Shown in pieces: positions 1-53,980 of a DNA stretch of 53,980 nucleotides. A program made the translations under genes and the position numbers. This stretch comes from Clostridia bacterium (GTDB taxonomy: Bacteria > Bacillota > Peptococcia > DRI-13 > SM3-B62): contig JAHDQS010000023.1 in NCBI GenBank assembly GCA_018433675.1, positions 1 through 53,980 of the forward strand, given 5' to 3'. How positions within the stretch are numbered: position 1 is the stretch's first letter; every line of letters begins with the position of its first letter. Below the pieces are notes generated by a model. That model did not search any database and was not told the origin of the DNA. It was given only the letters and a program-made list of their open reading frames with translations.

Positions 1-349
1 ACTTCACTCCCATGTAATCTACTGAACTTTTTTGCATTTTTTTGTATTTCATTGAAATACATTTTTGTCCAGTTTATTCATGGTGCTATTGTCTCACAGG
101 TTTTCTATGTTTCCTATGTGTCGGAAGTTTTGACGCTTACGTCTTATCTTCATGCCTGAATAAAACGCAGCCTTCCAAACTTATGAGTATGGAGGGCGTT
201 GTTATGCGTATTCGGCATTTTGAAAAAAACATCCAGCCGCTAAGCGGCCTGGCGTGATGAAGCGGAAATCATTTTAGCTATAATGCTTAATGGTAAACGG
301 CTAAAAAAGCCTTTACTGCCCGCTTGTTCTTCATTTCCGAATTTCAAAT
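1..349. other. Non-coding or decayed sequence at the window edge
   Basis: No gene can be supported here. The only long open frame has no ribosome binding site and no recognisable protein pattern. A small hairpin (GCCGC-TAA-GCGGC, 236-248) lies in it. The stretch probably belongs to the decayed insertion-sequence zone that follows. Confidence 0.4.
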
Positions 350-911
350 TTGATAGAGTACGAAAAAGTTCGCGTAGATGTCCGTGTTATCAGCATGGCG
401 GTGCTGGCCTTGGAACCAATGTTGGAAGAATCTAAAGAGAGCTATTCGCAGTTGTTTGAGAACTTGCGGCAACGTGGATTCCAGAAACCTTCATTGGTGG
501 TTTCAGATGCCAACAAGGGGCTGGTGGCTGCCGTTCGCGAGAGCTTTCCCGGGGCATCCTGGCAACGGTGCAAGGTGCATTTTATGCGAAATATTCTGGT
601 CCAAGTGTCGCAGAAAGAGAAGGCGTCCTTTGCGGTACAGATCAAGGGAATCTGGTTAGCGCCCACTGCCGAGTTAGCCCGTCAGCGGGCGGACAATTTG
701 ATCGAGCGCTATGAGAAGTGGTTTCCAAGAGCAATCGAAATCCTGGAGGACGGCCTGGAGGATTCTCTTGCTTTCTATACTTTTCCCTAACTCGGATTTC
801 TATCTGCGGCTGGTGACCGTATACCTAATGGAGTATGCCGAGGACTGGTCTGTGTCCAGAGTGTACCTGAACCCTCTATCCATTCAGACACTTCTGCTGA
901 ATGCAGCTTAA
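350..911 (+). pseudogene. IS256-family (mutator-type) transposase relic
   Basis: This is the broken catalytic core of an IS256-type DDE transposase. The stretch reading YEKVRVDVRVISMAVL, then VVSDANKGLVAAV and the block around WQRCKVHFMRNIL, is characteristic of the family: the second Asp follows the SDANKGL segment and CKVHFMRN is a hallmark. The reading frame stops at 790 after FYTFP. The family C-terminus (FPNSDFYLRLVTVYLMEYAEDW) resumes in another frame and ends at 911. The part between, which would carry the catalytic Glu and an NREIRRR-like segment, is missing. The join falls at a repeated TTTCC/FP motif, so a deletion between short repeats is likely. The N-terminal third is also absent and a few residues are lost near 415. 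The sequence to about 951 resembles an IS256 right end. It cannot be active. Confidence 0.85.
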
Positions 912-1181
912 TTCATATTTCGGAGCCCCTAAATTGCGAACATTCCTTGACACGACCTAGATATTTAGATATGTTTAAATTTAAGTATTAGAATTAGTCA
1001 TAGTGCTGAGAAGAATAGGCCGCCGCCAAGGGGGTACCAGAGGGGTACGACTTTTTTTGTATCCTCAGGGCATACAGAGGTATGTTGCTTACTTAAATGG
1101 GTTTAAAGCCTTGATATTGAGGGGTTTGCCGCGCACATATAATGGAAAGAAAGATTGTCCCATTTATTGGAGGTTGAGGTT

Positions 1182-2339
1182 ATGAAACGTGTAATTTCTA
1201 TAACAGTTACGGTCGTTGCCGCTTGCATTATCCTTTCCGGATGCAGCACTGCTAAGCAAAAGAATTTCAGTTTACATGAAACGCCGCAAACCTACGTTTT
1301 GCAGGGCGAGGATTCGTTCGCCATAATGCCAACGGTTACACTTTATGAAAACGGCAACGCATGGCTGTCGCAGCCGTTCATTAGCAGCTATGGAATATTT
1401 GAGATCGGGAAGTATGTAATTGATGGCAATGAACTAACAGTTACGCACAAAGACGCGTGCAGCGCAACATTTGAAATTTCCGACGGTGGGGATACGCTGA
1501 CGCTTCTTTCAGCAAACTTGAGCTTTACAAAAGTCGGCGCAGTGTATAAATACCGTTCAAACGTAGATTACATGAGCAGCTCAACGAAAGTCGACGGAGA
1601 GATACTTACTCTTGATAAATTGCGCGAACTGGCAAAGAACGCTCCGAGCCTTACAGCTTCGGATTTTGAGAAATACGAGCATTTCAGCAAAGACCCAGAT
1701 TATCATATCTTCGAGATAGAAGGCAAATATACGCTCAAAGTAATCTTATCCGCAGACGGTAATATCCATTGCATTGTAGAGCGCAAATCGAGCGGCGAGA
1801 GTTTTCCATTAAACAAAAACGGCTCAACAGGCTATGATTTTGACGCTTTTCTCGGTCTCGCAAGCATTCCCGAATGTGAAGTCCGCAAATGGCTTGATTA
1901 CTTCGGTAGTGATAAGATGCCGTGGGACGAGAGCAAGGAATTAAAGCTGACTGAATTCCCTGGTGTCACTTTTACATGGACATCTGAAAAAGTAACTGCA
2001 GGTGAGAAAGAACTGTTCTGGGGTATGCCCGTTTGGAATGTCTATTTGGCTGATTTGACAAACGATGGGAAACCTGAATTTTGTGCAACGGTGAGCTTTG
2101 GCTCCGGCATTATCGATAATAGGATAATCGTGTTCGATTATGCTGCGGACAAAATGTATCAGCTGTCCGACCGAATGTGCTACGATTATTTTCTGTCGCA
2201 GGATAACGAAAAATTGATGGTTACCCAAACGAACTATTTGGATAGCAAGCCGCTTGCAACTGCCCAACTACGTTTGGTAAACGGAGAAATTTTCAAATTC
2301 GGTACCTCAATAGAGAATAAAGAATCGATTACTGATTAG
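1182..2339 (+). CDS. Putative lipoprotein with a C-terminal repeat-like domain
   Basis: A 385-residue predicted lipoprotein. The N-terminus is a basic start, a hydrophobic run and the lipobox LSGC with Cys at residue 21, so it should be lipid-anchored outside the membrane. ATG 1182 is preferred over the upstream TTG at 1155 because GGAGG lies at 1169-1173 and the signal peptide begins exactly there. The C-terminal part contains LADLTNDGKPEFCATV, a pattern like FG-GAP/VCBS-type calcium-binding loops, also seen in extracellular tails of some clostridial BlaR1-like proteins (family knowledge, not verified here). No enzyme motif is visible. It stands alone: IS256 debris lies upstream and a tiny ORF follows. 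A TATAAT box at 1138-1143 could be its -10 element, without a good -35. Function unknown. Confidence 0.7.
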   Translation: MKRVISITVTVVAACIILSGCSTAKQKNFSLHETPQTYVLQGEDSFAIMPTVTLYENGNAWLSQPFISSYGIFEIGKYVIDGNELTVTHKDACSATFEISDGGDTLTLLSANLSFTKVGAVYKYRSNVDYMSSSTKVDGEILTLDKLRELAKNAPSLTASDFEKYEHFSKDPDYHIFEIEGKYTLKVILSADGNIHCIVERKSSGESFPLNKNGSTGYDFDAFLGLASIPECEVRKWLDYFGSDKMPWDESKELKLTEFPGVTFTWTSEKVTAGEKELFWGMPVWNVYLADLTNDGKPEFCATVSFGSGIIDNRIIVFDYAADKMYQLSDRMCYDYFLSQDNEKLMVTQTNYLDSKPLATAQLRLVNGEIFKFGTSIENKESITD

Positions 2340-2344
2340 TAGAC

Positions 2345-2446
2345 ATGAGGATGGCAAACAAAACTGAGGCGACGGTGCTTGATATGTTCCCCAAGTGTGT
2401 ACCTGCAGAAACGGTCGTGAGGATTGAACGCTTGGGAGGCCAGTAA
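2345..2446 (+). other. Tiny ORF (33 codons), possible gene-end relic
   Basis: A short frame (MRMANKTEATVLDMFPKCV…, ending ERLGGQ) starts five bases after the lipoprotein stop. There is no clear ribosome binding site. The residue composition looks protein-like, so it may be the tail of a lost gene, but no family is recognised. Confidence 0.2.
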
Positions 2447-2541
2447 ATCTATGTATGCATGATGTTGAAAGTTTTAACAAATAATAATATAATTGGCGAG
2501 AAGGAAATTAATAAAGAGAGGCAATAGCGGGAGAGATTTGA

Positions 2542-2988
2542 TTGAGAAAGAAAAATACGGAAGAACTCACAAACGATATCATAAAGACGAGTAACATCAA
2601 AGAATACATTACCGACAATAATCAGGACTTTATTGATCAAAAATTCCATACGCTTTTAAGGGAGATCATTATTGAGAAAAATCTGAATAACAAAGACGTT
2701 ATAGAAAAAAGCAATTTGAATCGCGTATATTTTTATCATCTTTTAAGCGGGAAAAGGAAACCTTCAAGAAATAAAATCCTCCAGCTCGCATTCGGTCTTG
2801 ACCTTGACATCAAGGAAACCCAGCATCTTTTAAAAATCTCAGGAATAAATATGCTTTACAGTAAACGCAAAAGGGATGCTGTGATAATCTATGCGTTAAA
2901 CAATCATATCAGCCTGATGGAAGCGGAACTGTTATTGGAAGAAGAAGGAGAAGCGCTGATCTGCAGTTCAACAAGGGAGGTAAAATGA
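2542..2988 (+). CDS. XRE-like helix-turn-helix protein
   Basis: A 148-residue protein with a Cro/CI-type helix-turn-helix at about residues 35-95: NKDVIEKSNLNRVYFYHLLSGKRKPSRNK fits the pattern in which the second helix contacts DNA, followed by ILQLAFGLDLDIKETQHLLK. The TTG start at 2542 is supported by GGGAGAG six bases upstream. Its stop overlaps the ATG of the next frame (ATGA at 2985-2988), so the two were translationally coupled. In Clostridia such XRE proteins are often paired with a Ser/Thr kinase, and the next frame is indeed a kinase N-lobe, now truncated. It probably regulated or partnered that kinase. With the partner broken, its present function is uncertain, although the gene itself is intact. 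Confidence 0.7.
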   Translation: MRKKNTEELTNDIIKTSNIKEYITDNNQDFIDQKFHTLLREIIIEKNLNNKDVIEKSNLNRVYFYHLLSGKRKPSRNKILQLAFGLDLDIKETQHLLKISGINMLYSKRKRDAVIIYALNNHISLMEAELLLEEEGEALICSSTREVK

Positions 2989-3338
2989 GCGGCTTACGGA
3001 GTTTTTATCAAAGTCAATTGAACGATGAGCCGATCGGGAACGGCAAGGTGCCAACTCTGACTGACAAATATGAAATCGTTGAGTGGATTGCGGAAAACGG
3101 CAACAGCACGATTTATATTGCGGTTCACAGGATACTGAAAACAAAGGTTATTCTGAAATGTTATAAAAATACGTATCAGGCAGAGGAATACAAGATCTTG
3201 TCAAAACTGATCCATCCGGGGATTCCTCGCATCATTGACGTGGTCTCGGAATGGTCGCAACTACGCTCAAAGGCAAGGTGGACAGATATGAACTCTGGAA
3301 TGAACCCGATGCGCTTTACGATTATTATCAAAGGATAA
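2985..3338 (+). pseudogene. Truncated Ser/Thr protein kinase (N-lobe only)
   Basis: This is the start of a eukaryotic-type protein kinase. Residues 28-88 read as an N-lobe: YEIVEWIAENGNSTIYIAVH (glycine-rich loop region), then VILKCYK with the candidate ATP-binding Lys, then HPGIPRIIDVVSE, the usual stretch before the hinge. The catalytic loop (HRD), the DFG motif and the whole C-lobe are missing. From about 3245 the frame runs into unrelated sequence and stops at 3338. At the same point the glycosidase-like fragment begins in another frame, so a deletion appears to have fused two genes. It is coupled to the XRE gene by an ATGA overlap. It is not expected to have kinase activity. Confidence 0.75.
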
Positions 3339-4147
3339 GACCGGAAGACTATATCAACATGGCAAGACAGGCGATCCCTATCATCCGGAAAATCGATCCG
3401 GATGCGGAGATCGTTTGGGCGTGTACGAGCAGTTATATCGAGAAGGAATGCCAGGACTATACCAAGGTTCTGCTGAATTCTGATATTGTCCGGCAGGTCG
3501 ATGGGATTTCACTTCACAGTGTCAATAATGATTCATCGCCAGTGTTTGAAAGCGATTATTATTATCAGTATGATACCATGTGGGACGGAATCAAAGCACT
3601 GGCTGAGAAGAACGGATTTCAAGGATATTTTCTGGCGGACGAGCTAAACTACAGGAGCTTTTACAGCTTGGTCCTGCAACCGGAGCAGGGTTCATATCAC
3701 CCCTATGAAGCAGAAATCGCGGCCAAATATATTGCTAGGATGATCGCCATTAACAGAGGGATGGATATTTCCGTAGGAACGTCAGGCACCAATTCCTATG
3801 AGAGGATCATAGAAGGCATTGTTATAAAAAACATGGGAAATATCATGGATGGGCTTGAAGTATTTGAAATTCCCGTGACGGTGGAATCCTCAAACGCCGT
3901 CAGATATTACACCTTCAAGGACGGCGAAAACAATCACTATATTGCAGTATGGAATGACGGCGCTGCCAAGGTTGCCGACGAAGGAATTCAGGCCAAAATT
4001 ACCATTACAGACGGCGCCCGTGATCATGCGGTCGTTCTGGATCCCTATCATTCAACCCAGCAGAGACTTGACCTTGCGAAAGATGGAAACAAGGTCGTCA
4101 TTGATCAGTTTATTTTACGGGATTATCCGATATTCATCAAGCTGTGA
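3251..4147 (+). pseudogene. N-terminally truncated clan GH-A glycoside hydrolase
   Basis: A 298-residue open frame that begins inside a catalytic domain. YELWNEPD near residue 13 is the typical acid/base strand end of clan GH-A enzymes (GH39-like), and FLADELNYR near residue 130 fits the nucleophile strand. A beta-sandwich-like tail follows (YTFKDGENNHYIAVWNDG…). The N-terminal part of the barrel, normally about 150 or more residues, is missing. The ATG at 3251 has no ribosome binding site and lies at the junction with the kinase fragment. It is therefore best read as a gene remnant whose 5' part was lost by deletion. No carbohydrate-utilisation neighbours remain, so substrate and family are open. 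Confidence 0.65.
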
Positions 4148-4426
4148 GCAGTTGTATGATTTTGGATTAACTGCCTCAAACGGATAGGATAACGGAGCAG
4201 AAGCACGGACCAGGAAATATAAACCCTGCTGTACAATGTTCTGAAGGTTATGGTTCAGCTCCCAAAAGGCGATTTCGGCAAGACTGCTTACCGACTTTTC
4301 CGATGCCGGAGAGATTGACTTGGTCAAAACCGGCATTGTCGATGGGAAAAGCACCTGTGAAAATGCAGGTGCTTTCTTTTCATAACGCTTTACATATAAA
4401 ATTTACAGCAAAATTTACAGGAAATA
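4148..4426. other. Intergenic stretch without a recognisable gene
   Basis: Short protein-like runs appear in shifting frames (for example ARLLTDFSDAGEIDLVKTG ending near 4383), suggesting decayed coding DNA, but no family can be named. A terminator hairpin sits at 4348-4380. Two near-identical 11-mers (AAAATTTACAG) follow in tandem near 4400-4420, just upstream of the next promoter. Confidence 0.35.
4348..4380 (+). terminator. Rho-independent terminator
   Basis: AAAGCACCTG (4348-4357) pairs perfectly with CAGGTGCTTT (4365-4374) across a 7-base loop and is followed by CTTTT. It would end transcription coming from the decayed 2.5-4.3 kb region and insulate the next promoter. Confidence 0.75.
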
Positions 4427-4479
4427 TTGACAATAAAACTTGGCATTGGTACAATGAATATGACAATAAAACTTGGCAT
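4427..4479 (+). promoter_or_regulatory. Sigma-A promoter with two 19-bp direct repeats (candidate operator)
   Basis: TTGACA (4427-4432), a 17-bp spacer and TACAAT (4450-4455) form a near-consensus promoter. The 19-mer TGACAATAAAACTTGGCAT occurs at 4428-4446, covering the -35 and spacer, and again exactly at 4461-4479, downstream of the -10. The repeats are 33 bp apart, about three helical turns. This placement fits repression by a protein binding both copies; the XRE protein encoded at 4818-5027 is the obvious candidate (inference). Confidence 0.75.
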
Positions 4480-4502
4480 ATAGACTTAGGAGGTAATTGA
4501 TT

Positions 4503-4814
4503 ATGAATAGAGAAGAGATTTTAAAGAAAAGCATAGAAGAGAATAGATACCTTGATGAAAGAGAACAGCGTGAAGTGGGTAATAGCTTTGGTTTTGGCGG
4601 GGTAATAGTAGCTATTCTATGTGTGTTTTTTAGCATTGTGAATGCTTTGCGAGGTCAAAATTTTTACGAGTTTGGAGTTATTATTATGGGGTATTTGTCG
4701 GGATGGGCGTGGCGTTCCTATATTATAATAAAAAAGAAAAACTATTTGATACAGTCAATTGCTTCCAGTTTCGCTGCAATATTAGGATTAGTTGCGTATT
4801 TTATGCTGGTGTGA
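4503..4814 (+). CDS. Small membrane protein (DUF6442-like)
   Basis: A 103-residue protein with a charged N-terminus (NREEILKKSIEENRYLDEREQ) and about three hydrophobic segments: VIVAILCVFFSIV, FGVIIMGYLSGWAW and SIASSFAAILGLVAYFML. ATG 4503 is chosen because AGGAGG (4488-4493) sits nine bases upstream; a TTG at 4497 is too close to it. Small membrane proteins of this layout followed by a short XRE regulator are common in Firmicutes and are often annotated DUF6442 (from memory, unverified). The stop lies three bases before the next ATG, so the two genes form an operon driven by the repeat-bearing promoter. The biochemical role is unknown. Confidence 0.7.
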   Translation: MNREEILKKSIEENRYLDEREQREVGNSFGFGGVIVAILCVFFSIVNALRGQNFYEFGVIIMGYLSGWAWRSYIIIKKKNYLIQSIASSFAAILGLVAYFMLV

Positions 4815-4817
4815 GCT

Positions 4818-5027
4818 ATGAAAAATGAATTGATTTTACATAATAGGCTAAAAGAAGTCAGAGCAAAACAAAATTTGTCACAAAGCCAGCTTGCTCAATT
4901 GGTGGGTGTTTCGAGGAACACTATTAGTTCCATTGAAACAGGTCAATTTAATCCAACAGCAAAATTGGCTTTAATACTATGCATTGCTTTGAACAAAAAG
5001 TTTGAGGAATTATTTTATTTCAAGTAA
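4818..5027 (+). CDS. Short XRE-family transcriptional regulator
   Basis: A 69-residue protein that is essentially one helix-turn-helix domain. NRLKEVRAKQNLSQSQLAQLVGVSRNTISSIE matches the XRE/Cro fold (helices 2-3 at QSQLAQLVG and RNTISSIE), and the ending ALNKKFEELFYFK is typical of the YgzD-like short regulators paired with small membrane proteins. It follows the membrane gene by three bases. It probably represses its own operon through the two direct repeats at 4428-4479 (inference from position and family). Confidence 0.85.
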   Translation: MKNELILHNRLKEVRAKQNLSQSQLAQLVGVSRNTISSIETGQFNPTAKLALILCIALNKKFEELFYFK

Positions 5028-5348
5028 GATGCTGAATATAGTTTTTATCTTCTTACTGATACGCAGGACGCAGCTTTGGACGTACTTCATGATTTAATTG
5101 CGCAATTATCTCAAATGGGAATTCCGTTTGTGCTTGGGGATCGGTCTGTAGATACACCAGCCGATATTGCTATTATTAAGCACGAAATAGAAGATATCAT
5201 TTTTAAGCAAAAAGAAGAAATATATGCAAGGGTGCAAGCGGGTCGGTGGGAAGAAATATCAACTTATATTGATCTTATCGCATCACGTAGAGATCACCGC
5301 CCCTCCCTTAGCGGACACAAATGGCTTCGACGTATAAAAGGCCCTTAA
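5028..5348 (+). pseudogene. Unrecognised coding remnant
   Basis: A protein-like open frame runs directly on from the XRE stop codon in the same frame, without a start codon or ribosome binding site: DAEYSFYLLTDTQDAALDVLHDL… and IIKHEIEDIIFKQKEEIYARV… . It therefore looks like the 3' part of a gene whose beginning was lost when the upstream pair arrived. A TTG at 5076 could initiate a 90-residue product but has no Shine-Dalgarno sequence. The last residues (SGHKWLRRIKGP) probably run past the original end. No family recognised. Confidence 0.4.
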
Positions 5349-5433
5349 AAGTGCGCCATTTGTTCCTACCAATACCCTTTGGGTGTTGTTAGTTCTCTGA
5401 TTTATCTATCGGCCGATAAACAATCCTTTTTTG

Positions 5434-7944
5434 TCATTCTGCTTCCCTCAATCGCTCAACAATAGTTGATTTATAAATAGAGCAGTACGCATTTTCCGGC
5501 GTAATAATACAGATTGCCAGAACCGCCAAACTTGCCATCAAAACAGGGATGAAAGGATAGGTGAATATTGCATAGGTCGCTTGCTGCTGAAACAACTTAA
5601 AAATCCCAAAGGTGATGGCGTTTCCTGCTGTAAAGACGAAAAATAAGGTTATCACAGCGTATCCAAGCCCTTCACTTACCAACATTCTCCTGACCTGCTT
5701 TCGGCTCATGCCTACGCATTCAAGCGTTGCCAATTCTTGTTTGCGAACCACAATGCCTACCGACATAACGTTTACAAAATTGAGAATACCAATCAAAGCA
5801 AGAATTAGTGCGACACCGCCGCCGAGAATGTACAGCATGATTTTGCTCGCACGCAATTCTTCCTGCGCTTCCAGCTTTGATTGGCGCGATACTTCATAAA
5901 CTTCGTCCGTTATTTGTTTCAGCGTATCAAGGGCCTGCTCTTCATATCCTTGCGCAACATCAATATGAAGTTTTAATACAATTGGTTCCCCGTATACAGC
6001 ATTCATCAGCGTATTTGATACGAATACGTTTGGCGCAAAGCTACGGCAGATTTTTCCAAAGGACTGCGGTACAAAACCGCCGACTGGTACTTTTATCGGT
6101 TCGCTACCGGGTCGCTCCTGCATTCCCGATTCACTTGTGCATACCATAGGGAAAATTGTTAATTCATCGACATTTTCAAACAGGTTTGGTGTGTTGGTAG
6201 CGATAAGTGCAAACTCGCCCCGTTCAAATGCGTCAATGTCGATGGGCTTATCCATTGTTTTATTTAGTTCTGTTAGGGCTTCGCGGTCAATGCCCGCAAT
6301 TATCCCTGTGAAATTATCATAAATATTCTGTTCCGTTAAACCCTCTGCGTTATTTCGTTTAATATAATCGTCCACATATTCCCCAAACTCGTCCGGCGAA
6401 TAGTCAAGGCGCATCCATTCCAGCGTTGTCACACGCAAGCTCTCAAATCCGGGCAAGGATTTTATTGTATCCATAAACGCAGAAGTAAACTTCTGCTCTG
6501 GGTAACCAACCATCACAGTATTATTTTGAAGCATAAAATCGCTTTCGAGATAGGATGCGACATAATTGTCCGTGTCCATACTGGTAATAAGCGTTGTAAT
6601 GGTTATGAATGTTGTTATCCCAAGAAACAGGCTTAGTAATACAATAGCCGCACGCTTTCTATCCCGAAAGATATTGCGGAATGCCATTTTATAAGGCTTT
6701 CCGTTGACAGACGAATAGACACGGCTTTTGTTAATCTTTATACCCGTAAATTTCTGCGCTTCAATAGGCGAAATGCTTGCAGCTTTTTTTGCGGGCTTGA
6801 ATGCTCCTAAAAGGGCTGTAAACAAAGCAAAGAGCGCCGCGCCAAGATAAATCAGCGGAGAAAAAGATACGACAGTACCCGTGGCGATGCTCCCCAAATT
6901 TGAAAGGAACAAGGGAACGGCAACGAAGGAAAGCAGAAAGGCTACCGCTGCGCCAATAGGTATTCCAATTATACAAAGCCGCACGATTTGGCCGATGACA
7001 ACACGTTTAATTTGTTTTGGCGTTGTGCCAAGCGTTTTGAGCAAACCGTAAAAACGCACATCCCGCGAAACGGAAATATACAGGACATTGTATATCAAAA
7101 GATAACCTGTAAAGATTAGAAAGGCAATAACAGTAGATAAGGCAATCAGGGTTGTTCTCATATCCCCCGGGTCTACATCAAAAGCAGGGACAATCTTTAC
7201 CTTTTGGGTTTCGGATAATCCTAAATCCAATTTGAGCTGTTCACAGTACTCTAAAACCCGTGAGGAATTATCGAATAATACCGATGCCGAGCCGTTGGCT
7301 TCGGCTGTTTTTCCATACTCCTGTGATAACTCCTCTGACACTAAAATAGAGTCGATATTACCTGAGCGAATATACATATAGCTTGTAAACCAGCCGGATA
7401 AATTAAATACTTCGTTAACAAGCGCACCGTTATTTCCATTTTCGGTATAGTAGGAAAGAGGTATCTCCATGCCGATTGACGGGTTTTCAATGCCCAATCT
7501 TTCAAGCACCCAGAGAGGAACCATGATTTCATTTTCTTTTTGCGGATAGCTGCCCGCAATATCTGTAAAAGCGGGAGCGCGTAATTTTTCCCACTCTGTT
7601 TTATCAAAGTAATGCAGGGATAAATTCATATCGCCCATCTGCGGCGTAGTTTTCACAAAGGCAACATTATTTCCCGTACCCGCTGCTTTAACATAATTGA
7701 GCTGGTTAAGTTGTTCCATTTGTGATGCAGTCGGTTGGGTAATTGCAGCGTGTGCCACTGTACCCATAAGGCGCGTTTCCTGCATCTTCATTGATTCCAT
7801 AAGACTCATGCCGATGCTAAAAACAGAAGCAATAAGCAGTGTCGTAAGAGCAATGGCTGTGATTATAAAAAAGTTTCTCTTTTTATTGGATTGAAGGCTT
7901 CTGCCTGTAAGTCGCCTTATAACAGCGCCGTTGTTATTCTTCAT
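5434..7944 (-). CDS. FtsX-like ABC transporter permease
   Basis: An 836-residue membrane protein with the two-FtsX layout. There is a first transmembrane helix near residues 25-48, an extracytoplasmic region of about 200 residues, then a three-helix FtsX block (about 265-385) containing VSRDVRFYGLLKTLGTTPKQIKRV. A second helix near 435, another large external region (about 460-690) and a second FtsX block (about 700-830) with VGIVVRKQELATLECVGMSRKQVRRML complete it. The YGLLKTLG and LATLECVG coupling helices are typical of the MacB/FtsX exporter superfamily. It starts two bases after the ATPase stop, so the pair is one unit. These permeases move peptides or lipids, or protect against antimicrobial peptides, under a neighbouring two-component system; the substrate cannot be read from the sequence. 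Confidence 0.88.
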   Translation of the reverse strand: MKNNNGAVIRRLTGRSLQSNKKRNFFIITAIALTTLLIASVFSIGMSLMESMKMQETRLMGTVAHAAITQPTASQMEQLNQLNYVKAAGTGNNVAFVKTTPQMGDMNLSLHYFDKTEWEKLRAPAFTDIAGSYPQKENEIMVPLWVLERLGIENPSIGMEIPLSYYTENGNNGALVNEVFNLSGWFTSYMYIRSGNIDSILVSEELSQEYGKTAEANGSASVLFDNSSRVLEYCEQLKLDLGLSETQKVKIVPAFDVDPGDMRTTLIALSTVIAFLIFTGYLLIYNVLYISVSRDVRFYGLLKTLGTTPKQIKRVVIGQIVRLCIIGIPIGAAVAFLLSFVAVPLFLSNLGSIATGTVVSFSPLIYLGAALFALFTALLGAFKPAKKAASISPIEAQKFTGIKINKSRVYSSVNGKPYKMAFRNIFRDRKRAAIVLLSLFLGITTFITITTLITSMDTDNYVASYLESDFMLQNNTVMVGYPEQKFTSAFMDTIKSLPGFESLRVTTLEWMRLDYSPDEFGEYVDDYIKRNNAEGLTEQNIYDNFTGIIAGIDREALTELNKTMDKPIDIDAFERGEFALIATNTPNLFENVDELTIFPMVCTSESGMQERPGSEPIKVPVGGFVPQSFGKICRSFAPNVFVSNTLMNAVYGEPIVLKLHIDVAQGYEEQALDTLKQITDEVYEVSRQSKLEAQEELRASKIMLYILGGGVALILALIGILNFVNVMSVGIVVRKQELATLECVGMSRKQVRRMLVSEGLGYAVITLFFVFTAGNAITFGIFKLFQQQATYAIFTYPFIPVLMASLAVLAICIITPENAYCSIYKSTIVERLREAE

Positions 7945-7946
7945 TT

Positions 7947-8624
7947 TCAGCTACGTCCTTCCCGGACGATTTTGCCGTCCTCTATATGGATAACGCGGTC
8001 CGAAAGCTGGGCGATTTGCTCGTTATGGGTAATCATCATCATGGTCTGATGGAATTTGGTGGAAGTCATCTTCAGAACACCTAAAACATCCTGACTGGTT
8101 TTCGTGTCTAAATTGCCGGTAGGCTCGTCCGCAAGTAAAATAGACGGTTTTGTTGCAAGTGCGCGGGCAATCGCTACGCGCTGCCGCTGACCGCCGGAAA
8201 GCATATTGGGCAGGTTATCGCGTTTCTCGCCAAGTCCCAGCGTATCAATAATTTCGTCTATAAAAGCTCTGTCTATTGTGTTGCCATCCAATTCAATCGG
8301 TAACACGATATTTTCATATACACTTAAAATCGGGACGAGATTGTAACTCTGGAACACAAATCCCACATTACGTCTGCGGAATATGGTTAGCTGCTCATCC
8401 GACATTTTAGCAAGCTCTTGTCCGTCAACAATCACTTTCCCGTCTGTCGGTTTGTCAAGACCGCCCAGCATATGCAGAAGCGTACTTTTCCCGGAGCCGG
8501 ACATTCCGACAACTGCCACAAACTCTCCCGCTTCCACAGCTATATCAATGCCATCAAGGGCGCGGACAATATGCGGTTCCTTTCCATAGTGTTTTTTAAG
8601 TCCCTGTGTTGATAAAACCGGCAT
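7947..8624 (-). CDS. ABC transporter ATP-binding protein (MacB/LolD type)
   Basis: A 225-residue ATPase with all motifs: Walker A GMSGSGKST near residue 42, Q-loop FVFQSYNLVP, signature LSGGQRQRVAIARAL near 142, Walker B ILLADEPTGNLD and the switch His in MMITHNEQIA. The insert NLVPILSVYENI and the length are typical of the MacB/LolD/BceA subfamily that pairs with FtsX permeases. The ATG has GGAGAG a few bases upstream. The 71-bp gap to the kinase gene contains repeated TTCTTACAG elements that may be the response-regulator target. It should energise the permease at 5434-7944. Confidence 0.93.
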   Translation of the reverse strand: MPVLSTQGLKKHYGKEPHIVRALDGIDIAVEAGEFVAVVGMSGSGKSTLLHMLGGLDKPTDGKVIVDGQELAKMSDEQLTIFRRRNVGFVFQSYNLVPILSVYENIVLPIELDGNTIDRAFIDEIIDTLGLGEKRDNLPNMLSGGQRQRVAIARALATKPSILLADEPTGNLDTKTSQDVLGVLKMTSTKFHQTMMMITHNEQIAQLSDRVIHIEDGKIVREGRS

Positions 8625-8667
8625 TTCTTCACTCTCCTTTCGCTTATGCTTTTATCATAAACCGCAA

Positions 8668-8719
8668 TTCTTACAGGCTCCTAACAAAACCCGATTTATT
8701 TCTTACAGTTTTGTAAGAA
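8668..8719 (-). promoter_or_regulatory. Candidate response-regulator binding site upstream of the ABC genes
   Basis: TTCTTACAG occurs at 8668-8676 and 8700-8708, 32 bp apart. The second copy is also half of a perfect inverted repeat, TTCTTACA-GTTT-TGTAAGAA (8700-8719), overlapping the last codons of the kinase gene. A possible -10 on the minus strand (TATGAT) is at 8654-8659 without a good -35, which suits an activator-dependent promoter. Binding by the neighbouring OmpR-type regulator is inferred, not shown. Confidence 0.45.
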
Positions 8720-9613
8720 CATTGAGAATGTCGTATATTTCCCCGGTTTGGAATCTACAAGGATATAGCCGTCCTGTTTGTGAAATATCAGTGAAGCTAA
8801 ATAAAGTCCTAATCCAGCCCCGTCAACACCTTTTGCGTTTCGTCCCCGATAAAACCGCTTGAAAATAGAGTTCCACTCATCAGGGGCAATTCCGATACCA
8901 TAATCGGTAATGCTGATTTTTGTATAGATAGGCAGGGTTTCCAAGGATATATTGATTTCTCTGTTGGCTGAGGAATATTTGATCGCGTTTTCCAGAATAT
9001 TTGTGATTGCTTCGCTTGTCCATTTGCGGTCATGCAGCAACGAAACATCCTCAAAATAAGCCGTTTGAATGGAAATGTTCTTCTTGGCCGCCGCGCCGTA
9101 TACGGTGCTGATGCTGTCGGAAATGGTCTGTTTGATACCTGTGGAAACAGGGGACAATTCTATGGCTCCCACCTCCAGCCTTGACATTTTTACAAGGCTG
9201 TCCATCATCCATTGTAATTTTTCCGTTCCCATTTTGACACGCGACAGAAATTCCTGCCGCTCGGCTTCGGTGATACGTCCTTCCAGCAGCAGGTCGGTAT
9301 ACATGGCGATACCGGATAGCGGCGTTTTCATCTGATGGGACATATCCGAAATAAAGCTTTGGATAATTTCTTTCTCCTGCCTGGTTTGGGAAATATCCAT
9401 TGTGTTCATCTGAATGATTTTAACGGCTTTATGCGTCAGCTTGGAAAGCCTATTATCGGCTGTCGCTTCAAGTGGTAGATCTGTATTTTTGGCTAATACG
9501 CTATCCAAAACCTGATCAATAGAATCAAAGGTTTTTCTTACATAGCGATAGCTGAAAAGAACAGTTAGGAAGCATATAGCAACGGCTATGATAATCGTAA
9601 CCGCAAGCGCCAT
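8696..9613 (-). CDS. Sensor histidine kinase
   Basis: A 305-residue kinase counted from ATG 9613; a TTG at 9634 would overlap the regulator gene. One transmembrane helix (about residues 3-21) is followed by a short linker and the H-box ISDMSHQMKTPLSG with the phospho-acceptor His at residue 93. The ATP-binding domain has the N-box NILENAIKYS, G1 TDYGIGIAP and G2 GAGLGLYLA. No sizeable external sensor domain is present, so the signal probably comes from the membrane or from the transporter, as in intramembrane-sensing kinases. It follows the response regulator directly (stop and start three bases apart). It should phosphorylate that regulator to control the ABC exporter. Confidence 0.9.
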   Translation of the reverse strand: MALAVTIIIAVAICFLTVLFSYRYVRKTFDSIDQVLDSVLAKNTDLPLEATADNRLSKLTHKAVKIIQMNTMDISQTRQEKEIIQSFISDMSHQMKTPLSGIAMYTDLLLEGRITEAERQEFLSRVKMGTEKLQWMMDSLVKMSRLEVGAIELSPVSTGIKQTISDSISTVYGAAAKKNISIQTAYFEDVSLLHDRKWTSEAITNILENAIKYSSANREINISLETLPIYTKISITDYGIGIAPDEWNSIFKRFYRGRNAKGVDGAGLGLYLASLIFHKQDGYILVDSKPGKYTTFSMFLQNCKK

Positions 9614-9615
9614 CC

Positions 9616-10299
9616 CTACACACCCCCGTTCCAAATGTAGCCGATGCCGTGAACGGTCTTAATGATGTGAGGATTTTTCGGGTTGTCCTCCAACTTGGCC
9701 CGTAAACGGCTGATATTCACCGGCAGGATGTTTTCATCCACAAAATTCCCCTCATTGTCCCATAGTGAGGATAATATCTGTTCTTTTGAAAGCACTTGTC
9801 CGGCATTTGTTATCAGAAAATAGAGCAGCCTGTATTCCGTTGCGCTGATGGGTATTTCTTCATCCTCCCGGAAAAGTTTACAAAGGTTCGTATCTAACCT
9901 GTATTTGCCGGAACGGATGATATGACGGCTTTCGGCCTCCATGCGGCGAAGCAGGGCTTCCACTCTTGCCCGGAGAACGGACAGGGAAAAGGGCTTGGTA
10001 ATATAATCGTCCGCACCGGCTAAGAGGCCGGATACCTCGTCTGTTTCCAAATCACAGGCCGTCAGCATAATAATAGGAACTTTTGAATGTATCCGAATTT
10101 CTTTACATAAGTCCATCCCGTTTCCGTCCGGTAATCCCAAATCCAGTATAATAAGGTCAATCTTATGCTGTTCCAGCATTCGCTTTCCATCCTTAACGCT
10201 GCCTGCTGAAACAACATCGTAGCCATCCTTTTCAAAGGTAAATGCTATGCCTCGGCTCAAATTTTCGTCATTTTCCAATATTAAAATCTTTTTATTCAT
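9616..10299 (-). CDS. OmpR-family response regulator
   Basis: A 227-residue regulator. The receiver domain (1-115) shows the acidic pair E9/D11 region, the phosphorylation site D53 in LIILDLGLPDGNG, the Thr in MLTACD and the conserved Lys in YITKPF. The C-terminal winged helix (about 130-225) includes ISATEYRLLYFLITNAGQVL and the recognition region NILPVNISRLRAKLED. The start is MNKKILILENDE at 10299, which gives the standard receiver length; the longer upstream reading belongs to the overlapping HTH gene. Its start overlaps the stop of that gene by four bases. It probably controls the ABC genes downstream through the TTCTTACAG elements. Confidence 0.92.
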   Translation of the reverse strand: MNKKILILENDENLSRGIAFTFEKDGYDVVSAGSVKDGKRMLEQHKIDLIILDLGLPDGNGMDLCKEIRIHSKVPIIMLTACDLETDEVSGLLAGADDYITKPFSLSVLRARVEALLRRMEAESRHIIRSGKYRLDTNLCKLFREDEEIPISATEYRLLYFLITNAGQVLSKEQILSSLWDNEGNFVDENILPVNISRLRAKLEDNPKNPHIIKTVHGIGYIWNGGV

Positions 10300-10490
10300 A
10301 GTGTACCTCCGTTGTCCTCTTTGCCCTGTTTCAAACGCGGGTCTTTCGGCTTTGGCGCATCCTTGGGAATTGCCCAAACGCGGCTGAATCGAATCGTACC
10401 TGTAATGCGTCCCTGCTCACATAGTTGTTGAACCCGCCTATTTGAAATACCCCATTTCTCAGCCGCCTGCTGTGTTGAAATATAGTCCAT
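10296..10490 (-). CDS. Small helix-turn-helix DNA-binding protein
   Basis: A 64-residue protein reading MDYISTQQAAEKWGISNRRVQQLCEQGRI…, a MerR/excisionase-type helix-turn-helix (AAEKWGISNRRVQQLCEQG) with a basic, proline-rich tail (PKDAPKPKDPRLKQGK). ATG 10490 is preferred to a start at 10538 because AGAAAGGA lies just upstream. Its stop overlaps the regulator start by four bases, so it is first in the operon HTH-RR-HK. Such small HTH proteins also occur on integrative elements; here it may be an extra regulator of the module. Target unknown. Confidence 0.65.
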   Translation of the reverse strand: MDYISTQQAAEKWGISNRRVQQLCEQGRITGTIRFSRVWAIPKDAPKPKDPRLKQGKEDNGGTL

Positions 10491-11048
10491 ATCTATCGTT
10501 TCCTTTCTGTTTAGGTAAAATATCATATAATCAACCAATTATAATTATATGCGTTTAAACGAATAGATACAAGCGCAAGAAAATAGTAATACCTCAGGCA
10601 TAAAAAACAATTATTATTAGCAATTATTAATCTTGCTCAAGAAAAGTTGATTGATTTTGTGTCACTTTTGCAAGCCCTTACAGAAGCATAAGATGTGCTT
10701 AGTGAATTAGCTCCTGACACACATAAATCTGCTTCATATTGCAGCTACCATTAAGCAGGAAGTATTACGTGGAAGAGGAAAAGTAATAGATGAAAGTGAT
10801 AAAGAATTCTTAAAGGTTTTATCACTATTTCAGCGCTTTGTATAATAGTGGGTATTGTTTTAATTCTAAAGCGTTCAGGTAAGTTGGACAGGAATGATGG
10901 AATTGTAAAAACAGGAACCGGTTATCACAAAGACGAAAATAAATACAACCGTAAATGTAATAAATGGAGTGCTTTTTGGAGTTTTTGCCAACTTTTTTTC
11001 TTAGGATTCCCATATATTTACTACAACTGGGTAAGTCCTGTTTATATA
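10491..11048. other. Decayed intergenic region
   Basis: No intact gene. Coding-like scraps appear on the plus strand, for example IKQEVLRGRGKVIDESDKEF at about 10750-10840, interrupted by stops, so a gene has decayed here; its family is not recognisable. A 21-mer at 10954-10974 is identical to the sequence just after the SLH-protein gene (26490-26510). Confidence 0.4.
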
Positions 11049-11077
11049 TTGCTTGCAGAACATATGTTTGTTATAAT
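11049..11077 (+). promoter_or_regulatory. Promoter with LexA-like SOS box
   Basis: TTGCTT (11049-11054), a 17-bp spacer and TATAAT (11072-11077) form the promoter. The spacer holds GAACATATGTTT (11058-11069), which matches 12 of 14 positions of the Bacillus LexA box CGAACRNRYGTTYC when flanks are included. LexA bound here would block RNA polymerase. The same arrangement recurs at 16900-16928. Confidence 0.7.
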
Positions 11078-11136
11078 ATATATATATAATAAACAGTCCT
11101 GTTTTTAATGTTATTTCGATAACGGAGGACACAATA

Positions 11137-12009
11137 ATGGATGATAATAACAAGATCCAACTATTTGAGGATAAACGCATCAGGACAGCTTGGGATGAAG
11201 AGGAGCAAGAGTGGTACTTTTCTGTGGTGGATGTAGTATCAATTCTGACCGACCAATCAACGCCTCGGAGTGCGAGCACTTACTGGGCTGTTTTGAAAAA
11301 ACGCCTTATTGAAGAAGGTGCTCAACTGCTTACAAATTGTAAGCAGTTGAAGATGACAGCAGCTGATGGAAAAAAACGATTAACTGATGTTGCAAATACA
11401 GAACAGCTTTTACGCATTATACAATCCATTCCGTCGCCGAAAGCCGAACCATTCAAAATATGGCTTGCTCAGGTTGGACGTGAGAGGATAGAGGAAACAA
11501 TTGATCCGGAACTCACCATCGACCGTGCCCTTGCTACATATCAGAAAAAAGGATATTCTCGCGAGTGGATTAACCAACGATTGCAGGCAATTCAAGTGCG
11601 CAAGGAGCTTACCGATGAGTGGGAGGATCGTGGCGTACAGCAGGGAAAAGAATACGCTATACTAACCGATGAAATTACAAGAGCATGGTCTGGAATGACG
11701 ACTCGTAAGTATAAACAGCTTAAGGGGCTGAAAAAGGAAAATCTTCGTGACAACATGTCTACATTGGAACTGGTTTTAAATATGCTCGCAGAGGCTACCA
11801 CAACAGAGATTTCAAAGACGATAGAGCCGCAAACTTTTGAAGAAAACAAACGAGTAGCACAGCGCGGTGGTCGAATTGCTGGAAATGCACGCAAAGAAAT
11901 TGAAGAGGATACGGGAAAGCCAGTCATAACGAAAAAGGACGCTGTTGATTTTTCCAGGCTTATTGCTGATGTTATTGGAGAATCTAAAAAAGATGACAAG
12001 GATAAGTAA
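11137..12009 (+). CDS. DinD-like / BRO-N domain protein
   Basis: A 290-residue protein with an N-terminal BRO-N-type domain: IQLFEDKRIRTAWDEEEQEW, then WYFSVVDVVSILTD and TYWAVLKKRLIEEG in the first 60 residues, and EPFKIWLAQVGRERIEET near 110. The length and arrangement resemble DNA-damage-inducible protein D (about 274 residues) and phage antirepressors. A conserved middle part (ILTDEITRAWSGMTTRKYKQLKG) and a basic C-terminus follow. The ATG has AACGGAGGAC upstream. The LexA-like box in its promoter suggests induction by DNA damage. A truncated paralogue sits at 17015-17413 under a near-copy of the same promoter. The molecular role of DinD/BRO proteins is poorly known; DNA binding is the usual assumption. 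Confidence 0.8.
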   Translation: MDDNNKIQLFEDKRIRTAWDEEEQEWYFSVVDVVSILTDQSTPRSASTYWAVLKKRLIEEGAQLLTNCKQLKMTAADGKKRLTDVANTEQLLRIIQSIPSPKAEPFKIWLAQVGRERIEETIDPELTIDRALATYQKKGYSREWINQRLQAIQVRKELTDEWEDRGVQQGKEYAILTDEITRAWSGMTTRKYKQLKGLKKENLRDNMSTLELVLNMLAEATTTEISKTIEPQTFEENKRVAQRGGRIAGNARKEIEEDTGKPVITKKDAVDFSRLIADVIGESKKDDKDK

Positions 12010-12073
12010 TTGTATCGTATAAAGCCTTAAAGATGCCGACACGCTTTGAAGGTTTTATTGTTTAAATATTACT

Positions 12074-12490
12074 AAAGTTGTTTCAGCGTGATAAGTCTAC
12101 AATTTCTCGCCACATAAGAAATATATTTAATGAAGGTGAACTGATAAGAAATTCAGTTGTTGCAAATCTTGCAACAACTGCTTCTGACGGTAAAACATCC
12201 AGGTTGACTACTACAACCTGGATGTCATTATTTCTGTTGGTTACCGGGTAAAGTCATTACGAGGTACACAATTCAGAATGTGGGCAAGCAATGTCTTAAA
12301 AGAATATATGCGAAAAGGCTTTGCTATAAATGACGATTTATTAAAAAATAATGGCGGCGAAATTTATTTTGATGAATTGCTGGATTGGATCCGCGACATC
12401 CGTTCATCAGAAAAAGTTTTTGGAGAAAAGTGCTTGATATTTATACAACAAGTTCTGAACCCATTGCTCCTTATATATTTGAAGAATTAA
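12074..12490 (+). pseudogene. RhuM-family protein relic (copy 1)
   Basis: Fragments of a RhuM-type protein in two frames. The first is LFQRDKSTISRHIRNIFNEG followed by ELIRNSVVANLATTASDGKT; after a shift near 12200 the second continues SLRGTQFRMWASNVLKEYM and KGFAINDDLLKNNGG. The start and C-terminus are missing and the end is again frameshifted (FGEKCLIFI…). RhuM proteins are widespread in Clostridia and are named after a Salmonella pathogenicity-island gene; they are often found near restriction or mobile loci. This copy cannot make a full product. Confidence 0.75.
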
Positions 12491-12510
12491 AAGAAGCAAG
12501 ATTCTTATAG

Positions 12511-12732
12511 CCCGACCAAAATACCCATCTTCATGCCTCGCCTATCCAAGGCAGATATGTCATTTGGAGGGAGGATGTTTCCAGTCTTTCCTTGCTCTTT
12601 ACGGAGCTTGAAAACACAAGAACCGAACTGATGGATGAGGTTGAGCTTCTGAAAGATGAGTTAAGTACCAAGCAAAGGCGGCGGTTTGGAGTAGATTATT
12701 CCTGTCGCCGCTTTTTCCTTAAATGTATATGA
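12511..12732 (+). pseudogene. Possible sensor-kinase fragment with a trailing hairpin
   Basis: The frame QGRYVIWREDVSSLSLLFTE and LENTRTELMDEVELLKDEL resembles the linker preceding the kinase core in some clostridial membrane histidine kinases. It has no start and is cut after KQRRR. GC-rich arms at 12676-12684 and 12705-12711, followed by CTTTTTCCTT, could be a terminator. Assignment is tentative. Confidence 0.35.
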
Positions 12733-12809
12733 ATACATGCTGTTCGGTCAATTGGAACCATAAAAAAAATATCATATGGGATTTGACTGCAAATGACGAA
12801 TTGATTTTA

Positions 12810-12860
12810 TGACAAATCAGGAAGTATATATTTGACAAATCGGGAGGTGGGACATATAAT
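12810..12860 (+). promoter_or_regulatory. Sigma-A promoter with a direct repeat
   Basis: TTGACA (12832-12837), a 17-bp spacer and TATAAT (12855-12860) form a consensus promoter for the ATPase gene. TGACAAATCAGGA (12810-12822) and TGACAAATCGGGA (12833-12845) are 23 bp apart, the second overlapping the -35. A regulator binding both is likely; it is not identified. Confidence 0.75.
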
Positions 12861-12892
12861 AAATCACAAAATCAAAAAAGAGGTGCTGTATC

Positions 12893-14161
12893 GTGGGTGA
12901 AAAATATTTACCGCGAATTGTAGATGAAAAACTGAAGCTTTCGCTGGCAACGTCCGGAGCGGTTTTGATTGTCGGTCCCAAATGGTGCGGCAAGACCCGA
13001 ACCGCCGAAGAAGTAGCCGCCAGCATTTTATATATGCAGGATCCCGATTACGCGGAAGAATATAAATTGCTTGCGGCCACAAAACCCTCAAAACTGTTGG
13101 AAGGAAAAACGCCACGACTGGTTGATGAATGGCAGACAGCACCGGTTTTGTGGAATGCTGTGCGATTTGCCGTTGACCAACGCCGTTCACGCGGGCAGTT
13201 TATTTTAACCGAATCGGTTGTCCCTCCTGAAACAAAGGATATGCATACAGGCACAGGGCGAATCAGCCGAATGGCTATGCGTACCATGTCATTGTTTGAG
13301 TCGGGCGAATCCACAGGGGAAATTTCGCTGAAGGATTTGTTTGACGGCAAAAAAGATATGTTCGCCCAAAGTAAAATGACTACCGAACGCATTGCTTATA
13401 TTCTCACGCGTGGCGGTTGGCCGGAAGCGGTGGGGGAAGAAAACGAAAAATATGCGCTAAAAATGGTATATGACTACTTGGATGCGGTTGCATATCAGGA
13501 TATGTCCCGAATTGATGATGTTGAGCGTAACCCAGATAGAGTGTATGCGTTGCTGCGCTCAATTGCCCGGAATATTTCTACACAGGCAAATACGCAAACA
13601 CTGTTGCGTGACCTTGTTTCCAACGATGAGGGGCTTTCTGATAAAACAATTAATGATTATATTTCTGTAATGAAGAAACTATATGTGCTAGAGGATCTTC
13701 CTGCGTGGAGCCCGCACTTGCGTTCCAAACGCGCAATTCGTACTACCGCTAAACGGCACTTTACGGACCCGTCTATCGCCACCGCCGCTCTCCGCGCCGA
13801 CAGCGGAAAACTTTTGAGTGATTTTAAGACATTCGGATATCTTTTTGAATCATTATGTATACGGGATTTGCGGATTTATGCAGACAGCTTGGACGGTTCG
13901 GTTTATCACTACCGAGATCAGCTTAACTTTGAAGTTGATGCAATTATTCAACTGAAAGACGAACGCTGGGCGGCTGTTGAAGTGAAAATGGGAGCGGGAG
14001 AGATTGAAAAGGCAGCTGGAAACCTTATTAAATTTAGCGAAAATATTGATACCGCCAAAACGCCGGCCCCATCCTTTTTAATGGTACTCACTGGCACAGA
14101 ATATGCTTTCCAATTGAAGAACGGCGTGTGGGTTGTCCCGATTGGGTGCTTGAGGGATTAG
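12893..14161 (+). CDS. ATP-binding protein with DUF4143 domain
   Basis: A 422-residue AAA-type ATPase. Walker A is GPKWCGKT at residues 28-35 and Walker B is in PRLVDEWQ near 80. The C-terminal DUF4143 part ends in a PD-(D/E)xK-like pattern: FEVDAIIQ near 350 and WAAVEVKMG near 365. The GTG start at 12893 has AGAGG about ten bases upstream and the gene follows a consensus promoter. Proteins of this family are abundant and variable in anaerobes and often lie in defence or toxin-antitoxin-like neighbourhoods. Their biochemical role is not established; a nucleic-acid or nuclease-related ATPase is a fair inference. It is complete and monocistronic. Confidence 0.88.
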   Translation: MGEKYLPRIVDEKLKLSLATSGAVLIVGPKWCGKTRTAEEVAASILYMQDPDYAEEYKLLAATKPSKLLEGKTPRLVDEWQTAPVLWNAVRFAVDQRRSRGQFILTESVVPPETKDMHTGTGRISRMAMRTMSLFESGESTGEISLKDLFDGKKDMFAQSKMTTERIAYILTRGGWPEAVGEENEKYALKMVYDYLDAVAYQDMSRIDDVERNPDRVYALLRSIARNISTQANTQTLLRDLVSNDEGLSDKTINDYISVMKKLYVLEDLPAWSPHLRSKRAIRTTAKRHFTDPSIATAALRADSGKLLSDFKTFGYLFESLCIRDLRIYADSLDGSVYHYRDQLNFEVDAIIQLKDERWAAVEVKMGAGEIEKAAGNLIKFSENIDTAKTPAPSFLMVLTGTEYAFQLKNGVWVVPIGCLRD

Positions 14162-14250
14162 GTGCTGTGCGAAGTCTGATTGGGTGCAGACTACTGCTGA
14201 GATGGTAGTATTGAAATATAATTTATTCGAAAACAGGAGGGGGAATAGCG

Positions 14251-15078
14251 TTGAAATTTATTTCTTGGAATATTGATTCATTTAATGCGGCATTAACAGG
14301 TAATTCAACACGCGCTTTATCATCTCAATCTGTATTAAAGACGATTATCGGACACAAGCCAGAAATTATTGCCATACAGGAAACCAAATTATCAAGTAAC
14401 GTTCCTGTAAAAAAACATATAGAAATTTTAGAAGATATATTACCTGATTATAAAATTGTTCTGAACAGCTCAGTAGAACCAGCACGCAAGGGCTATGCGG
14501 GCACCATGTTTTTATATAAGAATGATTTAACCCCGCTTATTACGTTCCCGGTAATTGGAGCACCGGGTACCATGGATATGGAAGGTCGCATCATTACATT
14601 AGAATTTGAACATTTTTATGTGACACAGGTTTATGCGCCGAATTCAGGCGATGGATTGAATCGTTTAGAGGAACGTCAAATTTGGGATATAAAATACGCT
14701 GATTATCTAGTCGGTTTGGATAAAGAGAAGGCGGTTATTGCAACAGGTGATTTTAACGTCGCGCATAAAGAAATTGACTTAGCTCACCCTAATAGTAACC
14801 GCCGTTCGGCAGGTTTTACAGATGAAGAACGTCAAGGGTTCACAAACCTTTTAGCCAAAGGGTTTACAGATACCTTTCGCTACATTCACGGTGATGTGCC
14901 GGGTATATATTCCTGGTGGGCTCAGCGTGCTAAAACAAGTAAAATTAATAATTCCGGCTGGAGAATTGATTACTGGCTAGTAAGTCATCGTATAGCAGAT
15001 AAGGTGCTTAAATCTGAAATGATTGATTCGGGTCCCAGACAAGATCACACACCATTGTTATTTGAAATCGATTTTTGA
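14251..15078 (+). CDS. xth: Exodeoxyribonuclease III / AP endonuclease
   Basis: A 275-residue endonuclease/exonuclease/phosphatase-fold enzyme for base-excision repair; it cleaves DNA at abasic sites and removes 3' blocking groups. Family motifs appear in order: ISWNIDSFNAAL, IIAIQETKLS (metal-binding Glu), VTQVYAPNSGDGLNRLEER (catalytic Tyr region), ATGDFNVAHKEIDL (Asp/Asn pair), the GFTDEERQGF loop, WRIDYWLVS and the terminal DHTP (the usual DH). The TTG start at 14251 has AGGAGGGGG eight bases upstream. A TATAAT at 14217-14222 may be the -10. It is complete and stands alone; no LexA box is visible. Confidence 0.93.
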   Translation: MKFISWNIDSFNAALTGNSTRALSSQSVLKTIIGHKPEIIAIQETKLSSNVPVKKHIEILEDILPDYKIVLNSSVEPARKGYAGTMFLYKNDLTPLITFPVIGAPGTMDMEGRIITLEFEHFYVTQVYAPNSGDGLNRLEERQIWDIKYADYLVGLDKEKAVIATGDFNVAHKEIDLAHPNSNRRSAGFTDEERQGFTNLLAKGFTDTFRYIHGDVPGIYSWWAQRAKTSKINNSGWRIDYWLVSHRIADKVLKSEMIDSGPRQDHTPLLFEIDF

Positions 15079-15181
15079 CATTACCAACAAACAACCATAT
15101 TCTACAAGGGTTTCAAACATCTTTGTTGAATTATAAGCGAAAGCGCAATTTATAATATTCAAACGCAAAGGAGCTAATTCA

Positions 15182-15520
15182 ATGGATAAGATTTTGTTCT
15201 ATGGCATGACGGGCGAAAAAATGTGTTTTCAACACATTTTACTTAATGCTCTGGATTTGGCGGTAGAGGGAAAAGAAGTGAAAATTATTTTTGAAGGTGC
15301 ATCTGTTAAGCTGTTGTCGGTTTTTGATGATGAGAATAATCCGCTGTATGTAAAGGCAAAAGAATCGGGATTGATTGCGGGGGTTTGCCTTGCCTGTTCA
15401 AAGATGCTGGGCGTTTATGAACAAAACAAAAACACAGGATTGACTATGTTGGATGATATGAACGGTCATGCGGGTATGAAGAATTATATCCGTAACAGTT
15501 ATCACGTAATAAGCATCTAA
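15182..15520 (+). CDS. DsrE-like small protein
   Basis: A 112-residue cytoplasmic protein. The pattern MDKILFYGMTGEKMCFQHILLNALDL then KEVKIIFEG, and a cysteine pair in GVCLACSKML near residue 80, resembles the DsrE/DsrF sulfur-relay fold, which often handles persulfides. No partner sulfurtransferase genes lie nearby, so the role is open. ATG 15182 has AAAGGAGC upstream and a TATAAT-like box sits at about 15150. A terminator follows at 15533. Confidence 0.65.
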   Translation: MDKILFYGMTGEKMCFQHILLNALDLAVEGKEVKIIFEGASVKLLSVFDDENNPLYVKAKESGLIAGVCLACSKMLGVYEQNKNTGLTMLDDMNGHAGMKNYIRNSYHVISI

Positions 15521-15532
15521 ATCAAAATATAG

Positions 15533-15583
15533 GTGAAAGCAGACAACCGGTCAATCACGCTGACAGTCTGCATTCACTTTTTG
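15533..15583 (+). terminator. Rho-independent terminator
   Basis: GTGAAAGCAGAC (15533-15544) pairs with GTCTGCATTCAC (15566-15577) with one mismatch, followed by TTTTT. It ends the DsrE-like transcript. Confidence 0.75.
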
Positions 15584-15672
15584 TGCGGGAATGGACCGAA
15601 AAAAGACTTATACGAATTAATTATTATCCCTTAATGCTCCTAAAATTTAGCTTAATAAGAGGAGAGAAACAC

Positions 15673-16197
15673 TTGAGGAAAAAATTATTAAAGCGGTTTT
15701 TATATTTGTTTACTGGTGAAATCTTGTCTGTAATAGTATTTCTGGTCCTGATTTTTTTGCTTGAGAAATCCTATCCCCAGTTAAGATTGTATTCACTAAC
15801 TTTTTTTTGGAGTTCATTTTTTCTTTTGGATTTTTTACTGGTGCAAGGAAGCATGTATTGGTTTGGTAAATGGAAGATATTAAAGAAAGAAAATTCAACG
15901 GTAACTCCTGTCCGAGTTATAAAAGGGTTTAAAAATTTAAAAAAACTGAATATCTGTCTATTAATCGTCTCGATTTTTGCTCTTGTGTTTGATTTTTTAA
16001 GATCGTATCCATTAGTACCTTTAGTCAGCTTAGGTATTGCGTGTTTTATTTATGTATTCGCGATACTTGAATATATTAATTATTTTCACTTTCAACTTTC
16101 GTATAAGAGTCTTTCTGATATAAGGCATTTATTGAAATCAAAAAGGCTTAAAAAATCGTGCCTAAGCAAGGATTTTGCTAGTATGGTTAATCGATGA
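15673..16197 (+). CDS. Four-helix membrane protein of unknown function
   Basis: A 174-residue protein with a basic start (MRKKLLKRF) and four hydrophobic segments: ILSVIVFLVLIFLL, LTFFWSSFFLLDFLLV, LNICLLIVSIFALVF and LVPLVSLGIACFIYVFAIL. The loops and C-terminus are lysine-rich and probably cytoplasmic. The TTG at 15673 is chosen because AAGAGGAGAG lies just before it; the longer reading from 15583 would begin inside the upstream terminator. No family is recognised and no neighbour suggests a role. Confidence 0.6.
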   Translation: MRKKLLKRFLYLFTGEILSVIVFLVLIFLLEKSYPQLRLYSLTFFWSSFFLLDFLLVQGSMYWFGKWKILKKENSTVTPVRVIKGFKNLKKLNICLLIVSIFALVFDFLRSYPLVPLVSLGIACFIYVFAILEYINYFHFQLSYKSLSDIRHLLKSKRLKKSCLSKDFASMVNR

Positions 16198-16294
16198 GAT
16201 TTTAGTAATAACCGGCCGGAAATGGATACTATGTAGATTACGGAAAATGCCATCGCAAATACTGGTGTGCTGAAATGCATTAAATATAAATTGA

Positions 16295-16873
16295 ACGGAG
16301 GGAACGACACAATTTCAGGCTGCCTGTGATAAACTAGCCCCGATCAAGACGGGGGAGGCTGTCATCACGCCGGGTTTCAACCTTCCGGCAAAATTCGTTA
16401 TTCATGTAGCAGGTCCCGCTTATCGGCATTGGAGCAAGGAACAAAATGAACAGCACCTTCATGCCTCCTATACGAACGCGCTGAAAAGAGCCATCGAAAA
16501 CAATTGTGAAAGCATAGCGTTTCCGCTGATTTCAAGTGGTATCTATGGCTATCCGAAAGACGAGGTACTTCAAGTGGCTACCCGGGCAATTCAAGATTTC
16601 CTCACAGACCACGACCTTGATGTGACACTTGTGGTGTTTGATAAGTCAGCATTCACCATCAGCCGCGAACTGCTGGGAGCAGTCGAAAGCTATATTGATG
16701 AGCATTATATTGAAAAGCACCAAATAAAGCGGCGACAACTGCTTGTTGTAGAGCGGGAAGCCTTATACGGAGTTGATGCGCCTGCTCCACTTGATGATCT
16801 AATCGGTAACCTCGACGAACCGTTCTCGGAAACTCTCCTGCGGCTGATAGACGCCAAGGGTAAAATGGACTAG
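16295..16873 (+). pseudogene. N-terminally truncated macro-domain protein
   Basis: An open frame beginning inside a macro (ADP-ribose-binding) domain: EGTTQFQAACDKLAPIKTGE, ITPGFNLPAKFVIHVAGP, then SIAFPLISSGIYGYPKDEV, the conserved phosphate-binding loop. The family N-terminus, with its DAIVNAAN signature and the glycine loop that precede GTTQ, is missing. A stop at 16292 closes the frame just before it. The C-terminal extension (about residues 90-190) reads on to 16873. Intact relatives remove ADP-ribose marks or act in NAD metabolism; without the N-terminus this copy is unlikely to fold. An internal ATG at 16574 could express only the tail. Confidence 0.75.
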
Positions 16874-16889
16874 GAAACGTGTAAGACTT

Positions 16890-16928
16890 GTTCGCAACAT
16901 TGCGAACAGAACATATGTTTGATATAAT
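16890..16928 (+). promoter_or_regulatory. Promoter with LexA-like box and an adjacent inverted repeat
   Basis: TTGCGA (16900-16905), a 17-bp spacer and TATAAT (16923-16928). The spacer contains GAACATATGTTT (16909-16920), identical to the box before the first DinD-like gene. An inverted repeat GTTCGCAA-CA-TTGCGAAC (16890-16907) overlaps the -35. LexA control is inferred. Confidence 0.65.
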
Positions 16929-16970
16929 TTAATTATACGAATTTGCCTAATCACAAGCCGCTTATGATAC

Positions 16971-16988
16971 CCTATCGAATTCGATAGG
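16971..16988. repeat. Perfect 18-bp palindrome
   Basis: CCTATCGAATTCGATAGG is a perfect palindrome lying in the 5' leader between the SOS-type promoter and the truncated DinD-like gene. It could be a protein-binding site or form a small RNA hairpin. Confidence 0.6.
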
Positions 16989-17014
16989 CTAGTAGCTAGA
17001 GGACGGTGATATTT

Positions 17015-17413
17015 ATGGATAGAGAAAATTCTATTAAACTATTTGAAGAAAAAACTATTCGTACTCATTGGGATACGGAAAAAGAGAAATGGTATTTTTC
17101 TATTGTGGATGTGATTGCAGTCTTGATCAACAGCGAAAATCCACAGACATACTGGTGCGTTATGAAAAAACGCTTGATTGATCAATATTTGTTTGCCGAA
17201 AAGCAAGTGGTCTTTTGCGAAAAGAGTAAGCTTTTAGAAAAAGAATGGCTTGATATTTTACATAATAATCAAATTAGACTTGAAAAGATATTTGATGTTG
17301 ATATTGAGACGCAGGATTTTGATGTAATTGTTTCCCTATTGTTGTATCTAATTGTAAGCGTGACTTTTGAAGACAAATTCATAGATGCATTGAATAATGG
17401 GTACTTGAATTAA
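17015..17413 (+). pseudogene. Truncated DinD-like / BRO-N paralogue
   Basis: The first 50 or so residues are clearly homologous to the gene at 11137: IKLFEEKTIRTHWDTEKEKW, WYFSIVDVIAVLIN and TYWCVMKKRLIDQ. After that the similarity stops and an unrelated 80-residue tail follows (FCEKSKLLEKEWLDILHNN… to NNGYLN). The rest of the BRO-N domain and the DinD C-terminus are absent. ATG 17015 has GAGGAC about ten bases upstream. It may be a chimera formed by deletion and could still encode a small protein. Its promoter is a near copy of that of the full-length gene. Confidence 0.7.
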
Positions 17414-17475
17414 AGAATAATGACGAGAAAAGTCGATTTGAACGGTATGATATAGTATTGTGAAGATAATTTCAG

Positions 17476-18498
17476 ATGATGAGGGTGGGAATAATATGGC
17501 CGGAAAAAGGCGAATTTCTAAAATACGCTATGGAGGATTTCGTAGATAACTATCACTGGTGGAATGTACGTCGTTTTATGTTGGACGTTTTTGGCCGCTC
17601 CGGAGACACCTCAAAAGGCTATGAGGAAGTAAGGGATTATATAATGTACGGTGATGGGATCAAGGAACTGGGCTCCATTTTGGACAGGCATCGTCTTGTA
17701 TTTAGTGAGGAAAAACAATTGCAGGAGTTTATAAATCTTATTATGCTTGCAAAAAACAACACGCGTATCTGGGAAAATAACGGATATACGCCATCTGAGC
17801 TTCATGGTATTTTAAGCAAACGCAATAAAAATATTGTTAAGTTTCCAACATTGCAAAGACAGAAAATCGGACGCAACGACCCTTGCCCGTGCGGAAGCGG
17901 CAAGAAATACAAGAAATGCTGTGCTATGTTTGACGACGCCAAAACAGCGCAGTTAAGTTCTGACGAGTGTAGACTTTTCTATGAGACATGGTATGGCTTA
18001 ATGGGCTTTGTCAATGAACGAAAGAGGGTAATTAAAGCCAAAATCAAACCGGAATATCCTAACGCCGTCAGCGATATGTTGGTACATAAAGTCAGAGAAG
18101 TACTGTGGGAAAAGCCGGAGATGATAGATGAATATATTGGTGAAGCAGAGCTTTTGCAAGAGAAAATCGACATTTTGAAGCTGTGGAGAAAAAACCATAA
18201 AAAGGGGATGTTCTTTATCTTAGAGTACCAGCCGGAATATGCCGTTGCAATCGCTTCGAACGAGCAAGGCGAAGACAGACTTTACGGGATAAAAGGGATA
18301 AGCAATTCGGTGGCAAATACGTTACGACGAGGGTTGCCTGCCCAAATTGAAACTGTTTTGCTCCCGTTCAAAGGCAAGATTATCTATGACAGCTTTATAA
18401 GCTCTGCGCAGATAGGATATGCGGAAGGTGCAAGGGCGGTTTTCCAAGAGATGTATGACAAAGCAATAAAATACGGGATTATTACAAGCTTGGAATAA
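17476..18498 (+). CDS. SEC-C metal-binding motif protein, 5' end doubtful
   Basis: A 340-residue protein carrying a SEC-C zinc-binding motif at residues 131-149 ([18 protein letters not shown]), the same four-ligand motif found at the SecA C-terminus. The flanking regions are alpha-helical and match no family I know. The C-terminal part (about 210-335) reads like a small independent domain. The start is uncertain: ATG 17476 has no ribosome binding site, while an ATG at 17496 with GAGGGTGG seven bases before it opens a different frame that stops after 17 codons ([17 protein letters not shown]). A one-base frameshift may therefore have damaged the N-terminus. The function of stand-alone SEC-C proteins is largely unknown. 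Confidence 0.65.
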
Positions 18499-18668
18499 AA
18501 AAACCCTGCGCGATATACAGCTTTCACGACAGATAGTGATGATTTCAGTTGCATTGGACATGGAGTTTGTAGACATGTTTACACAGTGATTTAACTAGAT
18601 TGTTTAAACATGTCTATACTACGTAGTGTGAGGCAAATTTAAGACTGGGCAATAATCGAATGATAATG

Positions 18669-18700
18669 AGAACGTCAAATTAATCTGGCGTTCTTTTTTA
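18669..18700 (+). terminator. Rho-independent terminator
   Basis: AGAACGTCA (18669-18677) pairs with TGGCGTTCT (18686-18694), one G-U pair, followed by a run of T. It is 170 bp after the SEC-C gene. Confidence 0.7.
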
Positions 18701-18811
18701 TGTTTAATGTTAATGCTAAAATAAAAGTATACCGGGTGCCGGTCGAAAAACAGGCCACGTCCATCTGAAATCCTGTGCGAGCTATGTTATGGCATGGAAA
18801 ATAGTAGGTAG

Positions 18812-18844
18812 AAGGCTGAGTATGCCGCAGGAATACTCAGCCTT
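18812..18844. repeat. Perfect 12-bp inverted repeat (hairpin)
   Basis: AAGGCTGAGTAT (18812-18823) and ATACTCAGCCTT (18833-18844) enclose a 9-base loop, with TTAAATA after it. It overlaps the ATG (18822) of the RhuM relic. It could be a weak terminator, an attenuator or the end of a small mobile element. Confidence 0.65.
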
Positions 18845-18997
18845 TAAATACCTGACATTCGTAGCTGCGACTGGTGATGACCCACAGAGTATTGAATTGC
18901 GTTACGAAGATGAGAACAGCTGGCTTACGCACTAAACACTACAATCAGTAAATGATTATAGCCGTCGGATTTAAAGTTAATTCTGAACGGGCGGACG
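18822..18997 (+). pseudogene. RhuM-family protein relic (copy 2)
   Basis: A 37-codon frame from ATG 18822 reads FKYLTFVAATGDDPQSIELR and YEDENSWLTH then stops; this is the typical RhuM N-terminus, where WLTQ normally continues. After an internal deletion MIIAVGFKVNSERA (18953-18994) reappears, which belongs about 80 residues further on in the family. It is a second, more decayed copy than the one at 12074-12490. Confidence 0.65.
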
Positions 18998-19166
18998 GTT
19001 GTCTTATCGAGACTCAAAGACCCGTTGTTTCAAGTAGGAACAGGCGTTAGGCACCTTGCCGGGACCATCCCCACGGTCTTTTTCAATGGTAAAGGTTTTG
19101 TATATTAGAGTTTTTTTGTGGTACATTGTAATAAAGCGAATTTGAATTTAGAATTGGAGTAAACCT

Positions 19167-20897
19167 ATGGAATTCTACTGGTATCCCTATCATATGATTT
19201 CGGTATTTTTAATATTAATATCCCTTTTTCTTTTCGGCTATATTTATAGTCGGCGACATTCGTTGGGAGCCAAGTATTTAATGGGCATGGTCGCCCTAAT
19301 GATCTTATGGATAATAGGGCAGGGGCTTGAAATTGCTGTAACCGGAATTAGGAACAAGATATTGTTTTCCAATATTCACTATATATCAATCACCTATTTG
19401 CCTGTACTGTATTTATACCTGACTCTGAGTTTCAGTGGTAATCACAGACTTGCCAAATCCAAACTCTTGCGATGGGTTTTAATTGTAGAGCCGGTAGTTT
19501 TGAACTTGCTCTTATGGATTGACCTTAATACAGAAATTCTACGGACCGGATTCTACCTGAAAGAGACGCCGATTGTCATTGTGGCGGGAAAGCAGTTTAC
19601 AGCATTGATGACGCCATTTATTATTTATAATTTTGTCTTAACCGGGACGATATTGATTATTCTTTTACGATCTTGGCTGGATAAAAGTTTTTATTACCGA
19701 AAACAGGCGAAATATTTGTTATTTGGTTTGTTGATACCAACAATGGTTACCTTGCTTTTTTTCTTCGATATAAATTTTTATGGTGTAGACATCACGCCGG
19801 TCAGCTTTATTTTTTCAGATATATTGATTGTGTACGGTATCTTGAAGCATGGCATGTACGGTTTGTCTGAAATTGCGCTGGATAATGTTTTTAATGAAAT
19901 GAAACCCAGTGTCATGGTTTATGACCAAGCGTTGAATTTAGTTAATATGAATGCCTCTTGCCTTGAACTTTTTGATTTGAAAAAGGGACAGGTTATCGGT
20001 AAGTCGGTTAGGGAAGTTTTCTCGAAAGTACGGGAAGTAAAGGATGCTCTGACACAAAAAGATTTTTTTCATGGTGAAGTGGACATTCCGTTTCATAATC
20101 AAATCAAGACTTATGACCTGACCGTTAATCCCATCGAGTCAGAAAACAACCAAAACCTGGGATGGATGGCTAACTTGTATAATATAACAGAGAGAAAATC
20201 TGCGGAGCGCCTTCTAATGGAAGACAAAAAGAATGCCCTGTCGTTGTTTGAGCTAAAGGAAAAGGAGCTCCTGGCTAATGAATCTGCTTTTTTGCAGGCG
20301 CAGATCAAGCCGCATTTCCTCTATAATTCATTGAATGTCATTGCTGCCATATGCCGTGTCGAACCGGAAAAGGCACGAATGCTGTTACTAGACTTGTCGG
20401 ATTACATGCATTACAGCTACGACCTGCGGAAGCTGGACGAGTTTATCAGTTTTAAGGACGAATTGGAGCTGATTTATTCCTATGTTAGAATAGAACAGGC
20501 CCGTTTCCAGAATAAAATTCAAGTTCATTTCGATTTAGACGAGGCAAAAGATTTAATGTTGCCCCCCTTGATCTTACAACCGTTGGTCGAGAACGCCATT
20601 CGACATGGAATCAGAAAAAAGAAAGAGGCGTGTACCGTTTCCTTTAGTCTGAAAAAAATATCGGACAAGTATATCATTCAAGTGGAAGACGACGGAATAG
20701 GTATGACCGATGAAAAATTGGAAGAAGTGATGACAGGTGAAGGTGCAAGAGGAATCGGCCTTCAAAATGTCCAGGAGCGATTAAGAAGGATTTATGGTAT
20801 CGGTATGGACATTGAAAGCCGGTATGGGCAAGGCACCAAGATTACCATTGTCATTCCGCAAGGAGGGGAAGCTTATGACAAGAGCAGTAATCGTTGA
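19167..20897 (+). CDS. 7TM sensor histidine kinase (LytS-type core)
   Basis: A 576-residue membrane kinase. Residues 1-228 form about seven hydrophobic helices, matching the N-terminal 7TM sensor of the HisKA_7TM group. Residues 240-340 form a PAS domain (MKPSVMVYDQALNLVNMNAS … YNITERK). A coiled-coil (about 345-375) leads to the His_kinase domain with the phospho-acceptor His383 in QIKPHFLYNSLN, and the ATPase domain has QPLVENAIRHGI, VEDDGIGM and GIGLQNVQERLRRIYG. The absence of a classic HisKA dimer domain is normal for this LytS/YehU class. Its end overlaps the response-regulator start by 23 bases, so the two are coupled. Ligand unknown; a membrane or small-molecule signal is likely. Confidence 0.9.
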   Translation: MEFYWYPYHMISVFLILISLFLFGYIYSRRHSLGAKYLMGMVALMILWIIGQGLEIAVTGIRNKILFSNIHYISITYLPVLYLYLTLSFSGNHRLAKSKLLRWVLIVEPVVLNLLLWIDLNTEILRTGFYLKETPIVIVAGKQFTALMTPFIIYNFVLTGTILIILLRSWLDKSFYYRKQAKYLLFGLLIPTMVTLLFFFDINFYGVDITPVSFIFSDILIVYGILKHGMYGLSEIALDNVFNEMKPSVMVYDQALNLVNMNASCLELFDLKKGQVIGKSVREVFSKVREVKDALTQKDFFHGEVDIPFHNQIKTYDLTVNPIESENNQNLGWMANLYNITERKSAERLLMEDKKNALSLFELKEKELLANESAFLQAQIKPHFLYNSLNVIAAICRVEPEKARMLLLDLSDYMHYSYDLRKLDEFISFKDELELIYSYVRIEQARFQNKIQVHFDLDEAKDLMLPPLILQPLVENAIRHGIRKKKEACTVSFSLKKISDKYIIQVEDDGIGMTDEKLEEVMTGEGARGIGLQNVQERLRRIYGIGMDIESRYGQGTKITIVIPQGGEAYDKSSNR

Positions 20898-21819
20898 TGA
20901 TGAATATTATGCGCAGCAGGGTTTAAAAATGGAACTGGACGATATTGACGGCATTGATGTGGTAGGCATGTATGACAATGGCGAAGATATGCTGAGGGAG
21001 CTGAACAAGGTAAAAGCTGATCTGATCTTTCTTGATATAGAAATGCCTGAAATAAACGGTCTGGAGCTTTTTGAAAAAATTTTGGATGCCGAAATCACTC
21101 CCTATGTTGTCTTCGTCACCGCTTACAACGAATATGCAGTCAAGGCTTTTGAAATCAATGCTTTTGACTATATTGTCAAACCGGTGACCAAGCGCCGGCT
21201 CAAAAAGACGCTGGAGCGGATGGAACTCTTCAATAATAAGGAAGAAAAAGGCGTTGTCTCCGTAAACTGTTTCAAACACTTCTCCATAATGATTGACGGT
21301 AAAGACATCAATTCAGGCTGGCGAACGAAAAAAGCCGAAGAACTGATTGCCTATCTCGTCAGTGGAGCAGGCGCCTACGTAACAAAAGACAAACTGGCGG
21401 GAAACCTGTGGCCTGACTTGAATCAGAAAAGTGCCATGTCCAATCTGTATACGGCCTACTATTATATAAAAAAACAGGAAAAGAACAAGCATATCAAAAT
21501 ACCTATCGAATCCGGTCGTGGAAAAATGCGGATCAATATAGAACATATGCATTGCGATTTTGTCGAATTTGAGAAAATGATTAAAACATCGGTGAAGAAC
21601 AATATCATTATAGATCCAATGACCCTTGAAAAAGTCTTGGAACTATATAAAGGAAAGTTTCTGGAAGACAGCTATTATGATTGGGCCATCCCCTTGCAGA
21701 ATTATCTGGAAATGCAGGCGGAGGGGGCCATGAAGTTGCTGGCTGCATATTATCGAAAAGAGGGTAACGGTGAAAAAACTTTATTTTATGAGAAGCAAAT
21801 AGCATTGATGAACGATTAA
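20875..21819 (+). CDS. Response regulator with SARP-type DNA-binding domain
   Basis: A 314-residue regulator. The receiver (1-120) has D8/D9, the phosphorylation site D54 in LIFLDIEMPEINGLE, TAYNEYA and the Lys in DYIVKPV. Then comes a winged helix (about 130-220: WRTKKAEELIAYLVSGAG … VTKDKLAGNLWPD … AMSNLYTAYYYIKKQ) and a helical BTAD-like domain to the end. This receiver-SARP-BTAD layout is known in clostridial regulators paired with 7TM kinases. ATG 20875 has AGGAGGGG six bases upstream, inside the kinase gene. A terminator follows, then the SLH-protein gene whose promoter carries 11-bp-spaced repeats, the spacing SARP proteins prefer. It most likely activates that gene (inference). Confidence 0.9.
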   Translation: MTRAVIVDDEYYAQQGLKMELDDIDGIDVVGMYDNGEDMLRELNKVKADLIFLDIEMPEINGLELFEKILDAEITPYVVFVTAYNEYAVKAFEINAFDYIVKPVTKRRLKKTLERMELFNNKEEKGVVSVNCFKHFSIMIDGKDINSGWRTKKAEELIAYLVSGAGAYVTKDKLAGNLWPDLNQKSAMSNLYTAYYYIKKQEKNKHIKIPIESGRGKMRINIEHMHCDFVEFEKMIKTSVKNNIIIDPMTLEKVLELYKGKFLEDSYYDWAIPLQNYLEMQAEGAMKLLAAYYRKEGNGEKTLFYEKQIALMND

Positions 21820-21821
21820 CA

Positions 21822-21858
21822 GAAAGTCCTTGGCTTTAAGCCGGGTGCTTTTTTTTTG
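21822..21858 (+). terminator. Rho-independent terminator
   Basis: AAAGTCCTTGGCTT pairs with AAGCCGGGTGCTTT over a tiny loop (one mismatch, several G-U pairs), followed by nine T residues. It separates the two-component operon from the surface-protein gene. Confidence 0.75.
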
Positions 21859-21877
21859 CATTTTTGACTTTTTTGTT

Positions 21878-21908
21878 GAGATTTTGTCGAGATTTTTAAG
21901 GATATAAT
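21878..21908 (+). promoter_or_regulatory. Activator-type promoter with 11-bp-spaced tandem repeats
   Basis: GAGATTTT occurs at 21878-21885 and 21889-21896, exactly 11 bp apart, followed six bases later by TATAAT (21903-21908). No -35 consensus exists at the proper distance. SARP activators are known to bind heptamer repeats with 11-bp spacing about 8 bp upstream of the -10, so this is a credible target of the regulator encoded just upstream. A looser third element (TTGACTTTTTTG) precedes the pair. Confidence 0.65.
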
Positions 21909-21962
21909 CAATTATCTAGTATTACGAAATTTCACTCTACGAATGAGAATAGGAGGAGACAG

Positions 21963-24900
21963 ATGAAAAGAAAAAATGTAAAAATATTACCCATTATACT
22001 GACACTGTGCATTATGGTTATGCTTATACCGTTGGTCACCTTGCCGGTGCAGGCGGCAGAAGCTTATGATTATGTTATAACAGCAAATGAAGATTGGGGT
22101 TATAATGTTTATCGCTCCGAAAAAGATCAAAACAATTTTTCTTTATTTTTAACAAAGCAGCCATTAAACACTACCATGCGTGACATTTCGGATGCCGTTG
22201 GTGCCGGATCAACTACAATTTGGTTTGGCGAATCAATGAGTGGGACAACTACGGATACGATTACAAATAAACTTCAACTAGAAGACGATATGATACAATT
22301 GGGATCGTATGAAACAAGTGGAGGGACCTATACATTAAAAGGTAGCTGTTCTAGCAATAGCTCGGGTTCGACAGCAGTGGTTGTTGGGCATGCATCTGTT
22401 ATAGTGGATGGCGCAGAAATAAAGAACTACGACGGTATGGTATTTTGCAATGGCGGTGGCGGTTCCGCCTCAAATGCCAGCAATGGTACCATTACCGTTC
22501 AAGCAAATAGTCTGATTTGGAGTAGCAAAAGCCATGCCATCAAGAATATTAATGCAGGTAACATCATAATAAATGGAGGAACGGTAACAAGTTCGTCAGA
22601 TGTTAATAGCATTCATAACTTAGGTTCGGGAAATGTTACTATAAACGGAGGTACTGTTAGCTGTCCTAGAGGAGATGCTATCTATAATGAAGGGACCGGT
22701 AATATTACTATTAATGATGGCGATGTTACTGGAGACAACGCAATCTATAACTATAATAACGGCAGAATTACAGTAAATGGAGGTACGGTTTCCGGTGCAA
22801 GCACCGATGTTACAGCTGGTTATGCGATTTATAACAATTTAAGAGGAGAAATTTTTATAAACGGAGGTACTGTTGTCTCATCTACAGAGCATAACCAAAC
22901 TATTCTTTTAAAAGACGGGACAAGCAATGTATGCGTGTTGACAATTGCAGGTGGTACTGTAGAAAACACGGGAGATTGTACCGTTATACAAAACGAAGGA
23001 ACTGGTGACATCTTAATAAGTGATGGTACAGTTACTACTAGTGGTACATCTGCCTATGGCGTGAAAAATAACTCAACCGGAAAAATATATCTTGCATATA
23101 CGCCATCAATCAATGGTGGCAGTAAGGATATATACACATCATCGAGTGGCACGATTGTCGCTAAAGATTTAGATTTAGAGGATCCTTATACCGGAAGTGA
23201 AATTAGCGTGGATTACGATGGCAATATCACATCGGATGGTACAACTGTTGTTGTAAGCAATGTAACCGAAAATACTAACGATGACTTATTCGTATGTGAG
23301 ATGTCTGGTTATGTGTTTACTCTAAATGGTAGTGACCTTGTTATTTATAAACCGGACTATGATTATGTTATAACCAGTGGTTCGGAAGCATATGATTTAA
23401 GCTGTTCAGATAAGGGGCAGGATAACTTTTCTATCTATAAATCTAATATAACATTTTCCCAAGCCATTAATGAAATAACGTCTTTAGTTGGGTCCGATTC
23501 AACAACTATCTGGTTTGGTGATTCCATGAGTGGCACGAGTGTGAACACACTCTCTTCAGAAGCGCTTGATATTCAATCCGGTCAATTATACATTGGTTCT
23601 AATGGAACATATACAATTAAAGGAAATATAACAAATGGAAGTAGCAGTATGTTATATACTAACGGAGCATCCATTATAGTGGACGATGCAAATTTGTCTG
23701 CAAAAGGAGTTATCTCTAATAGCGGTGGCACAGTTACGATAGAAAGTGGCAGTACGCTCACAAGTACAGAATCTTATACCATCAACAACAGCAGTGGTGG
23801 CGAAATAATAATAAACGGTGGTACAATTGAATCCCAAGGTGAGGGTTTTTCTGCCGTAAGAAACAACCAGATTATGGGAGGTAATGTCATAATAAATGGG
23901 GGCACAATTACAGCAAGTAATGATGCATACGGAGTGGAAAATAAAAACTCAGGAGCAATTTATCTGTCTTCTACCCCTCAAATTACTGGTAGCAAGGCAG
24001 GAATTTATGCGAAGTATACTAATGATATTATTGCAAACGATGGAATCGTTAATACCTATTATACAGGAGATGCGATTAGTGTTTATATTGAAAACTGTAA
24101 TGTCGGGAGCGTTGCTGTAAAAGGTTTGAACAATAATGGAGACAAGTTTACCTGTGCTAATGATGGCTACTTCTTTAAACTGGATGGCACAAATCTTGTT
24201 ATAGATGCTATGCCTGCTACAGAAATTACATCCGCTAGCATAACAAGAATAACCCCGCCTTTGGCGGGAGCGACACCATCGGAGTATGCTTCGTTAACAG
24301 CGGAAGATCTTTCTTATACAATAACTGGTCTCACCTGGTTGAACAGTGATGGAAGCACATCTGCAACGCTAACAGAAGCTGGGAAATTCAAAGCGGAAAT
24401 GGTTTACAAAGCGCAAATTGAGCTGACCTCTGCAGATACTTACAAATTCCAGTCAGAGGGTTTAACACCAACAGTCGATGTCGGAACCGCGTCAGCGGGC
24501 ACAGTGTCGGGTGGTGATGTGTCGGGTAACAAGCTGACTTTCATCGTGACATTTAACGAAACAGAAGCAAAGTCAGTAACAGCCATTGAGGTGAAAACGC
24601 AGCCAACAAAATTGACCTATGCGGAGGGAGAAAACCTAGACCTCTCAGGCTTGGTGGTTACTCTAACTTACAACGACGGTAGCACTGAAGACATCGCTCT
24701 CGTGGATTTCGCGGCCAACAGTATCACTGCCAGCCCGACCGACGGCACGATGCTTTCCATGGCGGGCTACAACGGGCAGGCCGTGACCCTGACCTGCAAC
24801 AGCCATGAAGCGACGACGGATACTCTGACAGTAGGCGCAGCACCAGATATAACAGCCCCAAGCTTGACAGCAGGAGCTGTGACAAGAACAAGTGATACAG

Positions 24901-26483
24901 AAGGCACTGTGAAATTTACCTCAGATGAAGCCGGAAGCTATTATTATGAAGTAGTAGCAGATGGTGCAGGGGAGCCTGTTATCGATACAGGTGGAGCAGG
25001 AGTAGCGTGCACTACAGCTGAAACTACGATTACGGATCCTACAGGATTAACAGCAGGAGCCAAAGATATTTATATCAAAGTAAAAGATGCATCAGGAAAT
25101 GTGAGTACTGTCCTTAAGATTGATATAGCCGCTTACATTTCATCAGAAAGTGGTTCTAACGATGGCAACTCTTCTAGTGGAACAACAACTCAACCAAAGC
25201 AGGACTCTGTCATAGTTATTGTCAACGGTAAAGAGCAGGATGCAGGAAAAGAATCAAAGACAACTGAGGATGGTAAATCCACAGTTACTGTAGAAGTAGA
25301 CAACGAAGTAATTGAAAGAAAAATCGACGAAGAAATTAAGAATAATACAACCGGCAATGAAAACATAATTCAAGTTCCTGTAGTTGATACTGTGTCAGAA
25401 GTAGTTAAGGTTGAACTCACTGGTGATATTGTAAAGAAACTTGAGGAGAACAATTTTGATGTTTCTGTTAAACGGGACAATGTAGAATATATTATTCCGG
25501 CAGAAGAATTCACCATCAGCAAGGTAGCTGAAAATCTTGGTGTTACAGAAACCGATTTGGTAGACATAAAGGTTGAAGTTAAAATCACAAAATTGGATGA
25601 AAAAGTGATAGAGAAGTACAACGAAGTTGCTAATGCCAACGGTGCGGAGCTGGTATTCTCACCAGTATCCTTTGAAGTAATGGCTAAAACCACAAAGGCA
25701 GATGGGTCAACTGGAGCAGTAGGAATCAGTAAGTTCAATAACTATGTAGAAAGAGTTATGGAGGTACCAGAAGGCGTAGACCCAAGTACGATTACAACGG
25801 GCATTGTCTTTAACCCAGATGGAACTTATAGTCATGTACCAACTTCTGTATACCAAAAGGACGGAAAGTGGTATGCAAGCTTAAACTCCTTGACAAATTC
25901 AAACTACTCCGTTATCTGGAATCCTATTACAGTGAAATCTGTTGAGAATCATTGGGCGAAGGATGCAGTCAATGATATGGCATCAAGAATTATAATCTTT
26001 GAACCTGAAAAATTCGAGCCGAATAAAGCCATAACAAGAGCAGATTTTGCAGAATACATTGTTAGAGCTTTGGGGCTTTACAGAGAAGGAACAATGCATG
26101 AGAATAAATTCAAGGATGTGACTACTACTGATGATAGAACATTAGCCATACTAATTGCTAGTGAGTACGGAATTGTGTCAGGGTATCCAGATGGATCATT
26201 TAGACCAGAGGACTTAACTACACGAGAAGAAGCCATGGCCATGTACCAAAGAGCCATGAAGGTGACAAAGCTTACTGGAAATGATTTAAACCGATATCAG
26301 AATTATAAAGACTTTAAAGAGGTAAGCCAGTGGGCAGAAGCATGTGTAAAAGAAGTATTGTCAGCTCATGTGTTTAATGGTACAAGTACATCAACAATAT
26401 CACCTAAATCAAATTTGACCTATGCAGAAGCAGCACAGGCTATTAAAAACCTCTTGGTGGAATCGAAGTTGATCAACAATTAA
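21963..26483 (+). CDS. Large SLH-anchored surface protein with beta-helix-like repeats
   Basis: A 1506-residue exported protein. A signal peptide (about residues 1-32, ending VQA-AEA) is followed by two related modules beginning at about 36 and 467. Both open with DYVIT…, then SxxTTIWFG(E/D)SMSGT and GTYT(L/I)KG, and continue with many short INGGTV/ITVNGGTVS-type repeats typical of right-handed beta-helix adhesins. A bacterial Ig-like domain is near 870-960 (IEVKTQPTKLTYAEGENLDL). A Ser/Gly/Thr-rich hinge is at about 1060-1080. The end (1327-1506) has three SLH domains (NHWAKDAVNDM …, FKDVTTT … GYPDGSFRPEDLTTREEA …, YKDFKEVSQWAE…) that bind pyruvylated cell-wall polymer. ATG 21963 follows AGGAGGAG. 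It probably acts as an adhesin or polysaccharide-binding surface layer component under the adjacent two-component system. Confidence 0.9.
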   Translation: MKRKNVKILPIILTLCIMVMLIPLVTLPVQAAEAYDYVITANEDWGYNVYRSEKDQNNFSLFLTKQPLNTTMRDISDAVGAGSTTIWFGESMSGTTTDTITNKLQLEDDMIQLGSYETSGGTYTLKGSCSSNSSGSTAVVVGHASVIVDGAEIKNYDGMVFCNGGGGSASNASNGTITVQANSLIWSSKSHAIKNINAGNIIINGGTVTSSSDVNSIHNLGSGNVTINGGTVSCPRGDAIYNEGTGNITINDGDVTGDNAIYNYNNGRITVNGGTVSGASTDVTAGYAIYNNLRGEIFINGGTVVSSTEHNQTILLKDGTSNVCVLTIAGGTVENTGDCTVIQNEGTGDILISDGTVTTSGTSAYGVKNNSTGKIYLAYTPSINGGSKDIYTSSSGTIVAKDLDLEDPYTGSEISVDYDGNITSDGTTVVVSNVTENTNDDLFVCEMSGYVFTLNGSDLVIYKPDYDYVITSGSEAYDLSCSDKGQDNFSIYKSNITFSQAINEITSLVGSDSTTIWFGDSMSGTSVNTLSSEALDIQSGQLYIGSNGTYTIKGNITNGSSSMLYTNGASIIVDDANLSAKGVISNSGGTVTIESGSTLTSTESYTINNSSGGEIIINGGTIESQGEGFSAVRNNQIMGGNVIINGGTITASNDAYGVENKNSGAIYLSSTPQITGSKAGIYAKYTNDIIANDGIVNTYYTGDAISVYIENCNVGSVAVKGLNNNGDKFTCANDGYFFKLDGTNLVIDAMPATEITSASITRITPPLAGATPSEYASLTAEDLSYTITGLTWLNSDGSTSATLTEAGKFKAEMVYKAQIELTSADTYKFQSEGLTPTVDVGTASAGTVSGGDVSGNKLTFIVTFNETEAKSVTAIEVKTQPTKLTYAEGENLDLSGLVVTLTYNDGSTEDIALVDFAANSITASPTDGTMLSMAGYNGQAVTLTCNSHEATTDTLTVGAAPDITAPSLTAGAVTRTSDTEGTVKFTSDEAGSYYYEVVADGAGEPVIDTGGAGVACTTAETTITDPTGLTAGAKDIYIKVKDASGNVSTVLKIDIAAYISSESGSNDGNSSSGTTTQPKQDSVIVIVNGKEQDAGKESKTTEDGKSTVTVEVDNEVIERKIDEEIKNNTTGNENIIQVPVVDTVSEVVKVELTGDIVKKLEENNFDVSVKRDNVEYIIPAEEFTISKVAENLGVTETDLVDIKVEVKITKLDEKVIEKYNEVANANGAELVFSPVSFEVMAKTTKADGSTGAVGISKFNNYVERVMEVPEGVDPSTITTGIVFNPDGTYSHVPTSVYQKDGKWYASLNSLTNSNYSVIWNPITVKSVENHWAKDAVNDMASRIIIFEPEKFEPNKAITRADFAEYIVRALGLYREGTMHENKFKDVTTTDDRTLAILIASEYGIVSGYPDGSFRPEDLTTREEAMAMYQRAMKVTKLTGNDLNRYQNYKDFKEVSQWAEACVKEVLSAHVFNGTSTSTISPKSNLTYAEAAQAIKNLLVESKLINN

Positions 26484-26497
26484 TTAATTAATGTAAT

Positions 26498-26535
26498 AAA
26501 TGGAGTGCTTCAAGATATAGAGTACTCCATTTTAA
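26498..26535 (+). terminator. Terminator after the SLH-protein gene
   Basis: AAATGGAGT (26498-26506) pairs with ACTCCATTT (26524-26532), followed by TAATTT. The left arm lies in the 21-mer shared with 10954-10974. Confidence 0.6.
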
Positions 26536-26544
26536 TTTCGCCTA

Positions 26545-26586
26545 CCCCCTATCTATTTTTGGCTTATAGATAGGGGGATCTTTTTT
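26545..26586 (+). terminator. Strong second terminator hairpin
   Basis: CCCCCTATCTAT (26545-26556) and ATAGATAGGGGG (26566-26577) form a perfect 12-bp stem followed after three bases by six T residues. It backs up the preceding weaker terminator. Confidence 0.8.
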
Positions 26587-26849
26587 ATCTTTTTTGGTAC
26601 ACCTCCCATGATTTTCGGCTTAATAGTGAGGGGCAAAAATAAAAGTGACAAAAAATAAAAAAAGTATAGACCAGCCCTATCTAAAAATCGAATTATAAGT
26701 AGACGGGAAAAAAGGAGGTAAACGATTGGAAAGTCAAAATGAACTGAAACTCATTAACAGTAAGTAATTAGTAGCACCCATGCAAGGAATGCCCAAGACG
26801 ACGAGAGAAGCGAAGACTGATTGGTGCAGCATTTTTTATGTTTAATATT

Positions 26850-26902
26850 GATTTGACATTTATGCACATATAATTTATAATAGTGTGCATAAATGTCAAA
26901 TC
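26850..26902 (+). promoter_or_regulatory. AbiE promoter inside a perfect 19-bp inverted repeat
   Basis: GATTTGACATTTATGCACA (26850-26868) and its exact reverse complement (26884-26902) flank a 15-bp centre. The promoter is TTGACA (26853-26858), 17 bp, TATAAT (26876-26881), so the left arm covers the -35 and the -10 sits between the arms. AbiEi antitoxins are known to repress their own operon by binding such inverted repeats. Confidence 0.85.
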
Positions 26903-26926
26903 AAGAAGTCGTAAAGGAGGCGGACC

Positions 26927-27520
26927 ATGACAAATAAAGATATAATTATGCAGATGGTGCATAAAAATAAAGGTACCATTACAGCGGAACAAGTGAGTAA
27001 AGCGGGTCTGTCAAGGGGAAGTATCAAATACCTTGCAGATAAAGGATTGCTGATGCGTTCAGCCCGCGGAGTATACATTTTGCCTGAAATGTGGGAAGAT
27101 GAGCTTTTTAATCTTCAGACAAGATTTAAGAAGGGCATATTTTCCCAAGAAACAGCACTTTTTCTCTTAGATTTAACAGACAGGACACCGAGTAGGTATC
27201 ATATGACATTTCCGCTTGGGTATAATACGACATCACTGAATTCTGAAAATGTAAAATACTGCCGGGTTAAGAATGATATATATGAGCTTGGCGTTACCAC
27301 AGTAAAAACACCGGGAAATAACCGGGTTAGAGTCTATGGAATTGAGCGTACCTTGTGTGATATTTTAAAAGGGCGTAACCATGTGGATATTCAGATTATT
27401 TCTGATGCTTTCAAACGATATGCAAAAATACAGGACAAAAACATTCCGTTACTTTCGGAATATGCTAAAATACTCAGAGTTGAAAAGAAAGTACGTTCCT
27501 ATCTGGAGGTATTGATATGA
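26927..27520 (+). CDS. abiEi: Type IV toxin-antitoxin antitoxin AbiEi
   Basis: A 197-residue antitoxin and autorepressor. The N-terminal winged helix (about residues 1-55) reads IIMQMVHKNKGTITAEQVS then RGSIKYLADKGLLMRSARGVY. The C-terminal domain has FSQETALFLLDLTDRTP and VYGIERTLCDIL, typical of the AbiEi family. In the known system AbiEi represses transcription and neutralises AbiEii without stable binding, which defines type IV systems. ATG 26927 has AAAGGAGG seven bases upstream. The gene overlaps the toxin start by four bases (ATGA). The promoter lies in a perfect 19-bp inverted repeat, the expected operator. Confidence 0.9.
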   Translation: MTNKDIIMQMVHKNKGTITAEQVSKAGLSRGSIKYLADKGLLMRSARGVYILPEMWEDELFNLQTRFKKGIFSQETALFLLDLTDRTPSRYHMTFPLGYNTTSLNSENVKYCRVKNDIYELGVTTVKTPGNNRVRVYGIERTLCDILKGRNHVDIQIISDAFKRYAKIQDKNIPLLSEYAKILRVEKKVRSYLEVLI

Positions 27521-28365
27521 AGAATGCAATGCAGCTAAAAGCCATTATAAAAAATATCTCAAAAGAGAAGAGTATTTCTGCCCAGCTTGTGATGCAGAAT
27601 TTTATGCTGGAGCGTTTGCTGGAACGAATTTCTATTTCTAAATATAAGTCCAATTTTATATTAAAAGGTGGATTTTTAATAGCAGCTATGGTTGGACTGG
27701 ATACTCGTGCAACTATAGATATGGATGTTACAATTAAGGGCTTACCGGTTACTGATGAAACTGTTTCTATGATGTTTAAAGAGATTTGCAGTATTGCCTT
27801 GGAAGATGATGTTGCTTTTACATTCAACCGTATTGGAGAAATCCGTAAAGGAGACGTATATGGCGGATATCGGGTGTCATTAAGTGCAGTATACCCGCCA
27901 ATGGAGATACCGCTTAAGTTAGACATTACTACGGGTGATAAAATTACGCCAAAGGAAGTCATCTATGAATTCAAGCTTCTTTTAGAAGACAGGAGCATTC
28001 AAGTATTGGCATATAACCTTGAGACTGTTATGGCCGAAAAGCTTGAAACGGTCATATCACGAGGTGACCAGAATACAAGGCCGAGGGATTTTTATGATAT
28101 ATACATACTGTATAAGTTGCAGAGAAATAACATAGAATATTCTGCGTTGAAGGCTGCTTTGCTTGCCACAGCAGAAAAAAGGAATTCTACCGGGATTGTT
28201 AAGCAATATAACAAGATAGTTTCAATTATACAAAACAGTGAGCTTATGAAAAAACGGTGGCGTGATTACCGGAAGGATTTTGATTATGCAAGTGAGATAG
28301 AATTCGAGGATACTTGTGGTACGATTAAAGAAATATTGGATTCACTGGAGATTACGCATTTATAG
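27517..28365 (+). CDS. abiEii: Type IV toxin AbiEii, nucleotidyltransferase
   Basis: A 282-residue toxin of the AbiEii (nucleotidyltransferase) family. Family members block growth on phage infection by adding nucleotides to target RNAs such as tRNA. The core shows FILKGGFLI (the GG motif), then TRATIDMDV with D68 and D70 as metal ligands, KLDIT as a further acidic strand and the conserved RPRDFYDIYIL helix near 190. Length and motif order match the family and no lesion is seen. It is coupled to the antitoxin by ATGA. Mobile-element debris follows directly, consistent with a transferred module. Confidence 0.9.
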   Translation: MKNAMQLKAIIKNISKEKSISAQLVMQNFMLERLLERISISKYKSNFILKGGFLIAAMVGLDTRATIDMDVTIKGLPVTDETVSMMFKEICSIALEDDVAFTFNRIGEIRKGDVYGGYRVSLSAVYPPMEIPLKLDITTGDKITPKEVIYEFKLLLEDRSIQVLAYNLETVMAEKLETVISRGDQNTRPRDFYDIYILYKLQRNNIEYSALKAALLATAEKRNSTGIVKQYNKIVSIIQNSELMKKRWRDYRKDFDYASEIEFEDTCGTIKEILDSLEITHL

Positions 28366-28472
28366 GAGCGTCAGATATAATGTACCCATGAAACTGGACA
28401 ATCTTTTTATAAATATAAGTGAACCCGATATAATAAAAGGCAGCAAATTGCCGTAAAAAGGAATCATATAAA

Positions 28473-28560
28473 ATGAGAAGGCGACAATTTACAGCAGAAT
28501 TTAAAACAAAAATCGTATTTTAGATTATTAGGGAAGAAAAACCGTGTAACCAGGGCATCA
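28473..28560 (+). pseudogene. IS3-type OrfA relic
   Basis: MRRRQFTAEFKTKIVF then a TAG where GAG (Glu) is expected, then IIREEKPCN: the start of an IS3-family OrfA transposase, cut after about 29 codons. The rest is absent. Confidence 0.65.
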
Positions 28561-28696
28561 TGTAACAAAGAGTCCCAAATAATAGGGGATGATATTACAA
28601 TATTATTGTGACCAATATACATAACAATTGGTAATATTAGATTCATTATAAAACCGCAAATCATTGTCTTGCCAAAGGGGATATTTTAACTTGCCG

Positions 28697-29035
28697 AAAT
28701 AAAATGGTAAAAAACATGTGGGTTATGCCTTAAATCTATCCGAAACCTCTGCGGATGAAAAACCGGTTTAAATCGTGACTCATTATGATCTTGCCCCTAA
28801 TACAACAAGTGATATTGAGTTGCTTAAAAGAGTTCTTCCGGAACTTTCGAAAGATGGAATTAAAGAGGTGTATACGGATAGTGGCTACTATAGTTCAGAT
28901 ATGGCAGAAGTCTTTCAAAGTCAAGTGATTACAGTCCGTTACACTAATATGACCGGTCGTAAAAAATCGAGCAAAAAATTTGCTTACAGTGATTTCGTGA
29001 TAGAGAATAGAAGAAAAACACTGTTTTACGAATAA
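28697..29035 (+). pseudogene. DDE transposase fragment
   Basis: The fragment reads KKHVGYALNLSETSADEKPV, a stop, then IVTHYDLAPNTTSDIELLKR, then a VYTDSGYYSSDMAEVF stretch where a catalytic Asp would lie. It resembles the middle of DDE transposases with a GY(A/S)xN…THYDL pattern. The start is missing and it ends where the IS1182-type element begins, so the younger element probably inserted into it. The family is uncertain. Confidence 0.6.
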
Positions 29036-29174
29036 GCTAGGGGCTGATGAATAACCAGCAAAACCGCATGAAATATGACTTTTCCCCTGAAAAAATGATA
29101 TAATTAAGTGCAAAGGAAATGTACTATATGGCTAAAAAAGCTTGCACATAACAACATCGTCAGGGGTGGTAAAA

Positions 29175-29392
29175 ATGTACCGGAAACAACCAAAGAATCA
29201 AATTACCATGTTTGAAGAAGCCACAGATTTCAGCGGAGTAAAACTTAATACAAAGAACCGTTGGATACAAATGAGTACCATCATTCCCTGGGATCTGTTC
29301 GAAGAAAAATACAGCAAGCACTTTGAAAAATCAAAAACAGGGAAACTAGCAAAGCCAGCCCGAATGGCCTTGAGAGCCCATATCTTCAGTAC
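29175..29392 (+). pseudogene. IS1182-type transposase, 5' part
   Basis: MYRKQPKNQITMFEEATDFS … LNTKNRWIQMSTIIPWDLFE … KSKTGKLAKPARMAL is the N-terminal domain of an IS1182/IS5-superfamily transposase. After ARMAL roughly 20 codons are deleted and the frame shifts. The last bases read PYLQY in the original frame (29378-29392), exactly the motif before FIGL where the intron is inserted. A ribosome binding site (AGGGGTGG) precedes ATG 29175. Confidence 0.75.
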
Positions 29393-29938
29393 GTGTGTCA
29401 CGAAGACACTGAAGTAAAGTGGCAACACTAATATTTCAGTGTCATGCTTTATGAAAGATGGAAGAGGGCCTTCCGGCATCGCTTTACAGGAAGGGGTGTC
29501 AAACTACTTCAAGGTGCTGCAGGCAAAAGCTGTGGTGCTGAGCGTTGAAGAAAAGGCCGTACAAAACGGTCAAGTGAGAATCATGGAGTCGAGCGAAAGC
29601 GAACCGCGGAGGACGCGTCGTAATATGGCATTTAGCATTGTCAAAACCGGGCAGGTATTGGGCCTAGGGACGAGCCTGGAAGAAACCTGTTTACTGACCA
29701 GGCGGCAATCGGCGTAAATGCGGCGAGAACATGATTTAGGCTTTCATAGGGAACGTGAGAACCTTATCATGGATGCTAACGGAAAACTCAAATGTTTAAA
29801 GCATAAGAGAGAATACGAATGACATGATAAGGGGTGGACCTGCTCGTAGTAGTGAAGAAGCAACTGTAATGGATGTGGAGCGAAGGGGCAGGGTCATCGA
29901 ATTCTAGGAATGTCAACCATTCAAATGGGAGGAACATT

Positions 29939-30759
29939 TTGGACAGAAGGAAACCGTACGAGATATCACAAAAAGTAGTACTCCAAGCCTTTCGCAAAGT
30001 TAAAGCAAATGGAGGAACAGCAGGGATTGACGGAATCACCATTGAGAAGTATGAATAGAATCTGAGAAACAACCTATATAAGCTTTGGAACCGGATGTCA
30101 TCAGTCCAGTGATTGCAAATCTCTTTATGCACTACGCATTCGACAGGTGGATGCAAAGAAAACATCCACACCTTAACTGGGCAAGATATGCAGATGATGG
30201 ATTGGTACACTGCAGGACTCATCAAGAAGCAGTGGGAATTATGGAGAGCTTGAAGCAGCGCATGGAAGAATGCCAGCTGGAGATACATCCTAAAAAGAGT
30301 AGAATCATCTATTGCAAAGATTATCATCGCAAAGGGAAGTATGAAACAACCAGTTTTGATTTTCTGGGTTACACTTTCCGGCCAAGATGGATCAGAAGCC
30401 AAGAAGGAAAGATATTCCTTGGTTTTGGACCGGCGGCTAGCGCGAAAGCAACAAAAGGCTTGCGGGACACAATACGATCATGGAAACTGCACAACAGGTG
30501 CCAGAGTGAGCTAAAAGATCTTGCAGTATGGATGAATCCGATTGTTCGCGGTTGGATTAACTACTATGGAAAATACCAGAAAAGCGCACTATACCCAGTC
30601 ATGCTGGTGATTAATCGAGCATTGACCTTATGGGCAAGGAGAAAGTATCGTAAAATGAAGCATAAAAAGAGGCAATCAATTAAATGGCTCCATAACTATG
30701 CAAAATGGAATCCTACACTCTTTGCTCACTGGGAAATGGGCTATATGCCAGCGGGATGA
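29939..30759 (+). pseudogene. ltrA: Group II intron reverse transcriptase/maturase, broken
   Basis: The N-terminal part (from TTG 29939 behind GGGAGGAAC) reads QKVVLQAFRKVKANGGTAGI and DGITIEKYE then a TAG at 30056. The frame resumes near 30088 with ISPVIANLFMHYAFD, the active-site YADD in RYADDGLVHC, LEIHPKKSRI, FDFLGYTF and the maturase/thumb region to YMPAG at 30759. About 150-200 residues (RT blocks 1-4 and the TPQGG motif) are deleted between. Intact relatives splice and retrohome the intron; this one cannot do so. Confidence 0.8.
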
Positions 30760-30765
30760 TGATAG

Positions 30766-30799
30766 GAGCCGGATGAGTCGAGAGGTTCATGTCCGGTTC
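30766..30799 (+). ncRNA. Group II intron domain V
   Basis: A 34-base hairpin opening GAGCCGGATGAG and closing GTCCGGTTC. This is the standard length and shape of the catalytic domain V. The next 40 bases, with a GGAGGTGAAACTCC hairpin, form domain VI. Confidence 0.85.
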
Positions 30800-30839
30800 T
30801 GAGAGGGCCTGGAGGTGAAACTCCTCTGGGCTACTCACC

Positions 30840-32004
30840 TTCATCGGATTAAACCAATTCACCCACAAAGCTCCCTTTGACTCAAGTACCATGTGCTGGT
30901 TTCGTAAACGCCTGACCTCTGAAATGCTATCAGAAGTAAATGACTACATCAGATGACGGTAACCCGTCTGCTGGAGGTAGTAACAACAAGATGTTCGGGG
31001 AAACAGAAAAATCGGCAGAACCGAAAAACAAAGGAACAATAATACTTGATGCTACCTGCGCTCCTGCTGACATAAGCTTTCCTACAGACGTAGCGCTACT
31101 AAACGAAGGTCGTGAGAAATTAGAGGAAATCATTGATACACTTCACAAAGCAGGGATAACCGAAGGAAAGAAAAAACCAAGAACATACCGGAAAAAGGCT
31201 AGAAAACAATATTTGAGATTTGCCAGAAACCGTAAACCAAAAAAGAAAGATATTCGCAGAGCAATAAAAAGCCAGTTGAGCTATGTCAGAAGAGATCTAA
31301 AACATATCGATAAGCTATTGTCCTTGGGTAGTAAAGACCACCTCACAGAAAAACAGAAAGAATACCTGGAAACAATAAAGATCCTGCATAAACAACAAGC
31401 ACAGATGTATAAAACAAAGAGCCATACAGTGGAAAATCGTATTGTCAGCATCCATCAACCCTGGGTAAGGCCGATCGTAAGAGGAAAAGCGTCAGCACCG
31501 GTAGAGTTTGGTGCAAAAATCTCCATCAGCATGCTAAATGGCTATGCAACAATTGAGCGTTTGGGTTGGGAAGCTTATAACGAAAGTACCACACTAATTG
31601 AGACAGTGGAAAGATACTTTGAGCAAACAGGCTATTATCCTGAGCGAATACTTGCCGATAAAATTTACCGGACAAGAGAAAATTTAAGGTATTGTGAATC
31701 CAACGGAATCCGCATGAATGGCCCGAAACTGGGCAGACCTTCAAAGGACAAAAAGATTTACCGGCAGCAGTGTAAGTTGGAGCGAGAAGAAGCTGGTGAA
31801 CGCAATGCAGTGGAAGGAAAATTTGGCGAAGGCAAACGGAGCTACAATCTGGGACGTATTAAAATGAGGCTGCAGGGAACCAGCGAGGCAGGCATACATC
31901 TTGTATTTTTGGTAATGAACTTGGAGAAAAGGTTAAGAGCCTTTTTGCGCTCATTTTTGGAATCAATATATTGGAGCTGGTTAAGACCTGTTTTTTTGAC
32001 TTGA
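30840..32004 (+). pseudogene. IS1182-type transposase, 3' part
   Basis: Reading FIGLNQFTHKAPFDSSTMCW and FRKRLTSEM first, it shifts frame near 30945 and then runs open to 32004 (MTTSDDGNPSAGG … IILDATCAPADISFPTD … KARKQYLRFARNRK … ILADKIYRTRENLRYCE … RNAVEGKFGEGKRSYNLGRI). The DATCAP Asp, the ADKIY Asp (usually D-x-x-Y) and the EGKFGEGKR Glu fit the DDE triad of the family. The frameshift and the split 5' part make it non-functional. Confidence 0.8.
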
Positions 32005-32102
32005 TGGAAAAACTGCGTTATTCATCAGCCCCTAAGTAAAAGACCGTTTATTATAATTAACTTGGCATGAACGAAGATATTGTACTTAAGGAGGAAGCAT
32101 CT

Positions 32103-32876
32103 GTGATCAGGCAATTGAAGATGGAGATTGTGGCTGAGGAGTCAGGTGTATTTTATATCAAAACAAAAGATGGCTCAGAAGATGCCTTTTTCCGTTTCAA
32201 TCCGGATACAAAGGAATTATCGTTTGAAAGCAAAAATGAACTGGCGTCTTTTCTGAAATCTAACGAATACCAATTCAGAAAACTACTGCATAACAAGAGA
32301 AAAAACACATTTCATACCGGGTTTAAACTGGCGTTTTCGATTATTGACGGCAAAGATATTGCCGCCTTTAACAATAAGCAGAATATATTGGTAGCTGATC
32401 ATGGCGAGGTGTATGCTCTGAATGCGGAAAAGAAAAGACAGCTGGTGGAGATCTTTACTGACGGCAGTTTTAGTGAAAGGCATGCTGCAGGGGCATATAC
32501 TTTTCTGGTAAAAAATCTTAATGGATCCTATACCGAAAGGAGTTTCACAACGGATAGCAAGAACTCTTCATTGATTGAATTAGAAGCGGTGATTGCCGCC
32601 TTGACCTATTATGCGGAAGACGTGCGGATCGTGACGGATTCACAATATGTGAGAAAAGGCATTGCGGAATGGATTGTTCACTGGAAATTGAATGATTGGA
32701 CAACGGCAAACGGGACAAAGGCCAAGCATATCGATAAATGGATGCGTCTGGATGAGCTTTGCAGTCAACGGTACGTAGAGTTTGAATGGGTCAAGGCACA
32801 TAGCAATCATTTCGAAAATGAATACTGCGACTTTCAGGCAAAGCAATTGGCTTTTGGAAAGCGGGAGAAATATTAA
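32103..32876 (+). CDS. Type 1 ribonuclease H with an unusual N-terminal domain
   Basis: A 257-residue protein. The C-terminal RNase H1 domain (about 115-255) shows the four acidic residues in order: EIFTDGSF, LIELEAVIAAL, RIVTDSQY and FENEYCD, plus the substrate-binding WVKAHSNHFENE (His near the fourth Asp). The N-terminal 110 residues (MRQLKMEIVAEESGVFYIKT …) are not the usual hybrid-binding domain and match no family I know. GTG 32103 is chosen because AAGGAGG lies eight bases upstream; an ATG at 32067 would sit on the likely transcription start given the TATAAT at 32052-32057. It removes RNA from RNA-DNA hybrids. It lies directly outside the IS1182-type right end. Confidence 0.85.
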   Translation: MIRQLKMEIVAEESGVFYIKTKDGSEDAFFRFNPDTKELSFESKNELASFLKSNEYQFRKLLHNKRKNTFHTGFKLAFSIIDGKDIAAFNNKQNILVADHGEVYALNAEKKRQLVEIFTDGSFSERHAAGAYTFLVKNLNGSYTERSFTTDSKNSSLIELEAVIAALTYYAEDVRIVTDSQYVRKGIAEWIVHWKLNDWTTANGTKAKHIDKWMRLDELCSQRYVEFEWVKAHSNHFENEYCDFQAKQLAFGKREKY

Positions 32877-33025
32877 CAATCAGGTACTGAGTTAAGTCCG
32901 TTCTTGCTAGGGAAAATATTATGAAAAAGGCTAAACAAACAGCTGCTGAGAATCCGTAATAGATTATAACTATGGGAACGCATAAATAACAGGTATTACC
33001 CTATGACGCGATTTGCGTGGTAGTA

Positions 33026-33047
33026 TTTCAATACAATAGTATTGAAA
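33026..33047. promoter_or_regulatory. Perfect inverted repeat at the metE promoter
   Basis: TTTCAATAC-AATA-GTATTGAAA (33026-33047) overlaps a probable -10 region just before metE. It is a good repressor or LysR-type activator site. No SAM, T-box or B12 riboswitch is apparent in the 180-bp leader, so methionine genes here may be controlled by a protein binding this site. Confidence 0.55.
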
Positions 33048-33059
33048 GGTAAGGTTATC

Positions 33060-35330
33060 ATGAAAACATCTGTAGTTGGCTACCCCAGAGTAGGAGCTTT
33101 AAGGGAATTGAAATTTGCAACAGAAAAGTATTTTAAGGGTGATTTATCGAAAGAAGAGCTTCAAGCTACAGCCTCCAAGCTCAAGGAAACACACTGGAAA
33201 GCGCAAGACAAAAACAAAATTGACTTCATATCATCAAACGATTTTTCGTTTTATGATAATTTACTGGATACTGCCGTATTGCTAAATGCAGTGCCGAAAT
33301 GTTATAAGCAATTACAGCTTGATCCTCTTGATGAATATTTTGCAATGGCGAGGGGATATCAGGGGAAAAATGGTGATGTGAAGGCTCTTGCCATGAAAAA
33401 ATGGTTCAACACAAACTATCATTACATGGTGCCGGAAATTGAAGATGACACCAAGATTTCGCTTGTTGGAACTAAACCGTTTGAAGAGTACTTGCATGCA
33501 TATAATCTTGGAATAGCAACAAAGCCTGTCCTGATTGGAGCCTTTACATTATTGAAACTCTCAAGATTTACCGGCAAAAAAACAGCGCAGGATTTTGTAT
33601 CAGATATTATTCAGGGGTATTTGGATATTATCAAAAAGTTTACTGAGTTGGGTGTGCAGTGGATACAGTTTGACGAACCGGCACTTGTTTTGGATTTAAC
33701 CGAAGAGGATATAGTTCTTTTCGCTAAAATCTACAGCGGAATCCTTTCAAATAGGGGTAGTATAAAAGTCCTTCTTCAAACCTATTTTGGAGATATACGA
33801 AACTGCTATCAAGAAGCTGTTGCACTGCCGTTTGACGGAATCGGTCTTGATTTTGTCGAGGGGAAAAAGACATTGGAGTTACTTGAAAACTTTGGCTTTC
33901 CTGAGGACAAAACTCTTTTTGCGGGCCTTGTCAATGGTAAGAATATCTGGAGGAATAACTATACCAAGACGTTGTCCTTAATGGTTGAATTAAGAAAATA
34001 CTGTAAAAACATTGTTTTAAATACATCGTGTTCATTACTTCACGTTCCTTATACACTAGGCAACGAGAATAGTCTTGCGGAAGAATATAAAAGGCATTTT
34101 GCTTTTGCAGAGGAAAAGCTTGAAGAGCTTTCTGAACTAAGAAGAATTATAGCAAGCGACAATCCCGCAACAACCGCTGAATTTATAAAAAACAAAAGGC
34201 TTTTCAATGGATTGAGAAATTGCAAGAACTTGGCTGTTCGAGCTAAAGTTGCGGCTCTTGCTCAGGATGATTTTGTAAGGCATCCCGCATTTGCAGAACG
34301 TGAAAGAATTCAAAAAACAGAGTTGGATCTGCCAATTCTTCCGACAACTACAATAGGTTCCTTCCCACAAACAGCGGAGGTAAAGTTAAATCGTTCAAAT
34401 TATAAAAACGGTAAAATTTCGTTTGAGCAATACACCGAAATAAATAAATCAAAAATTGCGGAATGTGTTTCGTTGCAGGAAAAAATCGGTCTTGATGTAC
34501 TTGTACACGGAGAATTTGAGCGCAACGATATGGTCGAGTATTTTGGCGAAAATCTGGACGGATATATTTTTACCGAAAGAGCATGGGTACAATCATATGG
34601 TACAAGATGTGTTAAGCCGCCTGTAATATGGGGTGATATTTCCCGTGCTAAGCCAATAACGGTAGACTATTCTGTGTATGCTAAGTCGCTCACATCAAAA
34701 CACATGAAAGGTATGCTGACCGGGCCGGCAACTATCTTGAACTGGTCATTTCCACGGGAAGATATTTCACTGAAAGAATGTGCTTTTCAGATTGCTCTGG
34801 CTATTAGAGCAGAGGTGCTTGAGCTCGAAGCAAATGGGATAAAAGTCATTCAAATTGATGAAGCGGCCCTTAGAGAGAAATTACCGCTTAGAAAAAGCGA
34901 TTGGCGTAGTGAATATCTCGACTGGGCAATCCCGGCTTTCAGGCTTGTTCACAGCGGTGTAAAGCCAAAAACGCAAATCCACACCCATATGTGCTACAGT
35001 GAATTTTCGGACATAATCAAAGAAATTGATGATATGGATGCGGATGTTATTACCTTTGAAGCATCGCGTTCCGATCTCACTATTATTGATACGCTAAAAG
35101 AAAGTGGGTTTAAAACAGCAGTCGGACCAGGTGTTTATGATATTCATTCTCCGAGGATTCCCAGCGTTTCTGAAATCAAGGAGGCTTTGTTCAAAATGCT
35201 GGGGGAAATTAAGAAGGAAAAGCTGTGGGTTAACCCTGACTGTGGGCTCAAAACAAGAGGAAATGCGGAAACCATACCAAGTCTTGAGAATATGGTTGCC
35301 GCAACCCGGGAAGTTAGGAGGAGTTTGTAA
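33060..35330 (+). CDS. metE: Cobalamin-independent methionine synthase
   Basis: A 756-residue enzyme that transfers the methyl group of 5-methyltetrahydropteroyl-triglutamate to homocysteine, the last step of methionine synthesis. The length is right for the two-barrel MetE. Visible landmarks are VGYPRVGALRELKFA at the start, WIQFDEPAL, ILPTTTIGSFPQTAEV at the start of the catalytic barrel, VIQIDEAALREKLPL, the zinc ligands in QIHTHMCYSEF (His and Cys), FEASRSD and the last Cys in VNPDCGLKTR. ATG 33060 is chosen over TTG 33042 because the protein N-terminus fits and the earlier start overlaps the inverted repeat. It is two bases from metF, so one operon. Confidence 0.96.
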   Translation: MKTSVVGYPRVGALRELKFATEKYFKGDLSKEELQATASKLKETHWKAQDKNKIDFISSNDFSFYDNLLDTAVLLNAVPKCYKQLQLDPLDEYFAMARGYQGKNGDVKALAMKKWFNTNYHYMVPEIEDDTKISLVGTKPFEEYLHAYNLGIATKPVLIGAFTLLKLSRFTGKKTAQDFVSDIIQGYLDIIKKFTELGVQWIQFDEPALVLDLTEEDIVLFAKIYSGILSNRGSIKVLLQTYFGDIRNCYQEAVALPFDGIGLDFVEGKKTLELLENFGFPEDKTLFAGLVNGKNIWRNNYTKTLSLMVELRKYCKNIVLNTSCSLLHVPYTLGNENSLAEEYKRHFAFAEEKLEELSELRRIIASDNPATTAEFIKNKRLFNGLRNCKNLAVRAKVAALAQDDFVRHPAFAERERIQKTELDLPILPTTTIGSFPQTAEVKLNRSNYKNGKISFEQYTEINKSKIAECVSLQEKIGLDVLVHGEFERNDMVEYFGENLDGYIFTERAWVQSYGTRCVKPPVIWGDISRAKPITVDYSVYAKSLTSKHMKGMLTGPATILNWSFPREDISLKECAFQIALAIRAEVLELEANGIKVIQIDEAALREKLPLRKSDWRSEYLDWAIPAFRLVHSGVKPKTQIHTHMCYSEFSDIIKEIDDMDADVITFEASRSDLTIIDTLKESGFKTAVGPGVYDIHSPRIPSVSEIKEALFKMLGEIKKEKLWVNPDCGLKTRGNAETIPSLENMVAATREVRRSL

Positions 35331-35332
35331 CT

Positions 35333-36196
35333 ATGAAAACATCCGAAATTTTTAAAACTAAAAAGGTTCTGTCACTTGAAATATTTCCTCCGAAACGAAC
35401 AGCGGAAGTAAGCACCATTTACAATACGGTTAACGAACTAAAAGGATTGGCGCCCGACTTTATAAGTGTGACATACGGCGCAGGAGGGAATGAAAACAAT
35501 ACTGAAACGCTAAATATAGCTTCGGCTATAAAAAACACTTACGGTATCGAAAGTGTTGCTCATCTTCCCTGCATCAATCTTACAAAAAGAGATGTTCTTA
35601 AAATGCTGGATGATTTCAGAAAGGCAGGTATTGAAAATATACTGGCCTTGCGCGGAGATATAAATCCTGATGTAATTTCCCAAAAAGAATTTAAATATGC
35701 CAGTGACTTGATTTCTTTTATAAAAGATAATGGGGATTTCAACATTATAGGGGCATGCTACCCGGAAGGTCACATAGAAAGTATGAATATAGTTGACGAT
35801 ATTCGTAACCTGAAAACCAAAGTGGATGCCGGGGCGAATCAGCTTATAACGCAGTTGTTCTTTAATAATGACTATTTCTATTCGTTTCGTGAGAGAATTG
35901 CTATTGCAGGAATAGACGTACCTATTGAAGCGGGGATTATGCCTGTTGTTAACAAAAAACAGATTGAGAGAATGGTTACTCTCTGCGGAGTTAATCTTCC
36001 TAAAAAGTTTTTATCAATGATGGAAAGATACGAAAACTGTCCGGAGGCAATGCGCGATGCCGGCATTGCTTATGCCATCGATCAGATTGTTGATTTGATT
36101 ACGCAGGGTGTTGACGGGATACACCTGTATACGATGAATAACCCATATATAGCGCATAGAATCTATACGGCAATTAATACCTTACTTGCTGCATAA
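35333..36196 (+). CDS. metF: 5,10-methylenetetrahydrofolate reductase
   Basis: A 287-residue flavin-dependent TIM-barrel enzyme making 5-methyl-THF, the methyl donor used by MetE. Typical segments are VLSLEIFPPK (catalytic Glu), FISVTYGAGG, VAHLPCINLTKRDV, NILALRGDI, FNIIGACYPEGH, KVDAGANQLITQLFF and GIMPVVN. The C-terminal DGIHLYTMNNP is also conserved. It starts two bases after metE with GGAGGAG upstream. The pairing shows a dedicated methyl-supply operon. A strong terminator follows. Confidence 0.96.
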   Translation: MKTSEIFKTKKVLSLEIFPPKRTAEVSTIYNTVNELKGLAPDFISVTYGAGGNENNTETLNIASAIKNTYGIESVAHLPCINLTKRDVLKMLDDFRKAGIENILALRGDINPDVISQKEFKYASDLISFIKDNGDFNIIGACYPEGHIESMNIVDDIRNLKTKVDAGANQLITQLFFNNDYFYSFRERIAIAGIDVPIEAGIMPVVNKKQIERMVTLCGVNLPKKFLSMMERYENCPEAMRDAGIAYAIDQIVDLITQGVDGIHLYTMNNPYIAHRIYTAINTLLAA

Positions 36197-36241
36197 TGTG
36201 AAAATGTCTCCGCTTGATTTGAGCGGAGACATTTTCACATT
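36195..36241. terminator. Bidirectional terminator with a perfect 20-bp stem
   Basis: AATGTGAAAATGTCTCCGCT (36195-36214) and its exact reverse complement (36222-36241) enclose the loop TGATTTG. It separates the convergent metF and asnB genes and has A/T-rich ends on both sides. Confidence 0.85.
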
Positions 36242-36258
36242 ACCGTCGCTTAGGGAGG

Positions 36259-38106
36259 TTAACGGGCTTCAATTCTTACCCGATATGCCAGCATCCAAGT
36301 ATTTATTTGGATAAAGTAGGCGATTAACTGGGGACCTGTCATTAATTGTCCATACCATGGTTTTTGCAAAGCCTTTCCGCCTGTCTCAACAATTTCAGTG
36401 ACCTTTTGACGATCCATCAACTCAAAGAGGGGGGCGTCTTTCTTGGATATGATTTGTTTCATCCGGTCTTGGACCGCTTTTGTATAGTCTGCATGATGGG
36501 TCTTAGGATACGGGCTTTTTTTCCTTTCAATAATTTCTTCCGGCAAGATCCCTTTTAAGGCCTCTCTTAGCAATCCTTTCTCTCTGCCCTGGTAAAACTT
36601 CATGCTATTGGGAATATTAAAGGCGTATTCTACAAGCCTGTAATCGGCGAAGGGTACTCTAACCTCCAGACTATGTGCCATGCTCATGCGGTCCTTTCTA
36701 TTCAGTAAAGTAATCATGAACCACTTGATATTGAGGAAGAACAGTTCTCTCATTCTTGCCTCCTCTTTGGATTCCCCCTTAAGCTTTGGAACCTGTTTAA
36801 TTGTGTCAAGGTATTTTTGAGCCACATATTCTTCGAGAGGATAACTCTGCAAACACTTATTGATAAGGTCTTTCCTCTCTTTTGTCGGGCTTGCCCAGGG
36901 GAAGGTAGTGGCATTAGTGACGTTGGGCTTGGTAAACCAGGGGTATCCACCGAAAATCTCATCGGCACATTCTCCTGAAAGGGCTACCGTAGCCCTTTTT
37001 TTGACTTCTTTACAGAACAAATACAAGGAAGAGTCGACATCCGCCATGCCCGGGATGCCGTTAACCTTGACGGCATCCTTTAAGGCGTCTGCCAGCTGGA
37101 TGTTATTAAGGATCACAGTAGTATGATTGCTTTCGATAGATTTGGCCATCCTTTCCGCCCATACTTGATCGGAGTCCGGTTGAAACTCATTTGCTTGAAA
37201 ATATTTATCATTATCTTCATAGTCTATGGAGAAGGTATCCAGCTGACTTCTTCCCTCTCTCTTAAAGAAATTAGACGTAATGGCTGAAATAGCGCTAGAA
37301 TCCAATCCTCCTGATAAGAAGGTACAAACCGGCACATCCGAAACCAGTTGTCTTTCAATCGCGTCCACCAGAAGATGTCTCGTATGATCTATTGTTGTGG
37401 TTAGATTTTCTTCGTGGGGTTTAGCTTCCGGCTTCCAATACTCGTTTAGTTTAGAGGTCCCGTCTCTATATACTAAATAATGAGCCGGAGGTATTTCCTT
37501 GATATCTGTAAAAACCCCATGTCCCAATGAACGGGCCGGCCCTAAACCGAGTATCTCCATAATCCCTTCCTGGTTTATAATTGGTTCTATCATGGGATGG
37601 GTCAGGATGGCTTCGATTTGAGAGGCGAAGATCAGATGATTCTTTTTAAGACTATAGAATAAAGGTTTGACTCCTAAAGGGTCTCGGGCTAAGAACATTG
37701 TTTTATCTTTTTCGTCCCATACCCCAAAGGCAAAAATGCCATTAAGGTGTCTTAAGCAGTCAGCACCCCATTCAATGTACGAGACCAGCAATACCTCCGT
37801 ATCCGAGTAGGATACAAAATGATACCCTTTCTTCTGAAGCTTTTCTCTTATTTCGTCCGTGTTATAGAGCTCACCGTTATAGACGATTACATAATCATGT
37901 CCGCCTAACTTTCTAATCATAGGTTGAGCCCCACCCTTAGGGTCTATAATAATCAATCGTCTGTGTCCAAGTTGTACATTTTCCGATCCGTAATAACCAA
38001 AGTCATCGGGCCCTCTGGCAGTCAGTGTATTTGTCATATTTTCAATAATCTTTGTGCTATCTTCAGTGTTTTTTTCCTTACTTACCCATCCTGCAATTCC
38101 GCACAT
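36259..38106 (-). CDS. asnB: Asparagine synthetase (glutamine-hydrolysing)
   Basis: A 615-residue two-domain enzyme. The N-terminal glutaminase begins MCGIAGW with the catalytic Cys2, followed by RGPDDFGYY, LGHRRLIIID and YNGELYN. The synthetase domain has the PP-loop CTFLSGGLDSSAIS near residue 257 and ALSGECADEIFGGYPWF. It converts Asp, Gln and ATP to Asn and Glu. The length equals the AsnB/AsnO class. ATG 38106 has AGGGGG upstream. It is transcribed away from the Wadjet operon. No T-box leader is seen in the short upstream region. Confidence 0.95.
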   Translation of the reverse strand: MCGIAGWVSKEKNTEDSTKIIENMTNTLTARGPDDFGYYGSENVQLGHRRLIIIDPKGGAQPMIRKLGGHDYVIVYNGELYNTDEIREKLQKKGYHFVSYSDTEVLLVSYIEWGADCLRHLNGIFAFGVWDEKDKTMFLARDPLGVKPLFYSLKKNHLIFASQIEAILTHPMIEPIINQEGIMEILGLGPARSLGHGVFTDIKEIPPAHYLVYRDGTSKLNEYWKPEAKPHEENLTTTIDHTRHLLVDAIERQLVSDVPVCTFLSGGLDSSAISAITSNFFKREGRSQLDTFSIDYEDNDKYFQANEFQPDSDQVWAERMAKSIESNHTTVILNNIQLADALKDAVKVNGIPGMADVDSSLYLFCKEVKKRATVALSGECADEIFGGYPWFTKPNVTNATTFPWASPTKERKDLINKCLQSYPLEEYVAQKYLDTIKQVPKLKGESKEEARMRELFFLNIKWFMITLLNRKDRMSMAHSLEVRVPFADYRLVEYAFNIPNSMKFYQGREKGLLREALKGILPEEIIERKKSPYPKTHHADYTKAVQDRMKQIISKKDAPLFELMDRQKVTEIVETGGKALQKPWYGQLMTGPQLIAYFIQINTWMLAYRVRIEAR

Positions 38107-38223
38107 GTTTCGTCCCCCTTACATACAACTAAGTCTATGATTTGATAAATGCTTGCTATTTTCTCAGTATATGTAGCAAATAATTGTAAGGGTACGGAAG
38201 AACTTTGTAAATTTGTTTATAAA

Positions 38224-38252
38224 TTGACATTTAATCATTCTATAGATAAAGT
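38224..38252 (+). promoter_or_regulatory. Promoter of the Wadjet operon
   Basis: TTGACA (38224-38229), a 17-bp spacer and TAAAGT (38247-38252), about 90 bp before the first jet gene. Constitutive sigma-A expression is suggested; no operator is obvious. Confidence 0.6.
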
Positions 38253-38341
38253 TATATGCAAGAATGTTAATGAAATATTGGCGGTCGTGTTTAGAGTATA
38301 GCGAAAAGCAAAATAAATCCGTTGGCTAGAAGGTGAGGCAA

Positions 38342-39751
38342 GTGCATCTATTTCAGATTATACCGGAGGATTTTTTCAAACCCTTGACGAGCAAATATAA
38401 AACGACTTATATTGATTGTTTAAGACTCATTTATAATACCTATAAAACAGAGCTATCCTTTGGTGTGGATAAGGAAGTCATCATTGCCGAGCTTGAGCAT
38501 TATTTTGACAGTGAAGCGGCTGCAGAAATGGTGTTTGATGAGGATGATCATGAAGTTGCAAGAGATTCACGAGCCAAAGCCAATGCAATTGTCCGCAGAC
38601 TGAAAGAAAGCGGATGGATAGAATACGAGCTTGCTAATGATTTCAAAGTCAAGGTGAATCTGTTTGACTATGCTGCCACAATGATTGAGTCCTTCAATAG
38701 AATTATCAAAAATGAGGAGCTTGAGTATCAGAGCTTAGTGTCCCAGATCCATGCCACTCTGTTGAATCAGGATGGATATGCCAAGCCATATGAATATATC
38801 ATCAAACGCGTTATCGAAAATACCGAAGAGTTGATGGTGGGACTGAAGAAATTAAACACAAACATTAAGAAACATATAGATGCGATTACCAATGAAAAAT
38901 CAGCCGGGGAAATCGTGCAGGACTTCTTTGTTTATCACAAGGATATTGGTTCCAAGGCATATCACCGTATCAAGACGAGTGATAATATATCCCATTTTAG
39001 ATCTTCAATTGTTGAAAGTCTGTACAGCATCTTAAATGATGAGAATATTTTTAAACGGGCAGTGCAGGGCTATATGGAAATCGAACAAGTTTCGGAGCAG
39101 GCCGAGGCCCAGGATTTGTTAAGAAGTAGAATCCTCAGCATAATTTCTGCCTTCAGAAATTACGATGATATTATTTCGGAAATTGATTATAAACATACAA
39201 AATATATCGGCAGTGCCGTTGCCAGAGCGAAGTTCCTGTTAACCAATACGAATAACGCCGAGGGGAAAATCTCGAAGATATTGGCATATCTGGCGGATGA
39301 GTTTAATGCAGACGATACCGTTAATTTGAACGATGAACTCAATGATACGCTGCTGGATATCTTCAATATATTCCCCCAAGCCTTTATTGACAGCGATTCT
39401 TTATATGTGGTGCCGATTTCAAAGAAAATATCTTTACCGGAAGTTCTGGGTGATAATCAGGGAATTTCTGAGGAAGAAAGGGCATTGCGTAAACTTGCAA
39501 TGCAGGAAAGAAGCAAGAACAGGTTTTCTCGCAAAAACATTAATACGTATGTTGAGGCATTGCTGAAGGATAACAAGGTAATTCTGGCATCTACATTGCC
39601 TCTGGAATCGAAAAGAGATCTGATCAGGGTGATTTTCATCAGCCTTTATGGGCGCGATAAAAAGTCAGTCTATAAGGCTTTGCCCCTTGACGAGATGATA
39701 GCTGTGAACAATTTCCGGTTTCGCGATTTTACAATTGAAAGGTATGAGTGA
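38342..39751 (+). CDS. jetA: Wadjet component JetA (kleisin-like, type II)
   Basis: A 469-residue, mainly alpha-helical protein, read as the MukF-like kleisin of a Wadjet plasmid-defence complex. It opens HLFQIIPEDFFKPLTSKYKT, like type II JetA (DUF5716) proteins that start with …LFxxIPExFF. A winged-helix-like N-terminus (about 1-110) is followed by long helices and a C-terminal domain from about 390. The GTG at 38342 is preferred because AAGGTGAGG lies just upstream and the family N-terminus begins there; a GTG at 38333 is the alternative. Its stop overlaps the jetB start. In Wadjet the SMC complex JetABC extrudes DNA loops, and JetD cuts small circular DNA. Confidence 0.85.
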   Translation: MHLFQIIPEDFFKPLTSKYKTTYIDCLRLIYNTYKTELSFGVDKEVIIAELEHYFDSEAAAEMVFDEDDHEVARDSRAKANAIVRRLKESGWIEYELANDFKVKVNLFDYAATMIESFNRIIKNEELEYQSLVSQIHATLLNQDGYAKPYEYIIKRVIENTEELMVGLKKLNTNIKKHIDAITNEKSAGEIVQDFFVYHKDIGSKAYHRIKTSDNISHFRSSIVESLYSILNDENIFKRAVQGYMEIEQVSEQAEAQDLLRSRILSIISAFRNYDDIISEIDYKHTKYIGSAVARAKFLLTNTNNAEGKISKILAYLADEFNADDTVNLNDELNDTLLDIFNIFPQAFIDSDSLYVVPISKKISLPEVLGDNQGISEEERALRKLAMQERSKNRFSRKNINTYVEALLKDNKVILASTLPLESKRDLIRVIFISLYGRDKKSVYKALPLDEMIAVNNFRFRDFTIERYE

Positions 39752-40380
39752 TGGAGATGGAAGTTTTCAAAGAAAGCCAGGTGCAGAAAGAAAAATTTAG
39801 AGTTGCTGCTAACAAGCTGCTTAATAATTGCTTCATCATCAAGAAAAAAGAAGATACCAGAAGCGACTATATCTTCATCCTTCAGAACAAAGCTCTGTTT
39901 GTTGAGTACTTTGATTTGCTTGGCTATAAAATTAATATCAATGAAAATCAGGGTGTTGTCGCTTTGACAAATATAAACGGTACAGGACGACTGAGATTGA
40001 AAAAGGTTGAAAGCATTATTTTGCTGATACTAAGGCTTTTGTACATAGAAAAACGCAAGGAATTAAGCCTGACAGAGGACGTCGTGGTGCTGACGGATGA
40101 GATGCATCAAAAATATAGCATGCTTAAAATCGAAGCAAAGTTAAACCTCGATAAGACGACGCTAAGAGATACCATCCGCCTGTTCAAACGCTACAATATC
40201 GTCACAAATATTGACCGCGATGTTACGATGTCCGATGCAAGGATCAAAATTTACCCCTCGGTCCTCTTCGCCATAACAAATGACAACCTGAACAGCATGT
40301 ACGATGCGATAAATGAGAAACTGAATCAATATGTGATGGGGGGTGAGTCAAGTGATGATGAAGATGTTGACCAGGATTAG
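39748..40380 (+). CDS. jetB: Wadjet component JetB (MukE-like, DUF4194)
   Basis: A 210-residue protein with the tandem winged-helix character of the MukE-like DUF4194 family: KLLNNCFIIKKKEDTRSDYI, then FEYFDLLGY-like and LTNINGTGRLRLKKVES, and KTTLRDTIRLFKRYNIV near residue 150. The C-terminus is acidic (GGESSDDEDVDQD). It begins at the GTG/ATG pair at 39748/39751, overlapping the jetA stop. Its own 3' end overlaps jetC by up to 38 bases. It would bridge the kleisin JetA to the complex and to DNA. Confidence 0.87.
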   Translation: MMEMEVFKESQVQKEKFRVAANKLLNNCFIIKKKEDTRSDYIFILQNKALFVEYFDLLGYKININENQGVVALTNINGTGRLRLKKVESIILLILRLLYIEKRKELSLTEDVVVLTDEMHQKYSMLKIEAKLNLDKTTLRDTIRLFKRYNIVTNIDRDVTMSDARIKIYPSVLFAITNDNLNSMYDAINEKLNQYVMGGESSDDEDVDQD

Positions 40381-43300
40381 ATTAATCAACTGGCATTATT
40401 TTGTTAATGAAACCATCAGCGTTAATGGCTCATTTCTAATAAGCGGAGAAAACACATCTGGAAAATCCACTGTCCTTGATGCCATTCAACTTGTCCTGAC
40501 CACCAACCATAGGAAATTCAACACTGCGGCCAACGAAAAAAGCAGCCGGGATTTAAAGGGCTATGTCCGCTGCAAAACCGGTAATGAGGATAATACCTAT
40601 ACTCGATCCGGCAGTGTCATCACTTATGTAGCACTGGAGTTTTATGAGGAGAAAACGGGAAGGTATTTTACCCTTGGTGCAAAAATAGACTCCCCGGATG
40701 AAGAAAGCAAGCTGACTACGAAATGGTTTCGGGAAGAGTGCAGATTGGAAGAACTGAGCTTTTTAACAGGAGGAAGGCCGTCTACAGCAGATGAATTCCG
40801 TAAAAACGACAAGAAGGTTATGCTGATATCTCAGTTATCTGAGGCTAAAGCAAGGTTCGGACAAAGGCTTGGAAACCTGGAAGATCGGTTTTTCGACATG
40901 ATACCGAAATCCCTGGCCTTCAAGCCCATGGATAATGTAAAAGAGTTTATCAACAGATTTATTCTTTCAGAAAAAGCGATAGAGGTCGCGACGCTTCGGA
41001 ACAATATCGCTTCTCTGAAAGAGCTGGAAGATTTAATGACCCTCACAAAGGAAAAAATCAATGATCTAAAAGCGATACTCTCGAAAAACGAGGAGATTAT
41101 CGCTAAAGAGCGGGAGATCAAGACAAATGAAGTACTGATAAAGAAAGCGGAAATAGAAGCCAAGAAGCTTGAATGTGAAGCCCTTGAAAAAAATAACCAG
41201 ATTTTCAGGCAACAGCTCCAAAGTGAGCAGAATAAATTAGAAATATTAAATTCAAACCTTCAAAACGAAAGAGGCAGGCTCACTAGTTTACAGGTTGCTC
41301 GCGGGCAGAATGAAATCGCGTTGCTGATTAAAGATACCAAGCACAGAATTGACATGTTGAATAAGGACAGGGAAAATGCCAAGCGATCACTCGATAAGCT
41401 GGATAAAATGCTTCGGACAGTGTCAGAAACGCTGATGCTGTTAAACCGATTTGAAGTATATGTTATATCAAAAGATGATCTGATGGCATTAGGATCAGCC
41501 GAACAGGACGTTGAGTTAAAATCGGAACACATTTTTAAATTAAAAAAAGAGCTTACACAGTTGTTGAATAACTATAGCTCCGACAACGTTAGGCAAAAGG
41601 ATCTTCTGAAAATATTCAGGAATCAAAAGATAATGCTGGAAGAGGAGATCAATAATCTTAAAAACAAAAAACTGACTTATCCGGAAAACACCACTAAGTT
41701 GCTGACTGCCCTTGAAAAAGAGTTCTTAAACCAAGGAATCAGAAGTAAGCCCAGGATATTTTCCGATCTGCTGGAAATCACAGATGCAAGATGGCAGAAC
41801 GCAGTAGAAGGTTATTTAAACACGCAGCGATTTTATATCATCGTTGAGCCGCAACATTACAAGGTCGCACTTGATGTCTACAATAAAATAAAAAAGGAAG
41901 TTCACACAGTGGGTCTTGTGAATACAAACAAACTTGACATAAAAATCGGTGCGGATATGGCTGCCCTTGCCTATGTCATAAAGAGTGAAAACCGATGGGC
42001 CAAAGCATACGCCATTTACCTTCTCAATAGGGTAATCCGCTGTGAGGATGTGGGGAGTCTAAAAGAACACAAGGTAGCAATAACGCCTGACTGCATGTTA
42101 TATCAAAATCATGCGGTCAGAAAAATAGATGAAAGAGTGTATCATACACCTTATATTGGTGCCTATGCCTTTGAAGTTCAGCTGAAAAACAAGCAGGCCG
42201 AGCTTGAAGCAACCAACGCCGACATATCGGCTGCCCAAGAAAAGCTGAAGCAACTGCAGCCCATTATTGATAAGCTTGGGGCATGCAATATAGAAGTAAT
42301 CGAAGAGAATGTTGATGCTCCACAGAATTTCAAAATTGCCAACGAGCGGATCCAGAAAGAAAAACTTGAACTCAAAAAAGCGGAAAACGACCCCAACTAT
42401 ATCCAGATTCAAATTCAAATTGAGGAATGCGAAAAACTGGTTAAGCGTCTTCAGGAGGACTATAACGAGGCCCGTGAATCCATTGGTAGCCATAAGAATA
42501 AAATCGACAGCAATATAAATCAGATGAACGATATTAAAAGTCAGATTACCGTATTGGAAAACGGCTTCAAAGCTCTGTGCGATAGTGATGCCGGGGTCGC
42601 TGAGCTTGGAATGAATAAATTCAATGAGCAAATCAAGATGAAAGCACCGGCCATAATTGTTCAGAACTTTTCTCCTCTGAAAGTCGGATTGCAGAATAAG
42701 AAAAACGATTTGTGCGGAGAACTCATAAAACTCCAGGTTAACTATTGCAGCAAAAATGACTGCGATTTAGGCTCCGGTTATGAACAGATGCAGGAATACA
42801 TCAATGAGCATCATAAGCTGGTAGCGTCTGATATTATCAAGTACGAAGAAGATCTGGAAAAAGCCAAAGAGAATTGCCACATGGAGTTTAAGGAGTCTTT
42901 TCTGGCTAGGCTCAAGGAAAATATCGAGAATGCCAAATTGGAATTTAAAAACCTCAATGCTGCTTTGAAGGATATTTACTATGGCGAGGACAGCTATAAA
43001 TTTGAATTGACCTCAAACAAGAAAAAAGAGAGTATTTATCAGATGATTACATCCAAAAGGAACGAGGATGGCTTCAATCTGTGGTCGCAATCCTTTGAAG
43101 AAGAATACAAGGAAGAGATGGAGGATCTGTTTATCAAACTGACAGCCTATGATGATAGAGGGGAAAAAGTTCTGGCGGAGTATACGGATTATCGAAGTTA
43201 TCTGGACTATGACATCATCGTCGAGAGAAGAGACGGTACTGTTCAGCGCTTTTCCAAGATCTACGGCGAAAAAAGCGGTGGAGAAACTCAGACACCATAC

Positions 43301-43558
43301 TATGTGGCTATCGCAGCATCTTTTGTCCAGCTCTATAAATTGGGCGACACCATCAGAATTATCATGTTTGATGAAGCTTTCGACAAAATGGATGACAACA
43401 GAATCAGTTCTATGATGGACTTCCTGAACAGCCAAAAATTTCAAATTATCCTTGCCACACCGCCGGCAAAGCTTGAAGTGATTGGCGAAAAAGTAGATAC
43501 CATATTGATGGCTATGCGTGAGGGAACGAACAGCATCATCGAGGAGTACTATTTATGA
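40343..43558 (+). CDS. jetC: Wadjet component JetC (SMC-like ATPase)
   Basis: A 1071-residue SMC/MukB-like ATPase. The head begins RIRLINWHYFVNETI with Walker A GENTSGKST at residues 35-43. Two long coiled-coil arms (about 240-440 and 620-900) flank a hinge-like globular region (about 455-610). The C-terminal head has the ABC signature YGEKSGGETQTPYY and Walker B IRIIMFDEAFDKMDD. The start could be GTG 40343 or ATG 40355; GGGGGGTGAG lies about nine bases before the latter. The 3' end overlaps jetD by four bases (ATGA). It is the motor that extrudes DNA in the Wadjet complex. Confidence 0.92.
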   Translation: MSQVMMKMLTRIRLINWHYFVNETISVNGSFLISGENTSGKSTVLDAIQLVLTTNHRKFNTAANEKSSRDLKGYVRCKTGNEDNTYTRSGSVITYVALEFYEEKTGRYFTLGAKIDSPDEESKLTTKWFREECRLEELSFLTGGRPSTADEFRKNDKKVMLISQLSEAKARFGQRLGNLEDRFFDMIPKSLAFKPMDNVKEFINRFILSEKAIEVATLRNNIASLKELEDLMTLTKEKINDLKAILSKNEEIIAKEREIKTNEVLIKKAEIEAKKLECEALEKNNQIFRQQLQSEQNKLEILNSNLQNERGRLTSLQVARGQNEIALLIKDTKHRIDMLNKDRENAKRSLDKLDKMLRTVSETLMLLNRFEVYVISKDDLMALGSAEQDVELKSEHIFKLKKELTQLLNNYSSDNVRQKDLLKIFRNQKIMLEEEINNLKNKKLTYPENTTKLLTALEKEFLNQGIRSKPRIFSDLLEITDARWQNAVEGYLNTQRFYIIVEPQHYKVALDVYNKIKKEVHTVGLVNTNKLDIKIGADMAALAYVIKSENRWAKAYAIYLLNRVIRCEDVGSLKEHKVAITPDCMLYQNHAVRKIDERVYHTPYIGAYAFEVQLKNKQAELEATNADISAAQEKLKQLQPIIDKLGACNIEVIEENVDAPQNFKIANERIQKEKLELKKAENDPNYIQIQIQIEECEKLVKRLQEDYNEARESIGSHKNKIDSNINQMNDIKSQITVLENGFKALCDSDAGVAELGMNKFNEQIKMKAPAIIVQNFSPLKVGLQNKKNDLCGELIKLQVNYCSKNDCDLGSGYEQMQEYINEHHKLVASDIIKYEEDLEKAKENCHMEFKESFLARLKENIENAKLEFKNLNAALKDIYYGEDSYKFELTSNKKKESIYQMITSKRNEDGFNLWSQSFEEEYKEEMEDLFIKLTAYDDRGEKVLAEYTDYRSYLDYDIIVERRDGTVQRFSKIYGEKSGGETQTPYYVAIAASFVQLYKLGDTIRIIMFDEAFDKMDDNRISSMMDFLNSQKFQIILATPPAKLEVIGEKVDTILMAMREGTNSIIEEYYL

Positions 43559-44727
43559 TGAGTAAATATGAGAAGACCATTTTAAATGCGCTTTTGGATA
43601 AGTTTGAGAAGAGTAAAAGTTTTACCGGGGACAATAAAGTCAATCAGAAATTCGCGGTTAAAATTGTCTCCTTATTTTCACAATACGCGGATCACTCCAA
43701 CTTTGAAGTGTTTCAATCCGTCAATGAAGCTGTCGATTTATTAGCCAGAAAGAAACTGATCTCAGCAAAGATCAATAAGGCAAAAGTTTGCAGTGAAGTT
43801 CATCTGAACCTGAATGAAATCAATGAAGTTTATCAATACATCGGCAGAACGCCGAAGAGGGATATAAACAATGACGTTATAAAACTGCTTGACGAGTATA
43901 AGGACAAAAATGAAATACTTAAACGCTATTGTGAAACACAAGCTGAAAGAATCAAAATGAATAAGTCTATCCAATTTTTCAATAATGATTTGCCGGAATA
44001 TGAGAATCTTCTTCTTGCAGTTGATCGAATACTCGCGGTTGATTCAGAGATCTTTTCCAGAGATTTCTCAGTTAGGATATTTAAAGACTCAAAATTATTT
44101 GAGCGCATCAGTTCTAAGGTTATCAATTTGCTCTTTGAGTATGGTGATTTTCCGGAAAAGGATCAAGTGCTGGAGAATTTAAACATCATCAAGAATCCGA
44201 CGTATGTTAATTGCAAAGGTGCAGGTACATTGATAATATCGGAGCAAAGAATTGATTTGAGTGCTCTGAGAAGTGATATTGCAATTTCATCCTCTCTGTT
44301 AGATGACATTGAAAAGATTGAGATTACCGGAAAATCAGTGATGACGGTAGAAAACTTAACAAGTTTTCATACGGTGGACAGCAGGGATATATTTCTGATT
44401 TATTTAGGCGGATTCCATAATCGCGTGAGAAGAGAATTCATCAAAAAAATTCACAGGCAAAATCCTGGAGTGGCATTTTATCATTTCGGGGATATTGATG
44501 CAGGTGGCTTTTATATATTAAAGCACCTGCAAAGGCAAACGGGGATAGATTTCAAACCTTACAAAATGGATCTAAAGACCCTGAAAGAGTACCGGGATTA
44601 TGCAAAGAGGCTCACCGACAACGACCGGGACAGGCTCAAAAAACTGAGAGGCAGCGAGTTTGATGAAGTAATCGACTATATGCTGGATGATAACTGCAAA
44701 CTAGAACAGGAAGCGATTCGTTTTTAA
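43555..44727 (+). CDS. jetD: Wadjet component JetD (Toprim nuclease, DUF2220)
   Basis: A 390-residue protein with a C-terminal topoisomerase VI A-like Toprim domain. The metal-binding Glu is E266 in TVENLTSFH and the DxD pair is D313/D315 in YHFGDIDAGGFYILKHL. The N-terminal half contains winged-helix-like segments. The DUF2220 family member JetD is the nuclease subunit that cuts closed circular DNA sensed by JetABC, which protects cells from plasmids. It overlaps jetC by ATGA and closes the operon. All key residues are present, so the system looks complete. Confidence 0.9.
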   Translation: MMSKYEKTILNALLDKFEKSKSFTGDNKVNQKFAVKIVSLFSQYADHSNFEVFQSVNEAVDLLARKKLISAKINKAKVCSEVHLNLNEINEVYQYIGRTPKRDINNDVIKLLDEYKDKNEILKRYCETQAERIKMNKSIQFFNNDLPEYENLLLAVDRILAVDSEIFSRDFSVRIFKDSKLFERISSKVINLLFEYGDFPEKDQVLENLNIIKNPTYVNCKGAGTLIISEQRIDLSALRSDIAISSSLLDDIEKIEITGKSVMTVENLTSFHTVDSRDIFLIYLGGFHNRVRREFIKKIHRQNPGVAFYHFGDIDAGGFYILKHLQRQTGIDFKPYKMDLKTLKEYRDYAKRLTDNDRDRLKKLRGSEFDEVIDYMLDDNCKLEQEAIRF

Positions 44728-44736
44728 GGTGGTGAT

Positions 44737-44844
44737 GTGATTCCTTCCTTCAACGCAATCGGAGTAAAAAAGGCAGAGTTATTAGCACGTCGCTACGCTA
44801 ATGTTAGGCTGGTCGGATGGTTACAGCAAGGATTTATTGGCTGA
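44737..44844 (+). other. Small ORF after the Wadjet operon
   Basis: A 35-codon frame starting GTG 44737 behind AAGGTGGTG reads IPSFNAIGVKKAELLARRYA and ends LQQGFIG, one base before the convergent activator gene stop. It is protein-like but no family is recognised; probably a relic. Confidence 0.25.
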
Positions 44845-46917
44845 TTAGAAATGCGAAAGTTGAGTTAATAATAAGATACCTTTATTGCTGATGATTGTTC
44901 CCTGCCTTGTTTTGCCCTTTGAAACTAATTCATGTGCCTCCAGATGATTGATAATAGTGCGAATCTTACTATCAGTGAGACTAATACCTTGATATGCTAA
45001 TTCTTGGACCATTCTACTCCTGCCAATTTTATTTATTGCTGTTATATTCTTTTGGAATATACACAGCATTTTTTTTATTATATTTAGGTCAAAGTTCATT
45101 TCCAATTCTCTTAAAGTTAGCTCTATATCATCATCGGGGAGTGAACTGACTTTTGATGCGGCTTGTATATCATATGGCAAGTCTTCTAAATCAATAATAG
45201 CTTTGTCAGTATGAATGCTGACATAACTAATCATATTTTTTAATTCTCTTATGTTTCCCGGCCAGTCATAGTTCATTATGCAATCATATGCTTTTTGAGA
45301 AAAAGTCTTATCAAGGTTATTTATTGACAAGAATTGATTAATAAGAGGGAATATAGACTCTTTTCTTTCGCGCAAAGGTGGGATTTTCAAAGGAAAGACA
45401 TTTAGGCGATAGTATAAATCCTCCCGGAAATGTTGCTTTTTTATTAGCTCTTTTAGATTCTTATTTGTTGCAACAATCACTCGAACATTAACAGGAATAA
45501 TTTTAGTGTCACCTAAACGCATCAATTCTTTCTCTTCCAGAATTCTAAGGAGTCTGGACTGTATCCAGGTCGAAGAATTACCTATTTCGTCTAAAAAAAT
45601 GGTTCCGTTGTGAGCTAATTCAAATAAACCTTTTTTACCTGATTTTTTTGCACCTGTAAATGCACCTGCTTCATACCCGAACAACTCACTCTCAACTAGA
45701 TTGTCGGGAATTGCGCCAAAGTTTACGGCTATAAATGGATAATTTTTTCTAGGCGAAGCATTGTGGATTGATTGAGCAAAAAGTTCTTTTCCTGTTCCGC
45801 TTTCGCCAGTTATTAAAAGTGCATGATCAAATTTTGCCATTGAGTTTGCAGTGGCAATTAGTTTTTTTACGCTTTTGCTTTTGGCAATAATATCGTTAAA
45901 TTCATATTTAGCAGTATATCCGCTATCCTTTTTATATAGAATCTTCCTAACATTTTCTTCTAATTTTTCAATCTCAGAGGTTTCTTTGAAAGTGAGGATG
46001 CCATTCTTTTTAGTTTCTGCTTTTAATGGAATATATGTGACGTATAGTTTTTTATTATTAAAAATAAAGACGTCATTATCTTTTGTATCTACATATGAAG
46101 ACCAAAAATTATTTCCCATGACAAGATCAATATCTTTGTTTAATACTTCTCTTTTTGTAAACCCTAATAGTTTTTCTGCGGCGGGGTTACATTCATGTAT
46201 ATTTGCGTTTTCTACTGAAATAATCGCCTCATTTATGTTGTTCATTATTGATTCAAGGGATAAGCGGAGTTCTTCTGTGTGCAAATATTGTTCACTTAAT
46301 CTTTTGTAAGCATTAACTAAGACAGCTTTGTTATATGAAATAAACTTTTCTGTATACCCTAAATCAAGCCGCAAATCCTCTAATATTTTAATAAAAACAG
46401 CAATTGATAATTGTCTCATACCTATATCTATTTTTGTTTTGATATGCTTTGGGCAGATATGAAGCATTCCGGGTGAAATAGCCGTATCAATATCGTCATC
46501 AATTTTAATGTCACAATCCTGCCAATATGGCTTGAAATCAAGATAATCTATCCCAATACTAATGAGATTTCTTATGGTATCTAATGTCCCATCATATGTT
46601 TCGTTAATTACCAATACCTTTTTTTCCTTCGGTAATAAAAATACACGTTCAAAATAAACAGGCAAGGAGATGTCCCTTTTAGCAAATATAATTTTTTCTT
46701 TGGGGTATCTTTTTAACAGGTTTTTATATGAGTTTTCTCCGGATGCCAGGGTGACTTTTGGTAATATGGGGATAGTTAGTTCGCCTTGCTCCAGGTAAGA
46801 GTGGGTGTTGATTTGAACCTCATCTCCCAAGACATCTTTTAATGATTTTTTAAGTGTTTGTGCGGGCATTTTTCTCATTGAAACGATCAAAATGGTTCTA
46901 TCGTAACTTTCTGACAT
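44845..46917 (-). CDS. Sigma-54-dependent transcriptional activator with PAS domain
   Basis: A 690-residue enhancer-binding protein. Residues 1-190 form an unrecognised sensor-like domain (ILIVSMRKMPAQTLKKSL …). A PAS domain lies at about 220-320 (IMNNINEAIISVENANIHEC). The AAA+ domain (about 340-575) has Walker A GESGTGKE (371-378), the sigma-54 contact loop GAFTGA (418-423), Walker B TIFLDEI and LRERKESI. The C-terminus (about 600-690) is not a plain Fis helix; it reads more like a winged helix: RSRMVQELAYQGISLTDSKI followed by RTIINHLEAHELVSKGKT. It faces a canonical sigma-54 promoter at 47148-47164. It most likely activates the tct/catabolic cluster in response to a pathway compound. Confidence 0.9.
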   Translation of the reverse strand: MSESYDRTILIVSMRKMPAQTLKKSLKDVLGDEVQINTHSYLEQGELTIPILPKVTLASGENSYKNLLKRYPKEKIIFAKRDISLPVYFERVFLLPKEKKVLVINETYDGTLDTIRNLISIGIDYLDFKPYWQDCDIKIDDDIDTAISPGMLHICPKHIKTKIDIGMRQLSIAVFIKILEDLRLDLGYTEKFISYNKAVLVNAYKRLSEQYLHTEELRLSLESIMNNINEAIISVENANIHECNPAAEKLLGFTKREVLNKDIDLVMGNNFWSSYVDTKDNDVFIFNNKKLYVTYIPLKAETKKNGILTFKETSEIEKLEENVRKILYKKDSGYTAKYEFNDIIAKSKSVKKLIATANSMAKFDHALLITGESGTGKELFAQSIHNASPRKNYPFIAVNFGAIPDNLVESELFGYEAGAFTGAKKSGKKGLFELAHNGTIFLDEIGNSSTWIQSRLLRILEEKELMRLGDTKIIPVNVRVIVATNKNLKELIKKQHFREDLYYRLNVFPLKIPPLRERKESIFPLINQFLSINNLDKTFSQKAYDCIMNYDWPGNIRELKNMISYVSIHTDKAIIDLEDLPYDIQAASKVSSLPDDDIELTLRELEMNFDLNIIKKMLCIFQKNITAINKIGRSRMVQELAYQGISLTDSKIRTIINHLEAHELVSKGKTRQGTIISNKGILLLTQLSHF

Positions 46918-47320
46918 ATTAATCCCCTCCTGTTAATACTGTTGAAAAAAATCTTACTACTATAGCCGATTAGAACATATTGTAACGGAATATCCTAATT
47001 ATAACCCAATACAAGACCAAAATAAACACCTAAATATCAAGAATCCATATAGACAAAAGTCAAGAGGGGGTGAAATAAAGACCTAAAAAATAAAAAAACA
47101 TTGTAATGTCTATGGGAAAGAACCGTCTTTATACGGGCAGGTTTGTTTTGGCATGCATATTGCAAATATGTAAATGTATATAACGATGATTTCTAATGTA
47201 CTGGCGGCTAGCAGGTTTAAGAGCAAATAAAGATGATTGGAGTGATGAGAGAGTTATTTATAATAAAGGGTCCTTTAAAACAATATAAGGGAAAAGGAAC
47301 GTATACGAGGGGTGAGAGGG
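46918..47320. other. Divergent regulatory region
   Basis: No gene is supported. It holds the sigma-54 promoter at 47148-47164 and possible activator sites upstream of it: a small palindrome ACATTGTAATGT (47098-47109) and a related ACATATTGTAA near 46976. Their use as enhancers is only a guess. Confidence 0.5.
47148..47164 (+). promoter_or_regulatory. Sigma-54 (-24/-12) promoter
   Basis: TTGGCATGCATATTGCA matches the consensus TTGGCAC-N5-TTGCA except one base (T for C). The invariant GG (47150-47151) and GC (47162-47163) are separated by exactly ten bases. It lies about 155 bp before tctB and points into the catabolic cluster, with the sigma-54 activator gene on the other side. Confidence 0.9.
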
Positions 47321-47779
47321 ATGAATATAAAAGAGTCAAGAGTAGATCAAATCGGTGGAATAATTCTTGGGATATTTTCCTTGCTTTTATATTTTGTAAT
47401 TATTCCTTTGGAAGTTGGTGATACCAGCAAATTTGGTGTGTCCCCAAGGTTTTTGCCGCAGATTCTAGCTCTGTTACTCATGTTTTTATCTATTTGTCAA
47501 GTTATTAGCGGTTACAAAAAGAGGGGCCAGGAAGATCAAAAAATATATACGATTAACCCAAACGAATTGAAGTTGATTTTAAAGAGCCTGGGAGTTTTCA
47601 TTATCTATATCATAGCACTTAATATAACCGGGTATTTGATTACGACAGTGGTTGCGTTAGCAGTTTTTATGTTCTTATACGGGCAAAGGAATATAAAAAG
47701 GATAGTATTAGTTTCCGTTGGAATACCGATTGCGATATATTTGTTTTTTACAAAAGCATTAACGATGGTATTACCGTAA
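47321..47779 (+). CDS. tctB: Tripartite tricarboxylate transporter, small subunit TctB
   Basis: A 152-residue membrane protein with four hydrophobic helices (GGIILGIFSLLLYFVIIPL, FLPQILALLLMFLSICQV, LGVFIIYIIALNITGYLI and the paired final segment to ALTMVLP). Length and position before TctA are typical of TctB. ATG 47321 is chosen with GAGGGG eight bases upstream; a GTG at 47312 overlaps that site. It is the first gene after the sigma-54 promoter. TctB forms the small membrane subunit of a secondary, substrate-binding-protein-dependent carboxylate carrier. Confidence 0.88.
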   Translation: MNIKESRVDQIGGIILGIFSLLLYFVIIPLEVGDTSKFGVSPRFLPQILALLLMFLSICQVISGYKKRGQEDQKIYTINPNELKLILKSLGVFIIYIIALNITGYLITTVVALAVFMFLYGQRNIKRIVLVSVGIPIAIYLFFTKALTMVLP

Positions 47780-47804
47780 TTATTAATAATTGGGGGGTGT
47801 GTAA

Positions 47805-49301
47805 ATGCTAGAATTACTATTTGAAGGTTTTATAAATGTTCTATTTACGCCAGCAAGCCTATTCGCTTTGATTGGTGGGGTTGTGATCGGTGTTGTTCTT
47901 GGTTCTATTCCTGGATTAACTGCAACTATGGCGATTGCCCTGATTATACCGATTACTTACTATATGGATCCCGTTCAATCGTTGATAATGCTTATGGGTG
48001 CATATAATGGTGGTACGTTTGGTGGAAGCTTGGCCGCAATACTTCTTGGAGCACCGGGAACCCCGGCGGCGGCAGCAACCGTGGCGGACGGTTTAGGTCT
48101 TGCGTTACAAGGTAAAGCAGGTAAAGCAATAAAAATGGCTTTAAGTGCTTCGGTTACTGGTTGTTTGTTTAGTTGTGTCATATTGATATTGGTTGCAGCA
48201 CCTGTTGCCAGATATGCTCTTAAATTTGGACCGGCGGAATATACCGTTTTAATGGTGTTTTCATTGACGATTATAGGCTCGGCGGCAGGTAATTCGATGA
48301 CAAAAGGTTTGATTGGCGGGGTTTTAGGCCTGTTGTTTGGTATGGTAGGGCTCGATCGTATTGCCTCGGTTCCTCGTTTTACGTTTGGCGTAATCGATTT
48401 AGCCGGCGGAATAGATTTAGTTGTTATGCTTATTGGCTTACTGGCTCTGTCAGAAATATTCGTTCAAGTGGAGTCTGTGGCTGGGGGAAAGCTTGACGCC
48501 CATTTGCCGCCCCCCAAGAATTCTGAAGACGATAAATTGTCACTTAAAGAATATTTGGCAAATTTCAAAACAATCATGCGTTCTGCGGCTATTGGTTGCG
48601 GAATTGGGGCTTTACCTGGTCTTGGACCGACCCTTGCTTCCTATATTGGTTATGACATGGCTAAAAGGAGTTCCAAGAATCGAAGTTTGTTTGGCAAAGG
48701 GGCTCTTGAAGGAGTAGCAGCAGCGGAATCAGCCAATAATGCAGTATGTGGCGCAAACCTTATTCCTTTATTGGCCCTGGGAGTTCCCGGTGACGCGATG
48801 GCTGCAATAATGATAGGTGCCTTTATGGTTCAAGGGTTGACACCTGGTCCGTTGGTGTTTCGCGAAGCACCTGACGTTGTGGCAGGATTGTATGCTGGGT
48901 TGATTCTGTCTAACATCTTACTTTTCGTTTTTATAACTTTCGCCTATAAGATGTTTACCAGAGTAGCTCGTGTTGAGACAACAATAATATTTCCGGTAGT
49001 ATTTATTTTCTGTGTTATCGGTGTATATGCTCTAAATCAATCCATGACAGACTTGTGGATTATGCTTCTCTTTGCTGCAATAGGATATGTTTTAACGAAA
49101 TTCGGATATTCACCGGCAACACTAATGATAGGGTTTATACTGTCGCCTTTATTTGAAGTGAATTTAAGACAAGCTTTATTGATATCGGGGAGTAATCCTT
49201 TGGTATTCTTTTCAACACCAATTACCTGGGTCTTTTGGATAATTACTGTCGTTTCGGTATACAAAATTGTTAAAAGCAAAAAGGCAGCCGAAGAAGCTTA
49301 A
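47805..49301 (+). CDS. tctA: Tripartite tricarboxylate transporter, large subunit TctA
   Basis: A 498-residue protein with about 11-12 transmembrane helices. The signature GSIPGLTATMAIALIIP, GAYNGGTFGGSLAAILLGAPG and GIGALPGLGPTLASYIGYDM repeat regions identify TctA, including the internal duplication of the glycine-rich P-G-L motif. It starts 25 bases after tctB behind GGGGGGTG. It should be the ion-coupled translocating subunit, fed by TctC. Confidence 0.95.
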   Translation: MLELLFEGFINVLFTPASLFALIGGVVIGVVLGSIPGLTATMAIALIIPITYYMDPVQSLIMLMGAYNGGTFGGSLAAILLGAPGTPAAAATVADGLGLALQGKAGKAIKMALSASVTGCLFSCVILILVAAPVARYALKFGPAEYTVLMVFSLTIIGSAAGNSMTKGLIGGVLGLLFGMVGLDRIASVPRFTFGVIDLAGGIDLVVMLIGLLALSEIFVQVESVAGGKLDAHLPPPKNSEDDKLSLKEYLANFKTIMRSAAIGCGIGALPGLGPTLASYIGYDMAKRSSKNRSLFGKGALEGVAAAESANNAVCGANLIPLLALGVPGDAMAAIMIGAFMVQGLTPGPLVFREAPDVVAGLYAGLILSNILLFVFITFAYKMFTRVARVETTIIFPVVFIFCVIGVYALNQSMTDLWIMLLFAAIGYVLTKFGYSPATLMIGFILSPLFEVNLRQALLISGSNPLVFFSTPITWVFWIITVVSVYKIVKSKKAAEEA

Positions 49302-49395
49302 TGAAAGGAGGAGTTGATATTTATCTAGGAACGAATAGAAACAGAGATGAGCAAAAAAAGTAAGTTAATAAAATTATTTAAGGGAGGAAGATTGT

Positions 49396-50376
49396 ATGAA
49401 GAAGAAGATAAAAGTATTAATGGTTGGATTCCTTTGTGTATGCTTAATGCTAACACTGAGCACCGGATGTGCTCAAGACGAGGAAGAAGCAGCAGTATAT
49501 CCGGAAGGGCCTATCACATTGATTGTTAATTACGGCGGTGGCGGAGGTACCGATCTTACAGCCAGAGCTATAGCTAAGGCGGCTGAAGAGCATTTGGGTG
49601 TTCCGATCTCGGTAGTTAACAAAACCGGTGGAGTTGGAACAACCGGTATTGTAGAGATGCTTAACAAAAAGCCGGATGGCTATAGCGTAGGTATAGTAAC
49701 CTACTCACCCATTGCAATTGTTCCTCATCAGATGGAAGTTCCTTACACGCCTGATGATTTCAAGTATATTTGTGCATATGGGATTTATAAATATGGTTTA
49801 GCTGTTAAAAATGATTCTCCGTATGAAACTGTTGAAGAACTTATCGAAGCAGCCAAAGAGAGCGAAAAAGGTTTAAGTTACGGGGCCTCAGGGTATCCTC
49901 AACCTTTTGTATATGAAAAATTAAGCAAGCTGGAAGGTGCCAAATTTATTCATATTCCAACACAATCCGGTACAGAAACTAACACAGTACTATTAGGTGG
50001 ACACGTTGAATCGGTTGTTGCAATTATGTCAGATTTAATGCCGTTTGTTGAGTCGGGCGAAATGCGTATTCTAGCGTCTGCAAGTAGCGATCGTCTTGAT
50101 ATTGCTCCCGATGTTCCAACACTTGTTGAACAGGGCTACGGCGTTGAGATTAACTCTTATATGGGTATTGCTGTTCATAAAGATGTTTCCGATGAAAAAG
50201 TAGAAGTTTTACGCGAGGCTTTTGCCAAAGCCTTTGAAGATGAGGAGTTTCAGGATATCATGAAAAAATCAAAAATTCCGGCCAAATTCATATCCGGCGA
50301 GGACTATGGGCAGCTCTGTAAGGACGGTTATAAGGAATCAGAGGAAGTCATGAGAGAAATGGGAGTAATAGATTAA
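49396..50376 (+). CDS. tctC: Tripartite tricarboxylate transporter solute-binding lipoprotein TctC
   Basis: A 326-residue binding protein (BugD/TctC family). The lipobox LSTGC places the lipidated Cys at residue 25, as expected for a Gram-positive cell without periplasm. The mature part has IVNYGGGGGTDLTARAIA, VVNKTGGVGTTGI, FKYICAYG and the conserved GGHVESVVA loop, all typical of the family that binds carboxylates. ATG 49396 has GGAGGAAG upstream. Substrate is probably a carboxylic acid degraded by the following enzymes; it cannot be named. A long-arm hairpin lies after the gene. Confidence 0.93.
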   Translation: MKKKIKVLMVGFLCVCLMLTLSTGCAQDEEEAAVYPEGPITLIVNYGGGGGTDLTARAIAKAAEEHLGVPISVVNKTGGVGTTGIVEMLNKKPDGYSVGIVTYSPIAIVPHQMEVPYTPDDFKYICAYGIYKYGLAVKNDSPYETVEELIEAAKESEKGLSYGASGYPQPFVYEKLSKLEGAKFIHIPTQSGTETNTVLLGGHVESVVAIMSDLMPFVESGEMRILASASSDRLDIAPDVPTLVEQGYGVEINSYMGIAVHKDVSDEKVEVLREAFAKAFEDEEFQDIMKKSKIPAKFISGEDYGQLCKDGYKESEEVMREMGVID

Positions 50377-50395
50377 GATTAGTCTTTAAAATGAA

Positions 50396-50460
50396 ATTTG
50401 GTCGGGGCATAAAACCTTTGAAATAGTACAAGAAAGAGGATAGAAGTGTCCCGGCCAAAT
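50396..50460 (+). repeat. Inter-cistronic hairpin
   Basis: ATTTGGTCGGGGCA (50396-50409) pairs with TGTCCCGGCCAAAT (50447-50460), two non-Watson-Crick positions, loop of 37 bases, without a T run. It may stabilise the upstream tct mRNA or lower expression downstream. Confidence 0.5.
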
Positions 50461-50547
50461 TATACTAAGCTGTTCTAGAACGAACAACAGCACCATAACG
50501 CCGTAAATGCAGAATTTACTAATAATAGAATTGAAGGGATATTAACT

Positions 50548-51507
50548 ATGAACATTGATAGCATTAAGAAAGTGGCCGTTTTAGGGGCTGGAACCATGGG
50601 GCCAGGGATAGCTCAGACGTTTGCCATGAACGGATATGACGTGAGTATGTATAGCCGCTCTGAAGAAACGCTGGAAGGATCTAGGAACGTTATTAAAACA
50701 AATCTGGAGACTTTTGCTGAGGAAAATTTAATTGAAGCAGATCAAATTGAGGAAATATTAGGCAGAATACATTGGACTACTTCTGTTCCAGAGGCTGTTA
50801 AAGATGCGGAGTTTATTGTAGAAACTATCGTAGAAAAAAGGGATGTTAAAAAGGTACTTTTTGATCAAATAGATCAATTATGCGATTCCGATGTAATAAT
50901 TACAAGCAACACTTCCTTTTTAAACATTTATGACATAGTACCAGAGAAAAGGAAGCCATATACAATTAATGCCCATTGGTTCGCTCCCCCTCATATTGTA
51001 CCGCTGGTGGAAGTGGTTAAAGGGGAGAAGACAACAAAAGAGACGGTTGATTTGGTTGTTGAGATGATGAAAAAAAATGACAAAGTGCCTGTGATTATGG
51101 AAAAATTCATACCTGGTTTTGCTATTAATCGTATTCAGCGTGTACTTGGCTGGGAAACTTATTTCTTGTTAGACAACGGATATATAACACCGGAACAGTT
51201 AGACTTGGCTGTGAAGGCGAGCTTAATGCCGCGAGGTATGGTTCTTGGTTTGGCGCAACGATACGATTTCACAGGCCTGGATTTAACTGCTAAGAATTTA
51301 GAAAACAAAGAAGTAGTTGATCCGCCTATGGATACACATCCTAAGTGTATATATGACCGTGTGGATGCAGGAGAATACGGGGTAAAAACCGGAAAAGGCT
51401 TTTACGATTATAGTGACAGGTCTATGGCAGAGGTTTTGAAAAAGCGCGACAAAATGCTGATTCAAGTATTGAAGAACAGTAAGCAATTCATCTATGAAAA
51501 AGTGTGA
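50548..51507 (+). CDS. 3-hydroxyacyl-CoA dehydrogenase-family oxidoreductase
   Basis: A 319-residue NAD-dependent dehydrogenase. The Rossmann motif VAVLGAGTMGPGIAQTFA opens it; ITSNTSFLNI and AHWFAPPHIVPLVEVV hold the expected catalytic His (H143) and Glu (E155). The usual HFFNP of acyl-CoA enzymes is replaced by HWFAPP, and the protein is somewhat longer than 3-hydroxybutyryl-CoA dehydrogenase (about 280). This suggests a free or unusual 3-hydroxy acid, as with carnitine dehydrogenase and related enzymes of the superfamily, rather than an ordinary acyl-CoA. The following BKACE gene supports a 3-keto acid product. It forms one operon with the downstream enzymes. Confidence 0.85.
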   Translation: MNIDSIKKVAVLGAGTMGPGIAQTFAMNGYDVSMYSRSEETLEGSRNVIKTNLETFAEENLIEADQIEEILGRIHWTTSVPEAVKDAEFIVETIVEKRDVKKVLFDQIDQLCDSDVIITSNTSFLNIYDIVPEKRKPYTINAHWFAPPHIVPLVEVVKGEKTTKETVDLVVEMMKKNDKVPVIMEKFIPGFAINRIQRVLGWETYFLLDNGYITPEQLDLAVKASLMPRGMVLGLAQRYDFTGLDLTAKNLENKEVVDPPMDTHPKCIYDRVDAGEYGVKTGKGFYDYSDRSMAEVLKKRDKMLIQVLKNSKQFIYEKV

Positions 51508-51618
51508 ATAGGCGCTCAAATAGTTTTGCTTAATGCTTTCGGAAGTATGAAGAATATGCCTCGTGAGGTTATCTTTACCGTAAAATAAAAAAAGTACTAA
51601 GAATGGGAGATGGAACAA

Positions 51619-52476
51619 ATGGATATGCCAAAAGGAAAAGTGATTATAACCGTAGCGGTGAATGGAGCGTTTGTTACAAAGGATATGAACCCGGCAGTGC
51701 CATATACCCCGGAAGAAGTCGCAAAGGATGCTTATGAATGCTGTTCTGAAGGCGCTGCTATTATTCATATTCATGGACGCGAGGAAGATGGTAAGCCGAC
51801 AGGTTCAAAAGACTATTTTGCTAAAACATTTGAGTTGATTCGTAAGAAGTGTGATATTATCACAAACGCAACGACAGGCGGAGGATCAAACCTAACCATT
51901 GAAGAGCGTGTTAAGTGTTTGGAAGCTATGCCGGAGATTGCTTCGTTGAATATGGGCAGTATGTTGCGTACAACGGGAGCCGGAGCCGGCACTCCCTGGA
52001 TTAACAAGCCGGAAGATATTGAAGCATGGGCTAAAAGAATGAAAGAATTGGGAATAAAGCCTGAAATGGAATGCTATTCGCAAGCCATGTTTACGGATGT
52101 AGAGAACCTTATCAAAAAGAACTTAATTGAACCACCATACTCTCTAAACTTTGTTATGGGTATGAAATACCAGGGAGCAGTCAATGCCACACCGGACTAT
52201 CTGATGTCTATGAAGCAATTAATGCCTAAGGATGCAATGTTTAATGTAACAGCCGTTGGAGCTGCCCAACTGCCAATAACTACTATGGGTATGCTGATAG
52301 GCGGTAACGCCAGGGTTGGGCTGGAAGACAACATTTTCTATAAAAAAGGCCAGTTGGCGAAAAGCAATGCCGAATTAGTAGCTAGGACGGTAAGGCTTGC
52401 CAAGGAACTAAATCTTGAACCGTGTACGCCTGATGAAGCAAGGTCTATTATGGGCGTAAAGAAGTTTTCTTATTAG
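51619..52476 (+). CDS. Beta-keto acid cleavage enzyme (BKACE, DUF849)
   Basis: A 285-residue TIM-barrel zinc enzyme. KVIITVAVNGAF, the zinc ligands H50 and H52 in IIHIHGRE, TNATTGGGSNLTIEER and SLNMGSMLR are typical of the DUF849/BKACE family, first known from 3-keto-5-aminohexanoate cleavage in lysine fermentation. The reaction is 3-keto acid + acetyl-CoA to acetoacetate + acyl-CoA. ATG 51619 is preferred because GGGAG is nine bases upstream; an ATG at 51610 has no room. Dehydrogenase before and thiolase after fit a pathway from a 3-hydroxy acid. Which of the many BKACE substrates is used is not readable here. Confidence 0.93.
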   Translation: MDMPKGKVIITVAVNGAFVTKDMNPAVPYTPEEVAKDAYECCSEGAAIIHIHGREEDGKPTGSKDYFAKTFELIRKKCDIITNATTGGGSNLTIEERVKCLEAMPEIASLNMGSMLRTTGAGAGTPWINKPEDIEAWAKRMKELGIKPEMECYSQAMFTDVENLIKKNLIEPPYSLNFVMGMKYQGAVNATPDYLMSMKQLMPKDAMFNVTAVGAAQLPITTMGMLIGGNARVGLEDNIFYKKGQLAKSNAELVARTVRLAKELNLEPCTPDEARSIMGVKKFSY

Positions 52477-52552
52477 AGTGATTGTGCAAGAATCGGCAGA
52501 GTTTAATGTCTATAGAAGAGAAGTGTAGAGTTCAAATAGAGGAGAGTTAAAA

Positions 52553-53746
52553 ATGTATGAGGATGTTGTAATAGTTGACGCGATAAGGACGCCGGTCGGT
52601 AGAATGGGTGGCGCATTGAAAGATATTCCTGCTGAGGAATTGGCCTCTCTGGTAATAGAAGAGTTGGTTCAACGCAACAAACTGGATGCCGGTACAGTTG
52701 ATGAAGTAATTATCGGACAGACTAAAATAAGCGCCGATGCACCAAACGTTGCTCGCACCGCAGCCCTGATGGCAGGTATACCAATTGAAGTGCCTTCCTA
52801 TACGGTTTCTCGCCAGTGTGGGTCGGGCCTGCAAGCAATTAATAACGGAGCCATGGCGATCCAGTGCGGCTTGGCAGAAACAGTAATTGCGGGTGGGACA
52901 GAAAGCATGAGTAATGCCGTGTTCTATCTGCGTCAATGCAGATATGGTTACAATGCCGGTAACGGTATTCTGGTTGATTCAAATACTGAAAGCCAGTTTA
53001 GGTCTCAGCCGCAAGACATGTTTGGGGTATTCAACATGGGTATGACGGCCGAAAACGTAGCTGAAAAATATAAGATTACCCGGGAAGAACAGGATCGGTT
53101 TGCCTTAAACAGCCAAGAGAAAGCGTGGGCTGCTATTTCGGGAGGCAAGTTTGAAGAAGAAATCATCCCGGTTCCGCTAAAGAACAAAAAGGGCGAGATA
53201 ACATATTTTAGTGTTGATGAACACCCAAGGAAGACGAGCCTAGAAAAACTGGCAAAATTGCCGGCTGTTTTCAAAGAAAAAGGGACCGTTACCGCCGGTA
53301 ATTCCTCAGGCAGAAATGACGGAGCCAGTGTGTTGCTGTTAATGTCAGCCAAGCGAGCCCAAAAAGAAGGGCTCAAGCCCTTGGCTGTTCTGAGAAGTCA
53401 GGCTGCGGTAGGGGTGGATCCTCGCTACATGGGACTGGGTCCGGTAAATGCCACAAAAAAGGCTTTGGAACTGGCAGGATTAAAGCAAAACCAGCTTGAG
53501 TTGATTGAAATGAATGAGGCTTTTGCTGCTCAGTCTTTGGGAGTCATCAAAGAATTGAATATGGATACTTCTATATTGAACGTAAACGGTGGCGCTATTG
53601 CCCTGGGACATCCCCTGGGCTGCACAGGCGCCAGAATAATGACTACGTTGCTATACGAAATGAAACGGCGAAAAGCTAAATATGGAATGGCTACTTTGTG
53701 CATTGCCGGTGGATTAGGGATGGCGAATGTTGTCGAACTTGTATGA
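52553..53746 (+). CDS. Acetyl-CoA acetyltransferase (thiolase)
   Basis: A 397-residue thiolase. The nucleophilic Cys89 is in [11 protein letters not shown], the second active-site region is [16 protein letters not shown] with the conserved His, and the C-terminal Cys is in [14 protein letters not shown]. Start [17 protein letters not shown] is typical. It converts acetoacetyl-CoA and CoA to two acetyl-CoA, or the reverse. Acetoacetate made by the BKACE would first need a CoA-transferase or ligase, not present in this window. AGGAGAG precedes the ATG. It belongs to the same operon. Confidence 0.95.
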
Positions 53747-53775
53747 CAGACCTGGAAGTACAAGTTTATCCTAGA

Positions 53776-53822
53776 ATTAACGGCCATCATCCTGCTAAAA
53801 AAGCAGATTGATGGTCGTTAAT
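53776..53822 (+). repeat. Stable hairpin after the thiolase gene
   Basis: ATTAACGGCCATCA (53776-53789) pairs with TGATGGTCGTTAAT (53809-53822), one non-Watson-Crick position, with an inner CTGCT/AGCAG stem. It lacks a T run, so it may be a processing or partial-termination element before the symporter gene. Confidence 0.6.
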
Positions 53823-53848
53823 ATACAAACGAAAGAGGAGAAGAGAAT

Positions 53849-53980
53849 ATGTCAACGCAACTGATTGTTATTCTTGTATATTTTGCCTTAACCATAGCAA
53901 TAGGTATGTTTGCACAAAAAAAGGCAAAAACGTCGTCATCTTTTCACGGAGCCGGCTTAGGGATACTAATGTGTGTTACC
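53849..53980 (+). CDS. Sodium:solute symporter family protein, partial
   Basis: The first 44 residues of a membrane protein running off the window end. A first hydrophobic helix (LIVILVYFALTIAIGMFA) followed by QKKAKTSSSFHGAGLGILMCV is the usual start of sodium:solute symporters (SSS), where a helix ending in basic residues precedes FHGAG. ATG 53849 has AGAGGAG upstream. It lies downstream of the thiolase and may bring in a related substrate of the pathway, in addition to TctABC. Confidence 0.75.
   Translation, partial: MSTQLIVILVYFALTIAIGMFAQKKAKTSSSFHGAGLGILMCVT

What the first reader, a model, noticed from the sequence alone, without database searches (positions are those of the whole stretch)
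19167..26483. Self-contained sensing circuit: 7TM kinase, SARP regulator and a giant SLH surface protein with an 11-bp-repeat promoter
The sequence shows a coupled kinase/regulator pair, a terminator, then the surface-protein gene. Its promoter has GAGATTTT at 21878 and 21889 (11 bp apart), TATAAT six bases later and no -35. SARP activators are known to use 11-bp-spaced repeats close to the -10. The inference is that this circuit is dedicated to one adhesin-like protein, a linkage I do not know from the literature in Clostridia.
Basis: partly seen in the sequence, partly recalled or inferred. Interest (0 to 1): 0.65.

Follow-up and report, generated by a model that had tools for sequence, protein, structure and literature searches.

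The report
Two-component SARP switch for surface proteins
A membrane sensor and its DNA-binding partner sit beside the gene for a very large cell-surface protein, and the pair of 11-base repeats in front of that gene recurs before surface-protein genes next to the same kind of regulator in many other Gram-positive bacteria, which points to a widespread, apparently undescribed on-switch for surface proteins.

Summary
A 7TM-PAS LytS-type kinase (19167-20897) overlaps a REC-SARP response regulator (20875-21819). A terminator and a promoter without a -35 follow, then a 1506-aa SLH protein. In its best register the promoter is TTTGTTGAGAT|TTTGTCGAGAT|9 bp|TATAAT (21872-21908).

Relatives with the regulator beside a giant secreted protein carry the same tandem at the same place. 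Eleven is the only enriched repeat spacing: 9/23 giant genes versus 6/395 neighbours in later-fetched loci, and 0/23 at nine other spacings. A matrix built without the window ranks the window site first by a wide margin. The window's genome has one match to the motif, this promoter. In 296 genomes, 156/247 regulator-positive but 2/49 regulator-negative ones carry the motif. In one relative whose kinase/regulator pair has no surface gene nearby, the motif found two remote operons encoding SLH proteins.

The output domain folds like AfsR/EmbR (Z about 16). Best reading: the regulator binds side by side on the repeats and recruits RNA polymerase, as Streptomyces SARPs do, but as a two-component regulator driving surface proteins. 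Binding, signal and adhesin function are untested. No paper describing it was found.

The parts
19167..20897 (+). Sensor histidine kinase: HisKA_7TM, PAS, LytS-type His_kinase and HATPase_c
   Evidence: Pfam; ortholog in L111 at E 1e-184; same domains in L111
20875..21819 (+). Response regulator: REC + SARP winged helix and a short BTAD (314 aa, start ATG 20875)
   Evidence: Pfam REC; homologues BTAD/Trans_reg_C; output-domain fold EmbR Z 16.4, AfsR Z 15.9
21829..21852 (+). Intrinsic terminator after the regulator gene
21872..21882 (+). Upstream 11-bp repeat TTTGTTGAGAT (proposed SARP half-site)
21883..21893 (+). Downstream 11-bp repeat TTTGTCGAGAT (proposed SARP half-site)
21903..21908 (+). 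-10 element TATAAT, no matching -35
21951..21956 (+). Ribosome-binding site AGGAGG
   Evidence: sequence
21963..26483 (+). 1506-aa secreted protein: signal peptide, beta-helix-like NGGTV repeats, Big_3, three C-terminal SLH domains
   Evidence: C-terminal 450 aa 38% identical to the L113 SLH protein

Best explanation
A self-contained two-component switch. The 7TM-PAS kinase senses an unknown signal and phosphorylates the REC domain of the adjacent response regulator. The regulator's output domain is a SARP. Two copies bind side by side on the 22-bp tandem (two 11-bp direct repeats, one DNA turn each, core GTNNAG) that replaces the -35 element, and recruit RNA polymerase to the consensus -10, switching on the SLH surface-protein gene. 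Across Bacillota the same type of regulator uses the same operator mainly for giant LPXTG- or SLH-anchored surface proteins. Shown here: gene order, SARP fold, repeat conservation and position, and co-occurrence of motif and regulator. Inferred: phosphorylation, binding, activation rather than repression, the signal, and the adhesive function of the protein.
For: (1) Gene order regulator - repeat promoter - giant secreted protein also in G024 (L111) and the paralogous system of G001 (L113), and in G249 (L120) with a degraded SLH remnant. (2) Repeat spacing 11 is the only clearly enriched one: first loci 6/25 giants vs 7/317 other genes; later loci 9/23 vs 6/395, other spacings 0/23. (3) A matrix trained on nine distant loci, without the window, scores the window site 31.7 bits, next best 18.2 on either strand; maximum in 60 shuffled windows 21.5. 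It is also the top site in L111, L113 and L120. On later loci giants vs other genes p = 6e-8. (4) G000 has one genome-wide match, this promoter; G024 and G249 likewise one each, at their regulator loci. (5) Motif in 156/247 regulator-positive vs 2/49 regulator-negative genomes, Fisher 8e-16; reversed control pattern in only 8 of 296 genomes. (6) In G013 motif sites lead to two SLH operons remote from the kinase/regulator pair. (7) Output domain matches AfsR and EmbR. (8) AfsR promoters have the same design: two 11-bp direct repeats near the -10 in place of a good -35 (PMC10936776).
Against: No binding or expression data. About half of the later loci lack a recognised giant gene, and several giants lack a clear repeat. 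The window regulator itself is not hit by Pfam BTAD or Trans_reg_C, and its BTAD is about 70 aa shorter than that of most homologues. Some later loci are close relatives of training loci (L161 resembles L052 and L036), so samples are not fully independent. Regulator absence was called from the six best candidates per genome at E 1e-80. A locus-wide maximum-score test against unrelated loci was weak (p = 0.11).
Confidence: 0.83

Rival explanations
1. The repeats are Spo0A boxes (TTTGTCGAAA-like) in tandem, so the surface protein answers to sporulation control and not to the adjacent regulator.
For: TTTGTCGAGA in the window is one base from the Spo0A box TGTCGAA (own knowledge), and Spo0A is general in spore-forming Bacillota.
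Against: In 30 sites position 9 is G in 27-29 cases where a Spo0A box has A, and positions 6-7 are mostly TC or AG, not CG. The motif tracks the SARP regulator between genomes of one order (156/247 vs 2/49).
Confidence: 0.05
2. The promoter tandem is real but is bound by another regulator, not by the adjacent one.
For: Stand-alone REC genes sit between promoter and SLH gene in L111, L113, L209 and L210, so other partners could be involved.
Against: Stand-alone RECs carry no DNA-binding domain. In G000 all other hits to the regulator are far weaker (E 1e-24 or worse, mostly the REC part). Operator details follow the adjacent regulator: in the short-BTAD group (window, L111, L120, and G013's L209/L210) the gap to the -10 is 9 bp; beside long-BTAD regulators 27 of 30 sites, and L113, have 8.
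Confidence: 0.07
3. The regulator binds the repeats but represses the gene, or only modulates a constitutive promoter.
For: Not excluded by sequence; TATAAT is a perfect consensus.
Against: No -35 is present, and known SARPs on the same layout activate (PMC10936776).
Confidence: 0.08
4. Chance repeat in T-rich DNA next to an unrelated gene.
For: The region is T-rich and two-copy short repeats are common.
Against: 0/2000 shuffles, unique in genome, conserved in relatives and in later-fetched loci.
Confidence: 0.02

Closest known systems
AfsR of Streptomyces coelicolor and the afsS promoter (SARP family; PDB 8hvr, 8k60)
   Same: Winged-helix plus BTAD output domain (Z 15-16), two 11-bp direct repeats close to the -10, poor or no -35
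   Different: AfsR has NOD and TPR domains and regulates antibiotic production; here a REC domain and kinase control a surface protein, the BTAD is short, and the repeat sequence differs
EmbR of Mycobacterium tuberculosis (PDB 2fez, 2ff4)
   Same: SARP-type output domain (Z 16.4)
   Different: EmbR carries an FHA domain and takes Ser/Thr-kinase input (own knowledge)
LytS/LytR (LytTR) two-component systems
   Same: LytS-type His_kinase transmitter and LytR-like receiver (36% to S. aureus LytR REC)
   Different: Kinase has a HisKA_7TM sensor; regulator output is SARP, not LytTR
CarSR-radD of Fusobacterium nucleatum
   Same: Two-component system controlling a large surface adhesin directly (PMC12186487, abstract only)
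   Different: Different phylum; regulator output domain and operator not compared here

Membership tests
SARP transcriptional activators | Output domain of OmpR-type winged helix followed by BTAD | tested here: met
   Predicted output domain pLDDT 94; AfsR and EmbR the only strong full-length hits, Z 15-16.4 over 182-187 residues; 26/28 homologues BTAD, 24/28 Trans_reg_C. P0001 alone gets neither Pfam hit.
SARP transcriptional activators | Complete BTAD | tested here: not met
   Window regulator and its closest relatives end about 70 aa early (309-314 vs about 375 aa). It is therefore filed as a variant, not a typical member.
SARP transcriptional activators | Operator of direct repeats at 11-bp period, about 8 bp from the -10 | tested here: met
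   11-bp period, 8 or 9 bp gap; definition from PMC10936776. The register of the unit is a choice.
SARP transcriptional activators | Binds these repeats and activates transcription | not testable with these tools
   Needs EMSA, footprint and reporter assays.
Two-component response regulators | REC domain with acidic pocket, phospho-Asp and Lys, next to a kinase gene | tested here: met
   D7, D8, D53 and K101 of P0001 conserved; overlapping kinase gene with H in PHFLYN.
LytTR response regulators | LytTR DNA-binding domain | tested here: not met
   Pfam finds no LytTR; the fold is SARP.
Spo0A-controlled promoters | TGNCGAA boxes | tested here: not met
   Consensus has G, not A, at the last core position in 27-29 of 30 sites; the window units are TGTTGAG and TGTCGAG.
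SLH surface proteins | Signal peptide and three SLH domains | tested here: met
   SLH E 6.5e-25, three copies; N-terminal hydrophobic signal seen in the translation.

The most novel reading that the evidence does not exclude
A phylum-wide family of SARP-type two-component regulators in Bacillota controls giant surface proteins through one conserved operator ([TTTGTNNAGNN]x2, 8-9 bp, TATAAT). In the Paenibacillus-containing order its regulon also takes in sortases, its own kinase and regulator genes, and MHYT and HD-GYP (c-di-GMP-type) genes, making it a general surface-attachment switch.
Probability: 0.6. Interest if true: 0.75.

Novelty: new variant of a known kind. Interest (0 to 1): 0.68.

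Why it matters
SARPs are known as activators of antibiotic clusters in actinomycetes. Here the same output domain, fused to a receiver and paired with a kinase, appears to control large surface proteins across Bacillota. A defined operator makes the regulons of hundreds of unstudied regulators predictable from sequence, gives the giant surface proteins a handle for finding the inducing signal, and may join surface adhesion to c-di-GMP turnover in Paenibacillus relatives.

Tried and rejected
A locus-wide maximum matrix score against 40 unrelated loci gave only p = 0.11; the position-specific tests are the informative ones. Structure search with the full-length model was dominated by the REC domain, so the output domain was folded alone. 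No convincing motif was found near the more distant regulators of G022, G023, G345 and G368. L113 uses a variant half-site (GATGAA) and is missed by the strict pattern. Spo0A and LytTR were considered and set aside. Paper searches found no description of REC-SARP regulators with surface proteins in Bacillota; the library holds open-licence papers only.

Full report
What is there. The window holds a kinase gene (19167-20897; HisKA_7TM, PAS, LytS-type His_kinase, HATPase_c) that overlaps by 23 nt a response-regulator gene (ATG at 20875, end 21819). A terminator follows (21829-21852), then the promoter and a 1506-aa protein with a signal peptide, NGGTV-type repeats, a Big_3 domain and three C-terminal SLH domains (21963-26483).

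Is the repeat more than chance? Its lag-11 plus -10 score was reached in none of 2000 shuffles and by none of 395 other upstream regions at any of ten spacings. It has no other match in the 3.0-Mb genome at up to 3 mismatches.

What the regulator is. Pfam recognises only REC in the window protein, but 26 of 28 aligned homologues hit BTAD and 24 hit Trans_reg_C. The output domain, predicted alone (pLDDT 94), matches AfsR and EmbR over its whole length (Z 15-16.4; the next hits are winged-helix domains only, Z 10.5 or less). It is therefore a SARP output domain, with a BTAD about 70 residues shorter than in most relatives.

Relatives. The closest regulators are 56% (G024), 51% (G249) and 47% (G013) identical. 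In G024 the pair is followed by a giant secreted protein of at least 2308 aa, cut by the contig end. In G001, same genus, a paralogous pair (34%) is followed by a 1945-aa SLH protein whose C-terminal 450 aa are 38% identical to the window's. In both, a small stand-alone receiver gene lies between promoter and giant gene. Between regulator and target the promoters read GTATAGATTTTGTAAAGACTTGATTTGCTATAAT (L111) and TTTGATGAAATTTTGATGAAAACCACCCTGTATAAT (L113). In G249 the repeat promoter follows the regulator and leads into an SLH remnant with internal damage.

Wider test. Among 38 loci fetched by regulator similarity, most have a giant secreted gene near the regulator. In upstream regions of such genes, spacing 11 stands out from spacings 7-16 (6/25 vs 7/317 in other genes). 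A matrix of nine of these sites, window excluded, ranks the window site first on both strands (31.7 vs 18.2 bits), and likewise gives the top hit of its locus in L111, L113 and L120. In 37 further loci from the Paenibacillus-containing order, the same two tests, unchanged, gave 9/23 giants vs 6/395 others at spacing 11 and 0/23 giants at every other spacing; matrix scores of giants vs others p = 6e-8. Thirty strong sites give TTTGTTCAGAT-like units with invariant G4, T5 and A8, and an 8-bp gap in 27 of 30; these sites were picked with the matrix, so the core bases are partly selected for. Twenty-one of 37 regulator loci but 1 of 20 arbitrary loci from the same genomes hold a site of 20 bits or more (p = 8e-5), and 17/37 vs 2/20 hold a secreted giant (p = 0.005). 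Some of these genomes are related to training genomes, so independence is partial.

Motif and regulator go together. In 296 genomes the pattern TTGTNNAGNNNTTGTNNAG-N10/11-TANNNT occurs in 158, its reversed control in 8. By regulator status: 156/247 with, 2/49 without (Fisher 8e-16; related genomes are counted separately, so the p-value overstates the independence). A relaxed pattern finds exactly one site in G000, this promoter, and one each in G024 and G249 at the regulator locus. In G013, whose kinase/regulator pair has no surface gene nearby, two of three sites lie just upstream of a stand-alone receiver plus a giant SLH-type protein on other contigs. This was a prediction from the motif alone.

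Mechanism. AfsR binds its 22-bp box as a side-by-side dimer, one protomer per 11-bp repeat, and offers sigma region 4 a docking place in lieu of a -35 (PMC10936776). The layout here matches: tandem 11-bp repeats, no -35, consensus -10. I infer phosphorylation-dependent binding and activation. The gap to the -10 is 9 bp beside short-BTAD regulators (window, G024, G249, G013) and 8 bp beside long-BTAD ones, as expected if the adjacent regulator is the binder; this is an observation on few cases.

What it is not. Spo0A boxes end in A where these units have G, and Spo0A would not follow the SARP gene between genomes. LytTR output is absent.

Novelty. SARPs, LytS kinases and SLH proteins are known kinds. 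Their combination in a two-component surface-protein switch with a conserved operator was not found in the papers searched. New variant of a known kind.

Noticed in passing
L111:10136-10564, L113:10997-11377, L209:14317-14700, L210:6993-7367: A stand-alone receiver gene lies between the repeat promoter and the giant gene; it is intact in L209/L210 (52-56% to the window REC), but lacks phospho-Asp and Lys in L113 and the acidic pocket in L111. The window has none. Possibly a phosphate sink or feedback partner.
   Followed up: partly
L157, L163, L167, L172, L180-L182, L184, L186, L190: Strong repeat sites also precede MHYT-type and HD-GYP-like genes, sortase-like genes, kinases and the regulator genes themselves, suggesting autoregulation and a link to c-di-GMP turnover.
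   Followed up: partly
L211:478 (G013:C31): A repeat site precedes a nucleotide-sugar dehydrogenase gene on a contig with a second REC-SARP regulator.
   Followed up: no
L120:1647-2279 (minus strand): Remnant of an SLH protein behind an intact repeat promoter: the target gene has decayed while kinase and regulator remain.
   Followed up: partly
window 26927-28365: AbiEi/AbiEii toxin-antitoxin pair directly downstream of the SLH gene.
   Followed up: partly
window 38333-44727: Complete four-gene type I Wadjet operon JetA1-JetB1-JetC1-JetD1.
   Followed up: partly
window 28775-30759: Fragments of an IS transposase and of what reads like a group II intron reverse transcriptase.
   Followed up: no
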